Positions 1 through 64,000 of a stretch of DNA of 64,000 nt are shown piece by piece. A model generated the notes under the pieces. That model was not told the DNA's origin. It was given only the letters and a program-made list of their open reading frames with translations, and did not search any database. Numbering within the stretch: position 1 is the first letter of the stretch; every line of letters begins with the position of its first letter. The position numbers were made by a program, and so were the translations under genes. The DNA is taken from assembly GCA_002898295.1 (NCBI GenBank), contig BEHX01000002.1, positions 62,001-126,000 on the forward strand, written 5' to 3'. The DNA is from a bacterium HR21 (GTDB taxonomy: Bacteria; Bacteroidota; Ignavibacteria; Kapaibacteriales; HRBIN21).

Positions 1-36
1 CATCTCCTCGACCAGCATCATCTTCGGCGAAGACAT
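1..36 (-). CDS. Start of a gene cut by the left edge (unidentified)
   Basis: Only twelve codons lie in the window, beginning MSSPKMMLVEE. The call rests on context: an ATG at 36 has a Shine-Dalgarno-like GGGAG seven bases upstream, and a TAATTTTG promoter element lies 37 bases upstream of the ATG. The product cannot be identified from so few residues. Confidence 0.4.
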   Translation of the reverse strand, partial: MSSPKMMLVEEM

Positions 37-72
37 GGCACACTCCCTGCTGGGACACGGCTTCAAAGCATG

Positions 73-80
73 CAAAATTA
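73..80 (-). promoter_or_regulatory. TAATTTTG -7 promoter element
   Basis: The minus strand reads TAATTTTG, an exact match to the Bacteroidetes -7 consensus TAnnTTTG. It lies in the gap between the NamZ stop and the partial gene at the left edge and would drive that gene. No clear -33 TTTG is visible. Confidence 0.6.
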
Positions 81-96
81 CAGGTTACGGACGGCT

Positions 97-1314
97 CTAC
101 CGATAAAGCAGGTAACGCTCCCGCCGCAGCTGGAAGGCTTCTACCCCTGCAGTCAGCCACGGTTGGAGATCCCCGGCACGACAGAGCGACTCGACGAACT
201 CCCGCCGTCCGAGAACTCTCTCCAGCATTGTCCGACTCGCCGGGGACAACTCTCGGCAGATTGCCGGGAACAGATGCCGGAGCGCCTCTGCCACCTCAAT
301 GAAGGCAGCGAACAGACGCCCGTCGTGACGCATCTCCGGCACCAGGAAAATCCCTCGGCAGAGCTGCTGCGCAAAGCGTCCATGACGTGGAACGAACTGG
401 GTAACACCGACTCGCACGCCGAGCGCTCGAAGCACTCCCCGCAGTCGCTCGGCAAGGGTTTCCGCTGGGAAGTCAGGGGCACCCAGAAGCTGGAATGGCG
501 TTGTAGTACTGATCCCGACACTCCAGAGTCCCATTTCTCCAAGCGCTCCCGTGATGACTGCTGCCCGGGCTGCTGTCGGGCTTGGGATGTTGGGCGAGGG
601 CGGAAACCATGGCAAGCCTGTTTCTTCCCACACCATAGCTCGCCGCCACCCTCGCATGGGCACCACAGTCAACGAGCATCGGTGTAGCACGCCCTCTCCT
701 GACCGCGACAGCCATCCCTCCCCGTTGAGCATTGCAGCAAGCTCCCCGAGCGTACACCCATGCCGGTACGGAATGGGAAGCATCCCGACGAAGGAGCGCA
801 GCACTGTGTCCAGCACCGCTCCCTCTACCACCGTCCCTCCCAGCGGATTTGGACGGTCGAGCACGTAGACAGGAACTCCCCGCTGGGCACAAGCGTCCAT
901 GACCAAGGCCAGGGTGCTCACGTACGTGTACGGGCGTATCCCCACGTCCTGGAGGTCCACCACCACCGCGTCTATCCCTCGGAAGAGCTCCTCCGAAGGG
1001 CGCCGTCGCGGTCCATAGAGCGAGTAGACAGGAAGCCCCATCAGAGTGTCATCGGGCACAGGTGCGCCAGCCGGGGCTGTTCCCCAGAACCCATGTTCTG
1101 GGGTCCAAAGAGCAGCAATGCGGAAGCTTTCGCGCAAGAGTTCCACACTCAAGCGCCCATCGGGGAGCCGAGCTGCAGCGTGAGTCAAAACCGCCAGGCT
1201 ACGCCCCCGCAGGCTATCCCGATAGAGCTCCACAAAGCGCTCTACCCCGAGTTGTACCCGCGCTGCGTGTGCTCCCACCGCACTGCAGAAGCCCAGCAGG
1301 AGAATCCAGCGCAT
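97..1314 (-). CDS. namZ: Exo-beta-N-acetylmuramidase NamZ (DUF1343 family), secreted
   Basis: The 405-residue protein begins with a signal peptide (about residues 1-17, ending AVGAHA). DUF1343 motifs follow: PEHGF near residues 73-77 and DLQDVGIRPYTY near 120-131, then the DRPNPLGG and PYRHGCTLGE blocks. Members of this family remove terminal MurNAc from peptidoglycan fragments, so a role in cell-wall turnover or recycling in the periplasm is inferred. The start codon lies 6 bases after the stop of the recombinase gene, so it is probably the last gene of the lysC-pgpH-xer-namZ transcript. Length and motif order look intact. Confidence 0.88.
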   Translation of the reverse strand: MRWILLLGFCSAVGAHAARVQLGVERFVELYRDSLRGRSLAVLTHAAARLPDGRLSVELLRESFRIAALWTPEHGFWGTAPAGAPVPDDTLMGLPVYSLYGPRRRPSEELFRGIDAVVVDLQDVGIRPYTYVSTLALVMDACAQRGVPVYVLDRPNPLGGTVVEGAVLDTVLRSFVGMLPIPYRHGCTLGELAAMLNGEGWLSRSGEGVLHRCSLTVVPMRGWRRAMVWEETGLPWFPPSPNIPSPTAARAAVITGALGEMGLWSVGISTTTPFQLLGAPDFPAETLAERLRGVLRALGVRVGVTQFVPRHGRFAQQLCRGIFLVPEMRHDGRLFAAFIEVAEALRHLFPAICRELSPASRTMLERVLGRREFVESLCRAGDLQPWLTAGVEAFQLRRERYLLYR

Positions 1315-1320
1315 GGGCTT

Positions 1321-2247
1321 TCATCCTCGAGGATGGAAGCTGCGGTGTACTTCCCGCAGATAGAAACGGTCCAGATGCGTGTAAATCTGCGTGGTCGTAA
1401 TACTGGCGTGTCCGAGCATCTCCTGTACGGCGCGCAGGTCTGCTCCCCCTTCCAGCAAATGGGTGGCAAAGCTGTGGCGCAGCGTATGGGGATGGACCCT
1501 CCGTGCAATTCCCGCACGTCGGGCTGCTTCCTGTACGATCTTCCAGACCGCCATCCGGGAAAGGGCTCCGCCGCGGGCATTCAGGAACACTCGATCCGTC
1601 GGGCGCCGGAGCAGAAGGGGACGGACCCGCCGGCAGTACTGCATGAGCCACTCAAGGGCATGCGCCCCGATTGGCACCAGACGCTCTTTGGCGCCCTTGC
1701 CCCGAACGCGCACCAACCCCTCCTCCACGAAGATGTCTCCGAGCCGCAGCTGACACAGCTCGCAGACCCGTACGCCACAACCGTAGAGCACCTCCAGAAT
1801 GGCTCGATCTCGGATCCCACGCGGAGTGCTGACATCTGGTTGCTGCAGGAGCCGCTCGACTTCCTCGACGCTGAGAACTTCGGGCAGTGGACGCTGACGG
1901 CGGGGGAGCACGAGCAATTCGGTGGGGTCTGCCGTCGTCTGCCCCACAAGAGTGAGAAACCGATAGAGCGCTCGCAGAGCCGCCACATACTGCGCCTGTG
2001 AGGAAGCAGCCAGCCCAAGCTCGTGGAGCTGTCGGAGGAAGGCTTCAACATGGGGAAGTGCCGCGTCAGCTGGGTGCTCTATCCCGAGCGCTTGCAAGAA
2101 GCTGGAGTAAGTGCGGACATGGTGCAGATATGCCCGCAGCGTGTTCTCCGCCAGCCCATGCTCGAAGCGTAGATGTGCAGCGAACTCTCGGACCCAGGCT
2201 GGCTCACGGGACTCGGGGCGATGCCGCTGCATGAGATGCGGTCTCAT
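1321..2247 (-). CDS. xerD: Tyrosine recombinase XerC/XerD
   Basis: A 308-residue Xer-type recombinase with an N-terminal SAM-like core-binding domain (about 15-105) and a catalytic domain with every expected residue: Arg160 (GCGVRVCEL), Lys184 (RGKGAKER), His254 and Arg257 (HPHTLRH), His280 (LGHAS) and the nucleophile Tyr289 (QIYTH). Family length and motifs fit chromosome-dimer resolution at dif with FtsK. XerC and XerD cannot be told apart here. The ATG at 2247 has a weak GGCGGG upstream; a second ATG at 2232 gives 303 residues. Either start overlaps the end of pgpH by 29-44 bases, pointing to translational coupling. No dif site was recognised nearby. Confidence 0.88.
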   Translation of the reverse strand: MRPHLMQRHRPESREPAWVREFAAHLRFEHGLAENTLRAYLHHVRTYSSFLQALGIEHPADAALPHVEAFLRQLHELGLAASSQAQYVAALRALYRFLTLVGQTTADPTELLVLPRRQRPLPEVLSVEEVERLLQQPDVSTPRGIRDRAILEVLYGCGVRVCELCQLRLGDIFVEEGLVRVRGKGAKERLVPIGAHALEWLMQYCRRVRPLLLRRPTDRVFLNARGGALSRMAVWKIVQEAARRAGIARRVHPHTLRHSFATHLLEGGADLRAVQEMLGHASITTTQIYTHLDRFYLREVHRSFHPRG

Positions 2248-4399
2248 AGGAAACCCGCCGATGGTGGATGCCAATCATCCCCTCAAGGAGCTCCCCGCGG
2301 ATACGGCGCAGCTCAGCAAAACTCAGCGGGCACTCATCGAACTGCCCGTCGAGGATCCGCTCTCGGATCACCTCATCCAAGGCAGCTGCCAACCGCTCAG
2401 GCTCCGGAGGAAGGACATGCGTGAGTGCCTCAGCAGCATCGGCCAGCATCAGGATTGCCGCCTCTTTGGTCTGTGGCTTAGGTCCAGGATAGCGGAAATC
2501 CGCCTCTGCCGGTGGGTTGCCCCCCTGCTGGCGTGCTTGCTCGAGAGCCTTCTGCCAGAAAGCACGGATGAGCATGGTGCCGTGATGTTGCGGGATGAAG
2601 TCCACAATCTGCGGGGGTAATCCGTACGAGCGCGCCAGCTCGATCCCCTCAGTGACATGCTCCCGAATGATGGCGGCGCTCTTCTTCGGTGGCAGACGGT
2701 CGTGCTTGTTGTCCACCCCGAGCTGGTTTTCGGCAAAATACTCCGGCTTGCTAAGCTTGCCAATATCGTGAAAGTATGCACCGACCCGTACCAGGAGCGC
2801 CCGTGCGCCAATAGCCCGCGCCGCTTGTTCTGCCAGACGAGCTACATTGAGCGTGTGCTGGTAGGTCCCCGGGGCTTTGTGTTGCAGCTCGCGCAGGAGA
2901 GGATGCTCCAGCGAGCTGTATTCCAGCAGCCGCATGTCCGTCACCACGTTGAACCCCCGCTCCAGGAGCAGCAGGATGCCGAATGTCACCACCGGTGACA
3001 CTGCCGCATTGAGTCCAGCCATGCCACACCGCAGCAGTATCGCATCCCAGCGCTGCCCTTGCGCAGCACTGAAGACCAGTACCGCCACCCCCATCCCTAG
3101 CAGGATGAAGAACATCGAACGGAAAAGCTGCCGCCGGCTCTCCAAATCCCGAACGGTATAGGCAGCCAGCATCCCCCCGAGCATCAGCACCAGACCCGTC
3201 GAATAATCCCCATGCCGAATCCCGGCAACGAGCAATGCCGCCGTAACGGTTGCATAGAACGCCGTGCGCGAATCCAGTAGGATCGCCACCACCATGGAGA
3301 ACGCCGGTAGGACAACGAGTAACTCCAGCGGGAGCACGCTCCCAATGGACTGAGACGCCCACCCCAGAAGAGCGATGCAGACAAGCCCCGTAGCAAGCCC
3401 AAGGAGTTGCAAATTGTCTCGGAAAATTCGGGGACGCAGAAAACCCAAGTACACGAACAGCACCGAGCAGATCAAGGCGGCATGTCCGAACCCGCTTGCC
3501 AATGTCCCAATGCCCAGCCGTTGTTCCCGCTGGAGTAGCCGGGCATTGGCATAGGAACGCAGCCGAGCCACTGTGGTATCGGTGACGATCTCGCCCGGTG
3601 CAACGATGACTTCTCCCGCACGCACAATCCCCCACGTCCGGGGAATGCTGGCGCGAGCAGCTTCCTGCAGTGCCTTGGTCAGCTCGGCATCGTAGAACAG
3701 CGTCGGGCGCAACAGTCGCAGCCCAAGCTCAAATACCACTCGCTGCAGAGGTGGTGACACTGTTCGACCGACCAGCGCCTGGAGCGCCGATACCGCCTCT
3801 GCTGAATCCAGCACCTCCTCGATTCGGACGCTCCGGTGTGCAAAAGCCGCCGAACGCACCGTTATCCGCTCTGCCCCCAAGCGCTCTTTCGGCACATCCG
3901 TGATGTACCGCTGCCCGAACTCCGCCAGCAAGGCGAGAACCGTCCGGCTGATCTGCCGGCGAGTCCCCTCATCGGCGAGCATCTCCCTGAGCTCCAGCCC
4001 CGGCACGGAGAAAGGAGGCTGCGGGAAGGTGTCGAGCAACGCCTGGAGAGCCTGCTCCAGCTCTGCGCGCCGGTAAGGACGCCAGGCAAAGACGGGAAAG
4101 AGACTATCGAGCACCTGCCGGAGCTCCCGTTGGTAGACCTCCTCGGGCTTGCGCACAACGAAGGAGTACTCAGCTCGTACCACTGGACCCTGCCACCGCT
4201 TTCCGAGCTGATCTGGGCGCGGCATCCACTCTGGAGGGACTTCCTCAGTGCGCCATGGGAAGAAAAGCCCGCAGAGTACTACCGTGGCAACGATGAGCAT
4301 CCCCTTGACCCACGGAGAAGAGCGCAGCCCACCTTGTCCCTGAGCCGGGCGCAACCGGTTGCGAAGCCGGGAAAAAAGGGTCGAACCGTCCATTCCCAT
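2204..4399 (-). CDS. pgpH: 7TM-HD cyclic-di-AMP phosphodiesterase PgpH/YqfF
   Basis: The 731-residue protein has an N-terminal membrane anchor (about 32-48), a large extracytoplasmic 7TMR-HDED region, a block of hydrophobic helices (about 300-480) and a C-terminal cytoplasmic HD domain. The HD residues are visible: HTLNVARL near 510, then YFHDIGKL near 545 and the QHHG segment. Characterised PgpH proteins hydrolyse c-di-AMP to pApA, so this gene probably sets c-di-AMP level and with it osmotic and cell-wall homeostasis. It sits 51 bases after lysC and overlaps the recombinase start. No diadenylate cyclase lies in the window. Confidence 0.9.
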   Translation of the reverse strand: MGMDGSTLFSRLRNRLRPAQGQGGLRSSPWVKGMLIVATVVLCGLFFPWRTEEVPPEWMPRPDQLGKRWQGPVVRAEYSFVVRKPEEVYQRELRQVLDSLFPVFAWRPYRRAELEQALQALLDTFPQPPFSVPGLELREMLADEGTRRQISRTVLALLAEFGQRYITDVPKERLGAERITVRSAAFAHRSVRIEEVLDSAEAVSALQALVGRTVSPPLQRVVFELGLRLLRPTLFYDAELTKALQEAARASIPRTWGIVRAGEVIVAPGEIVTDTTVARLRSYANARLLQREQRLGIGTLASGFGHAALICSVLFVYLGFLRPRIFRDNLQLLGLATGLVCIALLGWASQSIGSVLPLELLVVLPAFSMVVAILLDSRTAFYATVTAALLVAGIRHGDYSTGLVLMLGGMLAAYTVRDLESRRQLFRSMFFILLGMGVAVLVFSAAQGQRWDAILLRCGMAGLNAAVSPVVTFGILLLLERGFNVVTDMRLLEYSSLEHPLLRELQHKAPGTYQHTLNVARLAEQAARAIGARALLVRVGAYFHDIGKLSKPEYFAENQLGVDNKHDRLPPKKSAAIIREHVTEGIELARSYGLPPQIVDFIPQHHGTMLIRAFWQKALEQARQQGGNPPAEADFRYPGPKPQTKEAAILMLADAAEALTHVLPPEPERLAAALDEVIRERILDGQFDECPLSFAELRRIRGELLEGMIGIHHRRVSYETASHAAASPRVP

Positions 4400-4450
4400 G
4401 CCACGTGCTTACCGCTACGTACGGACGCAGCCTCTCCGGGCTTCGTGCAC

Positions 4451-5746
4451 TCACCTCCGTTGGAGTTCACCCCAGAGTGCCCGCAGAGCTGGCTCATAGG
4501 TGGGGGCTGCAACGAAACACCGAAGCTCTTCCCCCGTATACCAAAGCCGCAAGAGCTGCCCTGCCGAGAGGAGCCGTCCACACAACGGCAGCAGACAGGC
4601 TACCTGCCGTTGCTCGGCTGCAAGAACAGTGAGCAGTGCTCCCTCTGCCACAGCTCGGGCATACGGCGGGATATCAGAGCTTACCACAACAGAGCAGCTC
4701 TCTGGGTCTTCCCAACGGGCAAGCACAGTGCTGCCATCAACAGAGGAAAGCGGCAACACTGCCTCCATCTCTGCCGAGGTTCCTGCCAGTAGCCATACTC
4801 CTTCCCGCCCGATAACCATCGGCACGAGCTCTCCCGGCACTGAAGACACCACCGTCTCCCCAGCCTCTGGAGTGAACGCCGAACGAATCCGGAGACAGAT
4901 ATTCCAGCGCTCAGCGCATGCGATTGCCGCTGGGTAAAGCAGTCGCAGTCCCGCCTGCGCAATTCGCCGTGCTTGCCCATACGACAACGCCGGAAGCAGC
5001 TCTGCTTCCGGTACAACGCTCGGGTCGCAGGTGCGAACTCCCGGAACATCTGTCCATACCTGCAGCTCCTCAGCTCCTACCAGAGCAGCCAGTAGCACTG
5101 CCGTCAGTGCAGAGCTTTCCTGCCCCATTGTGGTAATCTCCCCGCGGAGAGATCGGGCAATGAAGCCCTGCGTTAGCACGACTTGCCCTGGGCGAAGAAG
5201 TGGGCGCAGAGACCGCTCCACACTCTGCGCCGTTTGCTCCAGAAGTGGACGTGCCATCCCATGGCGGGCATCCGTACAGAGCAACTCCGTTGCGTCGACC
5301 GCGACTACGGGAAAGCCGCATTCTCGCAGAAATGCTGCAACCAGCGCCAGAGCCCATCGCTCTCCAAATGACCGCACCAGATCGAGCGTCCGAGGGGTCA
5401 GCTCGCCAGTGATAGCAATGCCTTCCAGATACCCTTGCAGCTGGGCGGCTGTCTCGTCCAGAATCGCGGCAACGTGCTGCTGTCCCTGAGAGCCCAGAAG
5501 CTGCGCGGCATAGCGCTGATGTTGCTCCACAAGGCGATGGAGCCGTTCGAGCGCCCGACCGTACTCGCCGCGCTCGGCATCGGCAGCCGCCTGTTCAAGC
5601 TCACGGGTAACCCGCCCGAGCGCTGAGATAACGACCAAGAGCGGCTGACCATCGGATTCGTGCAGCCGCTGCGCCATCGCAGCAAACCCTTCAGGAGACC
5701 GCAAAACAGCGCCGCCAAACTTGTGGACCAGCGGACGCTCTGCCAT
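4451..5746 (-). CDS. lysC: Aspartate kinase, divergent
   Basis: The 431-residue amino-acid-kinase fold protein would phosphorylate aspartate in the first step of the Lys/Thr/Met/diaminopimelate pathway. The N-terminal KFGGAV (9-14), the ITGELTP block (112-118) and WTDVPGVRTCDP are family hallmarks. The usual TTLGRGGSDxTA motif reads TTMGQESSALTA (205-216), and KFGGTS has become KFGGAV. The C-terminal ACT-like region (about 290-431) is weakly recognisable. The ATG at 5746 is preferred because GGAGG precedes it and a TAATTTTG element lies 28 bases upstream; a longer frame to 5776 would overlap that element. It heads the lysC-pgpH-xer-namZ run. Activity is uncertain because of the substitutions. 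Confidence 0.8.
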   Translation of the reverse strand: MAERPLVHKFGGAVLRSPEGFAAMAQRLHESDGQPLLVVISALGRVTRELEQAAADAERGEYGRALERLHRLVEQHQRYAAQLLGSQGQQHVAAILDETAAQLQGYLEGIAITGELTPRTLDLVRSFGERWALALVAAFLRECGFPVVAVDATELLCTDARHGMARPLLEQTAQSVERSLRPLLRPGQVVLTQGFIARSLRGEITTMGQESSALTAVLLAALVGAEELQVWTDVPGVRTCDPSVVPEAELLPALSYGQARRIAQAGLRLLYPAAIACAERWNICLRIRSAFTPEAGETVVSSVPGELVPMVIGREGVWLLAGTSAEMEAVLPLSSVDGSTVLARWEDPESCSVVVSSDIPPYARAVAEGALLTVLAAEQRQVACLLPLCGRLLSAGQLLRLWYTGEELRCFVAAPTYEPALRALWGELQRR

Positions 5747-5773
5747 CACAATGCCTCCAGTTCGCCAAACGGA

Positions 5774-5781
5774 CAAAATTA
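5774..5781 (-). promoter_or_regulatory. TAATTTTG -7 promoter element of lysC
   Basis: An exact TAATTTTG on the minus strand, followed by a roughly 28-base leader with GGAGG and then the lysC ATG at 5746. It supports the shorter lysC start. Confidence 0.7.
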
Positions 5782-5872
5782 GGCACCCAGCTTTCGGTCC
5801 CAGCTAAACCTTCCTGCATCCGCCATGCCTCTAAGAGCACGGTGCTTGTGTCACAATCGTGCACTGCTTCCC

Positions 5873-6250
5873 ATGCTTGCCTCCCGATGGCATCTCGTTG
5901 CTCTGCTCGGCATTGGACTATGTGCCCCCACTGTGGTACCGGCACAGCAGACACCGTCTTCCTCCCCACCGGAAGCACGCTGGAACCGCTGGATCGAACG
6001 CCTGAGCAAGCAGCTGGACCTGACTACACAGCAGCAAGAACAGCTCCGCACACTCCTCCGCCAACGGTGGGAAGAGCAGCAGCGCCTGCGCGAACGTTTC
6101 CGGCAACAGCTCAAAGAGCTCCTCACACCCCAGCAGTGGGAGAAGCTCCAGGAACTGCGCCGCGAGCATCGGGAAAAACTCCGTGAGCGGGTACGCCAGC
6201 GCCGCCTCGAAAAGCGCTCGCCCCACTCTGAGGGACCTCCCTACCAGTAG
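5873..6250 (+). CDS. Spy/CpxP-like periplasmic protein
   Basis: The 125-residue protein has a signal peptide (MLASRWHLVALLGIG..., cleavage near PAQQ at about residue 26). The remainder is almost entirely charged helix rich in Arg, Glu and Gln, with an LTTQQQEQLR segment and an LTPQQWEKLQELR segment. These resemble the LTxxQ repeats of the Spy/CpxP family of periplasmic chaperones and stress sensors. Function is inferred from composition and motif. The ATG at 5873 is chosen because it directly starts a signal peptide; an upstream in-frame ATG at 5825 would add 16 residues without one. It is a single gene, convergent with the M16 pair. Confidence 0.7.
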   Translation: MLASRWHLVALLGIGLCAPTVVPAQQTPSSSPPEARWNRWIERLSKQLDLTTQQQEQLRTLLRQRWEEQQRLRERFRQQLKELLTPQQWEKLQELRREHREKLRERVRQRRLEKRSPHSEGPPYQ

Positions 6251-6267
6251 GGGATAGCCTCCCTTCG

Positions 6268-8334
6268 CTATTGCCCTTCTGCAGGTGGCTGGAATTCGCT
6301 GTCTTCCAATGACGGATTGAGTTGGTAGGCATTCTCCAGCCGAAATGTCCCCCAGGGGCTCTCAACCGTGACTTCCTTCGGAAGGCGGAGTCCACCGACC
6401 TCGATGTAGTCCCTGTAGGTCTCTGTCACAGGTTGGTCCCCTTGGGGCGAGGGTTCCAGCTTCTCTGCTCGCTCCAGCAGGAAGGAGCTGGCATTGAAGT
6501 AGTAGAGATGGTCTCCGCCATACGGGGCGCGTGCTTTGAGCACGAGGTAATCCCCCTTCTTGCCAAGCACCTCGCACTGGAAGCCCAACTCCGGCAAGAA
6601 GGCAACGTAGAACGGGTGCGCCTGGAGCTTCTCCTTCTGTTGCTCCCGCGGCGTGATTTCATGGCGCACTCCGTTGAGCTCTACCCAGACGTTGCTGCCG
6701 TCGCTCCAACTCCGCTGCTGGAAGTAGGCCGTTGTCAGCTGGGAAAACACCTTGTTCGGGGCTTTCCATTTGCGCACCAATTCACCCTCCACCGTCATAC
6801 CCTGCAGCTGCATGGAAATACGGGACTGCTGGATAAGCGAGCCAAGTGATTCGAGCGCTTTCTTCCCTCCAACAGCGGCACTGTATCGCTCGAGCACCTG
6901 CTCGACACTCAGCCCGACGGGCTGGTAGGTTGGCGCTGGTTCCAGCTCGGTGGTGTATTCGTAGACTACACCGAGTGCTTGAAGCTTCGGCAGCACCTCT
7001 GGTGCGCCCACCACAACGGTGCGGAGCGCCATCGGCTGAAGATACCGTGCTGCGGCATCCCGGATCTGCCACGGAGATATCCCCATGATGCGCTGCGGAT
7101 AGGTCCGCAGCTGTTCCTTCGGGAGCCCGTAGAGGTCAGCTCGTTGGAGGAGTTGAGCGACGAACTCTGGACGCTCGAACGAGCGCAGGTAGTCCCCAAC
7201 CATCGCTTGCTTGATGCGATTGAGCTCCTCCTCTGTGGGCGGATTCTGGCTGAGCTGCTCTAGCTCACGCCGAATGACTTGCAGAGTTGAATCGGTCACT
7301 GGAGTACGCACATCAGCCCCGAGAGCAATCCGGTTGATCACCTTCGCCCCCGTCTGGAAAGCAAACGGAGCGTAGGTGTAGGCATAGGTCTCCCGGAGCG
7401 TACGGAAGAGGCGCCCCCCGAAGCCCGAGCCTAACAGCTCCGCGAGCACATCCAGCACGTCATAGTCCGGGTGCACGTACGGCACAGTGACAGCCGTCAG
7501 CACAACCGAGGACTGCACCGAACCCGGACGAGCGATGAAGTATATGCCGTTTGGCATTGGTCGGACCTCGGGAAGCTGGGGCGGTGGCAGCTCCCGAGTC
7601 TTCTTCCATCCGCCGAAGGTCTGACGCAGCAGCGGGAGGATCTCTCCGGGCTTGACGTCGCCGACAATGGCCAGGCTTGCATTCTGGGGCTGATAGTACC
7701 GCTCATGGAAGCGGCGCAAGTCTGCTACCTGGATGCGTTCGATGTTCTGTTCCGTGCGGTGCCGAGCGTAGGGATGGTTTTCCCCATAGGCGACCTTACG
7801 CGCCATTGCCTGCGCCAGCGACATTGCCCACGCCCGTTCCTGGCGAATCTCCGCAATCAGTTGCGGACGGAGCTTCTGCAGCTCACTTTCGGGGAAGGTT
7901 GGATGACGCACGACATCGGCAAAGATATCCAGCACCAGGCGGAGATGCTTCTTGAGCGTAGTTGCTGCCACGCTGGAGAAATCCCCCGAGGAAGACGCGT
8001 CCAGCGTTGCCCCGACGCTATCGAGGGCGGCAGCAATTTGCTGGGCAGAACGCTTCCCTGCTCCCTTCGTCAGCATCAGCGCCGTCACGTAGGCAACGCC
8101 TGGGATATCATCGAAAGCGTCCCCCGCAGCAACCTGCAGCCGGAGCGTTACTGTTGGCTGCTCATGGTCCTCGATGATGAAGACCTTCAGCCCGTTGGGA
8201 AGCCGTTCCTCCGTGTAGGAGGGGAAGCGAAACTCCTTTACCGGCAAAGGCTCTGGCGGACGGCTCCGGTCAGGGCTTTGTGCCAGCAGGAGATGAGCAG
8301 CGAGCACGAGACACACATAACGGAGATTGCGCAT
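6268..8334 (-). CDS. Inactive-type M16 peptidase subunit with C-terminal LolA-like domain, secreted
   Basis: The 688-residue protein has a signal peptide (to about residue 19) and two M16 domains. At the position of the zinc-binding HxxEH it reads Tyr82, Ala85 and Leu86 (GVAYVTALML), so it cannot bind zinc the usual way. The Arg/Tyr-rich C-terminal M16 half is kept (LFRTLRETYAYTYAPFA). Residues of about 460-688 form an extra beta-rich domain resembling outer-membrane lipoprotein carrier (LolA-like) folds. It follows the active homologue by 24 bases on the same strand, so the two probably assemble as a catalytic/non-catalytic heterodimer in the periplasm. The LolA comparison is an inference from pattern only. 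Confidence 0.82.
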   Translation of the reverse strand: MRNLRYVCLVLAAHLLLAQSPDRSRPPEPLPVKEFRFPSYTEERLPNGLKVFIIEDHEQPTVTLRLQVAAGDAFDDIPGVAYVTALMLTKGAGKRSAQQIAAALDSVGATLDASSSGDFSSVAATTLKKHLRLVLDIFADVVRHPTFPESELQKLRPQLIAEIRQERAWAMSLAQAMARKVAYGENHPYARHRTEQNIERIQVADLRRFHERYYQPQNASLAIVGDVKPGEILPLLRQTFGGWKKTRELPPPQLPEVRPMPNGIYFIARPGSVQSSVVLTAVTVPYVHPDYDVLDVLAELLGSGFGGRLFRTLRETYAYTYAPFAFQTGAKVINRIALGADVRTPVTDSTLQVIRRELEQLSQNPPTEEELNRIKQAMVGDYLRSFERPEFVAQLLQRADLYGLPKEQLRTYPQRIMGISPWQIRDAAARYLQPMALRTVVVGAPEVLPKLQALGVVYEYTTELEPAPTYQPVGLSVEQVLERYSAAVGGKKALESLGSLIQQSRISMQLQGMTVEGELVRKWKAPNKVFSQLTTAYFQQRSWSDGSNVWVELNGVRHEITPREQQKEKLQAHPFYVAFLPELGFQCEVLGKKGDYLVLKARAPYGGDHLYYFNASSFLLERAEKLEPSPQGDQPVTETYRDYIEVGGLRLPKEVTVESPWGTFRLENAYQLNPSLEDSEFQPPAEGQ

Positions 8335-8358
8335 GGGAATATCCGCCCGTGATCAGAC

Positions 8359-9678
8359 CTACTGCTGTGAACGGGTGGGGAGATACCTCAGCACGACACG
8401 GTCCGCCGTAAAGTACTTCTGCGCCACGCGCTGGAGATCTTGCGGCGTGATGCGGAGATAGCGTTCCAGCTCCGTGTTGATGAGATTCGCATCCCCAAAC
8501 GTTGCCCAGTAAGACGCCAATGACAGTGCCTTCTCCAGGGCAGCTTTCTTCCCCATCACGAAGCGAGCCTCCCGTATGTTGCGCGCCTTCTGGAATTCCG
8601 CTTCCGTAACCCCCTCACGCTTGACGCGCTCGATAACTGCCAGGAGCTCCCGCTCAACCTCCTCGATTGACTTCCCCGGCGCCGCAACACCGATGGAGAG
8701 AATTGCGCCGGCATACTGAAGGTCGAAGAGGAATGCCGATGCCTGCACTGCCACCTGCGTTTCGTCCACAAGTCGCCGGTAGAGCCGAGAACTCTCTCCC
8801 CGGGCAAGGATATCGAGCAACATTTCCATCGCGTAGGCATCCGTATCGCCTGCCTTCGGTCCCCGCCAGCCAATGAAGACAGCCGGTTGCGGCGCTTTCG
8901 GATCGAAGACCGTATCCCGCTGCTCTCCCACAAGCGGGGCAAGCTCAAAGCGCAGTGGCGGGAGCTCCGGTCCAGGCGGGTACTGACCAAAATAAGTCTG
9001 CACCAACTGCCGTACCTGCTCCGGCTCGACATCCCCGACAACGGCAAGCACGGCGTTGTTCGGATGGTAGTACGTGTTGTAAAACTGCACGAACTCCTCG
9101 ATGCGGGCACTGTCAATGTGTTGGGATGCGCCTATCGGTGTCCACTCGTAGGGCGAGCCGGCAAACAGACGGGCGAACATGCGCTCCATCCAATCGCCGT
9201 ATGGGCTATTCTCATAGCGCATCTTCCGCTCTTCCTTGACTACGCCGCGCTGCGTCTCCACCCCGACGCTATCAATACGGAGACGACGCATACGCTCCGA
9301 CTCAATCCAGAGCGCCAAAGGCAATTGGTGAGCCGGCAGACTCAAATGGTACACCGTGGCATCGAAAGAAGTAAAGGCGTTGAGCGAGCCTCCTGCCTCC
9401 TGAATGTACTTATCAATGGCTGCCCGTGGGATGTGTTCAGTCCCCTCGAACATGAGATGTTCGAAGAAATGGGCAAAGCCTGTACGCTGCCGCTCTTCGT
9501 TGCGGGAGCCCACCTTGTAATGGAGCACCGTGGCAACAACGGGGGCGGAGGTATCCCGCTGCACGATCACATGGAGCCCGTTGGCAAGTGTGAATTCTGT
9601 AAAGCGAATCGGGTAGAAGCTCCGCTGCGCCCAGAGAGAGCTACTCAGGAGAAGGAGCAGAAGGGTGCACCGCCGCAT
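8359..9678 (-). CDS. Zinc peptidase M16 family, catalytic subunit, secreted
   Basis: The 439-residue protein starts with a signal peptide (MRRCTLLLLLLSSSLWAQ). The inverted zinc motif HFFEH is at residues 70-74, with the downstream Glu in the VKEERKMR region near 150. This is the processing-peptidase/pitrilysin-like architecture with two M16 domains. It is the likely active partner of the following HxxEH-less gene, and would degrade or process peptides in the periplasm. The ATG at 9678 is chosen because it begins the signal peptide and sits 37 bases downstream of a TAGTTTTG promoter element; the upstream in-frame codon at 9717 would overlap that element. Confidence 0.9.
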   Translation of the reverse strand: MRRCTLLLLLLSSSLWAQRSFYPIRFTEFTLANGLHVIVQRDTSAPVVATVLHYKVGSRNEERQRTGFAHFFEHLMFEGTEHIPRAAIDKYIQEAGGSLNAFTSFDATVYHLSLPAHQLPLALWIESERMRRLRIDSVGVETQRGVVKEERKMRYENSPYGDWMERMFARLFAGSPYEWTPIGASQHIDSARIEEFVQFYNTYYHPNNAVLAVVGDVEPEQVRQLVQTYFGQYPPGPELPPLRFELAPLVGEQRDTVFDPKAPQPAVFIGWRGPKAGDTDAYAMEMLLDILARGESSRLYRRLVDETQVAVQASAFLFDLQYAGAILSIGVAAPGKSIEEVERELLAVIERVKREGVTEAEFQKARNIREARFVMGKKAALEKALSLASYWATFGDANLINTELERYLRITPQDLQRVAQKYFTADRVVLRYLPTRSQQ

Positions 9679-9714
9679 GGATATTGTCGCTGCTTCAGAC
9701 ACCAACGTGGGAGG

Positions 9715-9722
9715 CAAAACTA
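9715..9722 (-). promoter_or_regulatory. TAGTTTTG -7 promoter element of the M16 pair
   Basis: This match to TAnnTTTG on the minus strand overlaps the last codons of lnt and lies 37 bases before the M16 ATG at 9678. It would let the peptidase pair be transcribed apart from lnt. Confidence 0.6.
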
Positions 9723-11378
9723 CGCTATTTTTCGCTGCACAGCCTGCCGCACTCCGGTCCCCAGCAGCAGTACTCCACAGAGCACTGCCGCCCCCTGCGG
9801 GAGCAGGTCTCCAATCCGCTCGTAGAGGCTCGAGGCGTCTCCGAGTGGGAGCACAACCGGTAGCGCCGCTGCTACGTACTGCGGTAGCTCTGCTACGACC
9901 TCACCCGTAGGGAGCACAGCCGCCGTAATCCCGCTATTAGCACACCGCAGGAGCGGACGCCGCAACTCGATGGCACGGACCCGCGCAATAGCGAAGTGCT
10001 GCGCCGGTCCCGGGGTATGGTCGAACCAAGCGTCGTTGCTCACCACAACGAGCAGCTGTCCGCCTTGTCGGGCATACGCACGGGCAAAGTCCGGGAAGAT
10101 GGACTCAATGCAAATTGCCACCCCGATCCTCAGCGTATCGCCATCCGACCGCGACATCCGGAGCAGCCGCTGCTCGCTTCCCTTTGCCCAGCTGGAAATT
10201 CCCACGCCCCACTCCACCACGTGCGGCAATCGCCCGAGGAGCTCAGCGTACGGGAAACGCTCTGCAAAGGGCGTCAGGCGCACCTTCCGATGTACGCCCG
10301 CAAGCTCGCCCGCCGGCGAGAGGAGTAGCACGGCATTGTAGGCTTCGTAAAACCGTGTGGAATCCCATGGCACAGGCTTCATCAGCGGGGTTGCTCGATG
10401 GGCTGGCACGAACTGCATCTCTGCAAACCCGCTCAAGAGGGCGCACCCCCGCTGGCGGACCCACCCCCGGAGCGACTCCCACAGCCAGCGATACTCCGGT
10501 GCTGTAATCGGCACAGGAATCGCTGTCTCGTTCCACACAACGAGCTCGGCTGGGAATCGGTGCAGAAGACTGTCGGTCAGTCGCTGTTGCTGCTGAATCT
10601 GCTCCACTGCTGTCATCGCCTCCCACTTCGCCCAAGGATTGAAATCCGGTTGCACAAGGATAGCCCTCAGCAGACCGCGCACAGGGGTTGAACGCAGCTG
10701 GTGCAATCTCACCATTCCATAGAGCATCGGCACGGACACAAGAGCTGCGGCGAGAACTACCATCCCTATGGTTGCCCGCTGGCGGAGCCAATGGAGGAAG
10801 CTCTCTCCCCGTACCCGCGCTCGGCTCCACGAACGTAACAGCTCGTACGCGGCGACGTTGACCCAGAGGACCAGGAAGCTGGCTCCCCATACCCCCGCAA
10901 GGTCCGCAATCTGAATCCAGCTCTGGTGCTGCGCTTGCGTATAGCCCAGCAAGAGCCAAGGATAGCCAATCTCGCCCAAACTGTGCAGCCACTCAAAGGC
11001 TACCCAAAACAGCGGGAAGCAGCGCACCGCCCAGCGCGGGGAGAGATGCCGGGCAAGCCATCCGACTGCCAAGAGCGGGAGCAGAAAAAACAACGGATGC
11101 CCCAGCCACAGCAGCACTCCTGCAACGAGCAGGTACGGATCTGCTTCCGCCTGCCAGCTACTGACCCACCAATTCGCCGCTCCGTGGAAGCAGAAGCCAA
11201 ACACGTACCCCACCCGAACCAAGTGCGTTAGTGTCGGCGCTTGCTCCAGAACCCACAACAGTGGCACCAAAGCCCCGAAAGCAAGCCCACCTGTCGGGAG
11301 AGGCGGAAAAGCAATCCCCATGAGGCTTCCTGAAAGAGCCGCCGCCAGTAAGTGCTGTCGGTGCACAGGCACCTTCAT
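9720..11378 (-). CDS. lnt: Apolipoprotein N-acyltransferase
   Basis: The 552-residue inner-membrane protein has hydrophobic helices over about residues 10-225 and then a periplasmic nitrilase-type domain. The catalytic triad is visible as Glu284 (VVWNETAIP), Lys365 (GVHRKVRL) and Cys423 (GVAICIES). It adds the third acyl chain to lipoproteins, the last maturation step before Lol export. That fits a genome with several lipoproteins (M48 protease, 61-63 kb lipoprotein). The start codon is preceded in frame by a nearby stop. The promoter element at 11548-11555 leaves an unusually long leader of about 160 bases. Confidence 0.92.
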   Translation of the reverse strand: MKVPVHRQHLLAAALSGSLMGIAFPPLPTGGLAFGALVPLLWVLEQAPTLTHLVRVGYVFGFCFHGAANWWVSSWQAEADPYLLVAGVLLWLGHPLFFLLPLLAVGWLARHLSPRWAVRCFPLFWVAFEWLHSLGEIGYPWLLLGYTQAQHQSWIQIADLAGVWGASFLVLWVNVAAYELLRSWSRARVRGESFLHWLRQRATIGMVVLAAALVSVPMLYGMVRLHQLRSTPVRGLLRAILVQPDFNPWAKWEAMTAVEQIQQQQRLTDSLLHRFPAELVVWNETAIPVPITAPEYRWLWESLRGWVRQRGCALLSGFAEMQFVPAHRATPLMKPVPWDSTRFYEAYNAVLLLSPAGELAGVHRKVRLTPFAERFPYAELLGRLPHVVEWGVGISSWAKGSEQRLLRMSRSDGDTLRIGVAICIESIFPDFARAYARQGGQLLVVVSNDAWFDHTPGPAQHFAIARVRAIELRRPLLRCANSGITAAVLPTGEVVAELPQYVAAALPVVLPLGDASSLYERIGDLLPQGAAVLCGVLLLGTGVRQAVQRKIA

Positions 11379-11414
11379 GGAGCACCCGTCCCGGAAGCAG
11401 CCCGCCCGAGGGTG

Positions 11415-11516
11415 TCACAAAAATGCATGCCGGCACGGCATCCCCAGTATCTCGGTGGAATTGCTGTCCCAACATCCCGAACCTGAACGGTACAGCTGTG
11501 CGAACGGCGTCACCAT
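11415..11516 (-). CDS. Possible 33-residue leader peptide upstream of lnt
   Basis: A small frame with ATG at 11516 and TGA at 11415 lies inside the long leader between the TAATTTTG element and lnt. GGGAG lies 6 bases before the ATG, at normal Shine-Dalgarno spacing. The product (MVTPFAQLYRSG...) has two Cys residues and no recognisable family. It could be a regulatory upstream peptide or chance; only position and ribosome-binding site support it. Confidence 0.25.
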   Translation of the reverse strand: MVTPFAQLYRSGSGCWDSNSTEILGMPCRHAFL

Positions 11517-11547
11517 CGCGAACTCCCAGGCTTTTCCGGGACATGGT

Positions 11548-11555
11548 CAAAATTA
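11548..11555 (-). promoter_or_regulatory. TAATTTTG -7 promoter element upstream of lnt
   Basis: An exact TAATTTTG on the minus strand, 170 bases before the lnt ATG and 32 bases before the possible leader peptide ATG. Confidence 0.6.
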
Positions 11556-11599
11556 CCGCATGCCAACCAAGCCTTTAGCTCTGCTCCACAGGGACGCTG

Positions 11600-11607
11600 T
11601 AATTTCG
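11600..11607 (+). promoter_or_regulatory. TAATTTCG, near-match -7 element of the LuxR-type regulator
   Basis: The plus strand reads TAATTTCG, one base off TAnnTTTG, 28 bases before the ATG of the regulator at 11635. The spacing matches the other promoter-gene pairs in the window. Confidence 0.4.
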
Positions 11608-11634
11608 CACCGCCTTCTCTGCTCCCATATTCTG

Positions 11635-12300
11635 ATGGAACAGCAACAGCCAGCAACGGCTCTCTTGCTCCTTTCCCCTTCGCCCCTCCGCTGCGAAGCT
11701 CTCCGGCTCATGCTGCTCTACCATGCCGATCTCCCCGTGGTGACGGCTACCTCGGTGGTCGAAGCACAGCGTCGGCTCCGTTCGGGCATCTGCCGAGCGC
11801 TCTTGCTCGATCAGACCGTGCTCAACCCTGGGATGCTCGCGCTCATCGAGAGTTTGACGCATCAGAAACCCCAACACCCGCTTGGGGTTCTCGTGCCGCC
11901 CACTGCTGCCGCATATGCTCCGCTGTTCCTAAGCCTGGGGGTACGAGTTCTGCTCAATACGGAAGCAACTCCGGAGGAGTTCCTCATGGGCATTGGGGCA
12001 CTGCTCCGGGGCGACAGTTTCCTGAGCCCGCCTTTCCCCGAGGCAATTCGGAAAGCGCTCGTGGATATGCCCCCTCACGGACGCTTGTCCGTACGCGAAT
12101 GGCAAATTTTCCTGCTATTGCTTCAGGGCAAATCCTACTCAGAAATCGGGCGCCTCTTGGGTATCGAGCCGAAGACTGCCAGCACGTATCGGAGCCGCCT
12201 TGCCCGGAAGCTGGGATGTACATCACGAGCGGAGCTCTTCCAGTACGCGTACGCACACAGGCTGCTCCACGAGTTTACCGTAGCAGATGCTTCCGAATAA
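11635..12300 (+). CDS. LuxR/NarL-type transcriptional regulator with degenerate receiver domain
   Basis: A 221-residue protein with an N-terminal receiver-like domain (about 8-130) and a C-terminal LuxR helix-turn-helix (about 150-210; LSVREWQIFLLLLQGKSYSE, then TASTYRSRLARKLG). In the receiver, the candidate phospho-acceptor Asp59 is present (ALLLDQTV). The acidic pair that holds magnesium is missing (LLLSPSPL near 11-18), and the conserved Lys is Asn108. Phosphorylation is therefore doubtful and it may be a pseudo-receiver regulator. No histidine kinase lies beside it. Its 3' end overlaps the convergent hydrolase gene by 26 bases. Targets are unknown. Confidence 0.78.
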   Translation: MEQQQPATALLLLSPSPLRCEALRLMLLYHADLPVVTATSVVEAQRRLRSGICRALLLDQTVLNPGMLALIESLTHQKPQHPLGVLVPPTAAAYAPLFLSLGVRVLLNTEATPEEFLMGIGALLRGDSFLSPPFPEAIRKALVDMPPHGRLSVREWQIFLLLLQGKSYSEIGRLLGIEPKTASTYRSRLARKLGCTSRAELFQYAYAHRLLHEFTVADASE

Positions 12301-13108
12301 ACTCCCGCGCTCGCCGGCGAGCATCCTCGGCAGCACGGGAATCGAACTGCGGATTGCTCGGGTTGGCGAAAGCATGGTCGGCATCGTAGCTGACCACTGT
12401 CAGCTGTTTCCCTGCTCGGCGCATTGCTTGCTGGAAGCGTTGAACCAGCTGCGGGGTAATCCAGCGGTCACGGCGGGCAAAAATTCCGAGCACCGGACAA
12501 TGGAGCTTCCGGAGACGCTCCAGCTCCAGCTCTGGCATTCCATAGTACATCACGCATCCTGCTGCCTGATCACCTGCCAGGAGAGCCATCTGGAGTGCCC
12601 ATCCTCCTCCGAAGCACCATCCCAGGGTGGCGATCCGCGCCGTGCGCGGCAGCGCCGCCAAGACTCCCTGTAGGATTGCCCAGATACGCTGTTCAGAGAC
12701 AGCCTGCATCAGACGCGCCGCCTCCTGCGGGGAATCAGTCTTCTTCCCATCGTAGAGATCAACTGCGACGACAACGGCTCCTGGAAGCTCAGCTGCCCAC
12801 TGGAGCACTTCCTGCTGGACAGCAGCGGTGAGCCCCCACCACTCATGGAAAATGAGGAGGACCGCCGAAGCCGAGCGCAGGTCTGCCCGGCTGCTATAGA
12901 GACGAGCCGGAACTCCTCCGGCTGTCGGGACCGTGAGCCATACCCCGGAAAGCCCCGCAGTGTCTATCGGCTGCGGCACAGGATGAGCTGCCTGAAAAGC
13001 CGGATCCTTGCCAAAAGCAGCGAAGTCACCGGGATGGCAGCTTTGAGCCAAAAGCACTGCCGGCATCCCTAGAAAGAGTGTCCCAGCCCAAATCCGGAAC
13101 AGGCTCAT
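12275..13108 (-). CDS. Dienelactone hydrolase family protein, exported
   Basis: The 277-residue alpha/beta hydrolase has a signal peptide (about 1-22, ending VLLAQ). The DLH triad is visible: nucleophile Cys165 (LGWCFGGG), Asp214 (ARRDRWI) and His245 (DADHAF). The substrate cannot be told from sequence; family members hydrolyse dienelactones and other small esters. The ATG at 13108 overlaps the gatA stop as ATGA, a coupling signal that also fixes the start. It is the last gene of the long psd-to-hydrolase chain. The 3' end overlaps the convergent regulator gene. Confidence 0.85.
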   Translation of the reverse strand: MSLFRIWAGTLFLGMPAVLLAQSCHPGDFAAFGKDPAFQAAHPVPQPIDTAGLSGVWLTVPTAGGVPARLYSSRADLRSASAVLLIFHEWWGLTAAVQQEVLQWAAELPGAVVVAVDLYDGKKTDSPQEAARLMQAVSEQRIWAILQGVLAALPRTARIATLGWCFGGGWALQMALLAGDQAAGCVMYYGMPELELERLRKLHCPVLGIFARRDRWITPQLVQRFQQAMRRAGKQLTVVSYDADHAFANPSNPQFDSRAAEDARRRAREFIRKHLLR

Positions 13109-14541
13109 CGAAGATCCTGACCACCGCGCCACAGCTGCAAGCAGAATCGGGCATAGCGGAGTAAGGCTTCATCAGCTCCATACGGTGCCTGGAGCTGGAG
13201 CCCTAGTGGCAGCCCACTGCGCGTCTTTCCCGCCGGCAGACTGACTGCCGGTATTCCCGCCAAGTTCGCCGAGACTGTAAAGTAATCCGCCAAGTACATA
13301 GCAACGGGGTCTTCCAAGCGTTCCCCCAGCCGGAAGGGGGGCACCGGCGAGGTAGGCAGAAGCAAGACATGGAGCGAGGCAAAGGCGCGAGCATACGCCT
13401 CAGCAATGAGGCGGCGGGCTCGCTGTGCCTTACGGTAGTATGCATCGTAGTAGCCTGCCGAAAGCACATACGTGCCGAGCATAATACGACGCTTGACCTC
13501 TGCTCCAAAGCCAGCTGTCCGCGTTGCTGTTATGACATCCTCGCCCTCTTCCACCGGCGCCCGAAAGCCATAGCGGACCCCATCGTAGCGCGCCAGGTTG
13601 GAGGAAGCCTCAGCCGTCGCAATGACATAGTACGTCGGCACCCAGGCAGAGCTATAGGGAATTTCCACTGTCGTCAGCTGGACCCCGGCATCTCGGAGCA
13701 GGGCAAGGTGATGCTGGTAGCACTCTCGCACCTCTTCGTGGCAATCTCGGAGAATGTGCTCGGGCAGTATGCCCACATGCAGCGTTTCGGGCACCTCCTC
13801 CAGAGCAGCCAGGCTCTGGGTTGGAGGCTCGGGCAGAGTGGTAGCATCTCGAGGATCGTGCCCGGAGATGGCGTCGAAAACGGCAGCAACATCTTCCACC
13901 GTCTGCGCCAGAATCCCAATCTGATCCAGCGACGAGGCGAAGGCAACCAGCCCGTAGCGGGAAATGCGTCCATAGCTGGGCTTGAACCCAATGACACCGC
14001 AGAACGCCGCCGGTTGTCGCACAGAGCCTCCCGTATCCGAGCCCAGAGCAACGTGGCAGAGGCGGGCAGCAACCGCTATAGCTGAGCCTCCCGAAGAGCC
14101 CCCCGGGACGTAGTCGGGATGATGCGGATTGCGCGCTGGTCCAAAGGCGGAATGCTCGTTCGAGGAGCCCATGGCGAACTCGTCTAAGTTGGTTTTGCCA
14201 ATAATGACTGCCCCTGCTGCCTTCAAGCGCTCTACTGCCGTCGCATCGTAGACAGGGACGAAGTTTTCCAGCATGCGCGAAGCGCACGTTGTGCGAATAC
14301 CTCGCGTGGAGATGTTGTCTTTGACGGCAACAACGCAGCCTTCCAGCGCCCGAGGAGTTCCGGCATCGAAGCGGGCATCGGATTCCTCAGCTGCCCGGAG
14401 GGCATCGTCTGCTGCCACTGTGATGAAGGCATTGAGGTCCCGATACTCCTCAATGCGGTGGAGGAATGCCTCCACCACGTCGCGGCAGCGGAGCTCTCCT
14501 GCTTGACGGCGACGCCGAAACTCGGCGTAACTCCCCGTCAT
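13105..14541 (-). CDS. gatA: Asp/Glu-tRNA amidotransferase subunit A
   Basis: A 478-residue amidase-family protein with the complete Ser-cisSer-Lys triad: Lys74 (AVKDNIS), Ser149 (GGSSGGS) and Ser173 (DTGGSVR). With GatB and GatC it releases ammonia from glutamine to convert Glu-tRNA(Gln), and possibly Asp-tRNA(Asn), to the amide. gatB lies at 49.5-50.9 kb in this window; no gatC was seen. The start overlaps the stop of the second TatA-type gene as ATGA, and the stop overlaps the hydrolase start, so it is translated within a polycistron. Confidence 0.95.
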   Translation of the reverse strand: MTGSYAEFRRRRQAGELRCRDVVEAFLHRIEEYRDLNAFITVAADDALRAAEESDARFDAGTPRALEGCVVAVKDNISTRGIRTTCASRMLENFVPVYDATAVERLKAAGAVIIGKTNLDEFAMGSSNEHSAFGPARNPHHPDYVPGGSSGGSAIAVAARLCHVALGSDTGGSVRQPAAFCGVIGFKPSYGRISRYGLVAFASSLDQIGILAQTVEDVAAVFDAISGHDPRDATTLPEPPTQSLAALEEVPETLHVGILPEHILRDCHEEVRECYQHHLALLRDAGVQLTTVEIPYSSAWVPTYYVIATAEASSNLARYDGVRYGFRAPVEEGEDVITATRTAGFGAEVKRRIMLGTYVLSAGYYDAYYRKAQRARRLIAEAYARAFASLHVLLLPTSPVPPFRLGERLEDPVAMYLADYFTVSANLAGIPAVSLPAGKTRSGLPLGLQLQAPYGADEALLRYARFCLQLWRGGQDLR

Positions 14542-14774
14542 TGCCCATCGTGTCTGGACGGTGGGACCATCGGTGGAGTCGAACGCCGCTCTGCTGAGTC
14601 TGCAAGCTCGGCCGAGAGCTCTCGCAGCTGGTGGCGCAGCTCCTCTTGAGCTTTCTGCAACTGCCTCCAGCCCTTCCCCAGCATGCGGGAAAGCTCAGGC
14701 AGATGCTTTGGTCCGAACAGGAGCAGAATTACCAGCACGATCAGCAGCAGCTCACCGCCGCCGACATCGAACAT
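14538..14774 (-). CDS. Sec-independent translocase protein TatA/TatB type (second copy)
   Basis: A 78-residue protein with one N-terminal transmembrane helix (GGGELLLIVLVILLLFGPKH), the FGPKHLPEL hinge and a charged amphipathic helix, the layout of TatA/TatB. The FGP hinge and longer helix tend toward TatB, while the MFDVGGGE start is TatA-like, so the subtype is open. It lies 22 bases after another TatA gene and shares a 4-base ATGA overlap with gatA. tatC is not in the window. Confidence 0.82.
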   Translation of the reverse strand: MFDVGGGELLLIVLVILLLFGPKHLPELSRMLGKGWRQLQKAQEELRHQLRELSAELADSAERRSTPPMVPPSRHDGQ

Positions 14775-14796
14775 GGAACACCTCAGAGCGTCCAAC

Positions 14797-15021
14797 CTAC
14801 CGCGCTGCAGGAGGCTGCTCGGAAGAGGCAGCAGAAGCCGAGGGAGGCACGCTCGACGTGCTGGAACGGGAGACCGGCTCCTCCTCCAGCGATGCCGCCC
14901 GCTTGAACTCCCGGATACCAGAGCCCAACCCCCGCATCAGCTCCGGAATCTTCCGCCCACCAAACAGCAGCAGGAGGACCAGCGCAATCAACAGCAGTTC
15001 TGTCGGTCCGAGCCCGAACAT
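14797..15021 (-). CDS. tatA: Sec-independent translocase protein TatA
   Basis: A 74-residue protein: [20 protein letters not shown] forms the single membrane helix, followed by the FGGRKIPEL hinge and an amphipathic helix, then a Ser/Pro-rich tail. It would polymerise as the pore component that exports folded proteins with twin-arginine signals. It is paired in tandem with a second TatA/TatB-type gene and sits 15 bases after purQ. Confidence 0.9.
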
Positions 15022-15036
15022 GGCTGTGCCCTGAGA

Positions 15037-15756
15037 TTATGAAACCAGCGCAACAGCGTGTCTAGCAGAACACGCATGGCGTATCGAACGGAAGATGCCC
15101 AAACCATCCACGCTGCCCAGCAGTGCCTCGCAGGCACGCTCGGGATGGGGCATCAGACCGCAGACATTCCCTTCCCGATTGAGCACTCCAGCAATGTTGT
15201 CCACCGACCCATTCGGGTTGGCAGCCTCCGTCACGGCGCCGTCGGCTTCGCAGTAGCGGAAGAGAATCTGCCCATGCTCGTGGAGCTGGCGGAGCGTCTG
15301 CGGCTCGACGTAGTAGTTTCCCTCGCCATGGGCGATCGGAATGCGCAGGACTGTCCCCGCCGTGAGCGCATTGGTGAACGGAGTATCTTCCCGCTCCACG
15401 CGGATGAACACCGTGCGACAAATGAAGCGGAGCGAGCGATTCCGCAGAAATGCTCCGGGCAAAAGCCCAGCCTCGCAGAGAATTTGAAAGCCGTTACAAA
15501 TCCCCAGAACGAACCCGCCAGCACGGGCAAAACGCACCACCGCCCTCATCACAGGAGAGAACCGAGCAATAGCCCCACTCCGAAGGTAATCCCCGTAGGA
15601 GAAACCACCGGGCAGAATCACGCAGTCCGTCCCGCTGGGCAACTTCTCCTCCTGATGCCAGACAAACTCCGCATCCTCACCCAGGGCTGAGCGGACCGCC
15701 CAGTAGGCATCCCAATCGCAGTTCGAGCCCGGGAAGACAACAATGGCGAACTTCAT
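15037..15756 (-). CDS. purQ: Phosphoribosylformylglycinamidine synthase, glutaminase subunit
   Basis: A 239-residue class I glutamine amidotransferase. The nucleophile Cys87 (GICNGFQ) and the His204/Glu206 pair (PHPERA) are in place. It supplies ammonia to PurL for the fourth step of purine synthesis, with PurS as linker subunit. purS lies directly upstream with a 4-base ATGA overlap. purL is not in this window. Confidence 0.95.
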
Positions 15757-16037
15757 TGCGGTTCCCCTACAGCTACCGCCGGAACAGGTTCGACTTCCAC
15801 GATGCGGTAGTCTTCAATGACAGGGTTTGCCAGAAGCCGCCGGCATGCTTCCTCTCCAACCGCTCGGGCTTCTTCGGCAGAGGATGCCTCCACCTCCATC
15901 TCGATGTATTTGCCGATGCGCACTTGCGCAATCATGGGAAAGCCAATTGCCTGAAGGGCCTGCTCGACCGTTTTCCCCTGAACATCGAGGATGGAGCGTC
16001 GGAGACTGACAACCGCTCGGACAGCAAAGCGCCTCAT
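15753..16037 (-). CDS. purS: Phosphoribosylformylglycinamidine synthase subunit PurS
   Basis: A 94-residue protein of the PurS family ([18 protein letters not shown] and [12 protein letters not shown] are recognisable). It bridges PurQ and the small-type PurL in the FGAM synthase complex. It overlaps pssA upstream and purQ downstream by 4 bases each. The last dozen residues extend slightly beyond the usual 80-85. Confidence 0.92.
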
Positions 16038-16786
16038 TTCACTTCCCCCGGGAAGCTCTCAGCATCCCACTCCTCGGCATGGCGCTGCCGCCACCGCCGA
16101 ACACTATCCCGCACAATGCTGCCGAGGATGTAGAGCAATAACAGCGGAAAGAGCGCATACCCCTTCGTTCCCACCACTACGAGCACACCGAGCGTGAAGA
16201 CGACCGTTTCCACCGGATGTTGGCGAATGTAGCGCCGGGTATAGCGCGGGATATTCAGGAAGCGCATACGACTGACCATCAGCGCAGCCAGCCCGAGGAC
16301 CAGCCCAACCAGCGCAGCGGTGTCCCACGGAGCCGGCAAGGATTGGGGATGGAAGAAGACCAGGTAAGCACTCAAGGTCAACGCCGCTGCCGGGATTGGC
16401 AACCCAACAAATTCGGGCTTGTCCGCCAATGTGGTCAGCTGCACATTGAAGCGTGCCAGGCGCACCGCCCCTGCCAGAGCCGGGACAGCCGACACCACCA
16501 TCCCAATTCCTCCAAACTGGTGGAAATGGACCGCATAGGCAAGGTATGCCGGCGCCACACCGAAAGAGACTACATCGCTGAGCGAATCCAGCTCGACCCC
16601 GAACTCGGAGGCAACCCCAACGGCACGCGAGAGAATGCCGTCGAGCATATCGAAGAGCGAGGCGAGTACAATGAACGCAAACCCTTCCATGAAATGCCCT
16701 TGGGCAATCACAACGATAGCGTGGAAACCCGAGAAGAGATTCGCCAGCGTGAACAGGTGCGGCACCAACTGCCGGAAAAGCCTCAT
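16034..16786 (-). CDS. pssA: CDP-diacylglycerol--serine O-phosphatidyltransferase
   Basis: A 250-residue integral membrane enzyme with the CDP-alcohol phosphotransferase motif: Asp46, Asp49-Gly50, Arg54, then Asp67 and Asp71 (FDMLDGILSR...GVELDSLSD). It makes phosphatidylserine from CDP-diacylglycerol and serine. psd lies immediately upstream, so the two give phosphatidylethanolamine. The ATG at 16786 is 10 bases after the psd stop and starts the hydrophobic region; the longer in-frame extension is not membrane-like. Confidence 0.92.
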   Translation of the reverse strand: MRLFRQLVPHLFTLANLFSGFHAIVVIAQGHFMEGFAFIVLASLFDMLDGILSRAVGVASEFGVELDSLSDVVSFGVAPAYLAYAVHFHQFGGIGMVVSAVPALAGAVRLARFNVQLTTLADKPEFVGLPIPAAALTLSAYLVFFHPQSLPAPWDTAALVGLVLGLAALMVSRMRFLNIPRYTRRYIRQHPVETVVFTLGVLVVVGTKGYALFPLLLLYILGSIVRDSVRRWRQRHAEEWDAESFPGEVK

Positions 16787-16796
16787 CCTGCTGGAC

Positions 16797-17492
16797 TCAG
16801 GTATCCCTCTGCGACAGCCCCGCCGACTCTGGAATAAGGTATCCGAGAATCGTCTGCCCTGCCCAAACTCGCATCCCCTCGCGCACACACAGCTCCGCCC
16901 GCAGCGCAGGGAGGAGCACATCCATGCGAGAACCGAACTTCATCATTCCGAAACGCTCCCCCGCTTGCACTCGCTGCCCCTCCTGGAGAGTGCAGACAAT
17001 GCGCCGCGCCAACACACCGGCAATCTGCTTGAAGAGCACCTTCCCACACGGTGTTTCCACCCCGATGAGTGTCTGCTCATTCTGCCGGGATGCCTCTGGA
17101 CGGTACGCTGCGAAAAACCGCCCCGGAACATACCGGAGGAAACGGACAATCCCCGAGACCGGAACCCGGTTGACGTGGACATCTAAGGGTGACAGGAAAA
17201 TGCTCACCTGGACTGCCTCCTCACCCAGGAATTCCGGCTCCTGTAGCCGTACAATCTGCACGACACGCCCATCCGCTGGGGACAGCACCACCCCGTCCCG
17301 CTGTGCCTCTGCGGGAATTGCCCGGTCGGGGTCCCGGAAAAACCACAGCGTCAGCCCTACCAGCGCTCCCGCCACCACACCGCCAATCCAGCTGGCAATT
17401 CCCCCGAGGCTGCCGCCGACAAGCGCGGCAATAGCCGCCAGACCGAAAAGCACGGCAGCGTTATCCCGCCCGTACGGAGAAACCACTGGCAT
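16797..17492 (-). CDS. psd: Phosphatidylserine decarboxylase proenzyme, short type
   Basis: A 231-residue protein with an N-terminal membrane segment (about 12-50), the SPADGRV block, the DVHVNR block and the cleavage motif FGSRMDV near residue 187, whose Ser becomes the pyruvoyl cofactor. It decarboxylates phosphatidylserine to phosphatidylethanolamine. It is first in the chain psd-pssA-purS-purQ-tatA-tatA/B-gatA-hydrolase, about 27 bases downstream of a TAATTTTG element. Confidence 0.92.
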   Translation of the reverse strand: MPVVSPYGRDNAAVLFGLAAIAALVGGSLGGIASWIGGVVAGALVGLTLWFFRDPDRAIPAEAQRDGVVLSPADGRVVQIVRLQEPEFLGEEAVQVSIFLSPLDVHVNRVPVSGIVRFLRYVPGRFFAAYRPEASRQNEQTLIGVETPCGKVLFKQIAGVLARRIVCTLQEGQRVQAGERFGMMKFGSRMDVLLPALRAELCVREGMRVWAGQTILGYLIPESAGLSQRDT

Positions 17493-17518
17493 GCCCTGTT
17501 CTCTTCAGGAAGTGCTTG

Positions 17519-17526
17519 CAAAATTA
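17519..17526 (-). promoter_or_regulatory. TAATTTTG -7 promoter element of the psd operon
   Basis: An exact TAATTTTG on the minus strand, 27 bases before the psd ATG. It is the only promoter-like element seen ahead of the eight-gene chain. Confidence 0.7.
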
Positions 17527-17577
17527 CACTCCTCTCTCCCATGCCCCCGACAACAGGCAAGGAGAGCAGCAATTCGA

Positions 17578-17585
17578 TAAGTTTG
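17578..17585 (+). promoter_or_regulatory. TAAGTTTG -7 promoter element of dnaN
   Basis: The plus strand reads TAAGTTTG, matching TAnnTTTG, 48 bases before the dnaN ATG in the divergent gap shared with psd. Confidence 0.6.
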
Positions 17586-17632
17586 CACTCGTCGTCCGTG
17601 TACCGCTCGTTCCATCGCGGTGAACGTTCCTC

Positions 17633-18748
17633 ATGAGCGCTGCTTTGCGTCTCCACATTCCTGTCTCCGCCTTCAGAGATGCCCTCTCTGAGGTTCTCCC
17701 TGCGGTCCCGAGCCGGACAACGTTGCCGGCGCTAGAGTGCCTCCGCCTCGCAGCACACGATGGGATCCTTGAAGTGACGGCAACGGATTTAGAAGTCCGC
17801 ATCACCCGTCGCCTCCCAGCAGAGGTTGTCACCTCAGGCGTTGCTCTCGTGCCGGCAAAACTCCTCTCCGACATTGTGCGTTCGCTCGACAAATCGGACG
17901 CTATCCAGCTCGAGTGCCATGACACCACGCTGACGGTAGAGACCCCGTATGGGCGATACCAGATCGCAGGGCTTCCTGCCGGAGAGTTTCCCCAGGGCGA
18001 GGAAGTTCCGGAAAGCGTCCTCGAGCTCGGAGCAGAAGCCGTTGAGCACATTGTCCGCTCTGTTCTTTTCGCCGCCTCCGATGATCCGCTGCGCCCGGCA
18101 CTGACGGGTGTGCTCTTCGAAGGGAAGCCTCACGAGCTCTGCGTCGTTGCAACCGACGGCTACCGATTGAGCCGGCTCCGGATTCCTCTGGAGACAGCCA
18201 CAGCGGGAACATGCCTTGTGCCTGCAAACACCGTCGAACTTCTGCGCCATGCGCGCGAGCCTGTCCGCATGGGATGGAACGAGCATGTTGTTGCCTTCTC
18301 TACCGCGGAGCTGACCATCGTCGGACGCCTCCTGCAGGAGAAGTTCCCTGCCTATGAGCAAGTCATCCCCAGCCAGACAACGAAGCGCTTCCGGGCAAAC
18401 CGCCAGAAGCTCCTCGATGCGCTCGGACGTGTCTCGCTCTTTTCCGGAACTCAGCTCCGGATTGTCCGGCTCCGCTTCACCCACGGCGGAGTGACGTGCG
18501 AGGCGGAAAATGAAGAGCGCGGCGATCGAGCATACGAGCTGGTCCCTGGCGAGTACACCGGCGAGGAGTTCCTCATCGGCTTCAACGCGCGGTACCTAAG
18601 CGAGGCACTCAGAGCAGCTGACACGGACGAGATCCTCTTGGAGTTTACCGAACCGACCAAGCCTGTGGTCATCCGCCGGGTTCAGGAAGAAGAGCTCCCG
18701 ATTGCAGAATCGGGGCTTGTCATTCTCGCGATGCCGGTGCGGCTCTAG
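17633..18748 (+). CDS. dnaN: DNA polymerase III sliding clamp (beta subunit)
   Basis: A 371-residue beta clamp with three repeated clamp folds. LEVTATDLEVRI, VVATDGYRLSR and the C-terminal LVILAMPVRL ending are typical. The dimer ring tethers polymerase III and other factors to DNA. recF follows five bases later on the same strand, the common bacterial arrangement, but dnaA is not upstream; psd is divergent there instead. No DnaA-box cluster was noticed in the 140-base gap. Confidence 0.96.
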   Translation: MSAALRLHIPVSAFRDALSEVLPAVPSRTTLPALECLRLAAHDGILEVTATDLEVRITRRLPAEVVTSGVALVPAKLLSDIVRSLDKSDAIQLECHDTTLTVETPYGRYQIAGLPAGEFPQGEEVPESVLELGAEAVEHIVRSVLFAASDDPLRPALTGVLFEGKPHELCVVATDGYRLSRLRIPLETATAGTCLVPANTVELLRHAREPVRMGWNEHVVAFSTAELTIVGRLLQEKFPAYEQVIPSQTTKRFRANRQKLLDALGRVSLFSGTQLRIVRLRFTHGGVTCEAENEERGDRAYELVPGEYTGEEFLIGFNARYLSEALRAADTDEILLEFTEPTKPVVIRRVQEEELPIAESGLVILAMPVRL

Positions 18749-18753
18749 ACTCG

Positions 18754-19899
18754 ATGCATCTGGAATGCCTGCAGATTTCTGATTTCCGCATTTACACGGC
18801 TGCTTCTCTGTCCTGCGCACCGGGGATGAACCTCCTGGTTGGGCACAACGGCGCGGGCAAAACAACGCTGCTGGAAGCCATCTGCGTAGGTGCTTGGGGA
18901 CGGGCATTGGATGCTCCCGATGCTGTCCTCGTGCGCCAGGGTGCTTCCCAGTACTGGGTACGGCTGGAAGCCCGCTCTGACCATGCGGTGCCGTACTGGG
19001 TGGAGGTTACCTACAGTCCTACAACGGGCAAGCAGATTCGCTCCGCGCATGGGGCAAGCCTGCGCCCTGGCGAGCTCATCGGCGTCATTCCCGTCGTCTT
19101 CCTCTCAGCAGCAACGAAGGAAATCACCATGGGAGCGCCCCAGGAACGGCGCCGCTTCCTCGATTTGACCCTCTCCCAGAGCAGTCGGCTCTATACCGAG
19201 CTCCTCCTCCAGCACCGCCGGGTCTTGCGCCAGCGCAACATCCTGCTCCAACATCAGCACGCCACCCCGGACTTCTGGCTCCAGTGGAAGAGCTGGACTG
19301 CCCATTTCATCCAGCTCAGTGCGGAACTGGTCTGGCGCCGGTGGCACTTCCTTCGAGAATTCGAGCCTCTCGCCCAGGCGTACTACCGCCGCATTGCACC
19401 CGAAGAGCTCCAGCTGCGCTACCTTCCGGACAGCCTCCCGGAGGAATGCCTGGAGGAGGGGGTTGAAGCAATCGCTTCCTGCTTCCGCCAGCGCGCTGAG
19501 CTCCTCCATGCCGAAGAGCTGCGCCGAGGGCAGACCCTATTCGGTCCGCAGAAAGACGAGCTCCTCTTCCTGCTCAACGGGCTGAATGCTCGGGAAACCG
19601 CCTCACACGGGCAACACAAGTCCATTGCCCTCAGCCTCGGGCTGGCACAACTTGAATACATCCGCCACAAACGGAGCGAAACCCCAATCCTCCTGCTGGA
19701 TGACATCTTTGCAGAGCTCGACGAACGCCGCACCGCCGATACCCTGGCTGTCTTGGAAGAGCAAGCTGTCCAAACCTTCATTACCTTGACTGAACCCCAC
19801 CGTGTCCCCGCACACGCCCGCCACCGCTTCCACTGGGTGCGCGTGGATGCCGGGACGCTCCTGCCCCTTTCCCCTCAGGAGACACCCTCAGAATCGTAG
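18754..19899 (+). CDS. recF: DNA replication and repair protein RecF
   Basis: A 381-residue SMC-like ATPase: Walker A GHNGAGKTT near residues 30-38, the signature region ASHGQHKSIALSLG and Walker B PILLLDDIFAELD near 310-325. RecF loads RecA at single-strand gaps through RecO and RecR. It lies directly behind dnaN. Its last 12 bases overlap the convergent pdhB end. Confidence 0.93.
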   Translation: MHLECLQISDFRIYTAASLSCAPGMNLLVGHNGAGKTTLLEAICVGAWGRALDAPDAVLVRQGASQYWVRLEARSDHAVPYWVEVTYSPTTGKQIRSAHGASLRPGELIGVIPVVFLSAATKEITMGAPQERRRFLDLTLSQSSRLYTELLLQHRRVLRQRNILLQHQHATPDFWLQWKSWTAHFIQLSAELVWRRWHFLREFEPLAQAYYRRIAPEELQLRYLPDSLPEECLEEGVEAIASCFRQRAELLHAEELRRGQTLFGPQKDELLFLLNGLNARETASHGQHKSIALSLGLAQLEYIRHKRSETPILLLDDIFAELDERRTADTLAVLEEQAVQTFITLTEPHRVPAHARHRFHWVRVDAGTLLPLSPQETPSES

Positions 19900-20862
19900 G
19901 AGTTCCCGGGCTGCCGCAAGTACTGCCTCTACGGACGGCAAGACTGCCCGCTCCAGTGATGGCGCGAACGGCACCGGGGTATCCGCCGCTGCTACTCGCA
20001 GAATCGGGGCATCCAGCGCCGTAAACGCCTTCTCAGCTATACGCGCCGCGACCTCTGCCCCAAAGCCGCATGTCCGATTCGCCTCATGGACAATCAGAAC
20101 TCGACCTGTCTTGTGCACGGAGGCAAGCACCGTCTCCTCATCGAAAGGGACTAACGTCCGCAGATCCACCACCTCCACTTCAATTCCCTCAGCAGCCAGC
20201 CGTTGCGCAGCCTCCAGCGCCTGATGCACGGCACTCCCGTAGGCAATGATGCTCATGTGCTCGCCATCTCGCACTACCGAGGCTTTCCCCAAAGGTACGA
20301 CGTACGTGCCAGAGGGGACCTCTTGGCGCACTCTACGGTAGAGTCCCTTGTGCTCCAGGAACACCACAGGATTGGGATCCCGGATCGCCGCGATGAGCAA
20401 ACCTTTAGCATCCGCTGGGAACGCAGGGTAGACGACCTTCAATCCCGGTGTATGGGCGAACCACGCTTCGGGATTGCGCGAATGGAAAGGTCCACCGCCT
20501 ACCCCAGCACCCGCAGGTCCCCGGATCACGATCGGCACTGGAATGCCCCACCGATACGCAATGGTAGCGGCAACGTTGACCAGCTGATTGAAGCCGTTGG
20601 TGATGAAGTCAATGTATTGCATTTCTGCGACCGGCCGCAGTCCATTGAGCGCCGCTCCGATGGCAGCCCCAATGATAGCAGCCTCCGAAATCGGGGTGTC
20701 CACCACGCGCCCTTCCCCAAACTCCGTGAGGAATCCTTTCGTGACCTTGAAGGCGCCTCCATAGACGCCGATATCCTCTCCGAGCAGGAACACGCTCGGG
20801 TCACGCCGCATCTCCTGCCGCAAGGCGTCGGAGATTGCCTCCAGATACGTCATCTCGGGCAT
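19888..20862 (-). CDS. pdhB: Pyruvate dehydrogenase E1 component, beta subunit
   Basis: A 324-residue transketolase-like protein (GEDIGVYGGAFKVTKG, DTPISE, EMQYIDFITNGFNQ, VEVVDLRTLVPFD). With an alpha subunit it decarboxylates pyruvate, or a related 2-oxoacid, onto E2 lipoyl groups. No alpha subunit gene is adjacent; the upstream gene, 9 bases away, is nuoC. It differs from the fused alpha-beta E1 at 46-48 kb. Pyruvate as substrate is inferred from similarity to PdhB. Confidence 0.88.
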   Translation of the reverse strand: MPEMTYLEAISDALRQEMRRDPSVFLLGEDIGVYGGAFKVTKGFLTEFGEGRVVDTPISEAAIIGAAIGAALNGLRPVAEMQYIDFITNGFNQLVNVAATIAYRWGIPVPIVIRGPAGAGVGGGPFHSRNPEAWFAHTPGLKVVYPAFPADAKGLLIAAIRDPNPVVFLEHKGLYRRVRQEVPSGTYVVPLGKASVVRDGEHMSIIAYGSAVHQALEAAQRLAAEGIEVEVVDLRTLVPFDEETVLASVHKTGRVLIVHEANRTCGFGAEVAARIAEKAFTALDAPILRVAAADTPVPFAPSLERAVLPSVEAVLAAARELLRF

Positions 20863-20871
20863 GGGATAGCA

Positions 20872-21429
20872 CTATGGAGTCTGCCGCTCCCTTTCTGGGA
20901 AAGGAGGCAGTGGAAGCGAGCCCGGAATCCCCATGACAGGAAAGTCCTTCCGGAGCGGGTAGAGCGGTTCCCCAGTTTCCGGATGGACGAAGTCTTCCGG
21001 CATGTAGAAGCGCCGCAGGTCCGGATGTCCTTCGAAGAGGATACCGTACATGTCGTACGTCTCACGTTCGTACCAGTTCGCGCTCTCCCAGACAGTAACC
21101 ACCGAGGGACAGCGTGGATCGCTTTCCGGTACCGGCACCTTCAGCCGTAGCCGGGCTTTGAAGGGATTCGACCAGAGGAAGTACACTACCTCGAAGCGCT
21201 CCTTTGGGCGGTACCAGTGAATGCGCTGCGGCTGGTACCAGTCGATTGCCGTAATGTCTATGAGCATGTCAAAGCGTGTCTGTGGGTGATCCCGCAGCTC
21301 ACGAGCGACCTCCACCACATGCTCCCGCGGCAGAATCAGCGCAAGTTGCCCGCGATGTTCGTATGTCTCCACCCCCGGACACCACGGCTGGACAACCTCC
21401 AGAATGAGCTCCTTCGGCAACGAGGGCAT
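20872..21429 (-). CDS. nuoC: NADH-quinone oxidoreductase subunit C
   Basis: A 185-residue 30-kDa complex I subunit. The signature runs about 114-145 ([17 protein letters not shown], then [10 protein letters not shown]) and the [10 protein letters not shown] segment follows. It forms part of the peripheral arm near the quinone site. It stands apart from any other nuo gene in the window and is followed by pdhB. The ATG at 21429 is preferred over 21462 because a near-match promoter (21469-21476) would start transcription close to 21462. Confidence 0.92.
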
Positions 21430-21468
21430 ACTGGCTCGCTTGCTGTAGGACAGACTCAGCACAGGTCC

Positions 21469-21476
21469 GAAATTAG
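21469..21476 (-). promoter_or_regulatory. TAATTTCG, near-match -7 element of nuoC-pdhB
   Basis: The minus strand reads TAATTTCG, one base off TAnnTTTG, 40 bases before the nuoC ATG at 21429. Confidence 0.4.
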
Positions 21477-21534
21477 GAATACCCGCCCTACCCCACCGTG
21501 CATCCTGGTCAGCACAGGTTGCTCCAGCTCATTT

Positions 21535-22182
21535 CTACGCTGATTCCGTCTGGCGCTTCTGTGCCTGGAGAGCCTTGACCGGCTGGTATGTCCCGAAAAC
21601 CCAGTCCCACAGCGGCGTGCTAATACCGAAGGAACGGTCCTCATCCACGTAGTGATGCCGCATGTGGTGCGCCTTCAAGAAGCGCCCAATGCGCCCACGC
21701 ATAGGCAAGTGATGGGTCGCGTAGTGGATGGAGTCATAAATCACGTAGCCCAACACAAAGCCAGCAAAGACCGCAGGATGGTAAGCACCGAAGAGCCACC
21801 GAAAGAGACTATAGAAGAGCACCGCCAATGGCAGACTCACCACCGGTGGCATGACCAGGCGAGTGCTGTCCCGTGGATAAGCGTGGTGAACACCGTGCAT
21901 GAGGAAGTGGAGTCGCTGTCCCCATGCCGATTTCGGCTCATAGTGGAAGATTGCCCGGTGAATCCAGTACTCGGCAAAAGTCCACAGAAGCATTCCGCCG
22001 AGGAAACAGCCTACGAAGATGTACCACGGCAGCGTTGTGAGCCCGTGGTAGCTGAAATACCCGACCACCGGCAAGTACAGCACCAGCGGTGTTATTGGAT
22101 GTACGTGGGTAAGCCGATCCAGCCAGGGATTCTCGAAAAGAGGGACGGTCTCATCACGGTTGGAAATCACTCGGTTCGCCAT
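21535..22182 (-). CDS. Fatty acid hydroxylase / sterol desaturase family protein
   Basis: A 215-residue membrane protein with the histidine box pattern of the non-haem di-iron hydroxylases: HRAIFH (75-80), HGVHH (96-100), HYATHH (153-158) and HHMRHH (172-177), between hydrophobic segments. Spacing resembles fatty acid 2-hydroxylases (Scs7/FA2H) without the cytochrome b5 domain, so hydroxylation of membrane lipid acyl chains with O2 is inferred. It has its own TAAATTTG promoter element and a strong GAGGGGGA ribosome-binding site. Confidence 0.85.
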   Translation of the reverse strand: MANRVISNRDETVPLFENPWLDRLTHVHPITPLVLYLPVVGYFSYHGLTTLPWYIFVGCFLGGMLLWTFAEYWIHRAIFHYEPKSAWGQRLHFLMHGVHHAYPRDSTRLVMPPVVSLPLAVLFYSLFRWLFGAYHPAVFAGFVLGYVIYDSIHYATHHLPMRGRIGRFLKAHHMRHHYVDEDRSFGISTPLWDWVFGTYQPVKALQAQKRQTESA

Positions 22183-22219
22183 GGTTCCCCCTCACAGTGT
22201 GGAACACATCCGGGCTTGT

Positions 22220-22227
22220 CAAATTTA
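22220..22227 (-). promoter_or_regulatory. TAAATTTG -7 promoter element of the fatty acid hydroxylase
   Basis: TAAATTTG on the minus strand matches TAnnTTTG and lies 38 bases before the hydroxylase ATG, in the gap after the S9 peptidase stop. Confidence 0.6.
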
Positions 22228-22246
22228 GCAAATCCTCAAGTGACCT

Positions 22247-24091
22247 TCACTGCGCACTGTTTCCCCCCGCGCCCGGTCCGAGATAGCGCTCCAGGAAGCG
22301 CTCCATCGCCTCGTAGAATTCGAAGCGGTGCTCTTCGTTGCGGAAGCCGTGCCCCTCGTCCTCTTTGACGATGTACTCTACTGGGATTCCCCGGCGGCGG
22401 AGGGCTTCCACGATTTGGTTCGACTCATTGATATTCACCCGGGGGTCGCGTGCCCCTTGCGCCACTAGCAGTGGAGCTCGAATACGATCGGCGTGGAACA
22501 CCGGCGAGACCTCCCGGAGGGAGTCAGCCTCTGACTCCGGATCACCAACCATGGCGTAGAGCATCGGGCGTAGCGGCTCCCAGTACGGCGGGATGGTTTT
22601 CATGAAGGTCAGGAGGTTTGAAACCCCCACGAAGTCAATACCGCAGGCGTAGAGTTCAGGGGTAAATGCCAGCCCTGCCAGTACAGCATACCCGCCGTAG
22701 CTTCCACCATAAATCGCAATGCGCTTCGGATCGGCAATCCCCTGCTCGATGAGCCAGAGAACCCCATCGGTGATGTCATCCTGCATGGCACGCCCCCACT
22801 GCTTGAAGGACGCCTCCCAGAAGGCGCGTCCGTAGCCGGTTGAGCCTCGGAAATTCATCTGGAAGACCGCGTATCCCCGATTTGCCAAGAACTGTACCAC
22901 AGGATTGAAGCCCCACGTGTCGCGTGTCCACGGACCGCCATGCGGATGAACGACAACGGGCAAATTCCTCGGCTCGACCCCAAGTGGGAGAGTCAGGTAG
23001 CCATGAATCGTCCATCCATCCCGGGAACGGTACTGAACCGGGCGCATCGGAGCCATCCACTCCGTCGGGAGCCACGGACTGAGTTCCGCCAGCTTCTCCA
23101 GTCGATCCTCACCAGCGTCGTACAGCCAGTATGCCCCCAGCGAACGATCGCTGTAGGTACGGATGACGTGGAACCGCTCCTGCCGATCGTGCGAGACGAA
23201 AACAATCTCCTCCTCGGTTCCCAGTGCCTGCTGCAGACGCTCGTAGAGAGCTGCCATTACTGGATCGAAGAAGGTGTACTCCCGCTTCCAGGTCACAAAG
23301 GAAGCGTAGGTAAGCACCTTCCGCCTCCGCGAGTACCCCGCTGTGGCAACGTCAACGTCGGGATGCTCGAAGAGAACCTCTTCTTCGGCTGTTTCCGGGT
23401 CTAACAGTACCAGCGCGAGTTTATCCCGACCGCGGTTGGAGAGGGCGTAGAGCCGGCGGTTATCGAAGCTGAAGAAAAGCGGCTCACAGCGCGTCCGGAA
23501 GTCTACCGTCAGCACCCTCCGGAAAGGCTCCTCGGGTGTTGAACGGAAGAGCAGGTGGGACTCAATACCGTGAACAGCAACAGCGGCGCGCACCTGCCCA
23601 TCGTGGTCTGTCAGCCAACTGACAACTCCCCCGGGGTTCTCTACCACACACTCCCGTTCACCCGAGGGTAACCGAAGGCGGTAGACATCGAAGAGCTCCG
23701 GACGGCGCTCGTTGGTGAAAATCAGCGCCTCGTGTGCATCATCCTCGCGGGGGTCAACGATCCCGGAACGGACACCCTCGGGGGTTACCCACCGGAGCGG
23801 AATTTCTCCGGCAGCATCAACGAGTGCCAGACGGAAATTCTCATCCCCACCCTGGTCACGCAGGAAGAGGAGCAGGCGGTCGCTGACCCAGTCATAGGCA
23901 TGCAGATCGCGGTCACGCTCTGCCGTCAGCCGATACTCTCGACCGGTGTACCGATCCTGGACGAAGAGATTCATACGCCGCTCAAACGGTGCCAGCCATG
24001 CGAGGTATCGCCCATCAGGAGAAATCGTGTAGGCTGCTCGTTCGGGATTGCGGAAGAAATCGCGCAACGGGATCCGCGGCGGTCTCGGCAT
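22247..24091 (-). CDS. Prolyl oligopeptidase family (S9) peptidase
   Basis: A 614-residue protein with an N-terminal beta-propeller-like region (about 1-340) and a C-terminal alpha/beta hydrolase. The triad is readable: Ser464 (GGSYGG), Asp549 (GARDPRV) and His581 (DEGHGF). There is no obvious signal peptide, so it is probably a cytoplasmic acylaminoacyl- or dipeptidyl-peptidase. It begins 26 bases after the haem-binding protein gene. Confidence 0.92.
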   Translation of the reverse strand: MPRPPRIPLRDFFRNPERAAYTISPDGRYLAWLAPFERRMNLFVQDRYTGREYRLTAERDRDLHAYDWVSDRLLLFLRDQGGDENFRLALVDAAGEIPLRWVTPEGVRSGIVDPREDDAHEALIFTNERRPELFDVYRLRLPSGERECVVENPGGVVSWLTDHDGQVRAAVAVHGIESHLLFRSTPEEPFRRVLTVDFRTRCEPLFFSFDNRRLYALSNRGRDKLALVLLDPETAEEEVLFEHPDVDVATAGYSRRRKVLTYASFVTWKREYTFFDPVMAALYERLQQALGTEEEIVFVSHDRQERFHVIRTYSDRSLGAYWLYDAGEDRLEKLAELSPWLPTEWMAPMRPVQYRSRDGWTIHGYLTLPLGVEPRNLPVVVHPHGGPWTRDTWGFNPVVQFLANRGYAVFQMNFRGSTGYGRAFWEASFKQWGRAMQDDITDGVLWLIEQGIADPKRIAIYGGSYGGYAVLAGLAFTPELYACGIDFVGVSNLLTFMKTIPPYWEPLRPMLYAMVGDPESEADSLREVSPVFHADRIRAPLLVAQGARDPRVNINESNQIVEALRRRGIPVEYIVKEDEGHGFRNEEHRFEFYEAMERFLERYLGPGAGGNSAQ

Positions 24092-24117
24092 CAGAGCCTA
24101 TCGAGGATGTTGAACTT

Positions 24118-24588
24118 CTACCGATCGGTGCTTTCCTCGTGCCGGGTGTGGTGCTCCTCTCGACTACCAAAAGTCGCTTCCAGTCCTCGCAGGAGCTCTT
24201 GCCGCTCCTGCTCAGAAAGCTGTGCCCGCGGATGTGCCCAGAGGTAAAGCCGCGGCGGCATCGAACCGGAGCGATACTCCTTTGCTGCCTCGTCGGCATC
24301 TTCCTGCTTGCGGTGCCACTCTGAGACATTGAAATGCTCCCGACCCTCCCGGACGTCATGGGCAATGAGCCACGAAGCAGGAGCAATCCAGGCGTACCAG
24401 GGATACTCCGTCTGGTTGCTATGGCAATCTTTGCAGACTCGGAAGAAGAGCTCGCGCGTCCGCGGGCTATCCCACAGCGGCTCCTGAACAACAGGTGGGT
24501 TGGTAAAGTCCCGTCCATAGGGAACCAGCTGGAGCAGGAGAAAGAGGGCACCAGCGCCAATCCCGACGCGTTTCCAGAGCTTCTGCAT
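24118..24588 (-). CDS. Membrane-anchored haem-binding protein with one CxxCH
   Basis: A 156-residue protein with an N-terminal membrane anchor (about 7-24) and a single c-type haem motif, CKDCH, at residues 52-56. The surrounding ELFFRVCKDCHSNQTEYPWY is typical of the Haem_bd family of Bacteroidota. A candidate distal ligand is the Met in SGSMPP. The role in electron transfer or haem sensing is unknown. The ATG at 24588 is chosen because it directly precedes the anchor. It is divergent from mtaB. Confidence 0.85.
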   Translation of the reverse strand: MQKLWKRVGIGAGALFLLLQLVPYGRDFTNPPVVQEPLWDSPRTRELFFRVCKDCHSNQTEYPWYAWIAPASWLIAHDVREGREHFNVSEWHRKQEDADEAAKEYRSGSMPPRLYLWAHPRAQLSEQERQELLRGLEATFGSREEHHTRHEESTDR

Positions 24589-24692
24589 CGTCTTGCCTAT
24601 TGACCGAGGCACCGCAGCGGAAGACGAAGATAGCATTCTGCTTCGTCAGTAGCCGACGTCCAAGACGAGGAGTCTGCTTACAAAGAGCACCG

Positions 24693-26066
24693 ATGCCGCG
24701 GGTAGCGTTCTACACGCTGGGCTGCAAGCTCAATTACGCTGAGACCTCGTATCTGCGTCAGCAGTTCGAGAAGGCTGGCTACACCGTGGTCCCGTTCGGG
24801 GAGCGTGCTGACGTGGTTCTGATCAATACGTGCACCGTGACCGAGAGCGCCGATGCAGAATGCCGGAAGATTATCCGCCGCGCTCTGCGGAGCGCTCCTG
24901 GAGCTTTCATCGGCGTGACGGGCTGCTACGCCCAGCTCAACGCGGAGGAGATCGCCCGCATCGGAGGGGTCTCCGCTATCTTCGGCAATCAGGAAAAAGG
25001 CTTCTTGGTCGAGTTGGTAGAACGGCTCCGGCAGATGGGCGGCGGACCGCATGTCATGGTCTCGCCGTTCCATTCCCCGTGTTTCACGCCTGCCCGCTCT
25101 GCCGACGACGACAGCCGCACTCGAGCCTTCCTGAAAATCCAGGACGGCTGCAGTTACCGGTGCAGTTTCTGTACGATTCCGAAAGCGCGGGGTCCCAGCC
25201 GCAGCATGCCCTTCGAGCAGCTGGAGGAACACATTCGGGCGCTGGAAGAAGCAGGATACCGTGAGGTTGTGCTCACAGGTGTCAACCTGGGCGAGTACCG
25301 AGCTCCAACAGGCGAACGCCTCATTGATGTCCTACGCTTCCTGGAACGGCGGCGCCCAAGCTTCCGCGTGCGCCTCTCCTCGCTGGAGCCGAACCTCGTC
25401 ACCCCGGAGCTCATCGAGCTTGTGGCGCACTCGGAGCTGATCTGTCCTCACTTCCACATCCCTCTCCAGAGCGGTTCGCCGGAGATCTTGCGCCGAATGC
25501 GTCGCCGCTATACTGTTGACCGGTACCGTCGAGTCGTCGACCTCATTCTCGAACGCATCCCTCACTGTGCCATCGGGGTTGATGTCCTGACAGGTTTTCC
25601 CGGCGAGACGGAGGAACACTTTGCGGCAACTTACCGCTTCCTCGAAGAGCTCCCGATTGCGTACATCCACGCCTTTACCTACTCGGAGCGGGAAGGCACG
25701 CCAGCAGCGACGATGTCTGGTCGTGTTCCCATCCCCGTCCGACGGGCACGCACTCACCGCCTACGCCAGCTCTCTGACCGAAAGCGCCGTGAGTTCTACC
25801 GCCGCAATCTAGGAACGCTCCGCACCGTCATCCCAGAAGTGTACGATGCCGCAACGGGCACGTGGGAAGGGTGGACAGAGAATTACATCCGTGTCCGTTT
25901 CGCTTCCCCTCCGACGCTGCCGCGGGAGCCACGGAAGGTGCGTCTGCTGCAGCTGGACGACGGTGTGGTACTCTCCTGCAGCGAGGATCCCGTGCCAGAC
26001 CTTGTGGACGAAGCAGAGCCTGTAACTCCATGCGTTGTGCTCTTGCCGGTGCTTGCATCTGCGTAG
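24693..26066 (+). CDS. mtaB: tRNA threonylcarbamoyladenosine 2-methylthiotransferase MtaB
   Basis: A 457-residue radical-SAM methylthiotransferase. The N-terminal UPF0004 cluster cysteines are Cys11, Cys47 and Cys78, and the radical-SAM CxxxCxxC is Cys153, Cys157, Cys160 (GCSYRCSFC). A C-terminal TRAM-like tail follows. It converts t6A37 to ms2t6A37 in tRNAs reading ANN codons. MtaB is favoured over MiaB by the TLGCKLNYAE start and the sequence around the SAM site. The ATG at 24693 begins the conserved domain. It opens the overlapping run that ends with the DUF2851 gene. Confidence 0.92.
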   Translation: MPRVAFYTLGCKLNYAETSYLRQQFEKAGYTVVPFGERADVVLINTCTVTESADAECRKIIRRALRSAPGAFIGVTGCYAQLNAEEIARIGGVSAIFGNQEKGFLVELVERLRQMGGGPHVMVSPFHSPCFTPARSADDDSRTRAFLKIQDGCSYRCSFCTIPKARGPSRSMPFEQLEEHIRALEEAGYREVVLTGVNLGEYRAPTGERLIDVLRFLERRRPSFRVRLSSLEPNLVTPELIELVAHSELICPHFHIPLQSGSPEILRRMRRRYTVDRYRRVVDLILERIPHCAIGVDVLTGFPGETEEHFAATYRFLEELPIAYIHAFTYSEREGTPAATMSGRVPIPVRRARTHRLRQLSDRKRREFYRRNLGTLRTVIPEVYDAATGTWEGWTENYIRVRFASPPTLPREPRKVRLLQLDDGVVLSCSEDPVPDLVDEAEPVTPCVVLLPVLASA

Positions 26067-26653
26067 TGGTGCTGGGGTATGGGTGCACTGTTCCCACCCT
26101 GCCGGTGGCAACCTCGCTGCGGCTTTACGATACCTTCAGTGTTGGCGGTACTCTGGTGGTGCATGTTTACGAGTGCTGGGATTCCACGCAGTTTGTCTCG
26201 CGCTATATCCCCGTGTTCCTCTTTCGCCCTCTCGATCCACGGGCACCTCTGTACGTAGCTGCCTGGCAGGAATACCTAACCCGCTTTGCTGGACCGCTCC
26301 GCCGGGCGCAAAAGGAGCTGGTGCAGATTGTCCTTGACCGGGAACGCCTCTCCGATTCTGTCGCATGGTGGCGTGCCCCCACCTACCGTGGGGAAGTCTC
26401 CGACCTCCGCCACGTCACTCCGGTACGTAATCGCTACTGGTCGCTGGAGCGCTACCACGAGGGAGAGGTCTCCGAAAGCGCTATCCTCTGGTTGCGTTCC
26501 TCTCCGCAGGAAGAGCCGTGGGAGTGGCACCAGCGACCACCGGGCTTCTGGCATCACCTACAGCGTGAAGCGCGGGAACTGTATCCAGAACTCAAGCGCC
26601 ACGTCGAGAAGGAGCTACAGCAGTATGTGGCGCACTCTCCTCTTGCGCCTTGA
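26030..26653 (+). CDS. Hypothetical protein, possibly a lipoprotein
   Basis: A 207-residue protein not recognised as a family. The N-terminus has a hydrophobic stretch followed by LGYGC, which resembles a loose lipobox with Cys19 as the lipidated residue. The rest is rich in aromatic and charged residues (WWRAPTYRGEV, RNRYWSLERYHEGE, EPWEWHQRPPGFWHH). It overlaps mtaB by 37 bases and truA by 29, which argues that it is real and co-expressed. The ATG at 26030 is the one that creates the signal sequence. Confidence 0.65.
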   Translation: MRCALAGACICVVVLGYGCTVPTLPVATSLRLYDTFSVGGTLVVHVYECWDSTQFVSRYIPVFLFRPLDPRAPLYVAAWQEYLTRFAGPLRRAQKELVQIVLDRERLSDSVAWWRAPTYRGEVSDLRHVTPVRNRYWSLERYHEGEVSESAILWLRSSPQEEPWEWHQRPPGFWHHLQREARELYPELKRHVEKELQQYVAHSPLAP

Positions 26654-27440
26654 GTACGACGGGACGCGCTACGCTGGCTGGCAGCGCCAGCCGCAAGCGC
26701 TGACGGTCCAATCCGTTGTGGAAGAAACCCTGAAGCGCCTCTGTTCGTGCCACCTCCGCGCCGTCGCAGCAGGTCGGACGGATGCCGGGGTCCATGCCCG
26801 AGGGCAAGTCGTACATGTTCGAATCCCGCCGAGCTGGCGGATTCCTGAAGAGCGTATCCCCGCTGCTCTCAACAGCCTGCTCCCGCCGGATATCCGTGTC
26901 CGCCGTGCCCAGCTGACAGAGCGCCCCATTCACGCTCGGTACGACGCCTGTGCGCGGGAGTATTCCTACACGCTGACCCGCTCGCCGTCTGTCTTCGGAC
27001 GCCACTTCTGCTGGTACGTGCCATTCCCTTTTGAACCAGCATTGCTCGCAGAGGCAGCCTCTCTCTTCGTCGGGCGGCAGGATTTCACGACGTTCTCCAA
27101 ACACCATCCGCAGACACGCTCATACGTCTGCACTGTCATGGAGGCTCGGTGGGAACAACTCTGCGACCAGAGCTGGCGCTTTCACATTCGGGCAGACCGC
27201 TTCGTCTATGGCATGGTGCGGGCGCTCGTTGGGGCAATGCTCCAAGTTGCCCGCTATCGCCGAACGCTGGAGGAGCTGCGCCAAGCCCTGGCAGCCCGTG
27301 ACCGCCGGTACGCCAGTCCGCTGGCTCCTCCGCACGGACTGGTGCTGGAACGGGTGTTCTATCCAGAGTCGCTCGGTGTACACTTGTGGGATTCAGAGAG
27401 TGTTCCATGTGGTGTGCATTTGCGCTCATCGCTGCGCTGA
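26625..27440 (+). CDS. truA: tRNA pseudouridine(38-40) synthase TruA
   Basis: A 271-residue pseudouridine synthase with the catalytic Asp53 in AAGRTDAGVHA and the C-terminal RADRFVYGMVRALVG block. It modifies U38-40 in the anticodon stem of many tRNAs. It starts 29 bases inside the upstream gene and its last 34 bases overlap the M48 gene. Confidence 0.95.
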   Translation: MWRTLLLRLEYDGTRYAGWQRQPQALTVQSVVEETLKRLCSCHLRAVAAGRTDAGVHARGQVVHVRIPPSWRIPEERIPAALNSLLPPDIRVRRAQLTERPIHARYDACAREYSYTLTRSPSVFGRHFCWYVPFPFEPALLAEAASLFVGRQDFTTFSKHHPQTRSYVCTVMEARWEQLCDQSWRFHIRADRFVYGMVRALVGAMLQVARYRRTLEELRQALAARDRRYASPLAPPHGLVLERVFYPESLGVHLWDSESVPCGVHLRSSLR

Positions 27441-28198
27441 GCCTGCCGGCATGTGTTGAGATCAATCTCTTCCCGCCCTCCGAGGATGTCCGGCTCGGTG
27501 CCGAGCTGGACCGGGAAATCCGGGCAAACACCCGCCAGTACCGCATCCTGCAAAACCCCCAAGCCCAGCAGTACGTGCAGTCTATCGTGGATCGTCTCAT
27601 CGCCGCACCCGACATCCGCTACCGCGGGACATTCGCCTATCGGGTTACCCTCCTCCAAGATGACCAAACCATCAATGCCTTCTGCACCCCCGGCGGCTAC
27701 ATCTATGTCTACACCGGGCTGCTGAAATTCCTGGACAACGAAGCAACGCTGGCAGCCGTGCTGGCGCACGAAATTGCCCACGCTGAGCGGCGTCACGCTA
27801 CGGAGCGCATGACAAAGGCGCTCGGCGCCCAACTGCTGACAGATATCCTCCTGGGAAAACGTCCTGACCGAACAGCTGAGTTGGTAGCCAATCTCTTCAC
27901 TGGGCTGGCACTCCTGGCCAACAGCCGGAGTGACGAGGCGGAAGCCGACGAGTTTTCCTTCCGCTACCTGCGTAGCACTCCATGGTATCCCGGAGCACTG
28001 GTGTTCTTCTTCGAAAAGCTGGCGCAGCAACGTCAGAGCCGCCTCCCAGCTCTGGAACGACTGCTTTCCACCCACCCTTTGCCGGAAGACCGCGTAGAAG
28101 CAATGCGGAAGCGCATTCGCGATGCCGCTCTCCCACCACCGACCGAGCAGAACCTGCGAGCACAGCCCTATCGAGAATTTCTCCGCACGCTGCCCTGA
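27407..28198 (+). CDS. M48 family metalloprotease, lipoprotein
   Basis: A 263-residue zinc protease of the BepA/LoiP type. The lipobox LPAC places the lipidated Cys at residue 16. The zinc site is His121-Glu122-x2-His125 (AHEIAH), with Glu177 (SDEAEAD) as third ligand. A role in outer-membrane protein quality control is inferred from the family and lipid anchor. The ATG at 27407 gives a clean lipoprotein signal. It overlaps truA by 34 bases and shares TGATG with pyrF. Confidence 0.9.
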   Translation: MWCAFALIAALSLPACVEINLFPPSEDVRLGAELDREIRANTRQYRILQNPQAQQYVQSIVDRLIAAPDIRYRGTFAYRVTLLQDDQTINAFCTPGGYIYVYTGLLKFLDNEATLAAVLAHEIAHAERRHATERMTKALGAQLLTDILLGKRPDRTAELVANLFTGLALLANSRSDEAEADEFSFRYLRSTPWYPGALVFFFEKLAQQRQSRLPALERLLSTHPLPEDRVEAMRKRIRDAALPPPTEQNLRAQPYREFLRTLP

Positions 28199-29028
28199 TG
28201 GTATCGGCCACGGACAAACTCCGCCAGCGCCAGCAGCAGACCCGGAGTCGGCTCTGCATCGGGCTGGATCCCGACGAGCGCCTCTTACCAGCCCCTCTGC
28301 GGCGAGAAGCTCAGCCCTGGAAGCGCTTCCTGCAAGACATCGTTGCGGCAACACTCCCCTTCGCCTGCGCCTACAAGCTGAACTTGACTTTCTATGAGCA
28401 ATTCGGCGCCTCAGGGTGGCTCCTGGTGGAAGAGGTTCTCGCTGCAATTCCGTCCGACGTCTGTGTCATCGCCGATGGTAAGCGCAACGATGTCCCGCAC
28501 ACAGCCGAAATTGCCGCCCGGACCTTTTTCGAGCGCCTGGGCGTAGATGCCATCACGGTCAACCCTCTGCTCGGCGCCGATTCCGTTGCCCCGTTCCTGG
28601 CATATGCCGGGAAGCTGGTGTTCGTGCTGGTCTGGACCTCGAACCCTGGTGCCCGGGATTTCCTTGCCCTGCCGTGTGCTCACGGACAGCCGTTGTCCGT
28701 CCACCTTGTCACCTCTGCCCTCCGCTGGAGCCGCCAAGCTGAGCTGGGTTTCGTTGTCGGGGCAACACTACCGGAGGAATTCGCCCGCCTGCGCCACCAC
28801 GCTCCCCAGGCGTGGATTCTCGCCCCAGGTATTGGAGCACAAGGGGGTGATAGCGACGCTCTGCTTGCCGCCAATGGTGCTGCCCCCCTGCTGGTCAACG
28901 TCGGACGCTCGATTCTCTATGCCTCGCGTGGGAGCGACTTTGCCGAAGCTGCTGCCCGCGCAGCAGCGGAATTTGCCCGCCGCCTTGGTTTCCCCACAGA
29001 GGAGAGATCCGATGCTGGAGCTTCCTGA
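28198..29028 (+). CDS. pyrF: Orotidine 5'-phosphate decarboxylase
   Basis: A 276-residue OMP decarboxylase of the longer PyrF subfamily. The catalytic DxKxxD tetrad is Asp93, Lys95, Asp98 (IADGKRNDVP), and the substrate-binding CIGLDPDE is at 20-27. It makes UMP in the last step of pyrimidine synthesis. Translation restarts on TGATG from the M48 stop, and the last 17 bases overlap the DUF2851 gene. Confidence 0.93.
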   Translation: MVSATDKLRQRQQQTRSRLCIGLDPDERLLPAPLRREAQPWKRFLQDIVAATLPFACAYKLNLTFYEQFGASGWLLVEEVLAAIPSDVCVIADGKRNDVPHTAEIAARTFFERLGVDAITVNPLLGADSVAPFLAYAGKLVFVLVWTSNPGARDFLALPCAHGQPLSVHLVTSALRWSRQAELGFVVGATLPEEFARLRHHAPQAWILAPGIGAQGGDSDALLAANGAAPLLVNVGRSILYASRGSDFAEAAARAAAEFARRLGFPTEERSDAGAS

Positions 29029-30013
29029 ACGCCACCTACAACGCGCCGTCTGGCAGCTGCTCTCGGATCCTGCCCGTGTTTGGCAGACCCTGAGCGGGAA
29101 ACGGCTGCAGGTCCTGGCGCCCGGTGAACTCAACGTCTACGAGGGACCGGATTTCCGTGACATGGTCCTGCTGCTCGAAGGCACTATCCTCGTTGGCGAT
29201 GGAGAATTCCACCGGACAGCTCGGGAGTGGCTCCGACACGGTCACCCCCAGGATCCTCGATATGCCCGGGTGCTCCTCCATATCGTCACCAATCCTGGTG
29301 GAATCCCGCCGGGAGGCATGCCAGAGGTTCTCGTCATTCCGGAAGCGGAGCTTACGGCAATCCTCCACACTCTGGCTGCCCAGGAGACCCCGACGGAGGC
29401 ACTGGTTTCCTTGCAGGAACTGCAGTACTTCGCATTACTGCGTCTTCTTCGGCATACAGTTCAGGTGCGCCAGTACACCCAGCAGTGGGAATTCCCTGAG
29501 AGCTTCCAGCGACTGCTGATGAGCTTCTTCGAGCGATACTTGCGGAAACGGCGCCGTCCGGTTCATACAAGCCGCACTCTCCAGGCGCTCTTGGAGGCTT
29601 TCCCCTCCTCAGCGCTGATGGAGTTTCTGCAGGCATTTCACAGGGGCTCGGCGCATCCGCTCACGCTGCGGCTGTACGAGCTAGGGCAGCGCCGGATTGC
29701 CACCGAAGGCGCCCACCTACGGATGGAAATCCTGCTCAACTGCGTCGTCCCCTATATCCTGGCACATGCTACCGCCGACCAGCGCGTGGAAATCCTCAGC
29801 TGGTACTGGTCTGCCCCGGCACGAGTCCGCTACGGGCAGCTCCAGCGCCGCTTTCCGGGATTTCCCCAGCGGTACATGTGGCAACAACAAGGGATGCTCG
29901 AATTCCTCCGGCAGTCCGGCAGCGGACTTCTCTGCCGGGAGCTGCTGCTCTCATACCGATTTGGGGATCTGCTGGAGTTTTACCAGACAGCCGAGCGCTT
30001 GCTCGGCTACTGA
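29012..30013 (+). CDS. DUF2851 family protein
   Basis: A 333-residue protein matching the pattern of DUF2851, a family of unknown function common in Bacteroidota (LNVYEGPDFRDMVLLLEGT, VGDGEFHRTAREWLRHGH near the N-terminus). No signal or membrane segment is evident. The family sits beside various housekeeping genes; here it is the last gene of the mtaB-to-DUF2851 run. The ATG at 29012 begins the conserved domain; the frame stays open far upstream inside pyrF, but that part is out-of-family. Confidence 0.85.
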   Translation: MLELPERHLQRAVWQLLSDPARVWQTLSGKRLQVLAPGELNVYEGPDFRDMVLLLEGTILVGDGEFHRTAREWLRHGHPQDPRYARVLLHIVTNPGGIPPGGMPEVLVIPEAELTAILHTLAAQETPTEALVSLQELQYFALLRLLRHTVQVRQYTQQWEFPESFQRLLMSFFERYLRKRRRPVHTSRTLQALLEAFPSSALMEFLQAFHRGSAHPLTLRLYELGQRRIATEGAHLRMEILLNCVVPYILAHATADQRVEILSWYWSAPARVRYGQLQRRFPGFPQRYMWQQQGMLEFLRQSGSGLLCRELLLSYRFGDLLEFYQTAERLLGY

Positions 30014-30981
30014 GCAGGCAACAGGCGGCGCAGTGCTGTACGTATTCCCTCAAGCTCCTCTTGCGGCACGTACGGGCTCCCTTGGACAACAGGAGAATCC
30101 AAGAGAGTGAGTGCTTCGGCAAAACGGCGCTGTTGCAAAACTGCTGCCGCCAGAACGAAGCGGCGTAATCCCTCCAGCTCCGGGTCAGGTAGGGGACGGG
30201 CAAGCAGTTGCTCTACTTCCGCAATACGGTCCAGGCGCAGAGCCGCTTGAGCTGCCCGCAGGCGCGCCCACATGCGCTGTTCTGGCTGTAATCCTGGATG
30301 CTCACTGCACGGACGGAGCACTTCCAGCGCTTCCTCATTCTCCTCCAACTCAAACAGCGCCATCCCGAGATGGTACCGCAGCCAGACGTCTGCTGGAGAA
30401 TGCTCGAGCTCCCTGCGCAGGAGCTCGGCATTGCGCTGTGCTTTCAGCCGAACGCGGTCCGGGGTGTACCCATAGTGCCAGATGAGGATTGGTGCCCGAA
30501 CAAGCTTCCAACCGCGCGCTTCCAGCGCCGGGCGAATCTGCTCATGGATGCGCCCGCAGTAGCCTATTCCTTCGGCAGAACGGAAAAGGCGAACAGCCCA
30601 ATGGCTATACACGAAGCGGTGCCGTGCTTCCGGCGAGACAACGCTGCGGAGTTGAACCTCGATTCCGCCAATTCCCGGATCCTCCAGCAGATGTGCCTGG
30701 GCAAGGAGCGTAGTGCCTTCGAGCTCCTCGTCACTATCGAGCGCTAGAACCCACGGCATGCGCACATGACGCAGTGCCAGATTCCGCGCCGCGGCGAAAT
30801 CCCCCTCCCAGCGGGCAAAGTAGACCTCTGCCCCCAAACGCAGTGCCTGACTCGGAGTATCATCGTCAGACCCTGTATCCAGTACCACGATCTGCCGGGC
30901 AATAGGCTGGACGGAGCGAATCGCCCGCGCAATCGTTGCCGCACTGTCGCGCGCTAAGATCGTGACCGCAAGGGGAAGCAT
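30007..30981 (-). CDS. Glycosyltransferase family 2 with C-terminal TPR-like region
   Basis: A 324-residue protein with an N-terminal GT2 fold (about 1-110): VTILARDSAATI, LDTGSDDDT and the metal-binding LALDSDEE. Helical repeats follow (about 190-320) with LGMALFELEENEEALEVL resembling a TPR unit. Such fused proteins transfer sugars from nucleotide donors to glycans or proteins; acceptor and sugar are unknown. It lies 45 bases after rpsU on the same strand and its 3' end overlaps the convergent DUF2851 gene by 7 bases. Confidence 0.85.
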   Translation of the reverse strand: MLPLAVTILARDSAATIARAIRSVQPIARQIVVLDTGSDDDTPSQALRLGAEVYFARWEGDFAAARNLALRHVRMPWVLALDSDEELEGTTLLAQAHLLEDPGIGGIEVQLRSVVSPEARHRFVYSHWAVRLFRSAEGIGYCGRIHEQIRPALEARGWKLVRAPILIWHYGYTPDRVRLKAQRNAELLRRELEHSPADVWLRYHLGMALFELEENEEALEVLRPCSEHPGLQPEQRMWARLRAAQAALRLDRIAEVEQLLARPLPDPELEGLRRFVLAAAVLQQRRFAEALTLLDSPVVQGSPYVPQEELEGIRTALRRLLPAQ

Positions 30982-31026
30982 CGGAGAACGTCCTGCTGCG
31001 GAGAAGGTCTCCTGCCCAAGCGTCGC

Positions 31027-31224
31027 TTACTCCTCCTCGGCTGCTGCTCGGCGCTGCCGGCGCCGGGCACGAATCATCTCCAGGCGGCGCTCTTCGGAAG
31101 GCTTCAAGTACACAGTATGGCGCCGGTACTCACGCAGAATCTTGCTGCGCTCGCACTTCTTCTTGAAGCGCCGCAGCGCCCGGTCAATGGACTCATTCGG
31201 CTGAATTGTGATGCCAACTGCCAT
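31027..31224 (-). CDS. rpsU: Small ribosomal subunit protein bS21
   Basis: A 65-residue, very basic protein with the bS21 pattern ESIDRALRRFKKKCERSKIL followed by a basic tail. bS21 sits near the anti-Shine-Dalgarno on the 30S platform and influences initiation. The gene lies 10 bases after a small Tudor-like protein gene and is probably on the same transcript. Confidence 0.94.
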   Translation of the reverse strand: MAVGITIQPNESIDRALRRFKKKCERSKILREYRRHTVYLKPSEERRLEMIRARRRQRRAAAEEE

Positions 31225-31234
31225 GCTGCTCTGG

Positions 31235-31642
31235 TTACTGCTGCAACCGCTCTATGAGGCGTTTCTCTTTGTTCTTCTTGAACTGGACAACGATAGCGTG
31301 CAACCCGTTCGAGAGCACCTCTTTGCGCCGCACAATCCCGTAATCATCCCAGGCAGGGTGGTAAATAACATCGCCGACCTGATATTCGCCGTAGGGGACG
31401 TAGCGTTTTGAATCCTCCGGAGTCAGCGGAACAATGGCGCCATCGTTGCGCCCGTTCCCTTCCAAGAGGTCTATGTTGACCAGCTGGACGTGATGCGTGG
31501 TCATGCAGCGCGCCCACTGGTGGCGTCCGTTCGGTGTATCGATTGGCTCACCAATGAACTCATGCCTTGTGTGTCGCATCAGGACCGGGCAGTAGAGCAT
31601 TACGTACTTGCGAGGACGACGGCGTCGCCGCACAGCAGCCAT
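31235..31642 (-). CDS. Small basic protein with Tudor-like C-terminal domain
   Basis: A 135-residue protein. The N-terminus is strongly basic (VRRRRRPRKYV). Residues 16-50 look like a worn zinc ribbon (YCPVLMRHTRHEF ... WARCMTTHH) with only Cys18 and Cys46 left. Residues of about 89-131 (VGDVIYHPAWDDYGIV, AIVVQFKKNKEKRLIE) resemble the Tudor-like C-terminal domain of PcrA/UvrD and, more loosely, CarD, both RNA-polymerase-binding folds. Binding to polymerase or ribosome is an inference from fold resemblance and from the neighbouring rpsU. The ATG at 31642 lies 37 bases after a TAATTTTG element, with GGGGAGAA before it. Confidence 0.6.
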   Translation of the reverse strand: MAAVRRRRRPRKYVMLYCPVLMRHTRHEFIGEPIDTPNGRHQWARCMTTHHVQLVNIDLLEGNGRNDGAIVPLTPEDSKRYVPYGEYQVGDVIYHPAWDDYGIVRRKEVLSNGLHAIVVQFKKNKEKRLIERLQQ

Positions 31643-31678
31643 CCCTATTCTCCCCAAGGATGCGACTTTTTGCAAGCG

Positions 31679-31686
31679 CAAAATTA
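31679..31686 (-). promoter_or_regulatory. TAATTTTG -7 promoter element ahead of the Tudor-like gene and rpsU
   Basis: An exact TAATTTTG on the minus strand, 37 bases before the ATG at 31642. It lies within a small palindrome (TTTTGC-AAGC-GCAAAA on the plus strand, 31668-31683), which may be an operator or coincidence. Confidence 0.65.
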
Positions 31687-31711
31687 CGGCTTTCAGGCGG
31701 CTTATCCCCTC

Positions 31712-32431
31712 TTACGGCTTCCACCAGAGGAAGCGTCGCCACCGCCCCTGGTGCTGCTCAACCCCAATATACAGCCCTGAGGCGATCTCGGGAATTCCTC
31801 CAGCCGGTGGGAAGTGGTTCCCATACCAGCACAGTCGTCCTAAGAGGTCATAGAGCCACACAGCCCGTTCACCCACGGCACCAAGTCCGGGCTCCTTGTG
31901 CGCGTCCCAAACTGTCACCGGAAAGCGATACCAGACTCGCAGCGCGAACTCCTCCAGAAATTCGTTCGTGACGGTACCTTCTTGCGCCCCATCGAACCGA
32001 ATCCGGACAAGGCTCCCCGTCACTCGGTCGGAGAGGACCGCGGAGTCTATTGCCTCAGGCAGCGGGTAGCTCCAGCGGAGCACTATGTTCCGTCCGCTCC
32101 CGCGCTGCACCAGCAGCCGGTACTCTATGGAAAACGTGTCTGTCTGCCGCAGCGGGCGGAAGTCTCGATACGTCCACTTCCACTCCCCGTCAGCACTATC
32201 GTAGAAGCGGAGTACTGCATGGAAGACATCTCGTGGCGGATGCATCGGTGGCAACTCTTGCTCACCCAGCAGCGTGTCTATGCGCTCTGTTGCCCGCTCG
32301 TCTACCCCGACGACGAGCGTCAGCGCTTCGCCCAGCTCATTCCCAACCCGAAAGGGAAGCTCTACATGAGACTGGGCATAACACAGAGTGCTGAGAAGCC
32401 CACCGACGAGACCCCAGAGACACGCTTTCAT
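31712..32431 (-). CDS. Secreted protein with ELPPxPP module and T9SS-like C-terminus
   Basis: A 239-residue protein with a signal peptide (about 1-20, ending LCYAQ). Residues 47-76 carry the shared module signature (RIDTLLGEQELPPMHPP followed by a hydrophobic strand), also present in two larger neighbours. The last 60 residues (VWLYDLLGR, ASGLYIG) resemble the type A sorting domain of T9SS cargo, so secretion to the cell surface is inferred. The ATG at 32431 directly follows a small hairpin that contains its ribosome-binding site (32433-32447). It is the last gene of the T9SS cluster. No enzymatic motif is seen. Confidence 0.7.
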   Translation of the reverse strand: MKACLWGLVGGLLSTLCYAQSHVELPFRVGNELGEALTLVVGVDERATERIDTLLGEQELPPMHPPRDVFHAVLRFYDSADGEWKWTYRDFRPLRQTDTFSIEYRLLVQRGSGRNIVLRWSYPLPEAIDSAVLSDRVTGSLVRIRFDGAQEGTVTNEFLEEFALRVWYRFPVTVWDAHKEPGLGAVGERAVWLYDLLGRLCWYGNHFPPAGGIPEIASGLYIGVEQHQGRWRRFLWWKP

Positions 32432-32432
32432 C

Positions 32433-32447
32433 GTTTTCCCCGAAAAC
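32433..32447 (-). promoter_or_regulatory. Small hairpin masking a ribosome-binding site
   Basis: GTTTTC and GAAAAC pair around a three-base loop immediately before the ATG at 32431. The purine-rich GGGGA that could serve as Shine-Dalgarno lies in the loop and stem, so translation of the 239-residue protein may be restrained. Confidence 0.35.
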
Positions 32448-32451
32448 ACAA

Positions 32452-32483
32452 CTGGGTGGATGCCCCTTGGAGCACCCACCCAG
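32452..32483 (-). terminator. Intrinsic terminator-like hairpin after the 1026-residue protein gene
   Basis: CTGGGTGG (32452-32459) and CCACCCAG (32476-32483) form an 8-bp perfect stem with a 16-base loop. On the minus strand it lies 18 bases after the stop at 32502 and is followed by TTGTGTTTT. It would end or attenuate transcription before the last gene of the cluster. Confidence 0.6.
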
Positions 32484-32501
32484 CCTCCACTTGTCCGGTT
32501 C

Positions 32502-35500
32502 TCAGCGGACCACAACGAGCGGCAGCACGCGGTTGTCCAGCCCAATACTTGCCCGAATGAGGTATTGCCCGCTCGCGAGCGTCTCCAGCGATAGCGGCAG
32601 TGTGTGAATCCCTGCCGGGAGTTCACCCGAGTACAGGGTCATGAGCTCTTCACCGACAATGCTGGAGAGCGTAAGGCGCACAGGAGCTGCGCTCGGCAGC
32701 GTCACCGTCAGCAGTGCCCGATCTGCCGCCGGCTGCGGCGCGATGCTGAGCTGAATGCCTGCTGCAGCGCTGCTCCGCTGCAACAGCTGGACAGCTGTCA
32801 CGCCCGGGTCCGTAATGCGCACTTCTGTGCCGTTCCGGAGCACTCCCCAGCTCCGCCCGGCAGCATCAATGACGGTGTACTCCGCTGCTGCGGACCTCTC
32901 TAGGCGCAGAGTAACGGGATGCTGCACACCTTGGAAGCGAACGATGGGTGAAGCACCATCCTCAACGTACGTTCCGCTCGCAAAGCGCACATCGAACAGC
33001 TCGGCCGGTGGCACCGGCGGCAATTCGAAGCGCTCCCGGTCAATGGGCAGCGAGCTCAAATAGAGCGTTGCCTCCTTCCCCTCTGCATCCCGCACAGAGA
33101 CAGGCACGCTGGTGTTCAGCACTCGCTCCCGCTCCTCATCCCGGACAATCCCCGTCCGCGGAGTTCCAGGAGCTTCCAGCTTCAGGTACCCCTTCCCCCG
33201 AATCTTGATCCAGTAGCCCAAGCCGGGGGTAAGCTCAGAGACTTCCACGAAGCCCCGATCAGTCCTGTAGCCATAGACCCCGCTGACCCGCTGTGGGAGC
33301 GGCTCAGCACCGTAGTTCTCAAACTGGATCCGCTCAATGCTGACCGGTACCGACAGCCCACCGATGGTATTCCACCCATCGTAGAGCAGCACGTTATCAT
33401 TCCGGTCAATCCGCAGGAGCCGCACCCCAGCAATCTGTCGGTCAACCGAGTCGCTATACTTGACATAGTATCCATAGCCGACGCTCAGGTTCTCCGAAGG
33501 CTGGTATTGGTTCTGGGAAAACCAGAACGGAATGTTGATTGCCCGCGGGTAGACCATGCGCCAGTGATTGTTTGCCGGGCGCACGGGCAGCGACAGCAGA
33601 TTCCAGCCCTTCTGGATGACCGGGTACTGCACCACGAGTGGGTAGGTGTACTCGATCACGAAGGAGCGGATACGAGCATCGGTGATGGTGTAAGACATCC
33701 GCGTCCCACCCGCGGGGGTTGCCTGCCGCATATCTACCCCGAAGATTGTCCCGTTGAGGGTATCCCGCAGGAAGAGGCGAGCACCTGCCGGGAAGTCCGT
33801 TGTATCCCACGTCAACGTCACGGGGTAGTTCTGTGCTCCCCCTGCATCGAAGCGACAGAGGAAGACCACGGTAGAGTCGGAGAAAACGTTCCGGATGTCT
33901 CGCGAGGCGTAGATCCCCACTAAATCCCGCAGCCCGTTGGGAGCTGTTCCTGGTGGCACATTCGCAACCCCATCCAGGTACCACCGAGCGAAGAAGCTTC
34001 CCGCAACCGGCGGGGCATCGTAGATAGTTTCCCCGAAGAGCGTATCAATCCCGTCTGTTGCCCGAATCCCCAACCCGAAGAGCAGCGTTGTAGACTGCGG
34101 TGTTGCGGCAGAGTTCGTCACCGTAATACGGATTCCCCGACCGAGTGCCTGGAGGTTCCGCGGGTCGTTGTTCGGCTCCACGGGGTTACGCACGTAGATA
34201 AAGGTCACCCGCAGCCGCACGGGAGAGACAGAAGCTGAGAGTGTCCGGAAGGTGATGTAGCCCACGTAGATGCCCGCCGCGTCTGTCTCCTGCGGTAACT
34301 CCTGCGGGTCGCATAGGATGCGGAAGTTCTGGGGACGGGAGGGGGACTGTGGATTGTTCTGAATGTCTTGCAGGATAGTTTCTCCCAGCGTGCGATCAAT
34401 GTAATCAATCACACCAGAACGGGTGATAGCTGGAATGGGATTGCGGTCACCTGGAGCAGCGGCGAAGGTTTGGAACTTGAGCCATCGGGCATTGGACTCC
34501 ACCACAACGTTTGTCAGCCGGGTTCCTTCAACCTCGTTGGTAACGACTAACTCTCGCCGTCCGTAGAAAACACCCCGAGTCCAGGAGGCCGAATCGAGCA
34601 CAATCGGGTGGATGACCTCCCACTCATCTCCGCTCGGCGAGACCTGGCGTACAACAGCATCCACTCCGATCCGTGGCTCAAAGCCAATTTGCGGCAGGTC
34701 GGTGATAAAGACATAGATCATCCCCGGCATGCTCGGGTAGAGATTCGCGATGGGCAGGAGTCCACGATTATCAACGCCTTCCAGCCCTTCGTACGAGACA
34801 TTTCCCGTTGCCCCACCCGTTCGGTAGGTCACAAAGTCGCGATACCGGGATCCTGAGGGATTGCCCGGGAAGGGTTCTGCTGGGAAGACGCTGAGGTTGA
34901 GGTCGTTATACTTCAGCGTGTCATTGGAGAGGATGAGCCGTGCGATCGTCCCGACAACACCTGTTACTCGGAACCGCAGGTAAATGACCGGGACATACTG
35001 CCGCTGGTCGCACTGAATTGTGGGGTCCCACGGGTCTTGTCCAGGTCCTGCCGGGCTGGGCGGGAGTGGCTTTGCCGAGCTAGCAACAATCCGGACTCGC
35101 CGCGGATCGTAGGCCGTGGGGACACTTCCCAGGTTATGCCAATCAACTAGTGCCTGCAGCATATGAGACGCTGTGATCGGCACGTCATCGAACGCAAAGG
35201 TGAAGTCCTTTGCCAACACGCTATCACCGTTCGGACTCACCTTCTGCACTCCCAGGAACTCCAGGAAGCGCCCATCATACTTGAGCTTGAACTCAAAGCT
35301 GTAGATTGGCCACACCTTCCCCCACACGGGATGGTTCGATGGGACCCAGCAGTTCCGGATGTAGACCGGGACCAGCAGCTCTCGAGGCTGCTGCGGGCTT
35401 GCCTGCTGAGGGACCACAATGAAGCCTGCTGGGTATGTCCGGGAATCGTATCCAGGACCGCTCCCTGTCAGGCTCAGCACAGGGAGCTTTACATCGTATG

Positions 35501-35582
35501 CCTGCCCGTAGGCAGCACCACCACCCAGAAGCACAATCGCCAGTGTTGCAATCACATTCCACAGAGACAACCACCGTCGCAT
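32502..35582 (-). CDS. Large secreted protein with cohesin-like region, ELPPxPP modules and T9SS sorting domain
   Basis: A 1026-residue protein with a signal peptide (about 1-27, ending AAYGQ). The N-terminal part (about 25-220; PVYIRN, IYSFEFKLKYDGRFLEFLGV) resembles a cohesin-like beta-sandwich. Two copies of the shared module follow: a diverged one coded near 33960-34140 (ATDGIDTLFGE) and a clear one near 32940-33115 (RERFELPPVPPAELFDVRF). The end is a typical T9SS type A domain (APQPAADRALLTVTLP, then ASGQYLIRASI, ending VVVR). A surface-attached, non-enzymatic binding or structural role is inferred. A near-match promoter (TGAATTTG) lies about 20 bases upstream. Confidence 0.8.
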   Translation of the reverse strand: MRRWLSLWNVIATLAIVLLGGGAAYGQAYDVKLPVLSLTGSGPGYDSRTYPAGFIVVPQQASPQQPRELLVPVYIRNCWVPSNHPVWGKVWPIYSFEFKLKYDGRFLEFLGVQKVSPNGDSVLAKDFTFAFDDVPITASHMLQALVDWHNLGSVPTAYDPRRVRIVASSAKPLPPSPAGPGQDPWDPTIQCDQRQYVPVIYLRFRVTGVVGTIARLILSNDTLKYNDLNLSVFPAEPFPGNPSGSRYRDFVTYRTGGATGNVSYEGLEGVDNRGLLPIANLYPSMPGMIYVFITDLPQIGFEPRIGVDAVVRQVSPSGDEWEVIHPIVLDSASWTRGVFYGRRELVVTNEVEGTRLTNVVVESNARWLKFQTFAAAPGDRNPIPAITRSGVIDYIDRTLGETILQDIQNNPQSPSRPQNFRILCDPQELPQETDAAGIYVGYITFRTLSASVSPVRLRVTFIYVRNPVEPNNDPRNLQALGRGIRITVTNSAATPQSTTLLFGLGIRATDGIDTLFGETIYDAPPVAGSFFARWYLDGVANVPPGTAPNGLRDLVGIYASRDIRNVFSDSTVVFLCRFDAGGAQNYPVTLTWDTTDFPAGARLFLRDTLNGTIFGVDMRQATPAGGTRMSYTITDARIRSFVIEYTYPLVVQYPVIQKGWNLLSLPVRPANNHWRMVYPRAINIPFWFSQNQYQPSENLSVGYGYYVKYSDSVDRQIAGVRLLRIDRNDNVLLYDGWNTIGGLSVPVSIERIQFENYGAEPLPQRVSGVYGYRTDRGFVEVSELTPGLGYWIKIRGKGYLKLEAPGTPRTGIVRDEERERVLNTSVPVSVRDAEGKEATLYLSSLPIDRERFELPPVPPAELFDVRFASGTYVEDGASPIVRFQGVQHPVTLRLERSAAAEYTVIDAAGRSWGVLRNGTEVRITDPGVTAVQLLQRSSAAAGIQLSIAPQPAADRALLTVTLPSAAPVRLTLSSIVGEELMTLYSGELPAGIHTLPLSLETLASGQYLIRASIGLDNRVLPLVVVR

Positions 35583-35618
35583 TGCCCTCTTCCCTCGTAG
35601 AGCAAATTCAACAGACCT

Positions 35619-36740
35619 TCATTGCACACAGAAGACCACGGGGAAGCTCTCCCCGAATCGGTGCCGTCGTCCAACGTAAACCCCTGGGGAGAGGCTCTGC
35701 AGCGGGACGCAGCGCCGTCCTTCCAGCGCTGTCCCCCGCCATTGTTCTCTCCCCAGAAGATCGTAAAGTTCCAATGCTTCGCCAGGCTCCAGGCAGAGAT
35801 GCCCGCTCATGCGGAGCACGGTGCGCCCACCCCACTCTGCCACTGATACGCCGCTCGTATTGAAGATGCGGACACTATCCCCTTCCCAGCGGGTCACACA
35901 GCTACACGAATCGTGGGGTTCTGTCAGGAATGAGAGGACGGCTGTATCCGTTTTTCTCTGCTGTACCTCAAACCTTATGGCAAGCTGTGCCTGCCCTTGA
36001 GGGCTCCACGATACCGTCGCTGCCTGGCCCTGCTGTTCCCAGCTCTGTAGCGTTCCACTTGTTACAGAGACATCACTGATGGACAGCCACTCAGGTATCC
36101 CGCCGATCACCGTCCGCGCTGCCGCCAGGCGCAGCGTTGTATCGTACTCAACCGCCAGTGGGAGTACAACACTGGTGTTTCCCTCCCGGATCTCCCACTC
36201 CCGCACCACTGCCCGAGTTCGGAGGAGACGTCCAGGTACGTCCACAGCGCGAGCAACGACGGGCAATGGCAGAGTATCAACCAGCACCGTCCGCTGGCGC
36301 TCAAACTCCTCGTTGAACTCCACGTAGAGAAGCTGCACTCCTGCTGTATCCGGACACTGCTGGCGATATTCGCCCACGAACGCCACCAACGGCTGTGCCC
36401 CGGAGATCGTTCGGGTTAGCGTAAAGGCGTAGGCACGCAGCTCGCCCGCCTGAGCTCCAAAGCCGCGCTGGTCCATGCCTTCTGCCAGCGTTCCACTGGT
36501 CAGCATTGCATGGAAGATCAGCTTCTCCGGGTTGAACCGTATGGCAAGATTGAACCCCATCAAGCTATCACGTGCCTGAACAGGACTGAGAGTGACAACC
36601 AGCACACACTCGCGCCGCCCACAGACATCCACCGTATCGAGAACCTGCAAGGAGACCCGGGCAGTATCGCCGGCAGCCAGCGCTACCGTCGTAGCTGCTC
36701 CCAGACCGAGGAACCATATATGCTGCCATCGCAGCCACAC
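35619..36740 (-). CDS. Secreted cohesin-like protein with T9SS-like C-terminus
   Basis: A 373-residue protein with a signal peptide (about 1-22). Residues of about 25-150 have the beta-sandwich pattern of cohesins (SLMGFNLAIRFNPEKLIF). Cys-rich strands in the middle part (CSCVTRW, HLCLEPGE) may form disulfides. The final 70 residues (ALELYDLLGREQWRG, SLSPGVYVG) look like a T9SS sorting domain. It lies between two other T9SS-type genes, with gaps of 36 and 24 bases, and is probably part of the same transcript. Ligand unknown. Confidence 0.72.
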   Translation of the reverse strand: MWLRWQHIWFLGLGAATTVALAAGDTARVSLQVLDTVDVCGRRECVLVVTLSPVQARDSLMGFNLAIRFNPEKLIFHAMLTSGTLAEGMDQRGFGAQAGELRAYAFTLTRTISGAQPLVAFVGEYRQQCPDTAGVQLLYVEFNEEFERQRTVLVDTLPLPVVARAVDVPGRLLRTRAVVREWEIREGNTSVVLPLAVEYDTTLRLAAARTVIGGIPEWLSISDVSVTSGTLQSWEQQGQAATVSWSPQGQAQLAIRFEVQQRKTDTAVLSFLTEPHDSCSCVTRWEGDSVRIFNTSGVSVAEWGGRTVLRMSGHLCLEPGEALELYDLLGREQWRGTALEGRRCVPLQSLSPGVYVGRRHRFGESFPVVFCVQ

Positions 36741-36764
36741 GCCTGTCTCCTGCAGAGCACCTCA

Positions 36765-38639
36765 TCACCGTATCCACACAAACGGCTGGCTTACCCGCTC
36801 ACCTGCGCCTTCTACCTGCAGTATGTACGTCCCAGTACCAACCTGCTTCCCAGCATCACCCAAGCCATCCCACTGGAAGTGATAGAGCCCTTTCTGGTAC
36901 TCACCTTCGGCGATGACGCGCACGCGCTTGCCCATGAGATCGTAGAGAGCAACCCGATAGTATCCCGCCTGAGGCAGCACCACCTCGATCGTTGCTGGCA
37001 TGCTGGAAGGATTCGGGGTGATCACAACCTGCAGCCCAGAGGCGTCCGACACCGCCAACGGGCGAGCCAAGTCCGGCATCTCCATGTCATTGAAGCGAAT
37101 CCGCCGCATCTGTACAGTGGATTCCTGTGTCTGAAGTGTCACCCACGCAAGTGGCTGCCCAGGCTCGCAGTCAACCACGCCAGCGACAGCGATCCGCCCA
37201 CCATCGTATGCCACCACGAGCTTCTCTGCAAATTCCGGGGCAACTTCCACGGACCGGATCGCGCCGTTGAATTCCGCTCGGAATCCAAGAGCGCCCCGCC
37301 ACATCCCGTTGAGCATAAGCGGAATGCGGTACGTGTTCGGAGCAATCCGAGACACTTCCGGGAGCACAACATTAGTTGCAATCTCTGCAGCCGCCGCTCC
37401 ACGCCCGTACGGTGGGAGCACAGTCAGATCCAACAGCCACGGCAAATAGGGAACTCGAGCCGCCATATAGAGCATGATGATTGCCGCGTCGTATTCCGTT
37501 GCTTCAAAGAAGAGGACCGGATCACCTCCAACGTAGGGCAGGGAGTTGTCCGACGGAAGGTCTTGCCAGTAGTAGAGCGAGCGCGTGGGAATTGCACGAC
37601 GATGGTACGTCGAATCAGCACTGTTGTCCAACGTACGGGTAGAGTAGTAGTAGCGTCCGTTGTGGTTGACGTCACCGTGGTATGCTTGCCGTCCTTTCAA
37701 ACTATCCAGGCGCCGATCCGTAGCCACAGAGCGGAGGATGAGCATCACATCGTTGACCGTCACAAACCGGTCCTGTCCCATCCCGGTATGTTTCCCCGCT
37801 TGGGAGAAATCCACATCGCCGTCACCCCACCCCTCTAGGAAGAGCCGCGGAATAGCGTTGAAGCGGATAACCGTATCGCTCCCGCCCGAGGGCTGCCACG
37901 TCGTGCTCAACTGGGTCGAGGTCCGTGCCTGATTCACATCGCCGGTGAAGACCAGACCATTGAGGTAATCGCCAAACCCTCCCTTGATTCCAATCGCCGC
38001 CCCCTGAACTTGAACAGGACCACCAGAACCAGTCAAACCGTAGGCAAACTCAATATCCCCCTGGAAGTTCCCCGGACGTGCGGACTCATAGAGCCAGAGC
38101 TGGAAGCTGGCAACGCTAGAGGGAAGCGACTTGTCGTTGATGTTGAGATTCTTCCACTCCACCACGAACGCTCGGTTTGGCGCCGAGCCGACCACTTTAT
38201 AGGAAATCTGCGAGGGGGTGTAGCCGGGCTCGGTCGTCCGGTAGTAATGATCACCCCAGAAAGGAGCGATCACGTTGAAGGGCTCGGTATTCACGAACAA
38301 GCGTCCCGGGATGCTGCCTCCTGTCAGTGGGGGATTCTCTCCTGCGCGGAGCAAGAGGACAAAGCCATTGACCGAGATTGCCAACCGGCTGTATCGGTAC
38401 CCCTGGTACTCAAAGAGAAACGGCAGCACGACGATAGCGTAGCCATTGTCGTGATCGGGATTATTCGTCGCTGGATCGAGGAACTGGTCTGCATCGAGCA
38501 CAGTTGCTCCGCTCAGCAAGGCAAAGGGCTTGCCTCCAATCTTGACGGCAGGCTGGAACTCAGCGTAAACTTGCGCCTGCACGAATGACCAGCTCCCTAC
38601 CAAGAGAACCAGGCTGCTGATCAGCGTCCGCATCGCCAT
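36765..38639 (-). CDS. Secreted protein with dockerin-like and cohesin-like regions and T9SS sorting domain
   Basis: A 624-residue protein with a signal peptide (MAMRTLISSLVLLVGSWSF...). The N-terminal half is a beta-rich domain (RLAISVNGFVLL, NVIAPFWGDHYY). The centre has two dockerin-like calcium segments: GQDRFVTVNDVMLILRS, and GDVNHNGRYYYS leading to EATEYDAAIIMLYMA. A cohesin-like sandwich follows, then a T9SS type A domain (ITPNPSSMPATIEVVLP, YDLMGKRVRVI, ending VWIR). Four ATGs cluster at 38645-38633 behind AGGAG; 38639 has the best spacing. A hairpin at 38699-38726 separates it from the giant gene upstream. Confidence 0.78.
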   Translation of the reverse strand: MAMRTLISSLVLLVGSWSFVQAQVYAEFQPAVKIGGKPFALLSGATVLDADQFLDPATNNPDHDNGYAIVVLPFLFEYQGYRYSRLAISVNGFVLLLRAGENPPLTGGSIPGRLFVNTEPFNVIAPFWGDHYYRTTEPGYTPSQISYKVVGSAPNRAFVVEWKNLNINDKSLPSSVASFQLWLYESARPGNFQGDIEFAYGLTGSGGPVQVQGAAIGIKGGFGDYLNGLVFTGDVNQARTSTQLSTTWQPSGGSDTVIRFNAIPRLFLEGWGDGDVDFSQAGKHTGMGQDRFVTVNDVMLILRSVATDRRLDSLKGRQAYHGDVNHNGRYYYSTRTLDNSADSTYHRRAIPTRSLYYWQDLPSDNSLPYVGGDPVLFFEATEYDAAIIMLYMAARVPYLPWLLDLTVLPPYGRGAAAAEIATNVVLPEVSRIAPNTYRIPLMLNGMWRGALGFRAEFNGAIRSVEVAPEFAEKLVVAYDGGRIAVAGVVDCEPGQPLAWVTLQTQESTVQMRRIRFNDMEMPDLARPLAVSDASGLQVVITPNPSSMPATIEVVLPQAGYYRVALYDLMGKRVRVIAEGEYQKGLYHFQWDGLGDAGKQVGTGTYILQVEGAGERVSQPFVWIR

Positions 38640-38698
38640 CATCATTTCTCCTCTTTCCTGAGTTGGACCTCTGTCATCCGGACTACTCACGGGATTCA

Positions 38699-38726
38699 GG
38701 GGCTCCCCTGGCAGCAGGAGAGCCCC
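38699..38726 (-). terminator. Strong hairpin between the giant beta-helix gene and the next gene
   Basis: GGGGCTC-C-CCTG and CAGG-A-GAGCCCC pair with a GCAG loop, 15 bases after the giant gene stop. No T-run follows on the minus strand, so it may stabilise the upstream mRNA or attenuate read-through rather than terminate fully. Confidence 0.45.
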
Positions 38727-38741
38727 CTTTCCCTATCGTCT

Positions 38742-41700
38742 TTACCGCACGAGCACCATCGGTTGGACCACCGTTGTCCCGCCGACAGTGATCCGGTAGT
38801 AGTAGACCCCGCTCGGGAGCTCTACCCCGTCGGTGCTAGTCCCATTCCACGGGACGGTGTATTCATTAGCCGGGTAGAAGCCCTCGAGGAGGGTTGCAAC
38901 CTTCTTGCCCAGAGCGTCGTAGACCTCCAGGCGCACCGTCGCCGGCTCGGTCAAGCGGAAGCGGATATTTGTGCTCGCCCCGAACGGATTCGGGGTATTC
39001 CCGAACAGCTGTACCGGACCGGCGGAAGCCACGGGAGGCTCGGAGACATTGCTAATCCAGTCGTACACGATGATGAAGTTGGTAACGGCATCCGTGTAGA
39101 TGACTACCGAGAGCGAATCGCCATTGCGCTCCAGGGTTACCGCCGGGATGGAATGCCCTTCGCCAGTGCGCATATTGAAGCTGAAGATATTGCCGTTGGA
39201 GGCACCGTCACGGATGTACCAGGTGGAGCCTGCCGGATTCCGCTGGGCATCGGTCCGGTCCGGTACATCCTGCGAGTTCCAGGTAATGCGCACCGGATAC
39301 GCTTCCGACGCATTCCCTGTCACGCTCCCTGCCTGGAAGCGCCCCTTGTAGATGCTCATACCTTCCACGCCCTGTACTGCCCGCGGGAAGATGTTGCGGA
39401 CAGTCCCGTTCGTCGAGGCGACAGTCCACCGAGCGTCGAAGACGTCGTTCGGTGGGATCGGCGGCAGCTCGTACTCGCAGTAGTTGGAGTCAAGCTTGCC
39501 GATGCCGCCACGGTTGGGATCATCGCCCGTTGTGGCAAACGGAGCCGTTCCCCACTCGAGCACTTGGAAGGCGCCGAAGCGGTTCGTAATCCGCATCGGG
39601 ACAACGAAGTCTGTCGGGTCAGAGACATTGAGCTTGTAGGTCACCTCGTGCTGCGCACCTTGCCGATCTGTGACCCGGACGCGGACGGTGATCTTCCCGT
39701 CAGGTCCTGGTGTCGCATTCAGAGCCGGCGTGCTGATGACAACCCGTACGGTATCCGAAGACTGCGGTCCACTGATAGTTGCCGGGACAACTTGCATTCC
39801 CGCCGGCTCGATGACCTCTACACTGAGCTGTTCAAGCGCATCGGGTGGCTCTTGCCGCAAGAGGTCCCGATCAATGACCGCAATGGTATCGATGTACGGC
39901 TTCCCTAGCTCGACACACTTGACCGCTGGAAGCTGTGCCAAGCGTGGCGGATGGTTCACTGCCCGGACGTTGAGGTCAATGACCTTGACATGCGTCAGCC
40001 CAAACTCGTCGGTGACCAGTACAGTGACCTTCTCTTGGCGTGGGGCGTCGTACACGCCCGGTGTGCCGTAGAGCAACCCGCTGACCGGGTCAATCTTGAG
40101 CCACCGCGGAGTTGTCTTCTTGTCTCGCAGGTCCCACGCACCGGCTTCGGGGAAGCACGGATCACGCGGGACGAAGTCTCGCGGGTCGCCCGGATAGATC
40201 AGCTCAAACTGGTGGGCTTGCCCGAAGTTCGGGTCATAGACCACAATCCGGCGGCTGGAGTCAAGCAAGGTCGGGTTATAATCCTGGTCCTCGATAGCGT
40301 CGGGCAGTGTACTGGTGACGATAACGGGCGCTACGTTGACCAGTACTCGCCGCGTCAGGTAGTTGACCCCACCGTGTCCATCATTGACCACGATGGACAC
40401 CACCGTATCGGTGTTGAGGGCACCATGGTGCTGGCTCGGCGGGGTCAGCAGTTGCCAGGCGGTAGCGGAATCAATCCGCACGTTGAGCTGCCCACGGAGG
40501 CTGAAGTCAATGGCAAGCGGGTCGGGTTGTCCGCTATTGTCGTAGCGACGCAGGTACTGATTGCGCATCCACACCGGGCGCACCTGCGTAGCCGGCTCGA
40601 TCACCGTATCCGGCGGGACCTCACGGAGATTGATCGAGGCAAAGCCGTACGTCGTCCGCCCATAGCGGAAGTCCCATCCCCGAGCACCTGCTTCAGCGTC
40701 TTCGAGCTCATCATCCGTATTGACATCCACCTTGAAGCGGAGGCTATCGGTGAGGTTCGCCAACCAGAGACCGCCCCGTTCACAGGCGACATCGAAGCCC
40801 GTAAACTGCGGCGTGCTATCGATGACGAAGATGCGGAACTGGTACGTCACCGTAGTCGCCGCAAGATTGTCATAGCCAACCGTGTCCTGCTGGAGGAAGC
40901 GGGCATTGCTTCCATCGTATGCCTGGGCATTGAAGTACGGCGGGTAGAGGTAGATGTACTTCGCTATCACGCTATCGCTCAAACCTGCCGCCTTGAGAGA
41001 ATCCACCGTTCGAGCTCCCGGTGGGTAGTTGCGCACGGCAACTGTGACGACCTCACCACCGGGCACGACGAACGGATTGGTCGGACGCCCTTTCAACACG
41101 ATGTATCCACGGGCACCGTAGTATGGTCCATACGTTGCCGGCAAGGTATCGGCTTGCAACCAGTAGGACAGTCCCGAGCCCGGTGGTACGCTCCAGAAGT
41201 ACGCCAGCTGTGGATACCGGTCAGGGAACAGGACCGAGCGCGGGTCATAGAAGAGATTGGAGTCGATCGCCGTGATCGTGAAGATGGAATCCCGCCCCGG
41301 TCCTGTCGGAGGACGCGGATAGCTAATGTCCTCCATCAGGAAGATCATGTTCCGCAGCTCAGGTGGTGTGATGTTCTCCAACTCGACCTTGTTCCCGGTG
41401 AACACCGGCGGATCCACAGTAGCCCCGACCTCGAAGATGAGCGCACCGTTGATTGCGTCGGCAACCGTTCCCTGCCAGAGCACCGTTCGGGAGACAACAG
41501 CAATGACGTCCCCCACACGCACCGGGAGCGCTGAGTACCGCTCACCGGCAAAGACAGTGACCTTCTGCGGATTGATTGCACCGTCAGCGGGGAAGACTCG
41601 ATTCATGTATCCGAACCCTGGTCCACCGAGCTCGCTGACGAAGCCCTCGTATTTCCGTCCTTGTAGAGCCGCTAGGTCTTCCACATCCGGTGCCCGGCGG

Positions 41701-44700
41701 AGTGCAGCGAGGATTGCTCCGAGATTCGTACCGATATTAGCCAACCCCTCAATTGTCCGCCGGTCCTGCGGACGACGGTTGACAGAATCGGGGACCAGCT
41801 CCACACGTGCCCGGAAGATTTCGCTCGTCGGGCTGGTCTGCCGGAGATTGACCCGAATATAGTCGCCCGTGCTCGTGTTGATCACGAAGAAGACCGTCTC
41901 GTTGATTGCCCGCGGGTCGTTGTTATTGAGCTCGGCCGTTCCGGTGTAGTCCGCCTGAGCCTCCAGGAAGAGCGGGTATCCAATTGGATGCTTGGGGCTT
42001 CGAATCTCGGTTTGCAAGGCAGCAACATTCGGATCTCTCGCCGCCTCGAAAGGATCCCGTGCCCAGCGCCGCACGTACTTCCGATACGAAGGCAGGGTCG
42101 GATCTGTGTAGGTCCGGAGCGTCTTTGGAATCCCGACGGCAAAGTCTTCAATAGGCGCCATGCGCCGCTCAGAGTAGTCTGCCGTCTTGATGTCGGTCCC
42201 TTTGTCGAAGATGTCATAGATGAGCCCCTGCATGAGCAGCCGTTCCGGAATGCTGCTCGGGTCTGGGGTATTCTCGTCACCCGCGTTCAAGACCGGAATC
42301 GGGGTGTAGGTATAGAGGTGACGGGACTCAAACGGACCCTGATTCTTCCCCGTCCCACCGCGGACAAAGCCCAGCTGCCGAGTCCCATCACCGGCGATGA
42401 AGAAGGTTTCTTGAACCCGACCACTGACCGGGAGGATAGTTACCACGTTCGCCTCAGTCCGCCCCCAGTAGTTCCCCCGCAGCGTGTCAACGCCACCCAT
42501 TCCAACTCCGGTCCCTGCACGACCGCCCTTCGTATCGGGATAATCCGGCAGACGGATGAGGAAGCGGGCGCTGTTGTCGTAGATGGAATTTGCCGCCCAG
42601 TGGTATGCCGCATATGGGAGCGGTCCGACAACATCGCCGTAGAGAATTGCCCCTGCCAGGTCGCTCGATGCTATGTTCGTTCCCTGCACGAGCGGACCAG
42701 TGATCGCATTCTGTTGCGCTCCGACGTCGGAGGTTGCCACGTTGTTCGTAATGAGGCTACGGGTGAAGACTAGCTGCAGGTTATAGTTGTCCGAGTACAC
42801 CGCCGCTCCTGTATAGGCCCGGTTGCCCTGAATGCGGACCCGATTGAAGAAGATGGAGTCGGTTCGTCCCGCCCGGTCGAGGCTGACTTCATCGAGGATG
42901 AAGAGTGCCCCACCGAGCCCTGTTCCGTTTTCCCGCAGCGTCGTGCCCGGATGTGTCCGCCGGATATCCCCGATTTGTGTCGTCCCCGAGCCCATCTGCG
43001 CCATATTCGGGATAGCCTCGTTATCGAGGAAGCGGGTCAGCATCCGGACATCAGGTACTGGTGCTGCCGGGTCCCACGTAAAGATGTCGTCCCGCGAGCT
43101 GAAGGCTGTCGCAACCCCCGAGGGCAGGACCGTGATATTGTCAACATCGGTTAGGAAGAAGCGATGCGAGGAGGTCTGTGGGTGCACAATGCAGACCGCT
43201 CCACCGTTACCGTTGTATGCTTTGTTAGCACGGAACTCGGTGCCCTTGACTACATTCAGGTCGGCGTTGAGCGTGTAGACAGCTCCACCCCCACGCACCT
43301 GGGCTTCATAGCCCGATTGGACTTGCCCGACAATGTTGTTGGTAAACGTTGCCCGGACAAGCCGGATATACCGTCGTTCAATTGGCAACCCTCCCGGCAG
43401 GTGGACTGCAATTGCACCACCGGAGAACCCTGCCGTGTTGTTGTCGAATTCCACCGGGTAATTCCCCCCGTAGAGCGAGAGCGGTCCAACTGTCCCGCCG
43501 GCACCATACACGGTGAAGTTCTTCCCTGAAAAGATTGCCCCACCGTGGTCAACTGCACGGTTATTGCGGAATTTGATGTTGTACCCGTAGTTACGCGTGT
43601 CTATGAGCGCATCCGAGCCTCCGATAACTGGCGATGGGCGTGTATCAATGCTACCGGCAGCCACGTAAATAGCGCCGCCTCGCCCCGACTGATTGCCAAC
43701 AAAGTATGTCTCCTGCCGTGCTTCCCCGCCCTGGCGACCACGGACCTGGAGCCGCCCTGCATCGGCGCTGACGTAGATTGCACCGCCCTGCGAGAGTGCT
43801 CCAACCTGGTTGGGATCGGAGAAGAACGGCACGCTGGTCTGGTTCGAAATAAAGCGCCCACGAACAGTCACCGAGGTCCCTCCACCGACGTAGAGAGCCC
43901 CGCCGCGAGCTCCTCCCGTATTCGGGTTGTTCTGCAGGTTCGAGGCACTGTTGCCGTCGAAGAAAGCATAGTCGTACACATTCGGCGCCTGATAGTCGTT
44001 CATGCCCAGCCCAACTTCCAGCTGGGTGCGCCCGGCAATGTAGACCGCCCCACCGTAGGCTTGATTCTTCCACGCCTGCGGTTCCAGCGGTGCCGGATTG
44101 TTCACATCATCCACAATCGCCCATACACCCGGAGCAATCTGTTGGAGGGAAACCGCGGAGAGCAGCACGCGATTCCCCGTAAAGGTCAAATACCGCACAC
44201 GTCCCAGCAGGAGTGCCAAGCGCCCATCATCGTAGGCTTGACGATCGGCATTCGAGAGAGGCTCAGGATTCGAGCTATAAACTTGGTCAATCGCCTTGAC
44301 TGCCTGGGAAATCGGCGTCGCCGTTGCCTGGTCTGTCAAGTAGGGGTTGATGGCACCGTAGTTCGGCAGCCCAGAAATGTCCGGCGTTGGATACACACCT
44401 GTTCCCACCGGTGCCTGCAAGAACTGCACAGCCCCACCCCGGTAGCGAGCCATGTTGTTGCGGAATTCGCACAGGAGAAGCCATGTCCGGGAGGAGAACG
44501 TCGTGATGACGCCACCGCTCCCATTTGTCTGCTGGAGGAGCTGTGCATTCAGGGCTGCAACAGCACCCGTATTGGGCTGGTAGATTGGGAAGCGGTCAAC
44601 GGTGGTATCCTTCCGGAAGTTCTCGAAGACGACGTTGCGGAAGAACGCAGCCCGTGCCCCAGGCAGGACGATGATGTGTCCCCACTCCCGCGAGAAATTG

Positions 44701-45320
44701 TTGACTGGGCGCCCCCGGAAGACAATTTGCCCCTGGGTGACATTGACACTGCCGCCGCCGACACGCCGCCACGCCGTCTGGTTGATGTTCGGATCGCTTC
44801 CGGCAAACTCTAACCGCGCTGCCTTATACATGATTGCCTTGCCCGGCGGCAGGTTCTGCAGCCGCGGGTCTGCCCCAAGGCTTACAAGGAAGATCTCACC
44901 ATACTTTGCAGGATCAATGGTCGGATCTCCAATGATACTGCTCTGCGCAGCATCCCGGAAGTAGTTTAGGTCAGCATACCCTGTGTAACCACACGGATTG
45001 AAAGGATCCACAGGGTTGCATCCACCCGGGTACTGAACGTACGTTGCCGAGACATAGCCATCGGCAATGATACGCCCCCCCACTGAGTCAATGATGCGTC
45101 CATTCGGCAGGAATTCCACCGTGGTACCAGGCTCAATGAGGAGTGTCCCGGCAACCATGAGCGTCCCGCTGATGCGGTAGAGCGTATCCTTGAGGAAGAT
45201 GCGCACTTCGTTCGGCGCAATGCGCCCACTGACTTCCTTGACCGGCAATTGGGCATAGCCAATTGCAACCGCTGCGAGCAGTCCCACAACGGTTCCATAC
45301 AGGCGCAACCACCGTTCCAT
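38742..45320 (-). CDS. Giant secreted beta-helix protein with Ig-like repeats and T9SS sorting domain
   Basis: A 2192-residue protein. After a signal peptide (MERWLRLYGTVVGLLAAVAI...) comes a long right-handed beta-helix region (about 50-1000) with about a dozen GGA-type turns (GGAVYIAG, GGALYVGG, GGAIYVSA, GGAIYVAA, GGAIFSG), as in polymorphic outer-membrane proteins. Beta-sandwich segments follow, including an He_PIG-like one (PRWLKIDPVSGLLYGTPG) and a NHPPRL-type Ig repeat. An ELPPxPP module (coded near 39400-39610) precedes a T9SS type A domain (TPNPFGASTNIRF, YDALGKKVATLL, ending VLVR). An adhesin or surface-layer role is inferred. The ATG at 45320 has GGAGGA upstream. Confidence 0.82.
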   Translation of the reverse strand: MERWLRLYGTVVGLLAAVAIGYAQLPVKEVSGRIAPNEVRIFLKDTLYRISGTLMVAGTLLIEPGTTVEFLPNGRIIDSVGGRIIADGYVSATYVQYPGGCNPVDPFNPCGYTGYADLNYFRDAAQSSIIGDPTIDPAKYGEIFLVSLGADPRLQNLPPGKAIMYKAARLEFAGSDPNINQTAWRRVGGGSVNVTQGQIVFRGRPVNNFSREWGHIIVLPGARAAFFRNVVFENFRKDTTVDRFPIYQPNTGAVAALNAQLLQQTNGSGGVITTFSSRTWLLLCEFRNNMARYRGGAVQFLQAPVGTGVYPTPDISGLPNYGAINPYLTDQATATPISQAVKAIDQVYSSNPEPLSNADRQAYDDGRLALLLGRVRYLTFTGNRVLLSAVSLQQIAPGVWAIVDDVNNPAPLEPQAWKNQAYGGAVYIAGRTQLEVGLGMNDYQAPNVYDYAFFDGNSASNLQNNPNTGGARGGALYVGGGTSVTVRGRFISNQTSVPFFSDPNQVGALSQGGAIYVSADAGRLQVRGRQGGEARQETYFVGNQSGRGGAIYVAAGSIDTRPSPVIGGSDALIDTRNYGYNIKFRNNRAVDHGGAIFSGKNFTVYGAGGTVGPLSLYGGNYPVEFDNNTAGFSGGAIAVHLPGGLPIERRYIRLVRATFTNNIVGQVQSGYEAQVRGGGAVYTLNADLNVVKGTEFRANKAYNGNGGAVCIVHPQTSSHRFFLTDVDNITVLPSGVATAFSSRDDIFTWDPAAPVPDVRMLTRFLDNEAIPNMAQMGSGTTQIGDIRRTHPGTTLRENGTGLGGALFILDEVSLDRAGRTDSIFFNRVRIQGNRAYTGAAVYSDNYNLQLVFTRSLITNNVATSDVGAQQNAITGPLVQGTNIASSDLAGAILYGDVVGPLPYAAYHWAANSIYDNSARFLIRLPDYPDTKGGRAGTGVGMGGVDTLRGNYWGRTEANVVTILPVSGRVQETFFIAGDGTRQLGFVRGGTGKNQGPFESRHLYTYTPIPVLNAGDENTPDPSSIPERLLMQGLIYDIFDKGTDIKTADYSERRMAPIEDFAVGIPKTLRTYTDPTLPSYRKYVRRWARDPFEAARDPNVAALQTEIRSPKHPIGYPLFLEAQADYTGTAELNNNDPRAINETVFFVINTSTGDYIRVNLRQTSPTSEIFRARVELVPDSVNRRPQDRRTIEGLANIGTNLGAILAALRRAPDVEDLAALQGRKYEGFVSELGGPGFGYMNRVFPADGAINPQKVTVFAGERYSALPVRVGDVIAVVSRTVLWQGTVADAINGALIFEVGATVDPPVFTGNKVELENITPPELRNMIFLMEDISYPRPPTGPGRDSIFTITAIDSNLFYDPRSVLFPDRYPQLAYFWSVPPGSGLSYWLQADTLPATYGPYYGARGYIVLKGRPTNPFVVPGGEVVTVAVRNYPPGARTVDSLKAAGLSDSVIAKYIYLYPPYFNAQAYDGSNARFLQQDTVGYDNLAATTVTYQFRIFVIDSTPQFTGFDVACERGGLWLANLTDSLRFKVDVNTDDELEDAEAGARGWDFRYGRTTYGFASINLREVPPDTVIEPATQVRPVWMRNQYLRRYDNSGQPDPLAIDFSLRGQLNVRIDSATAWQLLTPPSQHHGALNTDTVVSIVVNDGHGGVNYLTRRVLVNVAPVIVTSTLPDAIEDQDYNPTLLDSSRRIVVYDPNFGQAHQFELIYPGDPRDFVPRDPCFPEAGAWDLRDKKTTPRWLKIDPVSGLLYGTPGVYDAPRQEKVTVLVTDEFGLTHVKVIDLNVRAVNHPPRLAQLPAVKCVELGKPYIDTIAVIDRDLLRQEPPDALEQLSVEVIEPAGMQVVPATISGPQSSDTVRVVISTPALNATPGPDGKITVRVRVTDRQGAQHEVTYKLNVSDPTDFVVPMRITNRFGAFQVLEWGTAPFATTGDDPNRGGIGKLDSNYCEYELPPIPPNDVFDARWTVASTNGTVRNIFPRAVQGVEGMSIYKGRFQAGSVTGNASEAYPVRITWNSQDVPDRTDAQRNPAGSTWYIRDGASNGNIFSFNMRTGEGHSIPAVTLERNGDSLSVVIYTDAVTNFIIVYDWISNVSEPPVASAGPVQLFGNTPNPFGASTNIRFRLTEPATVRLEVYDALGKKVATLLEGFYPANEYTVPWNGTSTDGVELPSGVYYYRITVGGTTVVQPMVLVR

Positions 45321-45382
45321 GATTCCTCCACCTGCTAAAAACCACTTGTTCTGCAACGCCATGAGAAGCTTGGACTCCTGTA

Positions 45383-46117
45383 TTACTCAACTACTATGCC
45401 AAGGCGGGCAAGCCCCGCTTTCGCCTCATTCGCGAAGTCGGAGAACTCATTCTCCGTGAGAATCTGCCGGTAGAGCTGGGCGGCTTTCTGGGCATTGCCA
45501 GCCAGCTCGTAGCAATACGCAGCGAAGAAGCGGTACCGCTCTGCCATCCCGATAGGGGTTCCTACCAGAGCGGCACGCTCGTACAGCTGAGCCGCTTCTG
45601 CTAGTTTCCCTTCTTCCTCTCGGCAGGCGGCCAGTCCTGCATACGCTCCTACCTGAACAAGCGGAGCTTCGGACGCTGCTGCCAGCTTGAAATACGGTTC
45701 TGCCTTTGCGATCTGTCCGAGGAGGAGATACGCGCTGCCAGCATAAAACGCTGCAACCTTTCCGGATGGAGTTCCACCGTACTCTTCAACAATTGCCAGC
45801 AAGCCCCGAACTGGCTCCCCCCGGATGGTTTTCGTCGTGTCGCCGAAGAGCGCACGCTCGTAGTCGCCGTTATCGTAGTAGGTATACACCCGCGACAGCC
45901 ACAGCGCTGCTTCCTCAGCGCGCTTCTGCTGCGAGAGATGCCAATAGAGAAGCCCACCGGCAAGTACAAGCACTCCTGCTCCAATCCCGAGGAGCAGTCG
46001 TTGATGACGAAGAGCCCACTGTTGCACACGCTCTATCCCCTTGACAGGTGGAAGGGGAAACACCGACGGGGTTTCACGCTGCTCCTGCCCAACCAGCTGC
46101 TCAGTCTGCTTTTCCAT
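45383..46117 (-). CDS. Membrane-anchored TPR protein
   Basis: A 244-residue protein with a short cytoplasmic N-terminus, one membrane segment (about 45-65; LLLGIGAGVLVLAGGLLYW) and a region of tetratricopeptide-like helices (YDNGDYERALFGD, GQIAKAEPYFKLA, EGKLAEAAQLYERAA, GNAQKAAQLYRQIL). The topology resembles YfgM/BamD-like helpers that attend periplasmic cargo or envelope assembly. The gene lies 17 bases after tRNA-Arg and 62 bases before the giant T9SS protein, so a role in exporting that cargo is possible but unproven. Confidence 0.75.
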   Translation of the reverse strand: MEKQTEQLVGQEQRETPSVFPLPPVKGIERVQQWALRHQRLLLGIGAGVLVLAGGLLYWHLSQQKRAEEAALWLSRVYTYYDNGDYERALFGDTTKTIRGEPVRGLLAIVEEYGGTPSGKVAAFYAGSAYLLLGQIAKAEPYFKLAAASEAPLVQVGAYAGLAACREEEGKLAEAAQLYERAALVGTPIGMAERYRFFAAYCYELAGNAQKAAQLYRQILTENEFSDFANEAKAGLARLGIVVE

Positions 46118-46134
46118 TCCTCTCCCCACTGTTG

Positions 46135-46208
46135 TGCGCCCGGAGGGGCTCGAACCCCCAACCTTTGGAACCGGAATCCAACGCTCTATCCAGTTGAGCT
46201 ACGGGCGC
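46135..46208 (-). tRNA. tRNA-Arg (anticodon CCG)
   Basis: The minus strand folds as a full cloverleaf: acceptor GCGCCCG with CGGGCGC, D-arm GCTC...GAGC, anticodon stem TTGGA/TCCAA around the loop TTCCGGT (anticodon CCG, reading CGG), and T-arm with loop TTCGAGC. The discriminator is A; the CCA tail is not encoded. It has its own TAATTTTG element 21 bases upstream, and the TPR gene follows 17 bases downstream. Confidence 0.96.
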
Positions 46209-46228
46209 AAGGTCCCGCTTTGGCAGCA

Positions 46229-46236
46229 CAAAATTA
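46229..46236 (-). promoter_or_regulatory. TAATTTTG -7 promoter element of tRNA-Arg and the genes after it
   Basis: An exact TAATTTTG on the minus strand, 21 bases before the mature 5' end of tRNA-Arg. Because a tRNA end is precisely known, this is the best calibration of the promoter pattern in the window. Confidence 0.75.
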
Positions 46237-46279
46237 CGGAGAACTCGGGGACCCCCCACAGTACCAGCATTGGCGGTAC

Positions 46280-46320
46280 AGTGTATCATTTGTGTCACAG
46301 TGTTCCACCGACGATACACT
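46280..46320 (-). terminator. Inverted repeat after the 2-oxoacid dehydrogenase gene
   Basis: AGTGTATC (46280-46287) and GATACACT (46313-46320) are exact 8-base complements with a 25-base spacer, 11 bases after the dehydrogenase stop. A second small repeat (GTACC/GGTAC, 46261-46279) adjoins it. It may be a weak terminator or an operator; there is no clear T-run. This 95-base gap up to the tRNA promoter holds nothing else recognised. Confidence 0.3.
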
Positions 46321-46331
46321 CCGGAGCCCCC

Positions 46332-48455
46332 TCAGTAACGCACCAGCTTGCGGATTGCTTCCGCGATCTCCCCTGGCTGCAACATGATGGCTTGCTCCAA
46401 CGGCTTGGCAAAGCCAATGGGGCAGTCGCGCGAGCCCAACCGCACTACCGGCGCGTCCAGGTAGTGGAACGCCTCTTCCGCAATGACCGCGGCGACCTCC
46501 CCTCCGAAACCACCGGTCCGCTTGTCCTCATGTGCTACGATGACTCGGCTGGTGCGCCGCACCGACTCGATAACCGTTTTCTTATCCCACGGCGCCAGTG
46601 AGCGCAGGTCTACTACCTCGACCGAGATTCCTTCTTTGGACACCTCCTCAGCGGCCTGGAGCGCCCAGTGGACCGCGGTTCCGTAGGCAACCACGGTAAC
46701 ATCGGTACCTGAGCGTCGGATCTTCGCTTTCCCAAACGGGATGATGAAGTCGTCAGGCGGTTTTGAAGCTGCCGCGGGGCGATAGTTGTAGAGGAACTTC
46801 GGCTCCAGGAATACCGTCACCCCACGGGAACGCATGGCGTTGCGCAGCAAGCCTATGGCATCATCCGCAAAGGCAGGGTAGACAATCCGAATCCCCGGCA
46901 AGGTCACCAGCGCCCCTTCGATGCTCTGGGAGTGATAGAGTCCGCCTTGGATGTAGTCCCCGCTCGGGATGCGGATGACGATGTTGGGCACGTACTGTCC
47001 CTTCGTTCGCCAATACTCATGGGAGCATTCCACCAGCTGGTCCATTGCTGGCCAGAAGTAGTCGGCAAACTCGGCGCCTTCAACCACAACCCAAATGTCC
47101 TCCCGATAGCGGCAAAAGCCATTCGCTGTGCCGAGGATGAAGTTTTCGGCAATAGGAGCATTGAATACCCGGTCGTTCCCGAATTCCTGCAGCATCCCTT
47201 TTGTGACGTTGAACACCCCGCCCTTGTCCTTCGAGGCAACGTCCTGTCCCCAGAGGAAAGTGTTCGGATTGCGGCGGAATTCTTCCTTGAGCGTGATATT
47301 GATAGCCTCCCGCAGCGTCAATTGCGGCTGGCTTGGGTCATTCTGGTACCGCTCCTCGGAACGGTCTTCGTAGCCGACGTACGGCTCAGGCAGAATGTAC
47401 AGCGACCAGGAGTTCGGGTCGGGATCCGGAGCCGCCTCTGCCCGTGCCGCTGCCTCGCGAATGGTACGCTCGTTATCCTCTTCCAGCGCTCGAATCTCCT
47501 CCTCTGTTGCCAGCCCGTACTCGAGCAACGTTCGGCGGAACCGCGGGAGAGGATCCCGCCGCCTGACCTCTTCGAGCTCCTCCGGGCTGCGATAGAGGCG
47601 ATGGTCGTCCGAGTTCGAGTGGGAGCCAATGCGGTCACAATCAGCGTGGACCATCGCCGGACCAGCTCCGGAGAGCACGTACTGGCGCGCTTCCTGCATT
47701 GCCCGGTAGGAGTCGAAGGGGTTCCGCCCATCGCATTTGATGATCTTCAGATGGCGGAACCCGACGAAGTTATCAGACACGTCCGGGTTGGCTGTCTGCT
47801 CCGTGACCGGGACAGAGATGCCGTAGCGATTGTTCTGGATAACGAAGATGACCGGAAGTTGCTCTCTCGAGGCTCCATTGACCGCCTCGTAGAAAAAGCC
47901 CTCCGAGCAGGCAGAATCCCCACCGGAGTAAATCGCGATTTCATCACCACCGTACTTCTTGATTGCCCGGGCAACCCCAACAGCATGCTGCGCGTGATTG
48001 CCGGTGGTGGAGGAAACGTTCTGGATCCGGATGGCGGGCTTTGCAAAGTGATTGCTCATGTGACGCCCACCGCTAGCGACATCGGTATCCTTGCTCAGTC
48101 CGTTGAGGATGATTTCCTCCGGCGTGACACCTGCCGCCAGGCACGTGAGCAAGTCACGGTAGTACGGGAAGAGGAAATCCTTCCCCGGGCGGAATGTGAC
48201 ACCGATTGCGAGCTGGATACCGTCGTGTCCGGCAAACGGGGCATGGTACGACCAGCCCTTGCCGATACGCAAGTAGTACTGCGCCCGTTCATCCAGACGG
48301 CGCCCTAGATGCACGAGCTTGTACCACTTGAGCACCGTCTCCCGGTCAAATCCCGTTGGGTCAAAGGGACCGTAGGGATCGGCAACCGGTGTTGGGCGGG
48401 CAACTGTCCGGGCATTGCGGGAAGCTTTCGGTTTCGGCATCTTCGTCCTGGGCAT
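46332..48455 (-). CDS. 2-oxoacid dehydrogenase E1, fused alpha-beta (probably 2-oxoisovalerate dehydrogenase)
   Basis: A 707-residue fusion. The alpha half (about 35-370) carries the thiamine-diphosphate motif from GDS (179-181) to NN (208-209). The beta half starts near 380 (LTLREAINITLKEEF, VVDLRSLAPWD). Such fused E1 proteins of Bacteroidota/Chlorobiota act on branched-chain 2-oxoacids or pyruvate. The aminotransferase IlvE gene just upstream, 3 bases away, favours branched-chain substrates and iso-acyl-CoA supply for branched fatty acids. E2 and E3 are not in the window. Start 48455 (MPRTKMPKPK) or the second ATG at 48440 are both possible. Confidence 0.88.
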   Translation of the reverse strand: MPRTKMPKPKASRNARTVARPTPVADPYGPFDPTGFDRETVLKWYKLVHLGRRLDERAQYYLRIGKGWSYHAPFAGHDGIQLAIGVTFRPGKDFLFPYYRDLLTCLAAGVTPEEIILNGLSKDTDVASGGRHMSNHFAKPAIRIQNVSSTTGNHAQHAVGVARAIKKYGGDEIAIYSGGDSACSEGFFYEAVNGASREQLPVIFVIQNNRYGISVPVTEQTANPDVSDNFVGFRHLKIIKCDGRNPFDSYRAMQEARQYVLSGAGPAMVHADCDRIGSHSNSDDHRLYRSPEELEEVRRRDPLPRFRRTLLEYGLATEEEIRALEEDNERTIREAAARAEAAPDPDPNSWSLYILPEPYVGYEDRSEERYQNDPSQPQLTLREAINITLKEEFRRNPNTFLWGQDVASKDKGGVFNVTKGMLQEFGNDRVFNAPIAENFILGTANGFCRYREDIWVVVEGAEFADYFWPAMDQLVECSHEYWRTKGQYVPNIVIRIPSGDYIQGGLYHSQSIEGALVTLPGIRIVYPAFADDAIGLLRNAMRSRGVTVFLEPKFLYNYRPAAASKPPDDFIIPFGKAKIRRSGTDVTVVAYGTAVHWALQAAEEVSKEGISVEVVDLRSLAPWDKKTVIESVRRTSRVIVAHEDKRTGGFGGEVAAVIAEEAFHYLDAPVVRLGSRDCPIGFAKPLEQAIMLQPGEIAEAIRKLVRY

Positions 48456-48458
48456 GGG

Positions 48459-49451
48459 CTAGCGCGGACGGAAAGCTGTGACACTTTTCCTTACGGAACG
48501 CGCTTGCTGGAAGCGCGGAGAAGACGTGCGTGCCGGCACAAAGGTGAGCCAGCCATAGGGATCTTCTGCTTCACGGACAACCCGGGCGAACCGGTGCTGC
48601 ATCAGGCGCGTTATTGGACCTGGCTTGCCCGAGCCGACCGGAATGCCATCAACGGAACGGATCGGAACAATCCCCGCGGCCGTTCCGGTAAAGAAAAGCT
48701 CGTCAGCCGCGTAGAGCATGCCCCGAGGAATGGCTGTTTCGACAACTGCAATACCTTCCTCGCGGGCAAAGGTCAAGACCGTCTGTCGGGTAACCCCTGG
48801 CAAAATCGAAGCAGATAGCGGCGGCGTGTAGAGCACCCCATCGAGCACCAAGAAGACATTCTCCCCGCTGCCTTCGCTGACCATGCCGAAGATGTCCAGA
48901 CTAATGCCCTCGGCATATCCGTGGCGCGCCGCTTCAATGCGAATAAGCTGGGAGTTCAGGTAATTGCCCCCGGCTTTTGCCATTGCTGGCATCGTATTGC
49001 TGGCAATCCGATGCCAGGAACTCACCCCCACGTCTACTCCGTACTCTGTTGCTTCGGCTCCCAAGTATGCGCCCCACTCCCACGCCGCCACGGCAACTTC
49101 CACCGGACACGCAAAGGGATATACCCCGAGGTCCCCGTAGCCCCGGTACACGATGGGGCGGATATAGCACTCCTGGAGCTCATTGCGGGCAATGAGCTCG
49201 ACACATACTCGGGCAAGCTCGTCAAGACCGTAGGGTAGCTCCGTATGGTACATCCGCACGGAGCGCTCCAGTCGGTGCAAATGGTCGTGGAGCCGGAAAA
49301 TTGCCGTCCCTCGCCGCGTTGCATAGGCGCGAATCCCTTCAAACCAGCTCGACCCGTAGTGGATGACATGGGAGAGGATGTGGATCCGTGCCTGCTGCCA
49401 GCGCACAAAGCGCCCGTTCATCCAGATGTAGCGGGACGGTTTCAGCGGCAT
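48459..49451 (-). CDS. ilvE: Branched-chain amino acid aminotransferase
   Basis: A 330-residue fold-type IV PLP enzyme. Lys159 (AMAKAGGNYL) would bind PLP, and the EGSGENVF and FFTGTAAGIVP blocks match BCAT. It interconverts Leu, Ile and Val with their 2-oxoacids. It sits 4 bases after gatB and 3 bases before the fused E1, which would take those 2-oxoacids on. The basic C-terminal 25 residues are longer than usual. Confidence 0.92.
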   Translation of the reverse strand: MPLKPSRYIWMNGRFVRWQQARIHILSHVIHYGSSWFEGIRAYATRRGTAIFRLHDHLHRLERSVRMYHTELPYGLDELARVCVELIARNELQECYIRPIVYRGYGDLGVYPFACPVEVAVAAWEWGAYLGAEATEYGVDVGVSSWHRIASNTMPAMAKAGGNYLNSQLIRIEAARHGYAEGISLDIFGMVSEGSGENVFLVLDGVLYTPPLSASILPGVTRQTVLTFAREEGIAVVETAIPRGMLYAADELFFTGTAAGIVPIRSVDGIPVGSGKPGPITRLMQHRFARVVREAEDPYGWLTFVPARTSSPRFQQARSVRKSVTAFRPR

Positions 49452-49455
49452 GGCT

Positions 49456-50925
49456 CTACCCGAGTGTTGAACTTTCTTGTTTCTGGAGGCGCTCTTGCAG
49501 CAACTGCGTGACGAGTTTCGGATTGGCTCGCCCTTGTGAGCGCTGGAGCACTTGTCCGACGAGGAACCCTAAGACATTGGTGCGCCCGCCCCGGTACTTG
49601 GCAACTGCATCAGGGTGTTCGGCAAGGACGCTCTCCACCAGCTGGCTCAGCCAGGCTGTGTCAGAGACCTGGACGAGATTGCGCTCCTGCACAATAGTGC
49701 GTGGCGACTTCCCTGTCTCCACCGCTTCCGCAAAGACGTCCTTAGCGATGCGGCTACTGATAGTGCCCTCAGCGTATAGCTCCACAAGGTCTGCCAGATG
49801 CTCGGCAGGAAGCGGGATGTTCGATGGCTCTTCAGGTTTTTCTAACAGGCGGAGGACCTCCGTCATAATCCAGTTGCTGACGAGCTTGTAGCGTTCGATG
49901 CTCGGCTGACGCAGTGCCGCACAACACGCTTCGAAGTAGTCTGCCACGGCACGCTCCTCACAGAGAACCCCGGCATCGTAGGCAGGCAAGCCATACTGCG
50001 CCATGAAGCGCTGTTTGCGCTGGAGCGGGAGTTCGGGTAATTGTGCCCGTACCTGTTCGAGCCACTCCTGGGTCACGACAACCGGCACCAGATCAGGCTC
50101 GGGGAAGTACCGGTAATCGTGCGCCTGTTCCTTGGTCCGCATCGGGCGAGTTTCCTGCCGAACGGCATCCCAGAGGCGGGTCTCGGGCTGAATCTGCCCG
50201 CCCGCTTCCAGCACCGCAATCTGGCGCTGAATCTCGTACTCGAGCGCCCTTTCGAGATTGCGGAAGCTGTTGAGGTTCTTCACTTCTGTCTTCGTCCCCA
50301 GGCGTTCTTCCCCCCGACGCCGCACCGAAACATTTGCATCACAGCGCAACGACCCCTCTTCGAGATTCCCGTCGCAGATGCCCAAGTATCGGACCAGACG
50401 CCGAATTTGCCGCATGTAGTGGTACGCCTCCCGCGGAGAACGCAGGTCGGGTTTGCTGACAATTTCGATGAGCGGAACTCCACATCGGTTCAAATCAACA
50501 AGGGTATCCACATCGAGGTCATGGATAGACTTGCCGGCGTCTTCTTCCATATGGATTCGGGCAATCCCCACACGTTTGAGGCTCCCGTCATCGAGCTCAA
50601 TGTCAATCCAGCCGTCTGTACAGATAGGCTCCTCATACTGCGAAATCTGATACCCCTTCGGCAAGTCGGGGTAGAAGTAGTTCTTCCGGGCAAAGAGTGA
50701 GCGCAGCCGAATACGGCAATTGGTTGCTAGCCCGATCCGGAGGGTAAACTCCACAACCTGGCGATTCAAGACAGGAAGCGCTCCGGGATGCCCCAAGCAC
50801 ACTGGACACGTGTTCGTGTTCGGCGGTGCTCCAAACTCTGTGGAGCATCCGCAGAAGGCTTTCGTACGAGTCTTGAGCTGCGCGTGGACCTCCAAGCCAA
50901 TGATGGCTTCGTACTCCGGATGCAT
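49456..50925 (-). CDS. gatB: Asp/Glu-tRNA amidotransferase subunit B
   Basis: A 489-residue GatB (EAIIGLEVHAQLKTRTKAFC, YPDLPKGYQISQYE, VEFTLRIGLATNC) with the C-terminal YqeY-like tail. It binds the mischarged tRNA, activates it with ATP and receives ammonia from GatA, whose gene is about 35 kb away. Zinc-site cysteines are visible near the N-terminus (FCGCS and TCPVCLG). The ATG at 50925 has GGAGGAG at good spacing, 25 bases after a TAACTTTG promoter element; an upstream in-frame ATG at 50952 would overlap that element. Confidence 0.95.
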   Translation of the reverse strand: MHPEYEAIIGLEVHAQLKTRTKAFCGCSTEFGAPPNTNTCPVCLGHPGALPVLNRQVVEFTLRIGLATNCRIRLRSLFARKNYFYPDLPKGYQISQYEEPICTDGWIDIELDDGSLKRVGIARIHMEEDAGKSIHDLDVDTLVDLNRCGVPLIEIVSKPDLRSPREAYHYMRQIRRLVRYLGICDGNLEEGSLRCDANVSVRRRGEERLGTKTEVKNLNSFRNLERALEYEIQRQIAVLEAGGQIQPETRLWDAVRQETRPMRTKEQAHDYRYFPEPDLVPVVVTQEWLEQVRAQLPELPLQRKQRFMAQYGLPAYDAGVLCEERAVADYFEACCAALRQPSIERYKLVSNWIMTEVLRLLEKPEEPSNIPLPAEHLADLVELYAEGTISSRIAKDVFAEAVETGKSPRTIVQERNLVQVSDTAWLSQLVESVLAEHPDAVAKYRGGRTNVLGFLVGQVLQRSQGRANPKLVTQLLQERLQKQESSTLG

Positions 50926-50949
50926 CACCACGTCTCCTCCAGTTTTGAG

Positions 50950-50957
50950 CAAAGTTA
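50950..50957 (-). promoter_or_regulatory. TAACTTTG -7 promoter element of gatB-ilvE-E1
   Basis: TAACTTTG on the minus strand matches TAnnTTTG, 25 bases before the gatB ATG. It is in the 100-base divergent gap shared with the phosphatase gene; no matching element was found for the phosphatase. Confidence 0.6.
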
Positions 50958-51025
50958 CTGAAAAGCCCGCGGAACAACCGTTGTCTTTCGTCTCTGCACA
51001 ATGCTATACCGCTCTCGGAAGCACC

Positions 51026-51721
51026 ATGTCCCAGAGTATCCGCAGCTTCGCTATCGGAGACGTTCACGGCTGTATCCGCACGCTGGAAACTCTCCTCTGG
51101 CAGCGCCTTGCGATCACGCCGGCAGACCAGCTCTACTTCCTCGGGGATTACATTGACCGAGGTCCGAATCCAAAAGCCGTGGTAGACCTCTTGCAAGAGC
51201 TCCGCCGCGCAGGCTACGCCCTCATTGCACTCCGTGGGAACCACGAACAACTTCTCCTCGATTCGCTCTCCTCGGAGGAAATGTTCGAGCTCTGGCTCCT
51301 CAACGGTGCGGCAGCCACCCTGCGAAGTTTCGGGGTTCGCTATCCCAAGCAGCTCCCAGAATCGTACATAGACTTCTTCGCCGCGCTTCCCCTCTACGCC
51401 GAGACAGATAAAGCTGTCTTAGTCCACGCTGGGCTGAACTTTGCCGCTGCCGATCCATTCTCGGACACGGAAGCCATGCTCTGGGACCGCAGCTTTTCCG
51501 CCAGACCAGAGCGCATCGGAGGGCGCCGCCTCATTGTCGGACACACTCCGCTGCCGCTCACAGTCATTCGCGAGAGCCTCCACTGGAACAAAGTGTTCCT
51601 GGACGGCGGGTGTGTCTACGGGCGGGCTTCTGGATACGGCTACCTTTGTGCTCTGGAGCTCTCCAGTTGGGAGCTTATTGCCCAACCTAACGTCGAGACA
51701 CGAATGGTTGCCCTATCGTAG
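51026..51721 (+). CDS. PPP-family metallophosphatase (Ser/Thr phosphatase or diadenosine tetraphosphatase type)
   Basis: A 231-residue calcineurin-like phosphatase. The PPP motifs are GDVHG (11-15), GDYIDRG (40-46), GNHE (71-74), VHAGL and GHTP. Bacterial members dephosphorylate proteins or hydrolyse Ap4A; the substrate cannot be fixed from sequence. It lies 12 bases before thpR on the same strand. The ATG at 51026 starts the conserved domain. Confidence 0.88.
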   Translation: MSQSIRSFAIGDVHGCIRTLETLLWQRLAITPADQLYFLGDYIDRGPNPKAVVDLLQELRRAGYALIALRGNHEQLLLDSLSSEEMFELWLLNGAAATLRSFGVRYPKQLPESYIDFFAALPLYAETDKAVLVHAGLNFAAADPFSDTEAMLWDRSFSARPERIGGRRLIVGHTPLPLTVIRESLHWNKVFLDGGCVYGRASGYGYLCALELSSWELIAQPNVETRMVALS

Positions 51722-51733
51722 GTGCCCGCAAGC

Positions 51734-52312
51734 ATGCCGGAGAACTCCTGGCGTCTCTTCATCGGCTGCTTTGTCCAAAGCGAAGCGCTCCGGGAATACT
51801 ACCACCGACTCAAAACGGCGTGTTCTCCCTGGAGCCGAGCGAAGTGGGTTGCGCCAGACCAGCTGCATTTCACGCTTGCCTTCCTTGGAGAGATTCCACG
51901 CTCGCATCTGCCGGAGCTCCTCCAGCCCCTTGCCCCAATACTCCACGAATACGCTTCTCCCATCGTACTGCGTGGCGTTGGCGTCTTCCCGAACTGGCGT
52001 GCACCACGTGTTCTCTACATCGGCGTGGAGAACCCTGGCGGAGTACTCCAGGGAGTTTACGCTATCCTGCGGGATTCCCTTCTGGCAGCGGGTTTTACCC
52101 CTGCGGAGAAGGAGCGCTCTTTCGTCCCCCATGTAACGATTGCCCGGCTCAAGGAGCTACACCACGCCGATCGCTTCCGGAAAGCGCTGCGTCCGTACGC
52201 AGAGCTGGTGTTCGACACACTGCCGAGCTTCCAGCCGGTCTTGGTCCGTAGCATTCTCACTCCAGAAGGTCCCCTCTACAGCGTTATTTCCCCAGAACTG
52301 CCAGCTGCCTGA
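51734..52312 (+). CDS. thpR: RNA 2',3'-cyclic phosphodiesterase ThpR (2H family)
   Basis: A 192-residue 2H phosphoesterase with both catalytic HxT motifs, His45-Phe-Thr47 and His133-Val-Thr135. Family members open 2',3'-cyclic phosphate ends of RNA and can ligate 2'-5' in vitro. ATG 51734 is preferred; a GTG at 51722 directly after the phosphatase stop is also in frame. The last 37 bases overlap the convergent RfbD-like gene. Confidence 0.9.
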   Translation: MPENSWRLFIGCFVQSEALREYYHRLKTACSPWSRAKWVAPDQLHFTLAFLGEIPRSHLPELLQPLAPILHEYASPIVLRGVGVFPNWRAPRVLYIGVENPGGVLQGVYAILRDSLLAAGFTPAEKERSFVPHVTIARLKELHHADRFRKALRPYAELVFDTLPSFQPVLVRSILTPEGPLYSVISPELPAA

Positions 52313-53205
52313 TTGCGGTAGAGAGCCAGTGGGAGAGCTTCCTCAAAAGGGGTCGGCACGAACCTCCACCTCTGCCGGGCCCGCTCACAGCAGAGCCCCG
52401 AGCGCAGAGGGCGCGGAGCACGTCCACGGTAGAGTTCCTCTGCCGGTAGGGGGATAAGCACACTGGCATCGAGCCCTGCTGCTTGGAATGCTCTGCGGAG
52501 AAACTCGTATCGGCTGAGCCACATATCTCCGGCAACGTGGAAGATCCCCTCCTCCCGGTGTTCTGCTGCGCAGAGGAGTGCACGAGCAAGGTCATCAACG
52601 AAGATGGGGTTTGTAAAGACATCTACTGCGGCCGGGATATGCTCCCCTCGGCGCACCCGAGCCAACGCCCACCGGAGAACGTCCTCTGCCCACGGCGCTG
52701 GGGTTCCGTAAATCTGCGTTGTCCGGAGGATGGTCACCGAAGGAGCTGCTGCCAGGCAGAGGTTTTCTGCTGCCAGCTTTGTCCTGCCGTAGTAGTTGAG
52801 AGGGGACGGACGCGCGGTCTCTGGATAAGGACCAGCGTTCCCATCGAAGACGTAATCGGAGGAAAGCTGGAGGAGGTGGCTCCCGAGAATGCGGCATACT
52901 CCAGCGAGGACCTCCACGATACCCACGTTGACGCGCCAGGCAAGATTCCGCTCCTGCTCACATGCATCCACGTCGGTCAGGGCAGCGGCGTTGAGGATCA
53001 CCTCTGGTTCCCAGCTCAGGCAAGCGTTCCTGAGAGGCTGCCGGTCATAGGCAGGGATGACGTGCACTGGATATCCGTGGATGTTCATCGGCTCCGCCCA
53101 TCGGTGAGAAAGGAGCAAGACCTCCCACGAGGAGCGTCGTCGCCGGAGAAGCCGGAGTACAGCCTCAACAGTTTTGCTCCGTGCCCCAACGATGAGGAGT
53201 TTCAT
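52276..53205 (-). CDS. NAD(P)-dependent sugar epimerase/reductase, RfbD-like
   Basis: A 309-residue extended SDR. It keeps SSDYVFDG (115-122), the Tyr139/Lys143 pair (YYGRTK) and the VDVFTNPIFVDDLARAL segment typical of dTDP-4-dehydrorhamnose reductase. The N-terminal glycine-rich loop is poor (VGARSKTVEA instead of GxxGxxG), so cofactor binding may be altered. No other rhamnose genes are nearby, so the substrate is open. The ATG at 53205 begins the Rossmann strand MKLLIVG. Confidence 0.82.
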   Translation of the reverse strand: MKLLIVGARSKTVEAVLRLLRRRRSSWEVLLLSHRWAEPMNIHGYPVHVIPAYDRQPLRNACLSWEPEVILNAAALTDVDACEQERNLAWRVNVGIVEVLAGVCRILGSHLLQLSSDYVFDGNAGPYPETARPSPLNYYGRTKLAAENLCLAAAPSVTILRTTQIYGTPAPWAEDVLRWALARVRRGEHIPAAVDVFTNPIFVDDLARALLCAAEHREEGIFHVAGDMWLSRYEFLRRAFQAAGLDASVLIPLPAEELYRGRAPRPLRSGLCCERARQRWRFVPTPFEEALPLALYRNQAAGSSGEITL

Positions 53206-53331
53206 GAGGACTGTCACGACGAGCTTCCGAGAGCCTTCCGAGGGAACGACACAATGGCAGAGGAGTTCCCCGATTCCCCTCTCTGCCAAAATGACACTCT
53301 CTCCTCCCTCTCCTATCCCGCATCAATCCAG

Positions 53332-53347
53332 TGTTTCACGTGGAACA
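53332..53347 (+). promoter_or_regulatory. parS centromere site (downstream of mnmG)
   Basis: TGTTTCACGTGGAACA, the reverse complement of the classic parS 16-mer TGTTCCACGTGAAACA bound by ParB/Spo0J. It lies 8 bases beyond the mnmG stop. A second copy in the opposite orientation is at 55238-55253. No other copy was seen in the window, and parA/parB are not present. Confidence 0.85.
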
Positions 53348-53354
53348 CCGCCAT

Positions 53355-55229
53355 TTACTGCAGATATAGCGCCAAGACAGCAATATCTGCCGGGGAAACC
53401 CCAGCAATCCGAGCGGCATGTCCAAGAGACGGCGGACGAATCCGTTGGAGCTTCTCCAGCGCTTCGGCAGAAAGCCCACGCACTCGGGTGTAGTCGAAGT
53501 CCTCCGGGATACGGATCTGCTCGCTCTGCCGCAAGAGTTCCGCCTCGCGGAGCTGGCGCTGAATGTAGCCGTGGTACCGCAGTTCAATCTCTGCTTCCTG
53601 AATGACCTGGGGATACCGGAGCGCCCACGCATACCGTTCGCCGTACAACGCTAAGAGAGCAGCAAGAGACACGTTCGGACGCCGTGTCAGCTGAGCCAGG
53701 GGGACAGGTTCCTCGAGCGGACTTTCCCCAAGCTCCGCCAGATAAGCATTGACCGCTTCCGGCGCAGCACGCTCGCTTTGGAGGGTGGCTACCAAGCGCT
53801 GGAGCAGCTCTTCCCGCTCAAGCAGCTGCTCGTACGCCTGGGCGTCGATCAACCCGAGCTCATACCCATAGCGCATCAACCGCCGATCAGCATTATCCTG
53901 CCGGAGCAGGAGACGGTACTCCGCCAGCGCGGTGAACATTCGATACGGCTCATCGCCCATCTTTGTGATGAGATCGTCAATGAGCACACCGATATAGGCT
54001 TCCGACCGGTGCAGCACAAAGGTCCCTCTTCCCTGGACCTGGAGTGCGGCATTGATACCGGCAATAAGTCCCTGAGCCGCTGCTTCCTCGTAGCCCGAGG
54101 TCCCATTGATCTGCCCGGCAAAGAAGAGTCCGCCCAAAGCTTTCGTCTCCAGCCAATGCGTCAGCTGCCAGGGGAAGAAGTAGTCGTACTCCACCGCATA
54201 CCCTGGACGCAGAAAGACCGCCCGCTCCAATCCCGGGATACTCCGGATCCCTTCCTCTTGAATTTCCTCCGGTAGGCTCGTCGAAAAGCCATTGACGTAG
54301 ATCGAATTGCTCCCCAGGCTCTCCGGCTCCAGCACAATCCGGTGTGACGACTTGTCGGCAAAACGAACAATCTTGTCCTCAATCGAGGGGCAGTAGCGTG
54401 GACCTCGCCCTTTGATGTGCCCGGTAAACATTGGCGAACGATCGAAGCCGCGACGGAGAATCTCGTGGGTCTCCGGTGTTGTATGGGTGACGTAGCACAC
54501 GATCCGGTTCCGTACCTGCTTTGTGCGGAAGGAAAACGGCTGCGGCGGATCGTCACCATAGCTGGGCTCCAACCGGTGAAAGTCGATGCTCTCGGCTGCT
54601 AATCGGGGAGGAGTCCCCGTTTTGAGGCGTCCCCGCTGGAGCCCGTAAGATGTGAGGAGCTCCGCAATGCCTTCGGCTGGCGGTTCCCCGGCGCGTCCTC
54701 CTTTGACCGCGCGGAGACCTGTCCACATCACAGCGTTGAGGAAGGTGCCGGAGCAGAGCACAACAGCTCTGGCTTTCAGGACCGAACCATCCTCTGTCTT
54801 TACCCCACAGACCCTGTCATGCCGAACGAGGATTCCGGTCACTGTTGCTGGGATAATGTCCAGATTGGGGAGCTGGAGCAACAGCTCTTGAGCGTAAAGC
54901 GGATAGAGCCGCTTATCGTTTTGCGAGCGCAAGGACCAGACCGCTGGACCTTTTGAGCGATTGAGGAGCTTGAACTGCAGCCCGCTCCGATCTGCGAGCA
55001 CGCCCATCACTCCCCCGAGAGCGTCGATTTCCTTGACCAGATGCCCCTTTGCTGTGCCTCCAATAGCCGGATTACAGGAGAGCCGTCCAATGGCACGGAC
55101 ATCCATGGTTAGCAGAGCCGTCCGGCAGCCCATTCGAGCGGCCGCGGCAGCAGCCTCGATCCCCGCGTGCCCGCCCCCAACAACCACGACATCGTACGAC
55201 CCCTCTCCTCGGCGCAGAATTCGCCCCAT
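53355..55229 (-). CDS. mnmG: tRNA uridine 5-carboxymethylaminomethyl modification enzyme MnmG (GidA)
   Basis: A 624-residue FAD protein: the dinucleotide motif GGGHAGIEAA lies near residue 15 and the GidA signatures GPRYCPSIEDK and GQINGTSGYEEAA are present. With MnmE it makes cmnm5U34 in tRNAs; mnmE lies 0.6 kb upstream on the same strand. The ATG at 55229 is chosen since the alternative frames to 55238 or 55259 run through the parS site. A GNAT gene intervenes between mnmE and mnmG. Confidence 0.96.
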   Translation of the reverse strand: MGRILRRGEGSYDVVVVGGGHAGIEAAAAAARMGCRTALLTMDVRAIGRLSCNPAIGGTAKGHLVKEIDALGGVMGVLADRSGLQFKLLNRSKGPAVWSLRSQNDKRLYPLYAQELLLQLPNLDIIPATVTGILVRHDRVCGVKTEDGSVLKARAVVLCSGTFLNAVMWTGLRAVKGGRAGEPPAEGIAELLTSYGLQRGRLKTGTPPRLAAESIDFHRLEPSYGDDPPQPFSFRTKQVRNRIVCYVTHTTPETHEILRRGFDRSPMFTGHIKGRGPRYCPSIEDKIVRFADKSSHRIVLEPESLGSNSIYVNGFSTSLPEEIQEEGIRSIPGLERAVFLRPGYAVEYDYFFPWQLTHWLETKALGGLFFAGQINGTSGYEEAAAQGLIAGINAALQVQGRGTFVLHRSEAYIGVLIDDLITKMGDEPYRMFTALAEYRLLLRQDNADRRLMRYGYELGLIDAQAYEQLLEREELLQRLVATLQSERAAPEAVNAYLAELGESPLEEPVPLAQLTRRPNVSLAALLALYGERYAWALRYPQVIQEAEIELRYHGYIQRQLREAELLRQSEQIRIPEDFDYTRVRGLSAEALEKLQRIRPPSLGHAARIAGVSPADIAVLALYLQ

Positions 55230-55237
55230 GGGCTGCA

Positions 55238-55253
55238 TGTTCCACGTGAAACA
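55238..55253 (-). promoter_or_regulatory. parS centromere site (upstream of mnmG)
   Basis: The plus strand reads TGTTCCACGTGAAACA, identical to the classical Bacillus parS core. It lies 9 bases upstream of the mnmG ATG, inside the short GNAT-mnmG gap, inverted relative to the copy at 53332-53347. Confidence 0.88.
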
Positions 55254-55260
55254 CTCCACC

Positions 55261-55788
55261 CTACAGGAGGTACATCATCAGATGCTCGTCAACGTAGTGA
55301 TTCTCCCCCAGCTTCAGTGCCCGATACTCCGTGCCATATCGGAGGAAGCCCGCCTTGAGATACAACCCATAGGCGGACTGATTGGTCGTCGCCACAGACA
55401 ACAGAACTTGCTCGCAGTGGGCGTCTTCCTTGGCAATTTTCAGCAAGCGCTGTAGAAGTTGCTCTCCGAGCCCTTGCCCGCGGTAGTCCGGCGTGATGTA
55501 CATGCCCCAGATACGCCCTTTGTGACGCAGCTTGGGCTTGGTGTGTTCACAACTAAAGCCAGCCATCCCCACCAACGTGCCGTCAACGAACGCCCCGAGC
55601 ACGTAGTTGTACGGGTAATGCAAGAGCGCCTCGAACTGCTGCTCCCGGTCCAGCAACGAAAGCGCTTGGTAGGATTCATAGTCCGAACCAAACGCTTCGG
55701 GCGCAAGCTGCAAGGCTTCTTGCTGCAACGAAGAGAACTGTTCAAAGTCGCTTTCTTCCAGCGGACGGAAACGGACCTCTCCTGCCAT
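55261..55788 (-). CDS. GNAT family N-acetyltransferase
   Basis: A 175-residue GNAT protein with the acetyl-CoA loop RGQGLG at 103-108 (YITPDYRGQGLGEQLL) and the usual NQSAYGLYLKAGF segment. The substrate is unknown. It lies between mnmE and mnmG, 20 bases after the mnmE stop. ATG 55788 has GGGGAA upstream; an in-frame TTG at 55800 would add four residues. Confidence 0.88.
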   Translation of the reverse strand: MAGEVRFRPLEESDFEQFSSLQQEALQLAPEAFGSDYESYQALSLLDREQQFEALLHYPYNYVLGAFVDGTLVGMAGFSCEHTKPKLRHKGRIWGMYITPDYRGQGLGEQLLQRLLKIAKEDAHCEQVLLSVATTNQSAYGLYLKAGFLRYGTEYRALKLGENHYVDEHLMMYLL

Positions 55789-55808
55789 GAATTTCCCCAA
55801 TGCTGAAC

Positions 55809-57182
55809 CTACTTACCGATGCAGAAGCGTGCAAAAATCGTGTTGAGTACCTCTTCACGCCATGTTTCGCCGGTCAGCTCAGCCAGCAGCTGGACTCCAT
55901 GCCGCAGGTCAGCAGCGACGAACTCTGCCGAAAGCCCTGCGCGCAGCGCCTCTGCCGCTGCCCCGAGTGCCTGAGCAACGCTCCGCAGAACACGAGCTTG
56001 GCGGGCATTGATTAGCACATCAACTCCAAGCTCAGCGTTACGCCGAGCCTGTTCCCCGAGCCAGGCGCGGAGCTCCTCTATCCCATCTCCTCGCACGGCA
56101 GAGACCCAGAAGATAGGAACCCCAAGCGTTTCCGGAGACCACCGCGGGAGACCATCTGAGAGCAGGTCAATCTTGTTCTGTACATACGCGTAGAGCGCCT
56201 CCGGAAAGCGCTCTCGAAGCTGTCGGAAAAGCTCTATCGAGTGCTCCACCCCGCAGGTGACATCGTTGACTAGCAGGACAACGTTGCACTGCCGAACAAC
56301 GTCTTCTGCCAACGCGATGCCTTCCAGCTCCACAACATCTTCCGTCTGCCGCAATCCCGCCGTGTCCACCAAGCGAATTGGGATACCGTTGAGGAAGAAG
56401 CTCTCCTCCAGGTAGTCCCGCGTCGTACCTGGGATCGGGCTGACAATTGCCCGGCGCCGCTGTAAGAGGGCGTTGAAGAGTGAGGACTTGCCCGCGTTGG
56501 GATACCCCACACACCCTACGAAGAAGCCTGAACGCAGCACTTCAGCTGCCCGGTACGAGTCCGCTAGCTGCTGACACCACAGCTGTGCCTGCTCCAGACG
56601 GCTGAGCAACTCCGTGCGGGATACAAATTCAAGCTCCTCCTCGGCGAAGTCCAGCTCCAGCTCCAGCAGAGCTGCTGTCTCAATGAGTTGTTGGCGCAAC
56701 TGGCGTAACCGTTGTGTCAGCCCCCCGACCAACTGCCGTGCTGCAAGGCGCGCTCCTGGAGCCGAGACGGCGTAGATAAGGTCTGCTATCGCCTCTACTT
56801 GCACCAAGTCCAATTTTCCGTTCAGGAAAGCTCGCCGAGTAAATTCTCCCGGTTCCGCCAGCCGCGCACCGGCAGCAATGAGTGCTTCAACAATCGTTTC
56901 CGAGACCACAATCCCGCCATGGCAGCCGAACTCAACTGTATCCTCGCCCGTGTACGAGTGTGGCGCACGGAATATTGCCGCTGTCACCGTGTCAATGAGC
57001 TCCTCTCCCCATACGAAGCGCCCATAGTGAATTGTGTGCGATCCTGCCTCACTCAATGGCTGCTTCCCCCGAAAGCACTGGTCTGCAATGCGGAAGCTCT
57101 CCGGTCCCGAGAGGCGAACTACCGCCAGCCCACCCACCCCGGGTGGGGTTACCAGCGCGCAGATGGTGTCGTTCCGATACAT
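55809..57182 (-). CDS. mnmE: tRNA modification GTPase MnmE (TrmE)
   Basis: A 457-residue protein: N-terminal folate-binding domain (PPGVGGLAVVRLSG), helical domain, then an inserted GTPase with G1 GYPNAGKSS (226-234) and G3 DTAGLR. The C-terminal FCIGK contains the conserved cysteine. It pairs with MnmG in cmnm5U34 synthesis. It heads the mnmE-GNAT-mnmG run and is divergent from birA; no TAnnTTTG element was found in the 74-base gap. Confidence 0.96.
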   Translation of the reverse strand: MYRNDTICALVTPPGVGGLAVVRLSGPESFRIADQCFRGKQPLSEAGSHTIHYGRFVWGEELIDTVTAAIFRAPHSYTGEDTVEFGCHGGIVVSETIVEALIAAGARLAEPGEFTRRAFLNGKLDLVQVEAIADLIYAVSAPGARLAARQLVGGLTQRLRQLRQQLIETAALLELELDFAEEELEFVSRTELLSRLEQAQLWCQQLADSYRAAEVLRSGFFVGCVGYPNAGKSSLFNALLQRRRAIVSPIPGTTRDYLEESFFLNGIPIRLVDTAGLRQTEDVVELEGIALAEDVVRQCNVVLLVNDVTCGVEHSIELFRQLRERFPEALYAYVQNKIDLLSDGLPRWSPETLGVPIFWVSAVRGDGIEELRAWLGEQARRNAELGVDVLINARQARVLRSVAQALGAAAEALRAGLSAEFVAADLRHGVQLLAELTGETWREEVLNTIFARFCIGK

Positions 57183-57256
57183 CCCTGTCTGGAAGCTCTC
57201 AGCGGCAGATACGAAGTAGCTTCCCTGCTTAGTGTGGCGTCATTCGTCTATGCACC

Positions 57257-58000
57257 ATGCAAGCCATGGGCTTCCCGCACTTCCGGTACCAGACGGTCTC
57301 CTCTACCAACGACGTTGCTCGGGAATTGCTGCGGCAGTTCCCTTGTGTCTTTGTCTCTGCTCTCTTCCAGACCCGCGGGCGAGGACGCCACGGTCGGAGC
57401 TGGTTCGGGGAATTCGGGAACAATGTCTACTGCTCCCTGGGCATCCGGCATGCTCATCTGCTCTCCGCCAGCGAAGCTGCCTCATACTTGGCACTCGGAG
57501 CACTGGCGCTGTGGGAAACGGTCTCGACTCTGACTACCGCTCCGGAAATGTTCCGCGTCAAGTACCCCAACGACCTCCTGGGACGATGCCCGGACGGTAT
57601 CTGGCGCAAGCTCGCCGGTGTCCTCGTGGAGCACATCAGGAAACCTACCGAACAGCTCACCATCATTGGCATCGGGCTCAACGTGCGGCAGACCTCCTTC
57701 CCACCCTCGCTGGTTGAGTCCGCAACCTCGCTGGCTCTTCTGGGTTTCGATATTGCTCCGGAGGAGGCTCTCCAGCACCTCAAAGGCTCTCTGGAAGCTC
57801 TCTCCAGCACTTCACCGGCGGAGCTTCTCCAACGCTGGCGTGCGGTCTTGAAGCTCGAAGGGCAGCGCTTGCTCGTCCAGGGGAAACCTGGCATCTGGAC
57901 TGCCCGGAGGCTCCTCGACGATGGACGCCTGGAGATTGAGCACTGCGGCATGCGTACGTTCGTAACGGACGGAGATTCGATCCGCTATGTCTTCGACTAA
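57257..58000 (+). CDS. birA: Biotin--[acetyl-CoA-carboxylase] ligase
   Basis: A 247-residue BPL without the N-terminal DNA-binding domain. The ATP/biotin motif GRGRHGRSW (41-49), KYPNDLL (102-108) and KLAGVLVE (118-125) are present. It attaches biotin to carboxylase carrier protein. Lacking the helix-turn-helix it cannot act as a classical repressor. It is first in birA-coaX-asparaginase, overlapping coaX by 14 bases. Confidence 0.93.
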   Translation: MQAMGFPHFRYQTVSSTNDVARELLRQFPCVFVSALFQTRGRGRHGRSWFGEFGNNVYCSLGIRHAHLLSASEAASYLALGALALWETVSTLTTAPEMFRVKYPNDLLGRCPDGIWRKLAGVLVEHIRKPTEQLTIIGIGLNVRQTSFPPSLVESATSLALLGFDIAPEEALQHLKGSLEALSSTSPAELLQRWRAVLKLEGQRLLVQGKPGIWTARRLLDDGRLEIEHCGMRTFVTDGDSIRYVFD

Positions 58001-58811
58001 GGCAGCCCCCTACGCCTTCTGTGAATTTGGCAATACCAGCGTCAAAATCCGGTATCGCCACCAAACTATTACGCTTGCCTACGCCCAGGAATCGAACTGG
58101 GCATTCCATACAGCAGCTCTCATCGCATCGCTCCCGGAGTTGCCGACGCTCTGCCTTGCGACCGTTGCTCCGCAGCGGACAGCGGAGTTTCTGCACGCGT
58201 TGCATCTTCAGGGGATTGAGTGCTCGGTGTGCTTGCTCCATGAACTACTGCCGCCGGACAATCCTATACTGCCGTATGGGCAGGTCCAGGGTATCGGGAT
58301 TGATCGCCTTCTGGGTCTCCTCGGCGCCCGTCAGCTCTTTGCCCCACCGATTATTACGGTAGACTGCGGGACAGCCATCACCGTCAACGTCCTCTCTGCC
58401 GAGGGAGAATGCCTCGGCGGGGCAATTTTTGCCAGCGCACCCCTCCAGCTCCGTGCCTTGGCTGCTGGTACGGCAGCGCTACCTGTCATCGAATTTGCTG
58501 CTTCTCCATCCCTACCCCGGATTGGGAGCACCACGGAGGAAGCGCTGTTGAGTGGGACCTTTGCGAGCGTCCTCGGCGGGGTCCGGGAACTCCTCTACAG
58601 CTTTGCTCGTCAGCTCTCTTCGTCAAAGCCACCGGCTGTTGTGCTCACCGGCGGTGGAAGCTTGCCTTTCGTGCATGCCCTCCGCCGGGCATGGCATGGG
58701 AAATTCGTCTACCGACCGCACCTTGTGCTTGAGGGAATGGAGTACCTCGTGCAAACGATGGCAGACCAGATTCCGACATATGTTCGACCACTGAACAGCG
58801 TCAGCCTATGA
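57987..58811 (+). CDS. coaX: Type III pantothenate kinase
   Basis: A 274-residue CoaX-type kinase of the ASKHA fold. The first motif is EFGNT (13-17), where most members have DxGN(T/S). GID (104-106) and VDCGTA (125-130) match, and GGAIFAS stands for the usual GGxIxPG. It would phosphorylate pantothenate in the first step of CoA synthesis. The Asp-to-Glu change in the ATP motif could affect metal binding. It overlaps birA by 14 bases and the next gene by 4 (ATGA). Confidence 0.88.
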   Translation: MSSTKAAPYAFCEFGNTSVKIRYRHQTITLAYAQESNWAFHTAALIASLPELPTLCLATVAPQRTAEFLHALHLQGIECSVCLLHELLPPDNPILPYGQVQGIGIDRLLGLLGARQLFAPPIITVDCGTAITVNVLSAEGECLGGAIFASAPLQLRALAAGTAALPVIEFAASPSLPRIGSTTEEALLSGTFASVLGGVRELLYSFARQLSSSKPPAVVLTGGGSLPFVHALRRAWHGKFVYRPHLVLEGMEYLVQTMADQIPTYVRPLNSVSL

Positions 58812-59689
58812 AGCGCTGGCTCCTTCTCGTCCATGGCGGAGCAGGAGAGCTCAAGCCCATGAGTCCTGAACAGGAACGCGCTTATCGTCAATGCTTGCGG
58901 CACGCAGTTGAAGCCGGGGCGTATCTGCTCCAGCGGGGAGCATCGAGCCTGGATGCCGTTACTGCCGCCGTCCAAGTTCTCGAAGAGTGTGGGCTCTTCA
59001 ACGCTGGACGGGGCTCCGCACGCACCGCTGAAGGAACTATTGAGATGGACGCTGCTGTCATGGAAGGGGCAACACGGCGTGCCGGAGCTGTTGCAGCGGT
59101 GCGGACTCTACGAAGCCCTGTCATGGCTGCACGCCTTGTCGCGGAGCATAGTCCCCATGTGCTCTTAGTTGCCCAGGGTGCGGAAGCCTTTGCCCAAGCA
59201 CATGGGGCAGAGCTAGCCCCACCGGGATACTTCTCCAGCGTGGCCCCGTCTGCCTCCCCTGAGGATACCGTCGGAGCTGTTGCCTTGGATTCCCAGGGAA
59301 CCTTGGCTGCCGCGACTTCAACTGGTGGAACACCCCGAAAGCTCCTCGGGCGCGTCGGCGACAGCCCCCTGATTGGCGCCGGTACATATGCCGACAACCG
59401 CTCGTGCGCTGTCTCTACCACGGGCACGGGGGAATACTTCATCCGCACCGTCGCCGCCTATAGCGTCCATGCGCGCATTCTCTGGGGCAACCGCACGCTG
59501 GAGGAAGCTGCCCGGGAAACTTTGGAAGAAGTCTCTCTCCTGGGTGGTGCAGGCGGGCTAATTGGCATTGATCGCGAGGGCAATGCCGTTGCCCTCTGTA
59601 CAACCCCAGGGATGTATCGGGCGCTGGGAACCCCCGACGGGCGCATCTACACGGCGCTTTTCCGTACTGAGCCCTGGCAGGAGAGCTGA
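58808..59689 (+). CDS. Isoaspartyl peptidase / L-asparaginase (Ntn hydrolase)
   Basis: A 293-residue plant-type asparaginase. Thr154 in the EDTVGAVAL motif is the nucleophile exposed by autocleavage. The start HGGAGE, the FNAGRGS and the STGGTPRKLLGR blocks match the family. It hydrolyses isoaspartyl dipeptides or asparagine. It begins on the coaX stop (ATGA) and ends one base before the convergent barrel gene. Confidence 0.92.
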   Translation: MKRWLLLVHGGAGELKPMSPEQERAYRQCLRHAVEAGAYLLQRGASSLDAVTAAVQVLEECGLFNAGRGSARTAEGTIEMDAAVMEGATRRAGAVAAVRTLRSPVMAARLVAEHSPHVLLVAQGAEAFAQAHGAELAPPGYFSSVAPSASPEDTVGAVALDSQGTLAAATSTGGTPRKLLGRVGDSPLIGAGTYADNRSCAVSTTGTGEYFIRTVAAYSVHARILWGNRTLEEAARETLEEVSLLGGAGGLIGIDREGNAVALCTTPGMYRALGTPDGRIYTALFRTEPWQES

Positions 59690-59690
59690 G

Positions 59691-61091
59691 CTAGAAGAAC
59701 ATCCACACCCGGGCTGCCCCACCGAAGTGCCAGACCCTCGTCGGGAACAACCAGCTTGACAGCGATTGCACCAGAAGCTCGAACACCGTCCGCTGCCGTC
59801 CCACCGCGGGCAGCTCCCACCGCAGTCCCGCCGGGAACTGGGGCGAGCTGGTTGCACTCCACAGTGCCCCAACTCCAATGCCAGGCATCCACGAAGTCAA
59901 GGGGTATAGCAAGAGTCCAATCCCTCCGTACCCTCCAGCGCGGCTCCACTCTGCCCCGACCCTCTGCTGGTATTCCACCGACAGCCGCACCGGGAGAGCA
60001 ATCCCTGTCTGCATCAGCTCCAGCGCTGCTCCAAGACGGACCTCCAGAGGGAGAGCTTCTACCCGTGTGAGGGTCTGCCGAGCCGGTGTAAAGCGCACCC
60101 TCACAGCATCCCACGCAGTGCCCAAAATGCCCGAGATTGTGTCATGTTCCCACTGGAGTGTTGCTTCCATCAGCTTCCAGTGGAGGAATCCAGCATGCTC
60201 GAGCGACAAGCCAAGAGCAGCAACTACGGGAAGTGTATCCGCTGCCCTCCACTCCCACCGAAGTCCTAGACTTACCCCCACTCCCCACCCCACCGCTGGT
60301 GCCACTCCGAGAGCAAGCCCTAACGCGGAAGCTCCCGCATCGGCATGCCGCCACAGCAAACGCCCGGAGACATCCCAGCTGAAGGTGCTATCCCATGAGG
60401 GCGACAGAAACGGTTGGAGCTGAAACCAGGCTCCGGGAAGCAGTTCCTCATACCTGTGCCCACGGTAGAGATGGACAGCAACACCGCCTACCAGCTCACC
60501 CCACCGCAGCCGTGCGCTCGGATCCGAAGCAAGCTTGCCGTGCCAGAGACGGCGGGCATACCCGAGGGTAGCCATCGAGTACAGCCGCAGCTGTGCTTTC
60601 CCACCACGGAGCTCTGCTCTCTCACCGCCAATCACTGGCTGCCGGGCTGCCGCCGTGGCTCCTTCAAACGCCTGCGCCTGCATCCAGAGCTGAACACTCA
60701 TCCCAAATGCCAGCGCATGCTCTGCCGAGGGTTTCCAGAGAAGAGCCAGCGGCTGCGCGGCTGCCTCCACGAATACCGGCTGTCGCTCCAGCAGAGCGAC
60801 AAACTCTGCCCGCTCCTGCACGGTGAGCCGACGCGGTTGGTAGCCAGCAGGGGTTTCCACCCCGCCGAAGAAGGAGGTATATTCCCGCACCGTCATCCCC
60901 ACAAGCTGAGCGGAAAAGCCCGGTAGCGAGAATTCCCACCGACCCCGGCTCTGGAGCAATCCCGCAGGATTTTCCCCCAGCGCCTCGATCCCCTGGGCAT
61001 TGACGCTCCCTGTCCCTCCCTGTGCCTCGCTGAAATGCTGTCCCTGCAGAGAAGCCACTGCGGCAACAATACTCCAATACCGCCACCACAT
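59691..61091 (-). CDS. Predicted outer-membrane beta-barrel protein
   Basis: A 466-residue protein with a short signal sequence and a start (GIEALGENPAGLLQSRGRWEF) like FadL/PorV/DUF5723-type outer-membrane proteins. Many alternating amphipathic strands follow, ending in an aromatic residue (VWMFF), typical of barrel insertion. Function is unknown. It lies 19 bases after the four-repeat lipoprotein gene, so the two may form an envelope complex. Confidence 0.7.
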   Translation of the reverse strand: MWWRYWSIVAAVASLQGQHFSEAQGGTGSVNAQGIEALGENPAGLLQSRGRWEFSLPGFSAQLVGMTVREYTSFFGGVETPAGYQPRRLTVQERAEFVALLERQPVFVEAAAQPLALLWKPSAEHALAFGMSVQLWMQAQAFEGATAAARQPVIGGERAELRGGKAQLRLYSMATLGYARRLWHGKLASDPSARLRWGELVGGVAVHLYRGHRYEELLPGAWFQLQPFLSPSWDSTFSWDVSGRLLWRHADAGASALGLALGVAPAVGWGVGVSLGLRWEWRAADTLPVVAALGLSLEHAGFLHWKLMEATLQWEHDTISGILGTAWDAVRVRFTPARQTLTRVEALPLEVRLGAALELMQTGIALPVRLSVEYQQRVGAEWSRAGGYGGIGLLLYPLTSWMPGIGVGALWSATSSPQFPAGLRWELPAVGRQRTVFELLVQSLSSWLFPTRVWHFGGAARVWMFF

Positions 61092-61110
61092 TGCGCCTCC
61101 ATGGCTGGTT

Positions 61111-63198
61111 CTACGGAAGGCTCATCTCTGCCCGCAGCATAACCCGCAGGTGAACGTAGTCAGAGCTCCGCACGCGGACGTAGTCCGCTGCCTCTGTCCT
61201 GCCAACGAGCGTAAGGGCAACCTGCTGCGCATGGAGAATTCCCGGAAGATGCCGCTCGTCGAGCTCAATACGCTCAATGCTGTGTTGCTCCCGCACCGCT
61301 ACCCCAGAGGCTTCTACGGGTGCCGCGCCGAAGACGAGTTCTCCTTCAGGCGGAACACGGACGGAGCCGAGGCTATCAGAAAAGACCACGAACAGCTGCA
61401 GCCCCACAGGGAAGCGATTTTTGACCTCGACAACCAGTGTTGCCCGCTCCAGCTTCTGCCCTTGTCGGCGCAGCACCTCCCCGCCAGTCCATGCCCACTG
61501 ATTCTCGTACCGCAGCTGCTGAATGCGCATCCGAACCGGTATGAGCACTGTAACGTTGCCCCGGAGCCGGCTCGTATCGGCAAAGGCCCACCCTTGGTCA
61601 GCCTCCGGCACAACGGTCCAGAGAAAGCGGACAAACCGAGGGCGCTCCGTCAGACGAACACCCGTATAGCGGAGCTCCCATCGAGTCTGCTGCCCACGGA
61701 GTATCCCTGCTTCCTTCACTGCCGGCTGCACAGTCTGGGGCGGTACCGGCAAGCGCGCTAGCACACCCCTGTTGCGATCGGCGACTTCTATCGTCCCCTC
61801 AACGCGGAACCCTACCGCAGCGGTGTTCTCCAGCTGTGCCTCAATGAGAAGCTCGGCAAACTCCACTTCCACCTGTGAGAGCAAGCCCAAATTGCCCTGG
61901 AGCCAAACCTCCGATTCCGCTTGCGCCGGAAAGCTCGCAACCGGGAGTTGTCTTCCCTCTGCCCACGCAATGGCAACGGTGTCCACAACAACTCGGACGG
62001 TCACCCCGTGCTCCGCCTGCAGAGTAACCGGCTCAGCCGCGGGCGGGAGCTGTACCCACGACCGCAGGCGCAGAGTGCGGATGACCCCTTGATCCTCCGT
62101 CTCCGGCACCAATGCCAGCGGTCCTTGGAGAACTAGCTCATCCTCCCGCCGCTCACCTGCGCCAAGGGAGAAGGTTTGCCGAACAGGGGTCCCGTTGCGT
62201 CGCAGCTGCCCGAAGCGCCATTCTCCACGCAGGGCTATGGGAAAGCCGTTTTCCACCTCAGTCCGGAGGGCAAGCAGGTGGAATGTCCCGCCGCTGAGCG
62301 CAGCATCGTTAGGCAGGGGCACCTCTACCGGGAGCTCCGCCTCCCACGCTGAAGAAGGTAGTACCCGTGCCCAGACAAGCTCTACTCCGCTCGGCTGCAG
62401 CACAACACGCAGTACACTCTCCGAGCTGTACGCCACTCTCTGTCCTCCACTGCCTGGAGAACTCAACGACAAGGACAGCTGGGTTTCTGCGCTGAGCACA
62501 ACTCCCGCCAAGGGTAAGTGCAGTGGACCGCCTGGATCTGTGCTCTGCCCACGGCTTTCTCCTGGCGGAATTACCTGCTGCGCTGCTGATACGGGGACAA
62601 ACCATTCCCCATATCCCGGCGTGCGGAGGACAATACCCGGTTGCGAGTAACCTGCGGGAGCCTCTATGCGGATAGGCACGGGATAGCGGTTCTCCACACG
62701 GAGCTCCGCTGTCCCCGCTCGATAGGCAACAGCGAGAATTTCCTCAGGTAGTCGGAGGATGGAGTCTATCTGAACTGGTGCTGCTATCGGAGGGACAACC
62801 GCCTCTGCCGGAGGCTGGGGTATCTGTGGGAAGAGGCTCCGCAGCGGAAGCTCCAGCGCTCCATGCGACCAGCCCTGAAAATGCTCTCGAAAAGCGGCGA
62901 TATCGTTGAGCTGGAAGCTCCGTTCGAAGCGAAGCGTATCAATGCGCCCAAGCTCCTTGCCCAGGATAACCGGAGTCAGCTCCCCAGCAAGGGCAAGCGA
63001 GAGATTCCCGCTGCCAGGCTCGATGTGGAGCTGTGTCGTGTCGGCAATGAGCTCCTGTAGCGTCAGGAGTGAATCTACAAGCGGGAGTTGTACAACCAGG
63101 GGCACCTCCGGGGCCAAGAACCGAGTGGGCATATCCGAACATGCCCCAACTCCCAGAACCAGTGCCATGACAATCCCCCAGGTCCTCCGTGCCTGCAT
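61111..63198 (-). CDS. Large lipoprotein built of four beta-sandwich-like repeats
   Basis: A 695-residue protein with a lipobox (LGVGAC, lipidated Cys20). No known family is recognised. Four segments share a strand motif: AELRVENRYPVPIRI (164-178), LRTEVENGFPIALRG (311-325), IEAQLENTAAVGFRV (452-466) and VVEVKNRFPVGLQL (589-602), spaced about 148, 140 and 136 residues. Each unit ends in an alternating hydrophobic strand. The VxNxFPxxL pattern recalls WHy/LEA14-type sandwiches. The whole may be a periplasmic or surface rod. It lies between a degenerate recombinase and an outer-membrane barrel. Confidence 0.72.
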   Translation of the reverse strand: MQARRTWGIVMALVLGVGACSDMPTRFLAPEVPLVVQLPLVDSLLTLQELIADTTQLHIEPGSGNLSLALAGELTPVILGKELGRIDTLRFERSFQLNDIAAFREHFQGWSHGALELPLRSLFPQIPQPPAEAVVPPIAAPVQIDSILRLPEEILAVAYRAGTAELRVENRYPVPIRIEAPAGYSQPGIVLRTPGYGEWFVPVSAAQQVIPPGESRGQSTDPGGPLHLPLAGVVLSAETQLSLSLSSPGSGGQRVAYSSESVLRVVLQPSGVELVWARVLPSSAWEAELPVEVPLPNDAALSGGTFHLLALRTEVENGFPIALRGEWRFGQLRRNGTPVRQTFSLGAGERREDELVLQGPLALVPETEDQGVIRTLRLRSWVQLPPAAEPVTLQAEHGVTVRVVVDTVAIAWAEGRQLPVASFPAQAESEVWLQGNLGLLSQVEVEFAELLIEAQLENTAAVGFRVEGTIEVADRNRGVLARLPVPPQTVQPAVKEAGILRGQQTRWELRYTGVRLTERPRFVRFLWTVVPEADQGWAFADTSRLRGNVTVLIPVRMRIQQLRYENQWAWTGGEVLRRQGQKLERATLVVEVKNRFPVGLQLFVVFSDSLGSVRVPPEGELVFGAAPVEASGVAVREQHSIERIELDERHLPGILHAQQVALTLVGRTEAADYVRVRSSDYVHLRVMLRAEMSLP

Positions 63199-63218
63199 TG
63201 GTGATCCCGTGAAATGAC

Positions 63219-64000
63219 CTACAAGCGCACTAGACTCTGCAATTCTGGACCACTCCCCACCTTCCCCCGCTGGCGCACATAGAGCAGTGCTGTTGGACGC
63301 CAGCGGATCCGCATCCGCTGCATGAGTTCTTCGACGGAAACACCGCTCTCCACCAGCAGTAGCCCTGCCGTATGGCGGAGCGAAAACGGGGTCAATTTTC
63401 GAGCTCGCTCCCGCTTGATGCCACTTTCACGAAGACGCTGGTTGACCACCTCCCGCATGCCCCGGACGCTCATCCGCTGCCCACGCCCACGAGGGCTATA
63501 GCTGACGAAAAGCGGTTCTGCCGGGTCCTCCACCCCCCTTGCCGCAAGATACGCCGTGAGCGCTTCGTATACCTTCGGGGGGATTGGGACCACCTCGTCT
63601 TTCGCCCGATGTCCCTTGCCCTGCAGGTAAATCACCCATTTGCCTGCCTTCCGGCGAATGTCACCCACATCTGCGGCAGCAAGTTCCCGCTCCGAACATG
63701 CGCAGCCGAGCATCATCAAGATGAGCGCTCGGTCCCGCAATCCCACAAGCGTCGATGTTTCAATGCTTGCCAGCAGTTGCTCTATCTCCGCTGCCGTTAG
63801 AAACAGACGGCTATGCTGCTGGGCACGACGTGCTCCCAGAACTCGGCGCGCAGGATTGCGCTCCAGCACCCCACGGTCTACCAGGTACTGACACAGCCGC
63901 CGCAGTGCCGTCATGTACGTTGCCACCGATGCCGGCTGGAGCTTCTTGATGCGTACCAGGTACGCCCGATACCGCTCGACATCCCGCGGACGAAAGAAAA
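63219..64000 (-). CDS. Tyrosine recombinase-like protein with degenerate catalytic site (5' end outside window)
   Basis: The visible 260 residues begin inside the core-binding domain (FFRPRDVERYRAYLVRIKKL) and reach the C-terminus. The fold and the Tyr (LLYVRQ) and Lys (LQGKGHRAKDE) are kept, but several catalytic positions differ from XerD. The first Arg region reads GCACSEREL instead of GxGxRxxEL, HxLRH reads FSLRH, and the LGH position reads RIRW. It may be inactive, or use a shifted active site. The frame stays open to the right edge. Confidence 0.75.
   Translation of the reverse strand, partial: FFRPRDVERYRAYLVRIKKLQPASVATYMTALRRLCQYLVDRGVLERNPARRVLGARRAQQHSRLFLTAAEIEQLLASIETSTLVGLRDRALILMMLGCACSERELAAADVGDIRRKAGKWVIYLQGKGHRAKDEVVPIPPKVYEALTAYLAARGVEDPAEPLFVSYSPRGRGQRMSVRGMREVVNQRLRESGIKRERARKLTPFSLRHTAGLLLVESGVSVEELMQRMRIRWRPTALLYVRQRGKVGSGPELQSLVRL

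Follow-up and report, generated by a model that had tools for sequence, protein, structure and literature searches.

We found that a segment shared by three neighboring secreted proteins of an uncultured Kapabacteria organism (bacterium HR21, genome size 1.83 Mb) is a real, unnamed domain family, hereafter called the module, which recurs beside T9SS sorting domains in relatives. The proteins are encoded in a window of 64,000 nucleotides (contig BEHX01000002.1, positions 62,001 to 126,000), i.e. the whole stretch of DNA that was analyzed, and coordinates are positions in this window unless another contig or locus is named. Many surface proteins of the phylum are exported by the T9SS, and in these most of what separates the passenger from the sorting domain has no name.

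Four copies of one domain family

Four copies of the module were found in the three proteins, all on the minus strand and together holding every motif quoted in the original prediction. Copy A (31919-32368, residues 27-176 of a 244-aa reading frame; HMM E 1.4e-31) is N-terminal in its own protein, straight after the signal peptide, and has ELPPMHPP at 32234-32257 and DTLLGE at 32261-32278. Copy B (33633-34139, residues 482-650 of a 1026-aa protein; HMM E 8e-46) has DTLFGE, FFARWY and YPVTLTWD at 33804-34046, and copy C (32772-33110, residues 825-937 of the same protein; iterated profile E 1e-13) has ELPPVPP and FDVRF at 32982-33026. Copy D (39051-39611, residues 1918-2104 of a giant frame; HMM E 7e-41) has ELPPIPP, FDARW and YPVRITWN at 39276-39470. 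The module is one domain family, with a full form of about 140-190 residues and a compact form of about 112 residues. The original prediction had put the copies in the right places, but the full modules extend beyond the limits it gave. It had also described the copy around 33960-34140 as diverged, while this copy, B, is in fact complete and full-length with only the exact ELPP letters missing, and the reduced, shortened one is copy C. The location just before a T9SS sorting domain, proposed for the giant protein and for the second copy in the 1026-aa protein, was borne out, with gaps of about 16 residues for copy D and 8 residues for copy C; copy A does not adjoin a sorting domain.

Profiles built from the orthologous segments of 20 relatives were compared by hhalign, giving probabilities of 98.1% for A-B, 98.1% for A-D and 99.2% for B-D. 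As controls, 28 comparisons pairing a module with one of seven further segments from these proteins reached at most 5.9%, and two sorting domains matched each other at 99.8%. Leave-one-out HMMs, each built from two of these copies, retrieved the third in every case (E 1e-8 for A, 2e-19 for B and 7e-13 for D), and 457 reversed proteins gave zero HMM matches. Ortholog profiles were required for this, as a single-sequence MAFFT alignment of the four copies placed A and C poorly. Copies A, B and D are homologous, and their similarity is not due to chance. The pairwise identity of only 20-31% between copies might suggest a proline-rich loop motif that arose several times with no single domain behind it, an explanation which the 98-99% profile-profile probabilities, the leave-one-out recovery, the absence of reversed-protein matches and the collinear core strands of B and C (see below) make extremely improbable, such repeated origin being ruled out for A, B and D with some doubt left for C alone.

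Copy C required a separate treatment. It matched D at 95.6% by hhalign, mostly through the ELPPxPP-FDxRF motif, and A and B at 55% and 32%. Its scores against A, B and D were 31.7, 27.9 and 55.1, as compared with about 12 (s.d. 1.4-2.4) for column-shuffled C, i.e. approximately 8, 11 and 18 s.d. above the shuffles. A plain leave-one-out HMM missed it (E 0.93), while the profile iterated through intermediates reached it. In an AlphaFold2 model of the whole 1026-aa protein, B and C show nine core strands each, collinear relative to the shared motifs, and in four proteins elsewhere (loci L146, L157, L160 and L173) it is a full module that scores best in the usual slot of the compact one. Because of the match to D, the shuffles, the iterated profile, the collinear strands and the full modules in the compact slot, copy C was counted as a member of the family, albeit with slightly less certainty than A, B and D. 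Since iteration makes the profiles of the two forms converge, the labels full and compact at other loci rest on the better score.

Fold and search for a known family

Structure prediction, which the original prediction had suggested together with a profile search, gave an all-beta sandwich for module B (AlphaFold2 mean pLDDT 87 and pTM 0.86 when modeled alone), in which the ELPP-equivalent stretch is an ordered loop before the FxARW strand (pLDDT block means 93-95). The module is predicted to be a beta-sandwich of about nine core strands, with an ordered loop, D..GE.ELPPxPP leading into the FDxRF strand, as its hallmark. This loop motif is the most conserved feature of the module, and the conserved residues are rich in Pro, Asp and Arg, not aromatic. 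Against solved structures, including the CBM, discoidin and ephrin-receptor-like beta-sandwich families, module B gave a best Foldseek E of 0.12 and a best VIA Z of 5.2 (rmsd 2.9 over 88 residues), scores which are below the level that separates families, and the absence of a close structure does not make the fold new.

Pfam had nothing on the modules of the window proteins at E<=1, and for 45 module members it returned chance-level matches only (three families, each hit by a single member, at E 0.14 or worse). Three distant occurrences, analyzed with their flanking domains as the cassette described below, gave no Pfam match at E<=0.5 and likewise none in NCBIfam, and neither NCBIfam nor the PDB sequences held a family matching the module. 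Membership in an already named family was consequently rejected on the Pfam, NCBIfam and PDB sequence searches, in agreement with the original prediction, whose author had not recognized a named domain. None of the publications searched prints these motifs for such proteins.

Two known domains of the same proteins deserve comparison. The T9SS type A sorting domain (TIGR04183, PF18962 Por_Secre_tail) is also all-beta, occupies the C-terminal end of the same proteins and is usually abutted by the module. The module is nevertheless a separate domain upstream of it, and hhalign gave at most 5.9% between module and CTD. Cohesin (PF00963) is likewise a beta-sandwich, and the 1026-aa protein has an N-terminal domain with this predicted fold (Z 11.5), but that is a separate domain as well, and no cohesin was among the best fold matches of module B.

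The gene cluster

The three module proteins belong to a cluster of five co-oriented minus-strand genes, which follow a TPR gene in the order giant, 625-aa, 373-aa, 1026-aa and small protein. The TPR gene (45383-46129, minus strand), so called from its TPR matches, heads the cluster and has the same position in 19 of the 20 loci read from the order, the 20th ending before it. A tRNA-Arg (ccg) gene at 46134-46208, also on the minus strand, is located between the TPR gene and an upstream E1-type dehydrogenase gene. The giant predicted exported protein (38742-45320, minus strand; ~2192 aa with the ATG at 45320 as start) consists of PMP-type repeats, an Ig-like domain, module D and a CTD, with Pfam matches to Chlam_PMP (6.7e-12) and He_PIG (1.9e-6) and a T9SS sorting domain at 38745-39005 on the minus strand (TIGR04183 34 bits, cut-off 23 bits; HMM E 1.4e-27).

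The second gene (36765-38642, minus strand) encodes a 625-aa secreted protein in a 641-aa frame, with a T9SS CTD, a weakly nidogen-like N-terminus and conserved Asp-rich, EF-hand-like loops; in this family, Por_Secre_tail was matched in 18 of 20 orthologues and a weak NIDO in two of 20. Residues ~270-400 of the 641-aa frame include the conserved stretches WGDGDxDxS...RFVTxND and GDVNHNGRYYY...EYDAALIM, and by eye the Asp-rich loops resemble dockerin EF-hand motifs with insertions. PF00404 gave no match on these loops, and a dockerin is therefore not claimed. The third product, a 373-aa secreted protein (35619-36740, minus strand), has an N-terminal half that is weakly cohesin-like (Cohesin in three of 21 orthologues, best E 8e-4) and a short CTD (Por_Secre_tail in 12 of 21).

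The 1026-aa protein gene (32502-35582, minus strand) encodes, in order, a cohesin-fold domain, module B, a domain here named GWN, module C and a T9SS sorting domain. For the first of these (34695-35489, minus strand; residues 32-296), comparison of the AlphaFold2 model with cohesins by VIA gave Z 11.5 to the ScaC cohesin (rmsd 2.7 over 134 residues) and Z 11-11.5 to the top cohesins (rmsd 2.5-2.8 over 129-134 residues). PF00963 was matched in one of 21 orthologues at E 0.06, with no match over the cut-off in the genome; as modeled, the N-terminal domain has the cohesin fold, with faint support from sequence. The sorting domain (32505-32753, minus strand; HMM E 1e-14) matches the mirolase CTD (VIA Z 11.0) and PorU (10.8) in structure, and Por_Secre_tail was found in 18 of 21 orthologues. 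The last gene (31712-32431, minus strand; likely start MKACLW...) encodes the small protein with module A, the orthologue of which immediately follows the 1026-aa gene in relatives; its short T9SS sorting domain was seen only in orthologues. No dockerin was matched in the cluster itself. Elsewhere in the genome, Dockerin_1 exceeded its cut-off at two sites (contig C4, 143336-143545, and contig C10, 10502-10630), and these two proteins are possible candidate partners of the cohesin-fold domain.

By eye, the probable signal-peptide end is followed by Gln in four of the five secreted proteins (YA/QSH, YG/QAY, QA/QVY and YA/QLP, the slash marking the cut), namely those starting at 32431, 35582, 38642 and 45320. 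This Gln resembles the pyroglutamate 'Q-rule', which one study gives as valid in Bacteroidetes and not in the whole FCB group (PMC5837995).

As for export, the genome includes T9SS core genes for SprA (SprA_N 145 bits, over the cut-off) and PorU (710 bits, cut-off 420 bits). Export of the module-bearing proteins by the T9SS is therefore plausible, judging from sequence. The module itself occurs in only three of the approximately 22 proteins of the genome with a sorting-domain match and is thus not needed for T9SS export in general.

The C-terminal cassette

Many proteins that otherwise differ have C-termini to which residues ~486-1010 of the 1026-aa protein align. Across 60 loci, this cassette has the order full module, GWN domain, compact module and T9SS sorting domain, with median gaps of 8 residues between module and GWN domain, 20 (15-34) between GWN domain and compact module and 8.5 (0-21) between compact module and sorting domain, in 50-58 cases each; the loci were picked for holding the module, and the counts thus describe architecture, not frequency. 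The cassette is found on proteins of 540 to 2700 aa whose upstream passenger parts differ. Outside the 20 order loci, a detectable sorting domain ends 60 of the 61 untruncated proteins with a module or cassette, and 51 of the 52 outside clusters. The GWN domain (33168-33620, minus strand; residues 655-805 of the 1026-aa protein; HMM E 4.5e-46) is built of two repeats, whose GWN and GYW signatures are invariant, with conserved Trp, Asn, Gly and Tyr columns seen also at loci L140-L176, and is itself an unnamed, highly conserved domain. A recurrent and well-delimited cassette with fixed order and spacing provides many 'hypothetical' cargoes with a name and a testable unit.

Module copies are not restricted to the C-terminal part. 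Copy A and many copies at other loci are N-terminal ('early'), and as many as ~700 residues may separate them from the sorting domain. Small module-first proteins are encoded directly after cassette proteins also outside the order, i.e. at L148, L151, L154, L168, L172, L174 and L176. Strict downstream pairing of a cassette gene and a module-first gene was considered and rejected, being repeated but no rule outside the cluster.

Distribution and conservation

A profile of copies A, B and D was searched against 395 genomes sampled from the phylum, scoring up to nine candidates per genome, so that larger per-genome counts are lower limits. In the organism's own genome a single protein query found only itself, whereas the profile found three. 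The module was present in 74 of the 395 genomes, 31 of which belong to the same order, 22 to the class but to different orders, and 21 to more distant groups. The profile search thus recovered the module next to T9SS sorting domains in relatives, as anticipated in the original prediction, but its occurrence in these 74 genomes, in many unrelated cargoes, contradicts the suggestion that it is specific to this lineage. By tblastn, two cassettes had no match in 72,556 plasmids, a collection that tests other phyla poorly.

Within the order, three module matches were found in 30 of the 31 module-bearing genomes, inside the cluster wherever loci were read, and in Kapabacteria the module is almost confined to this five-gene cluster. 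The gene order TPR, giant, ~640 aa, ~385 aa, ~1030 aa and ~260 aa was seen in the 20 order loci read, apart from L047, which has no ~640-aa reading frame, and L053, which ends before the TPR gene; the same order appears in other orders at three loci (L137, L138 and L139). The whole unit of TPR and five genes (31712-46129) is collinear across the order and normally occurs once per genome. By single-sequence search, module B is found in a similar-sized protein in 36 of 41 relatives, and the five without it all belong to one family, f7. The f7 genomes have no giant-protein body, with matches to sorting domains only, and the cluster is missing as a unit. The giant protein occurs in 36 of the 149 genomes of the class, as a single copy in relatives. 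The nearest named relatives are Kapabacteria MAGs, e.g. Candidatus Kapaibacterium SKYG35, with 92-94% identical module B. That the cluster is kept in almost an entire order of uncultured bacteria suggests a surface structure common to them, on which we found no published study.

Possible functions of the module

The most probable function, to which we assign slightly less than an even chance, is that of a folded platform, placed between the cargo's working part and the T9SS sorting domain, which would present the tag and afterwards serve as a stalk. A parallel is offered by the P. gingivalis gingipain RgpB, in which the domain before the CTD is an Ig-like beta-sandwich. Like the module, this domain directly precedes the CTD, and its contact with the CTD is required, as a point mutation breaking the contact blocks secretion (PMC11285876), so a domain before the CTD can matter for export. 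Unlike it, the module has about nine core strands, the ELPPxPP-FDxR loop and N-terminal copies, and no sequence relation between the two was detected. Platform function is favored by the constant order and spacing seen with many passengers and by the RgpB case. We infer that the module would aid export by packing, once folded, beside the sorting domain and holding the tag, when it meets the SprA translocon, at a constant distance from passengers of very different kinds (a cohesin fold, a PMP beta-helix and others). Following processing by PorU, or anchoring, the module would stay as a membrane-proximal stalk. A stalk or maturation module, as the original prediction had it, is possible. Three observations stand against the platform. 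Most T9SS cargoes in the genome have no module, the N-terminal copies lie far from the sorting domain and are left unexplained by a purely pre-CTD role, and the most conserved residues are those of the loop motif, a hint of binding and not of a passive spacer.

Its main and serious rival, ranked below it and in our view rather unlikely, takes up this last point. Here the modules of the three cluster proteins would bind each other or a shared partner via the ELPPxPP-FDxR loop, forming one surface complex together with the cohesin-fold domains. Such an assembly domain would fit the loop being the best conserved part, the three copies in 30 of 31 module-bearing genomes of the order within a co-oriented and collinear cluster, and the absence of the cluster as a unit in f7. 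Module-first proteins directly following cassette proteins outside the order, the predicted cohesin fold of the 1026-aa protein (Z 11.5) and the two Dockerin_1 proteins elsewhere in the genome also agree with it, but about half or more of the cassette genes have no module-first neighbor, and the cluster itself has no dockerin match. More doubtful still is the specific version in which the module is the assembly domain of a T9SS-exported surface machine of Kapabacteria and sister orders. This machine would be composed of the giant PMP-repeat protein, two cohesin-fold or cohesin-like proteins, the nidogen/EF-hand-like protein and the small module-only protein, joined by ELPPxPP modules and T9SS-anchored, and, if true, would be undescribed.

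Binding of an extracellular glycan by the loop and a face of the sandwich, as in a carbohydrate-binding module, is improbable. Small beta-sandwiches do resemble CBM and lectin folds, and CBMs were among the weak Foldseek and VIA rows, but these matches do not rise above noise (best Foldseek E 0.12, with CBMs at VIA Z ~3), Pfam gave no CBM family match, and aromatic residues are not what is conserved. Less probable again than glycan binding is an extended secretion or maturation signal, in which the module itself would be read by the T9SS attachment complex, e.g. setting PorU cleavage or anchoring; the fixed short spacing of compact module and sorting domain and the RgpB precedent (PMC11285876) speak for it, while most T9SS cargoes of the genome manage without a module and N-terminal copies exist.

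Individual records

Certain records of relatives carried additional features. At L044 (686-3613), GT2 and GT9 glycosyltransferase genes directly follow the cluster on the same strand, and genes of the same size are found in that place in other loci (L050, 16196-19192, and L055, 16650-19469); cargo or anchor might thus be glycosylated. The Kapabacteria gene was also found in records titled Bradyrhizobiaceae and Chloroherpeton thalassium (L108, JAGFIZ010000102.1; L122 and L130), which are probably mislabelled or contaminated MAGs. Lastly, the Kapabacteria genome KatS3mg039 (BPHJ01000001.1; L093 and L100) has two copies of the 1026-aa gene, situated about 50 kb apart.
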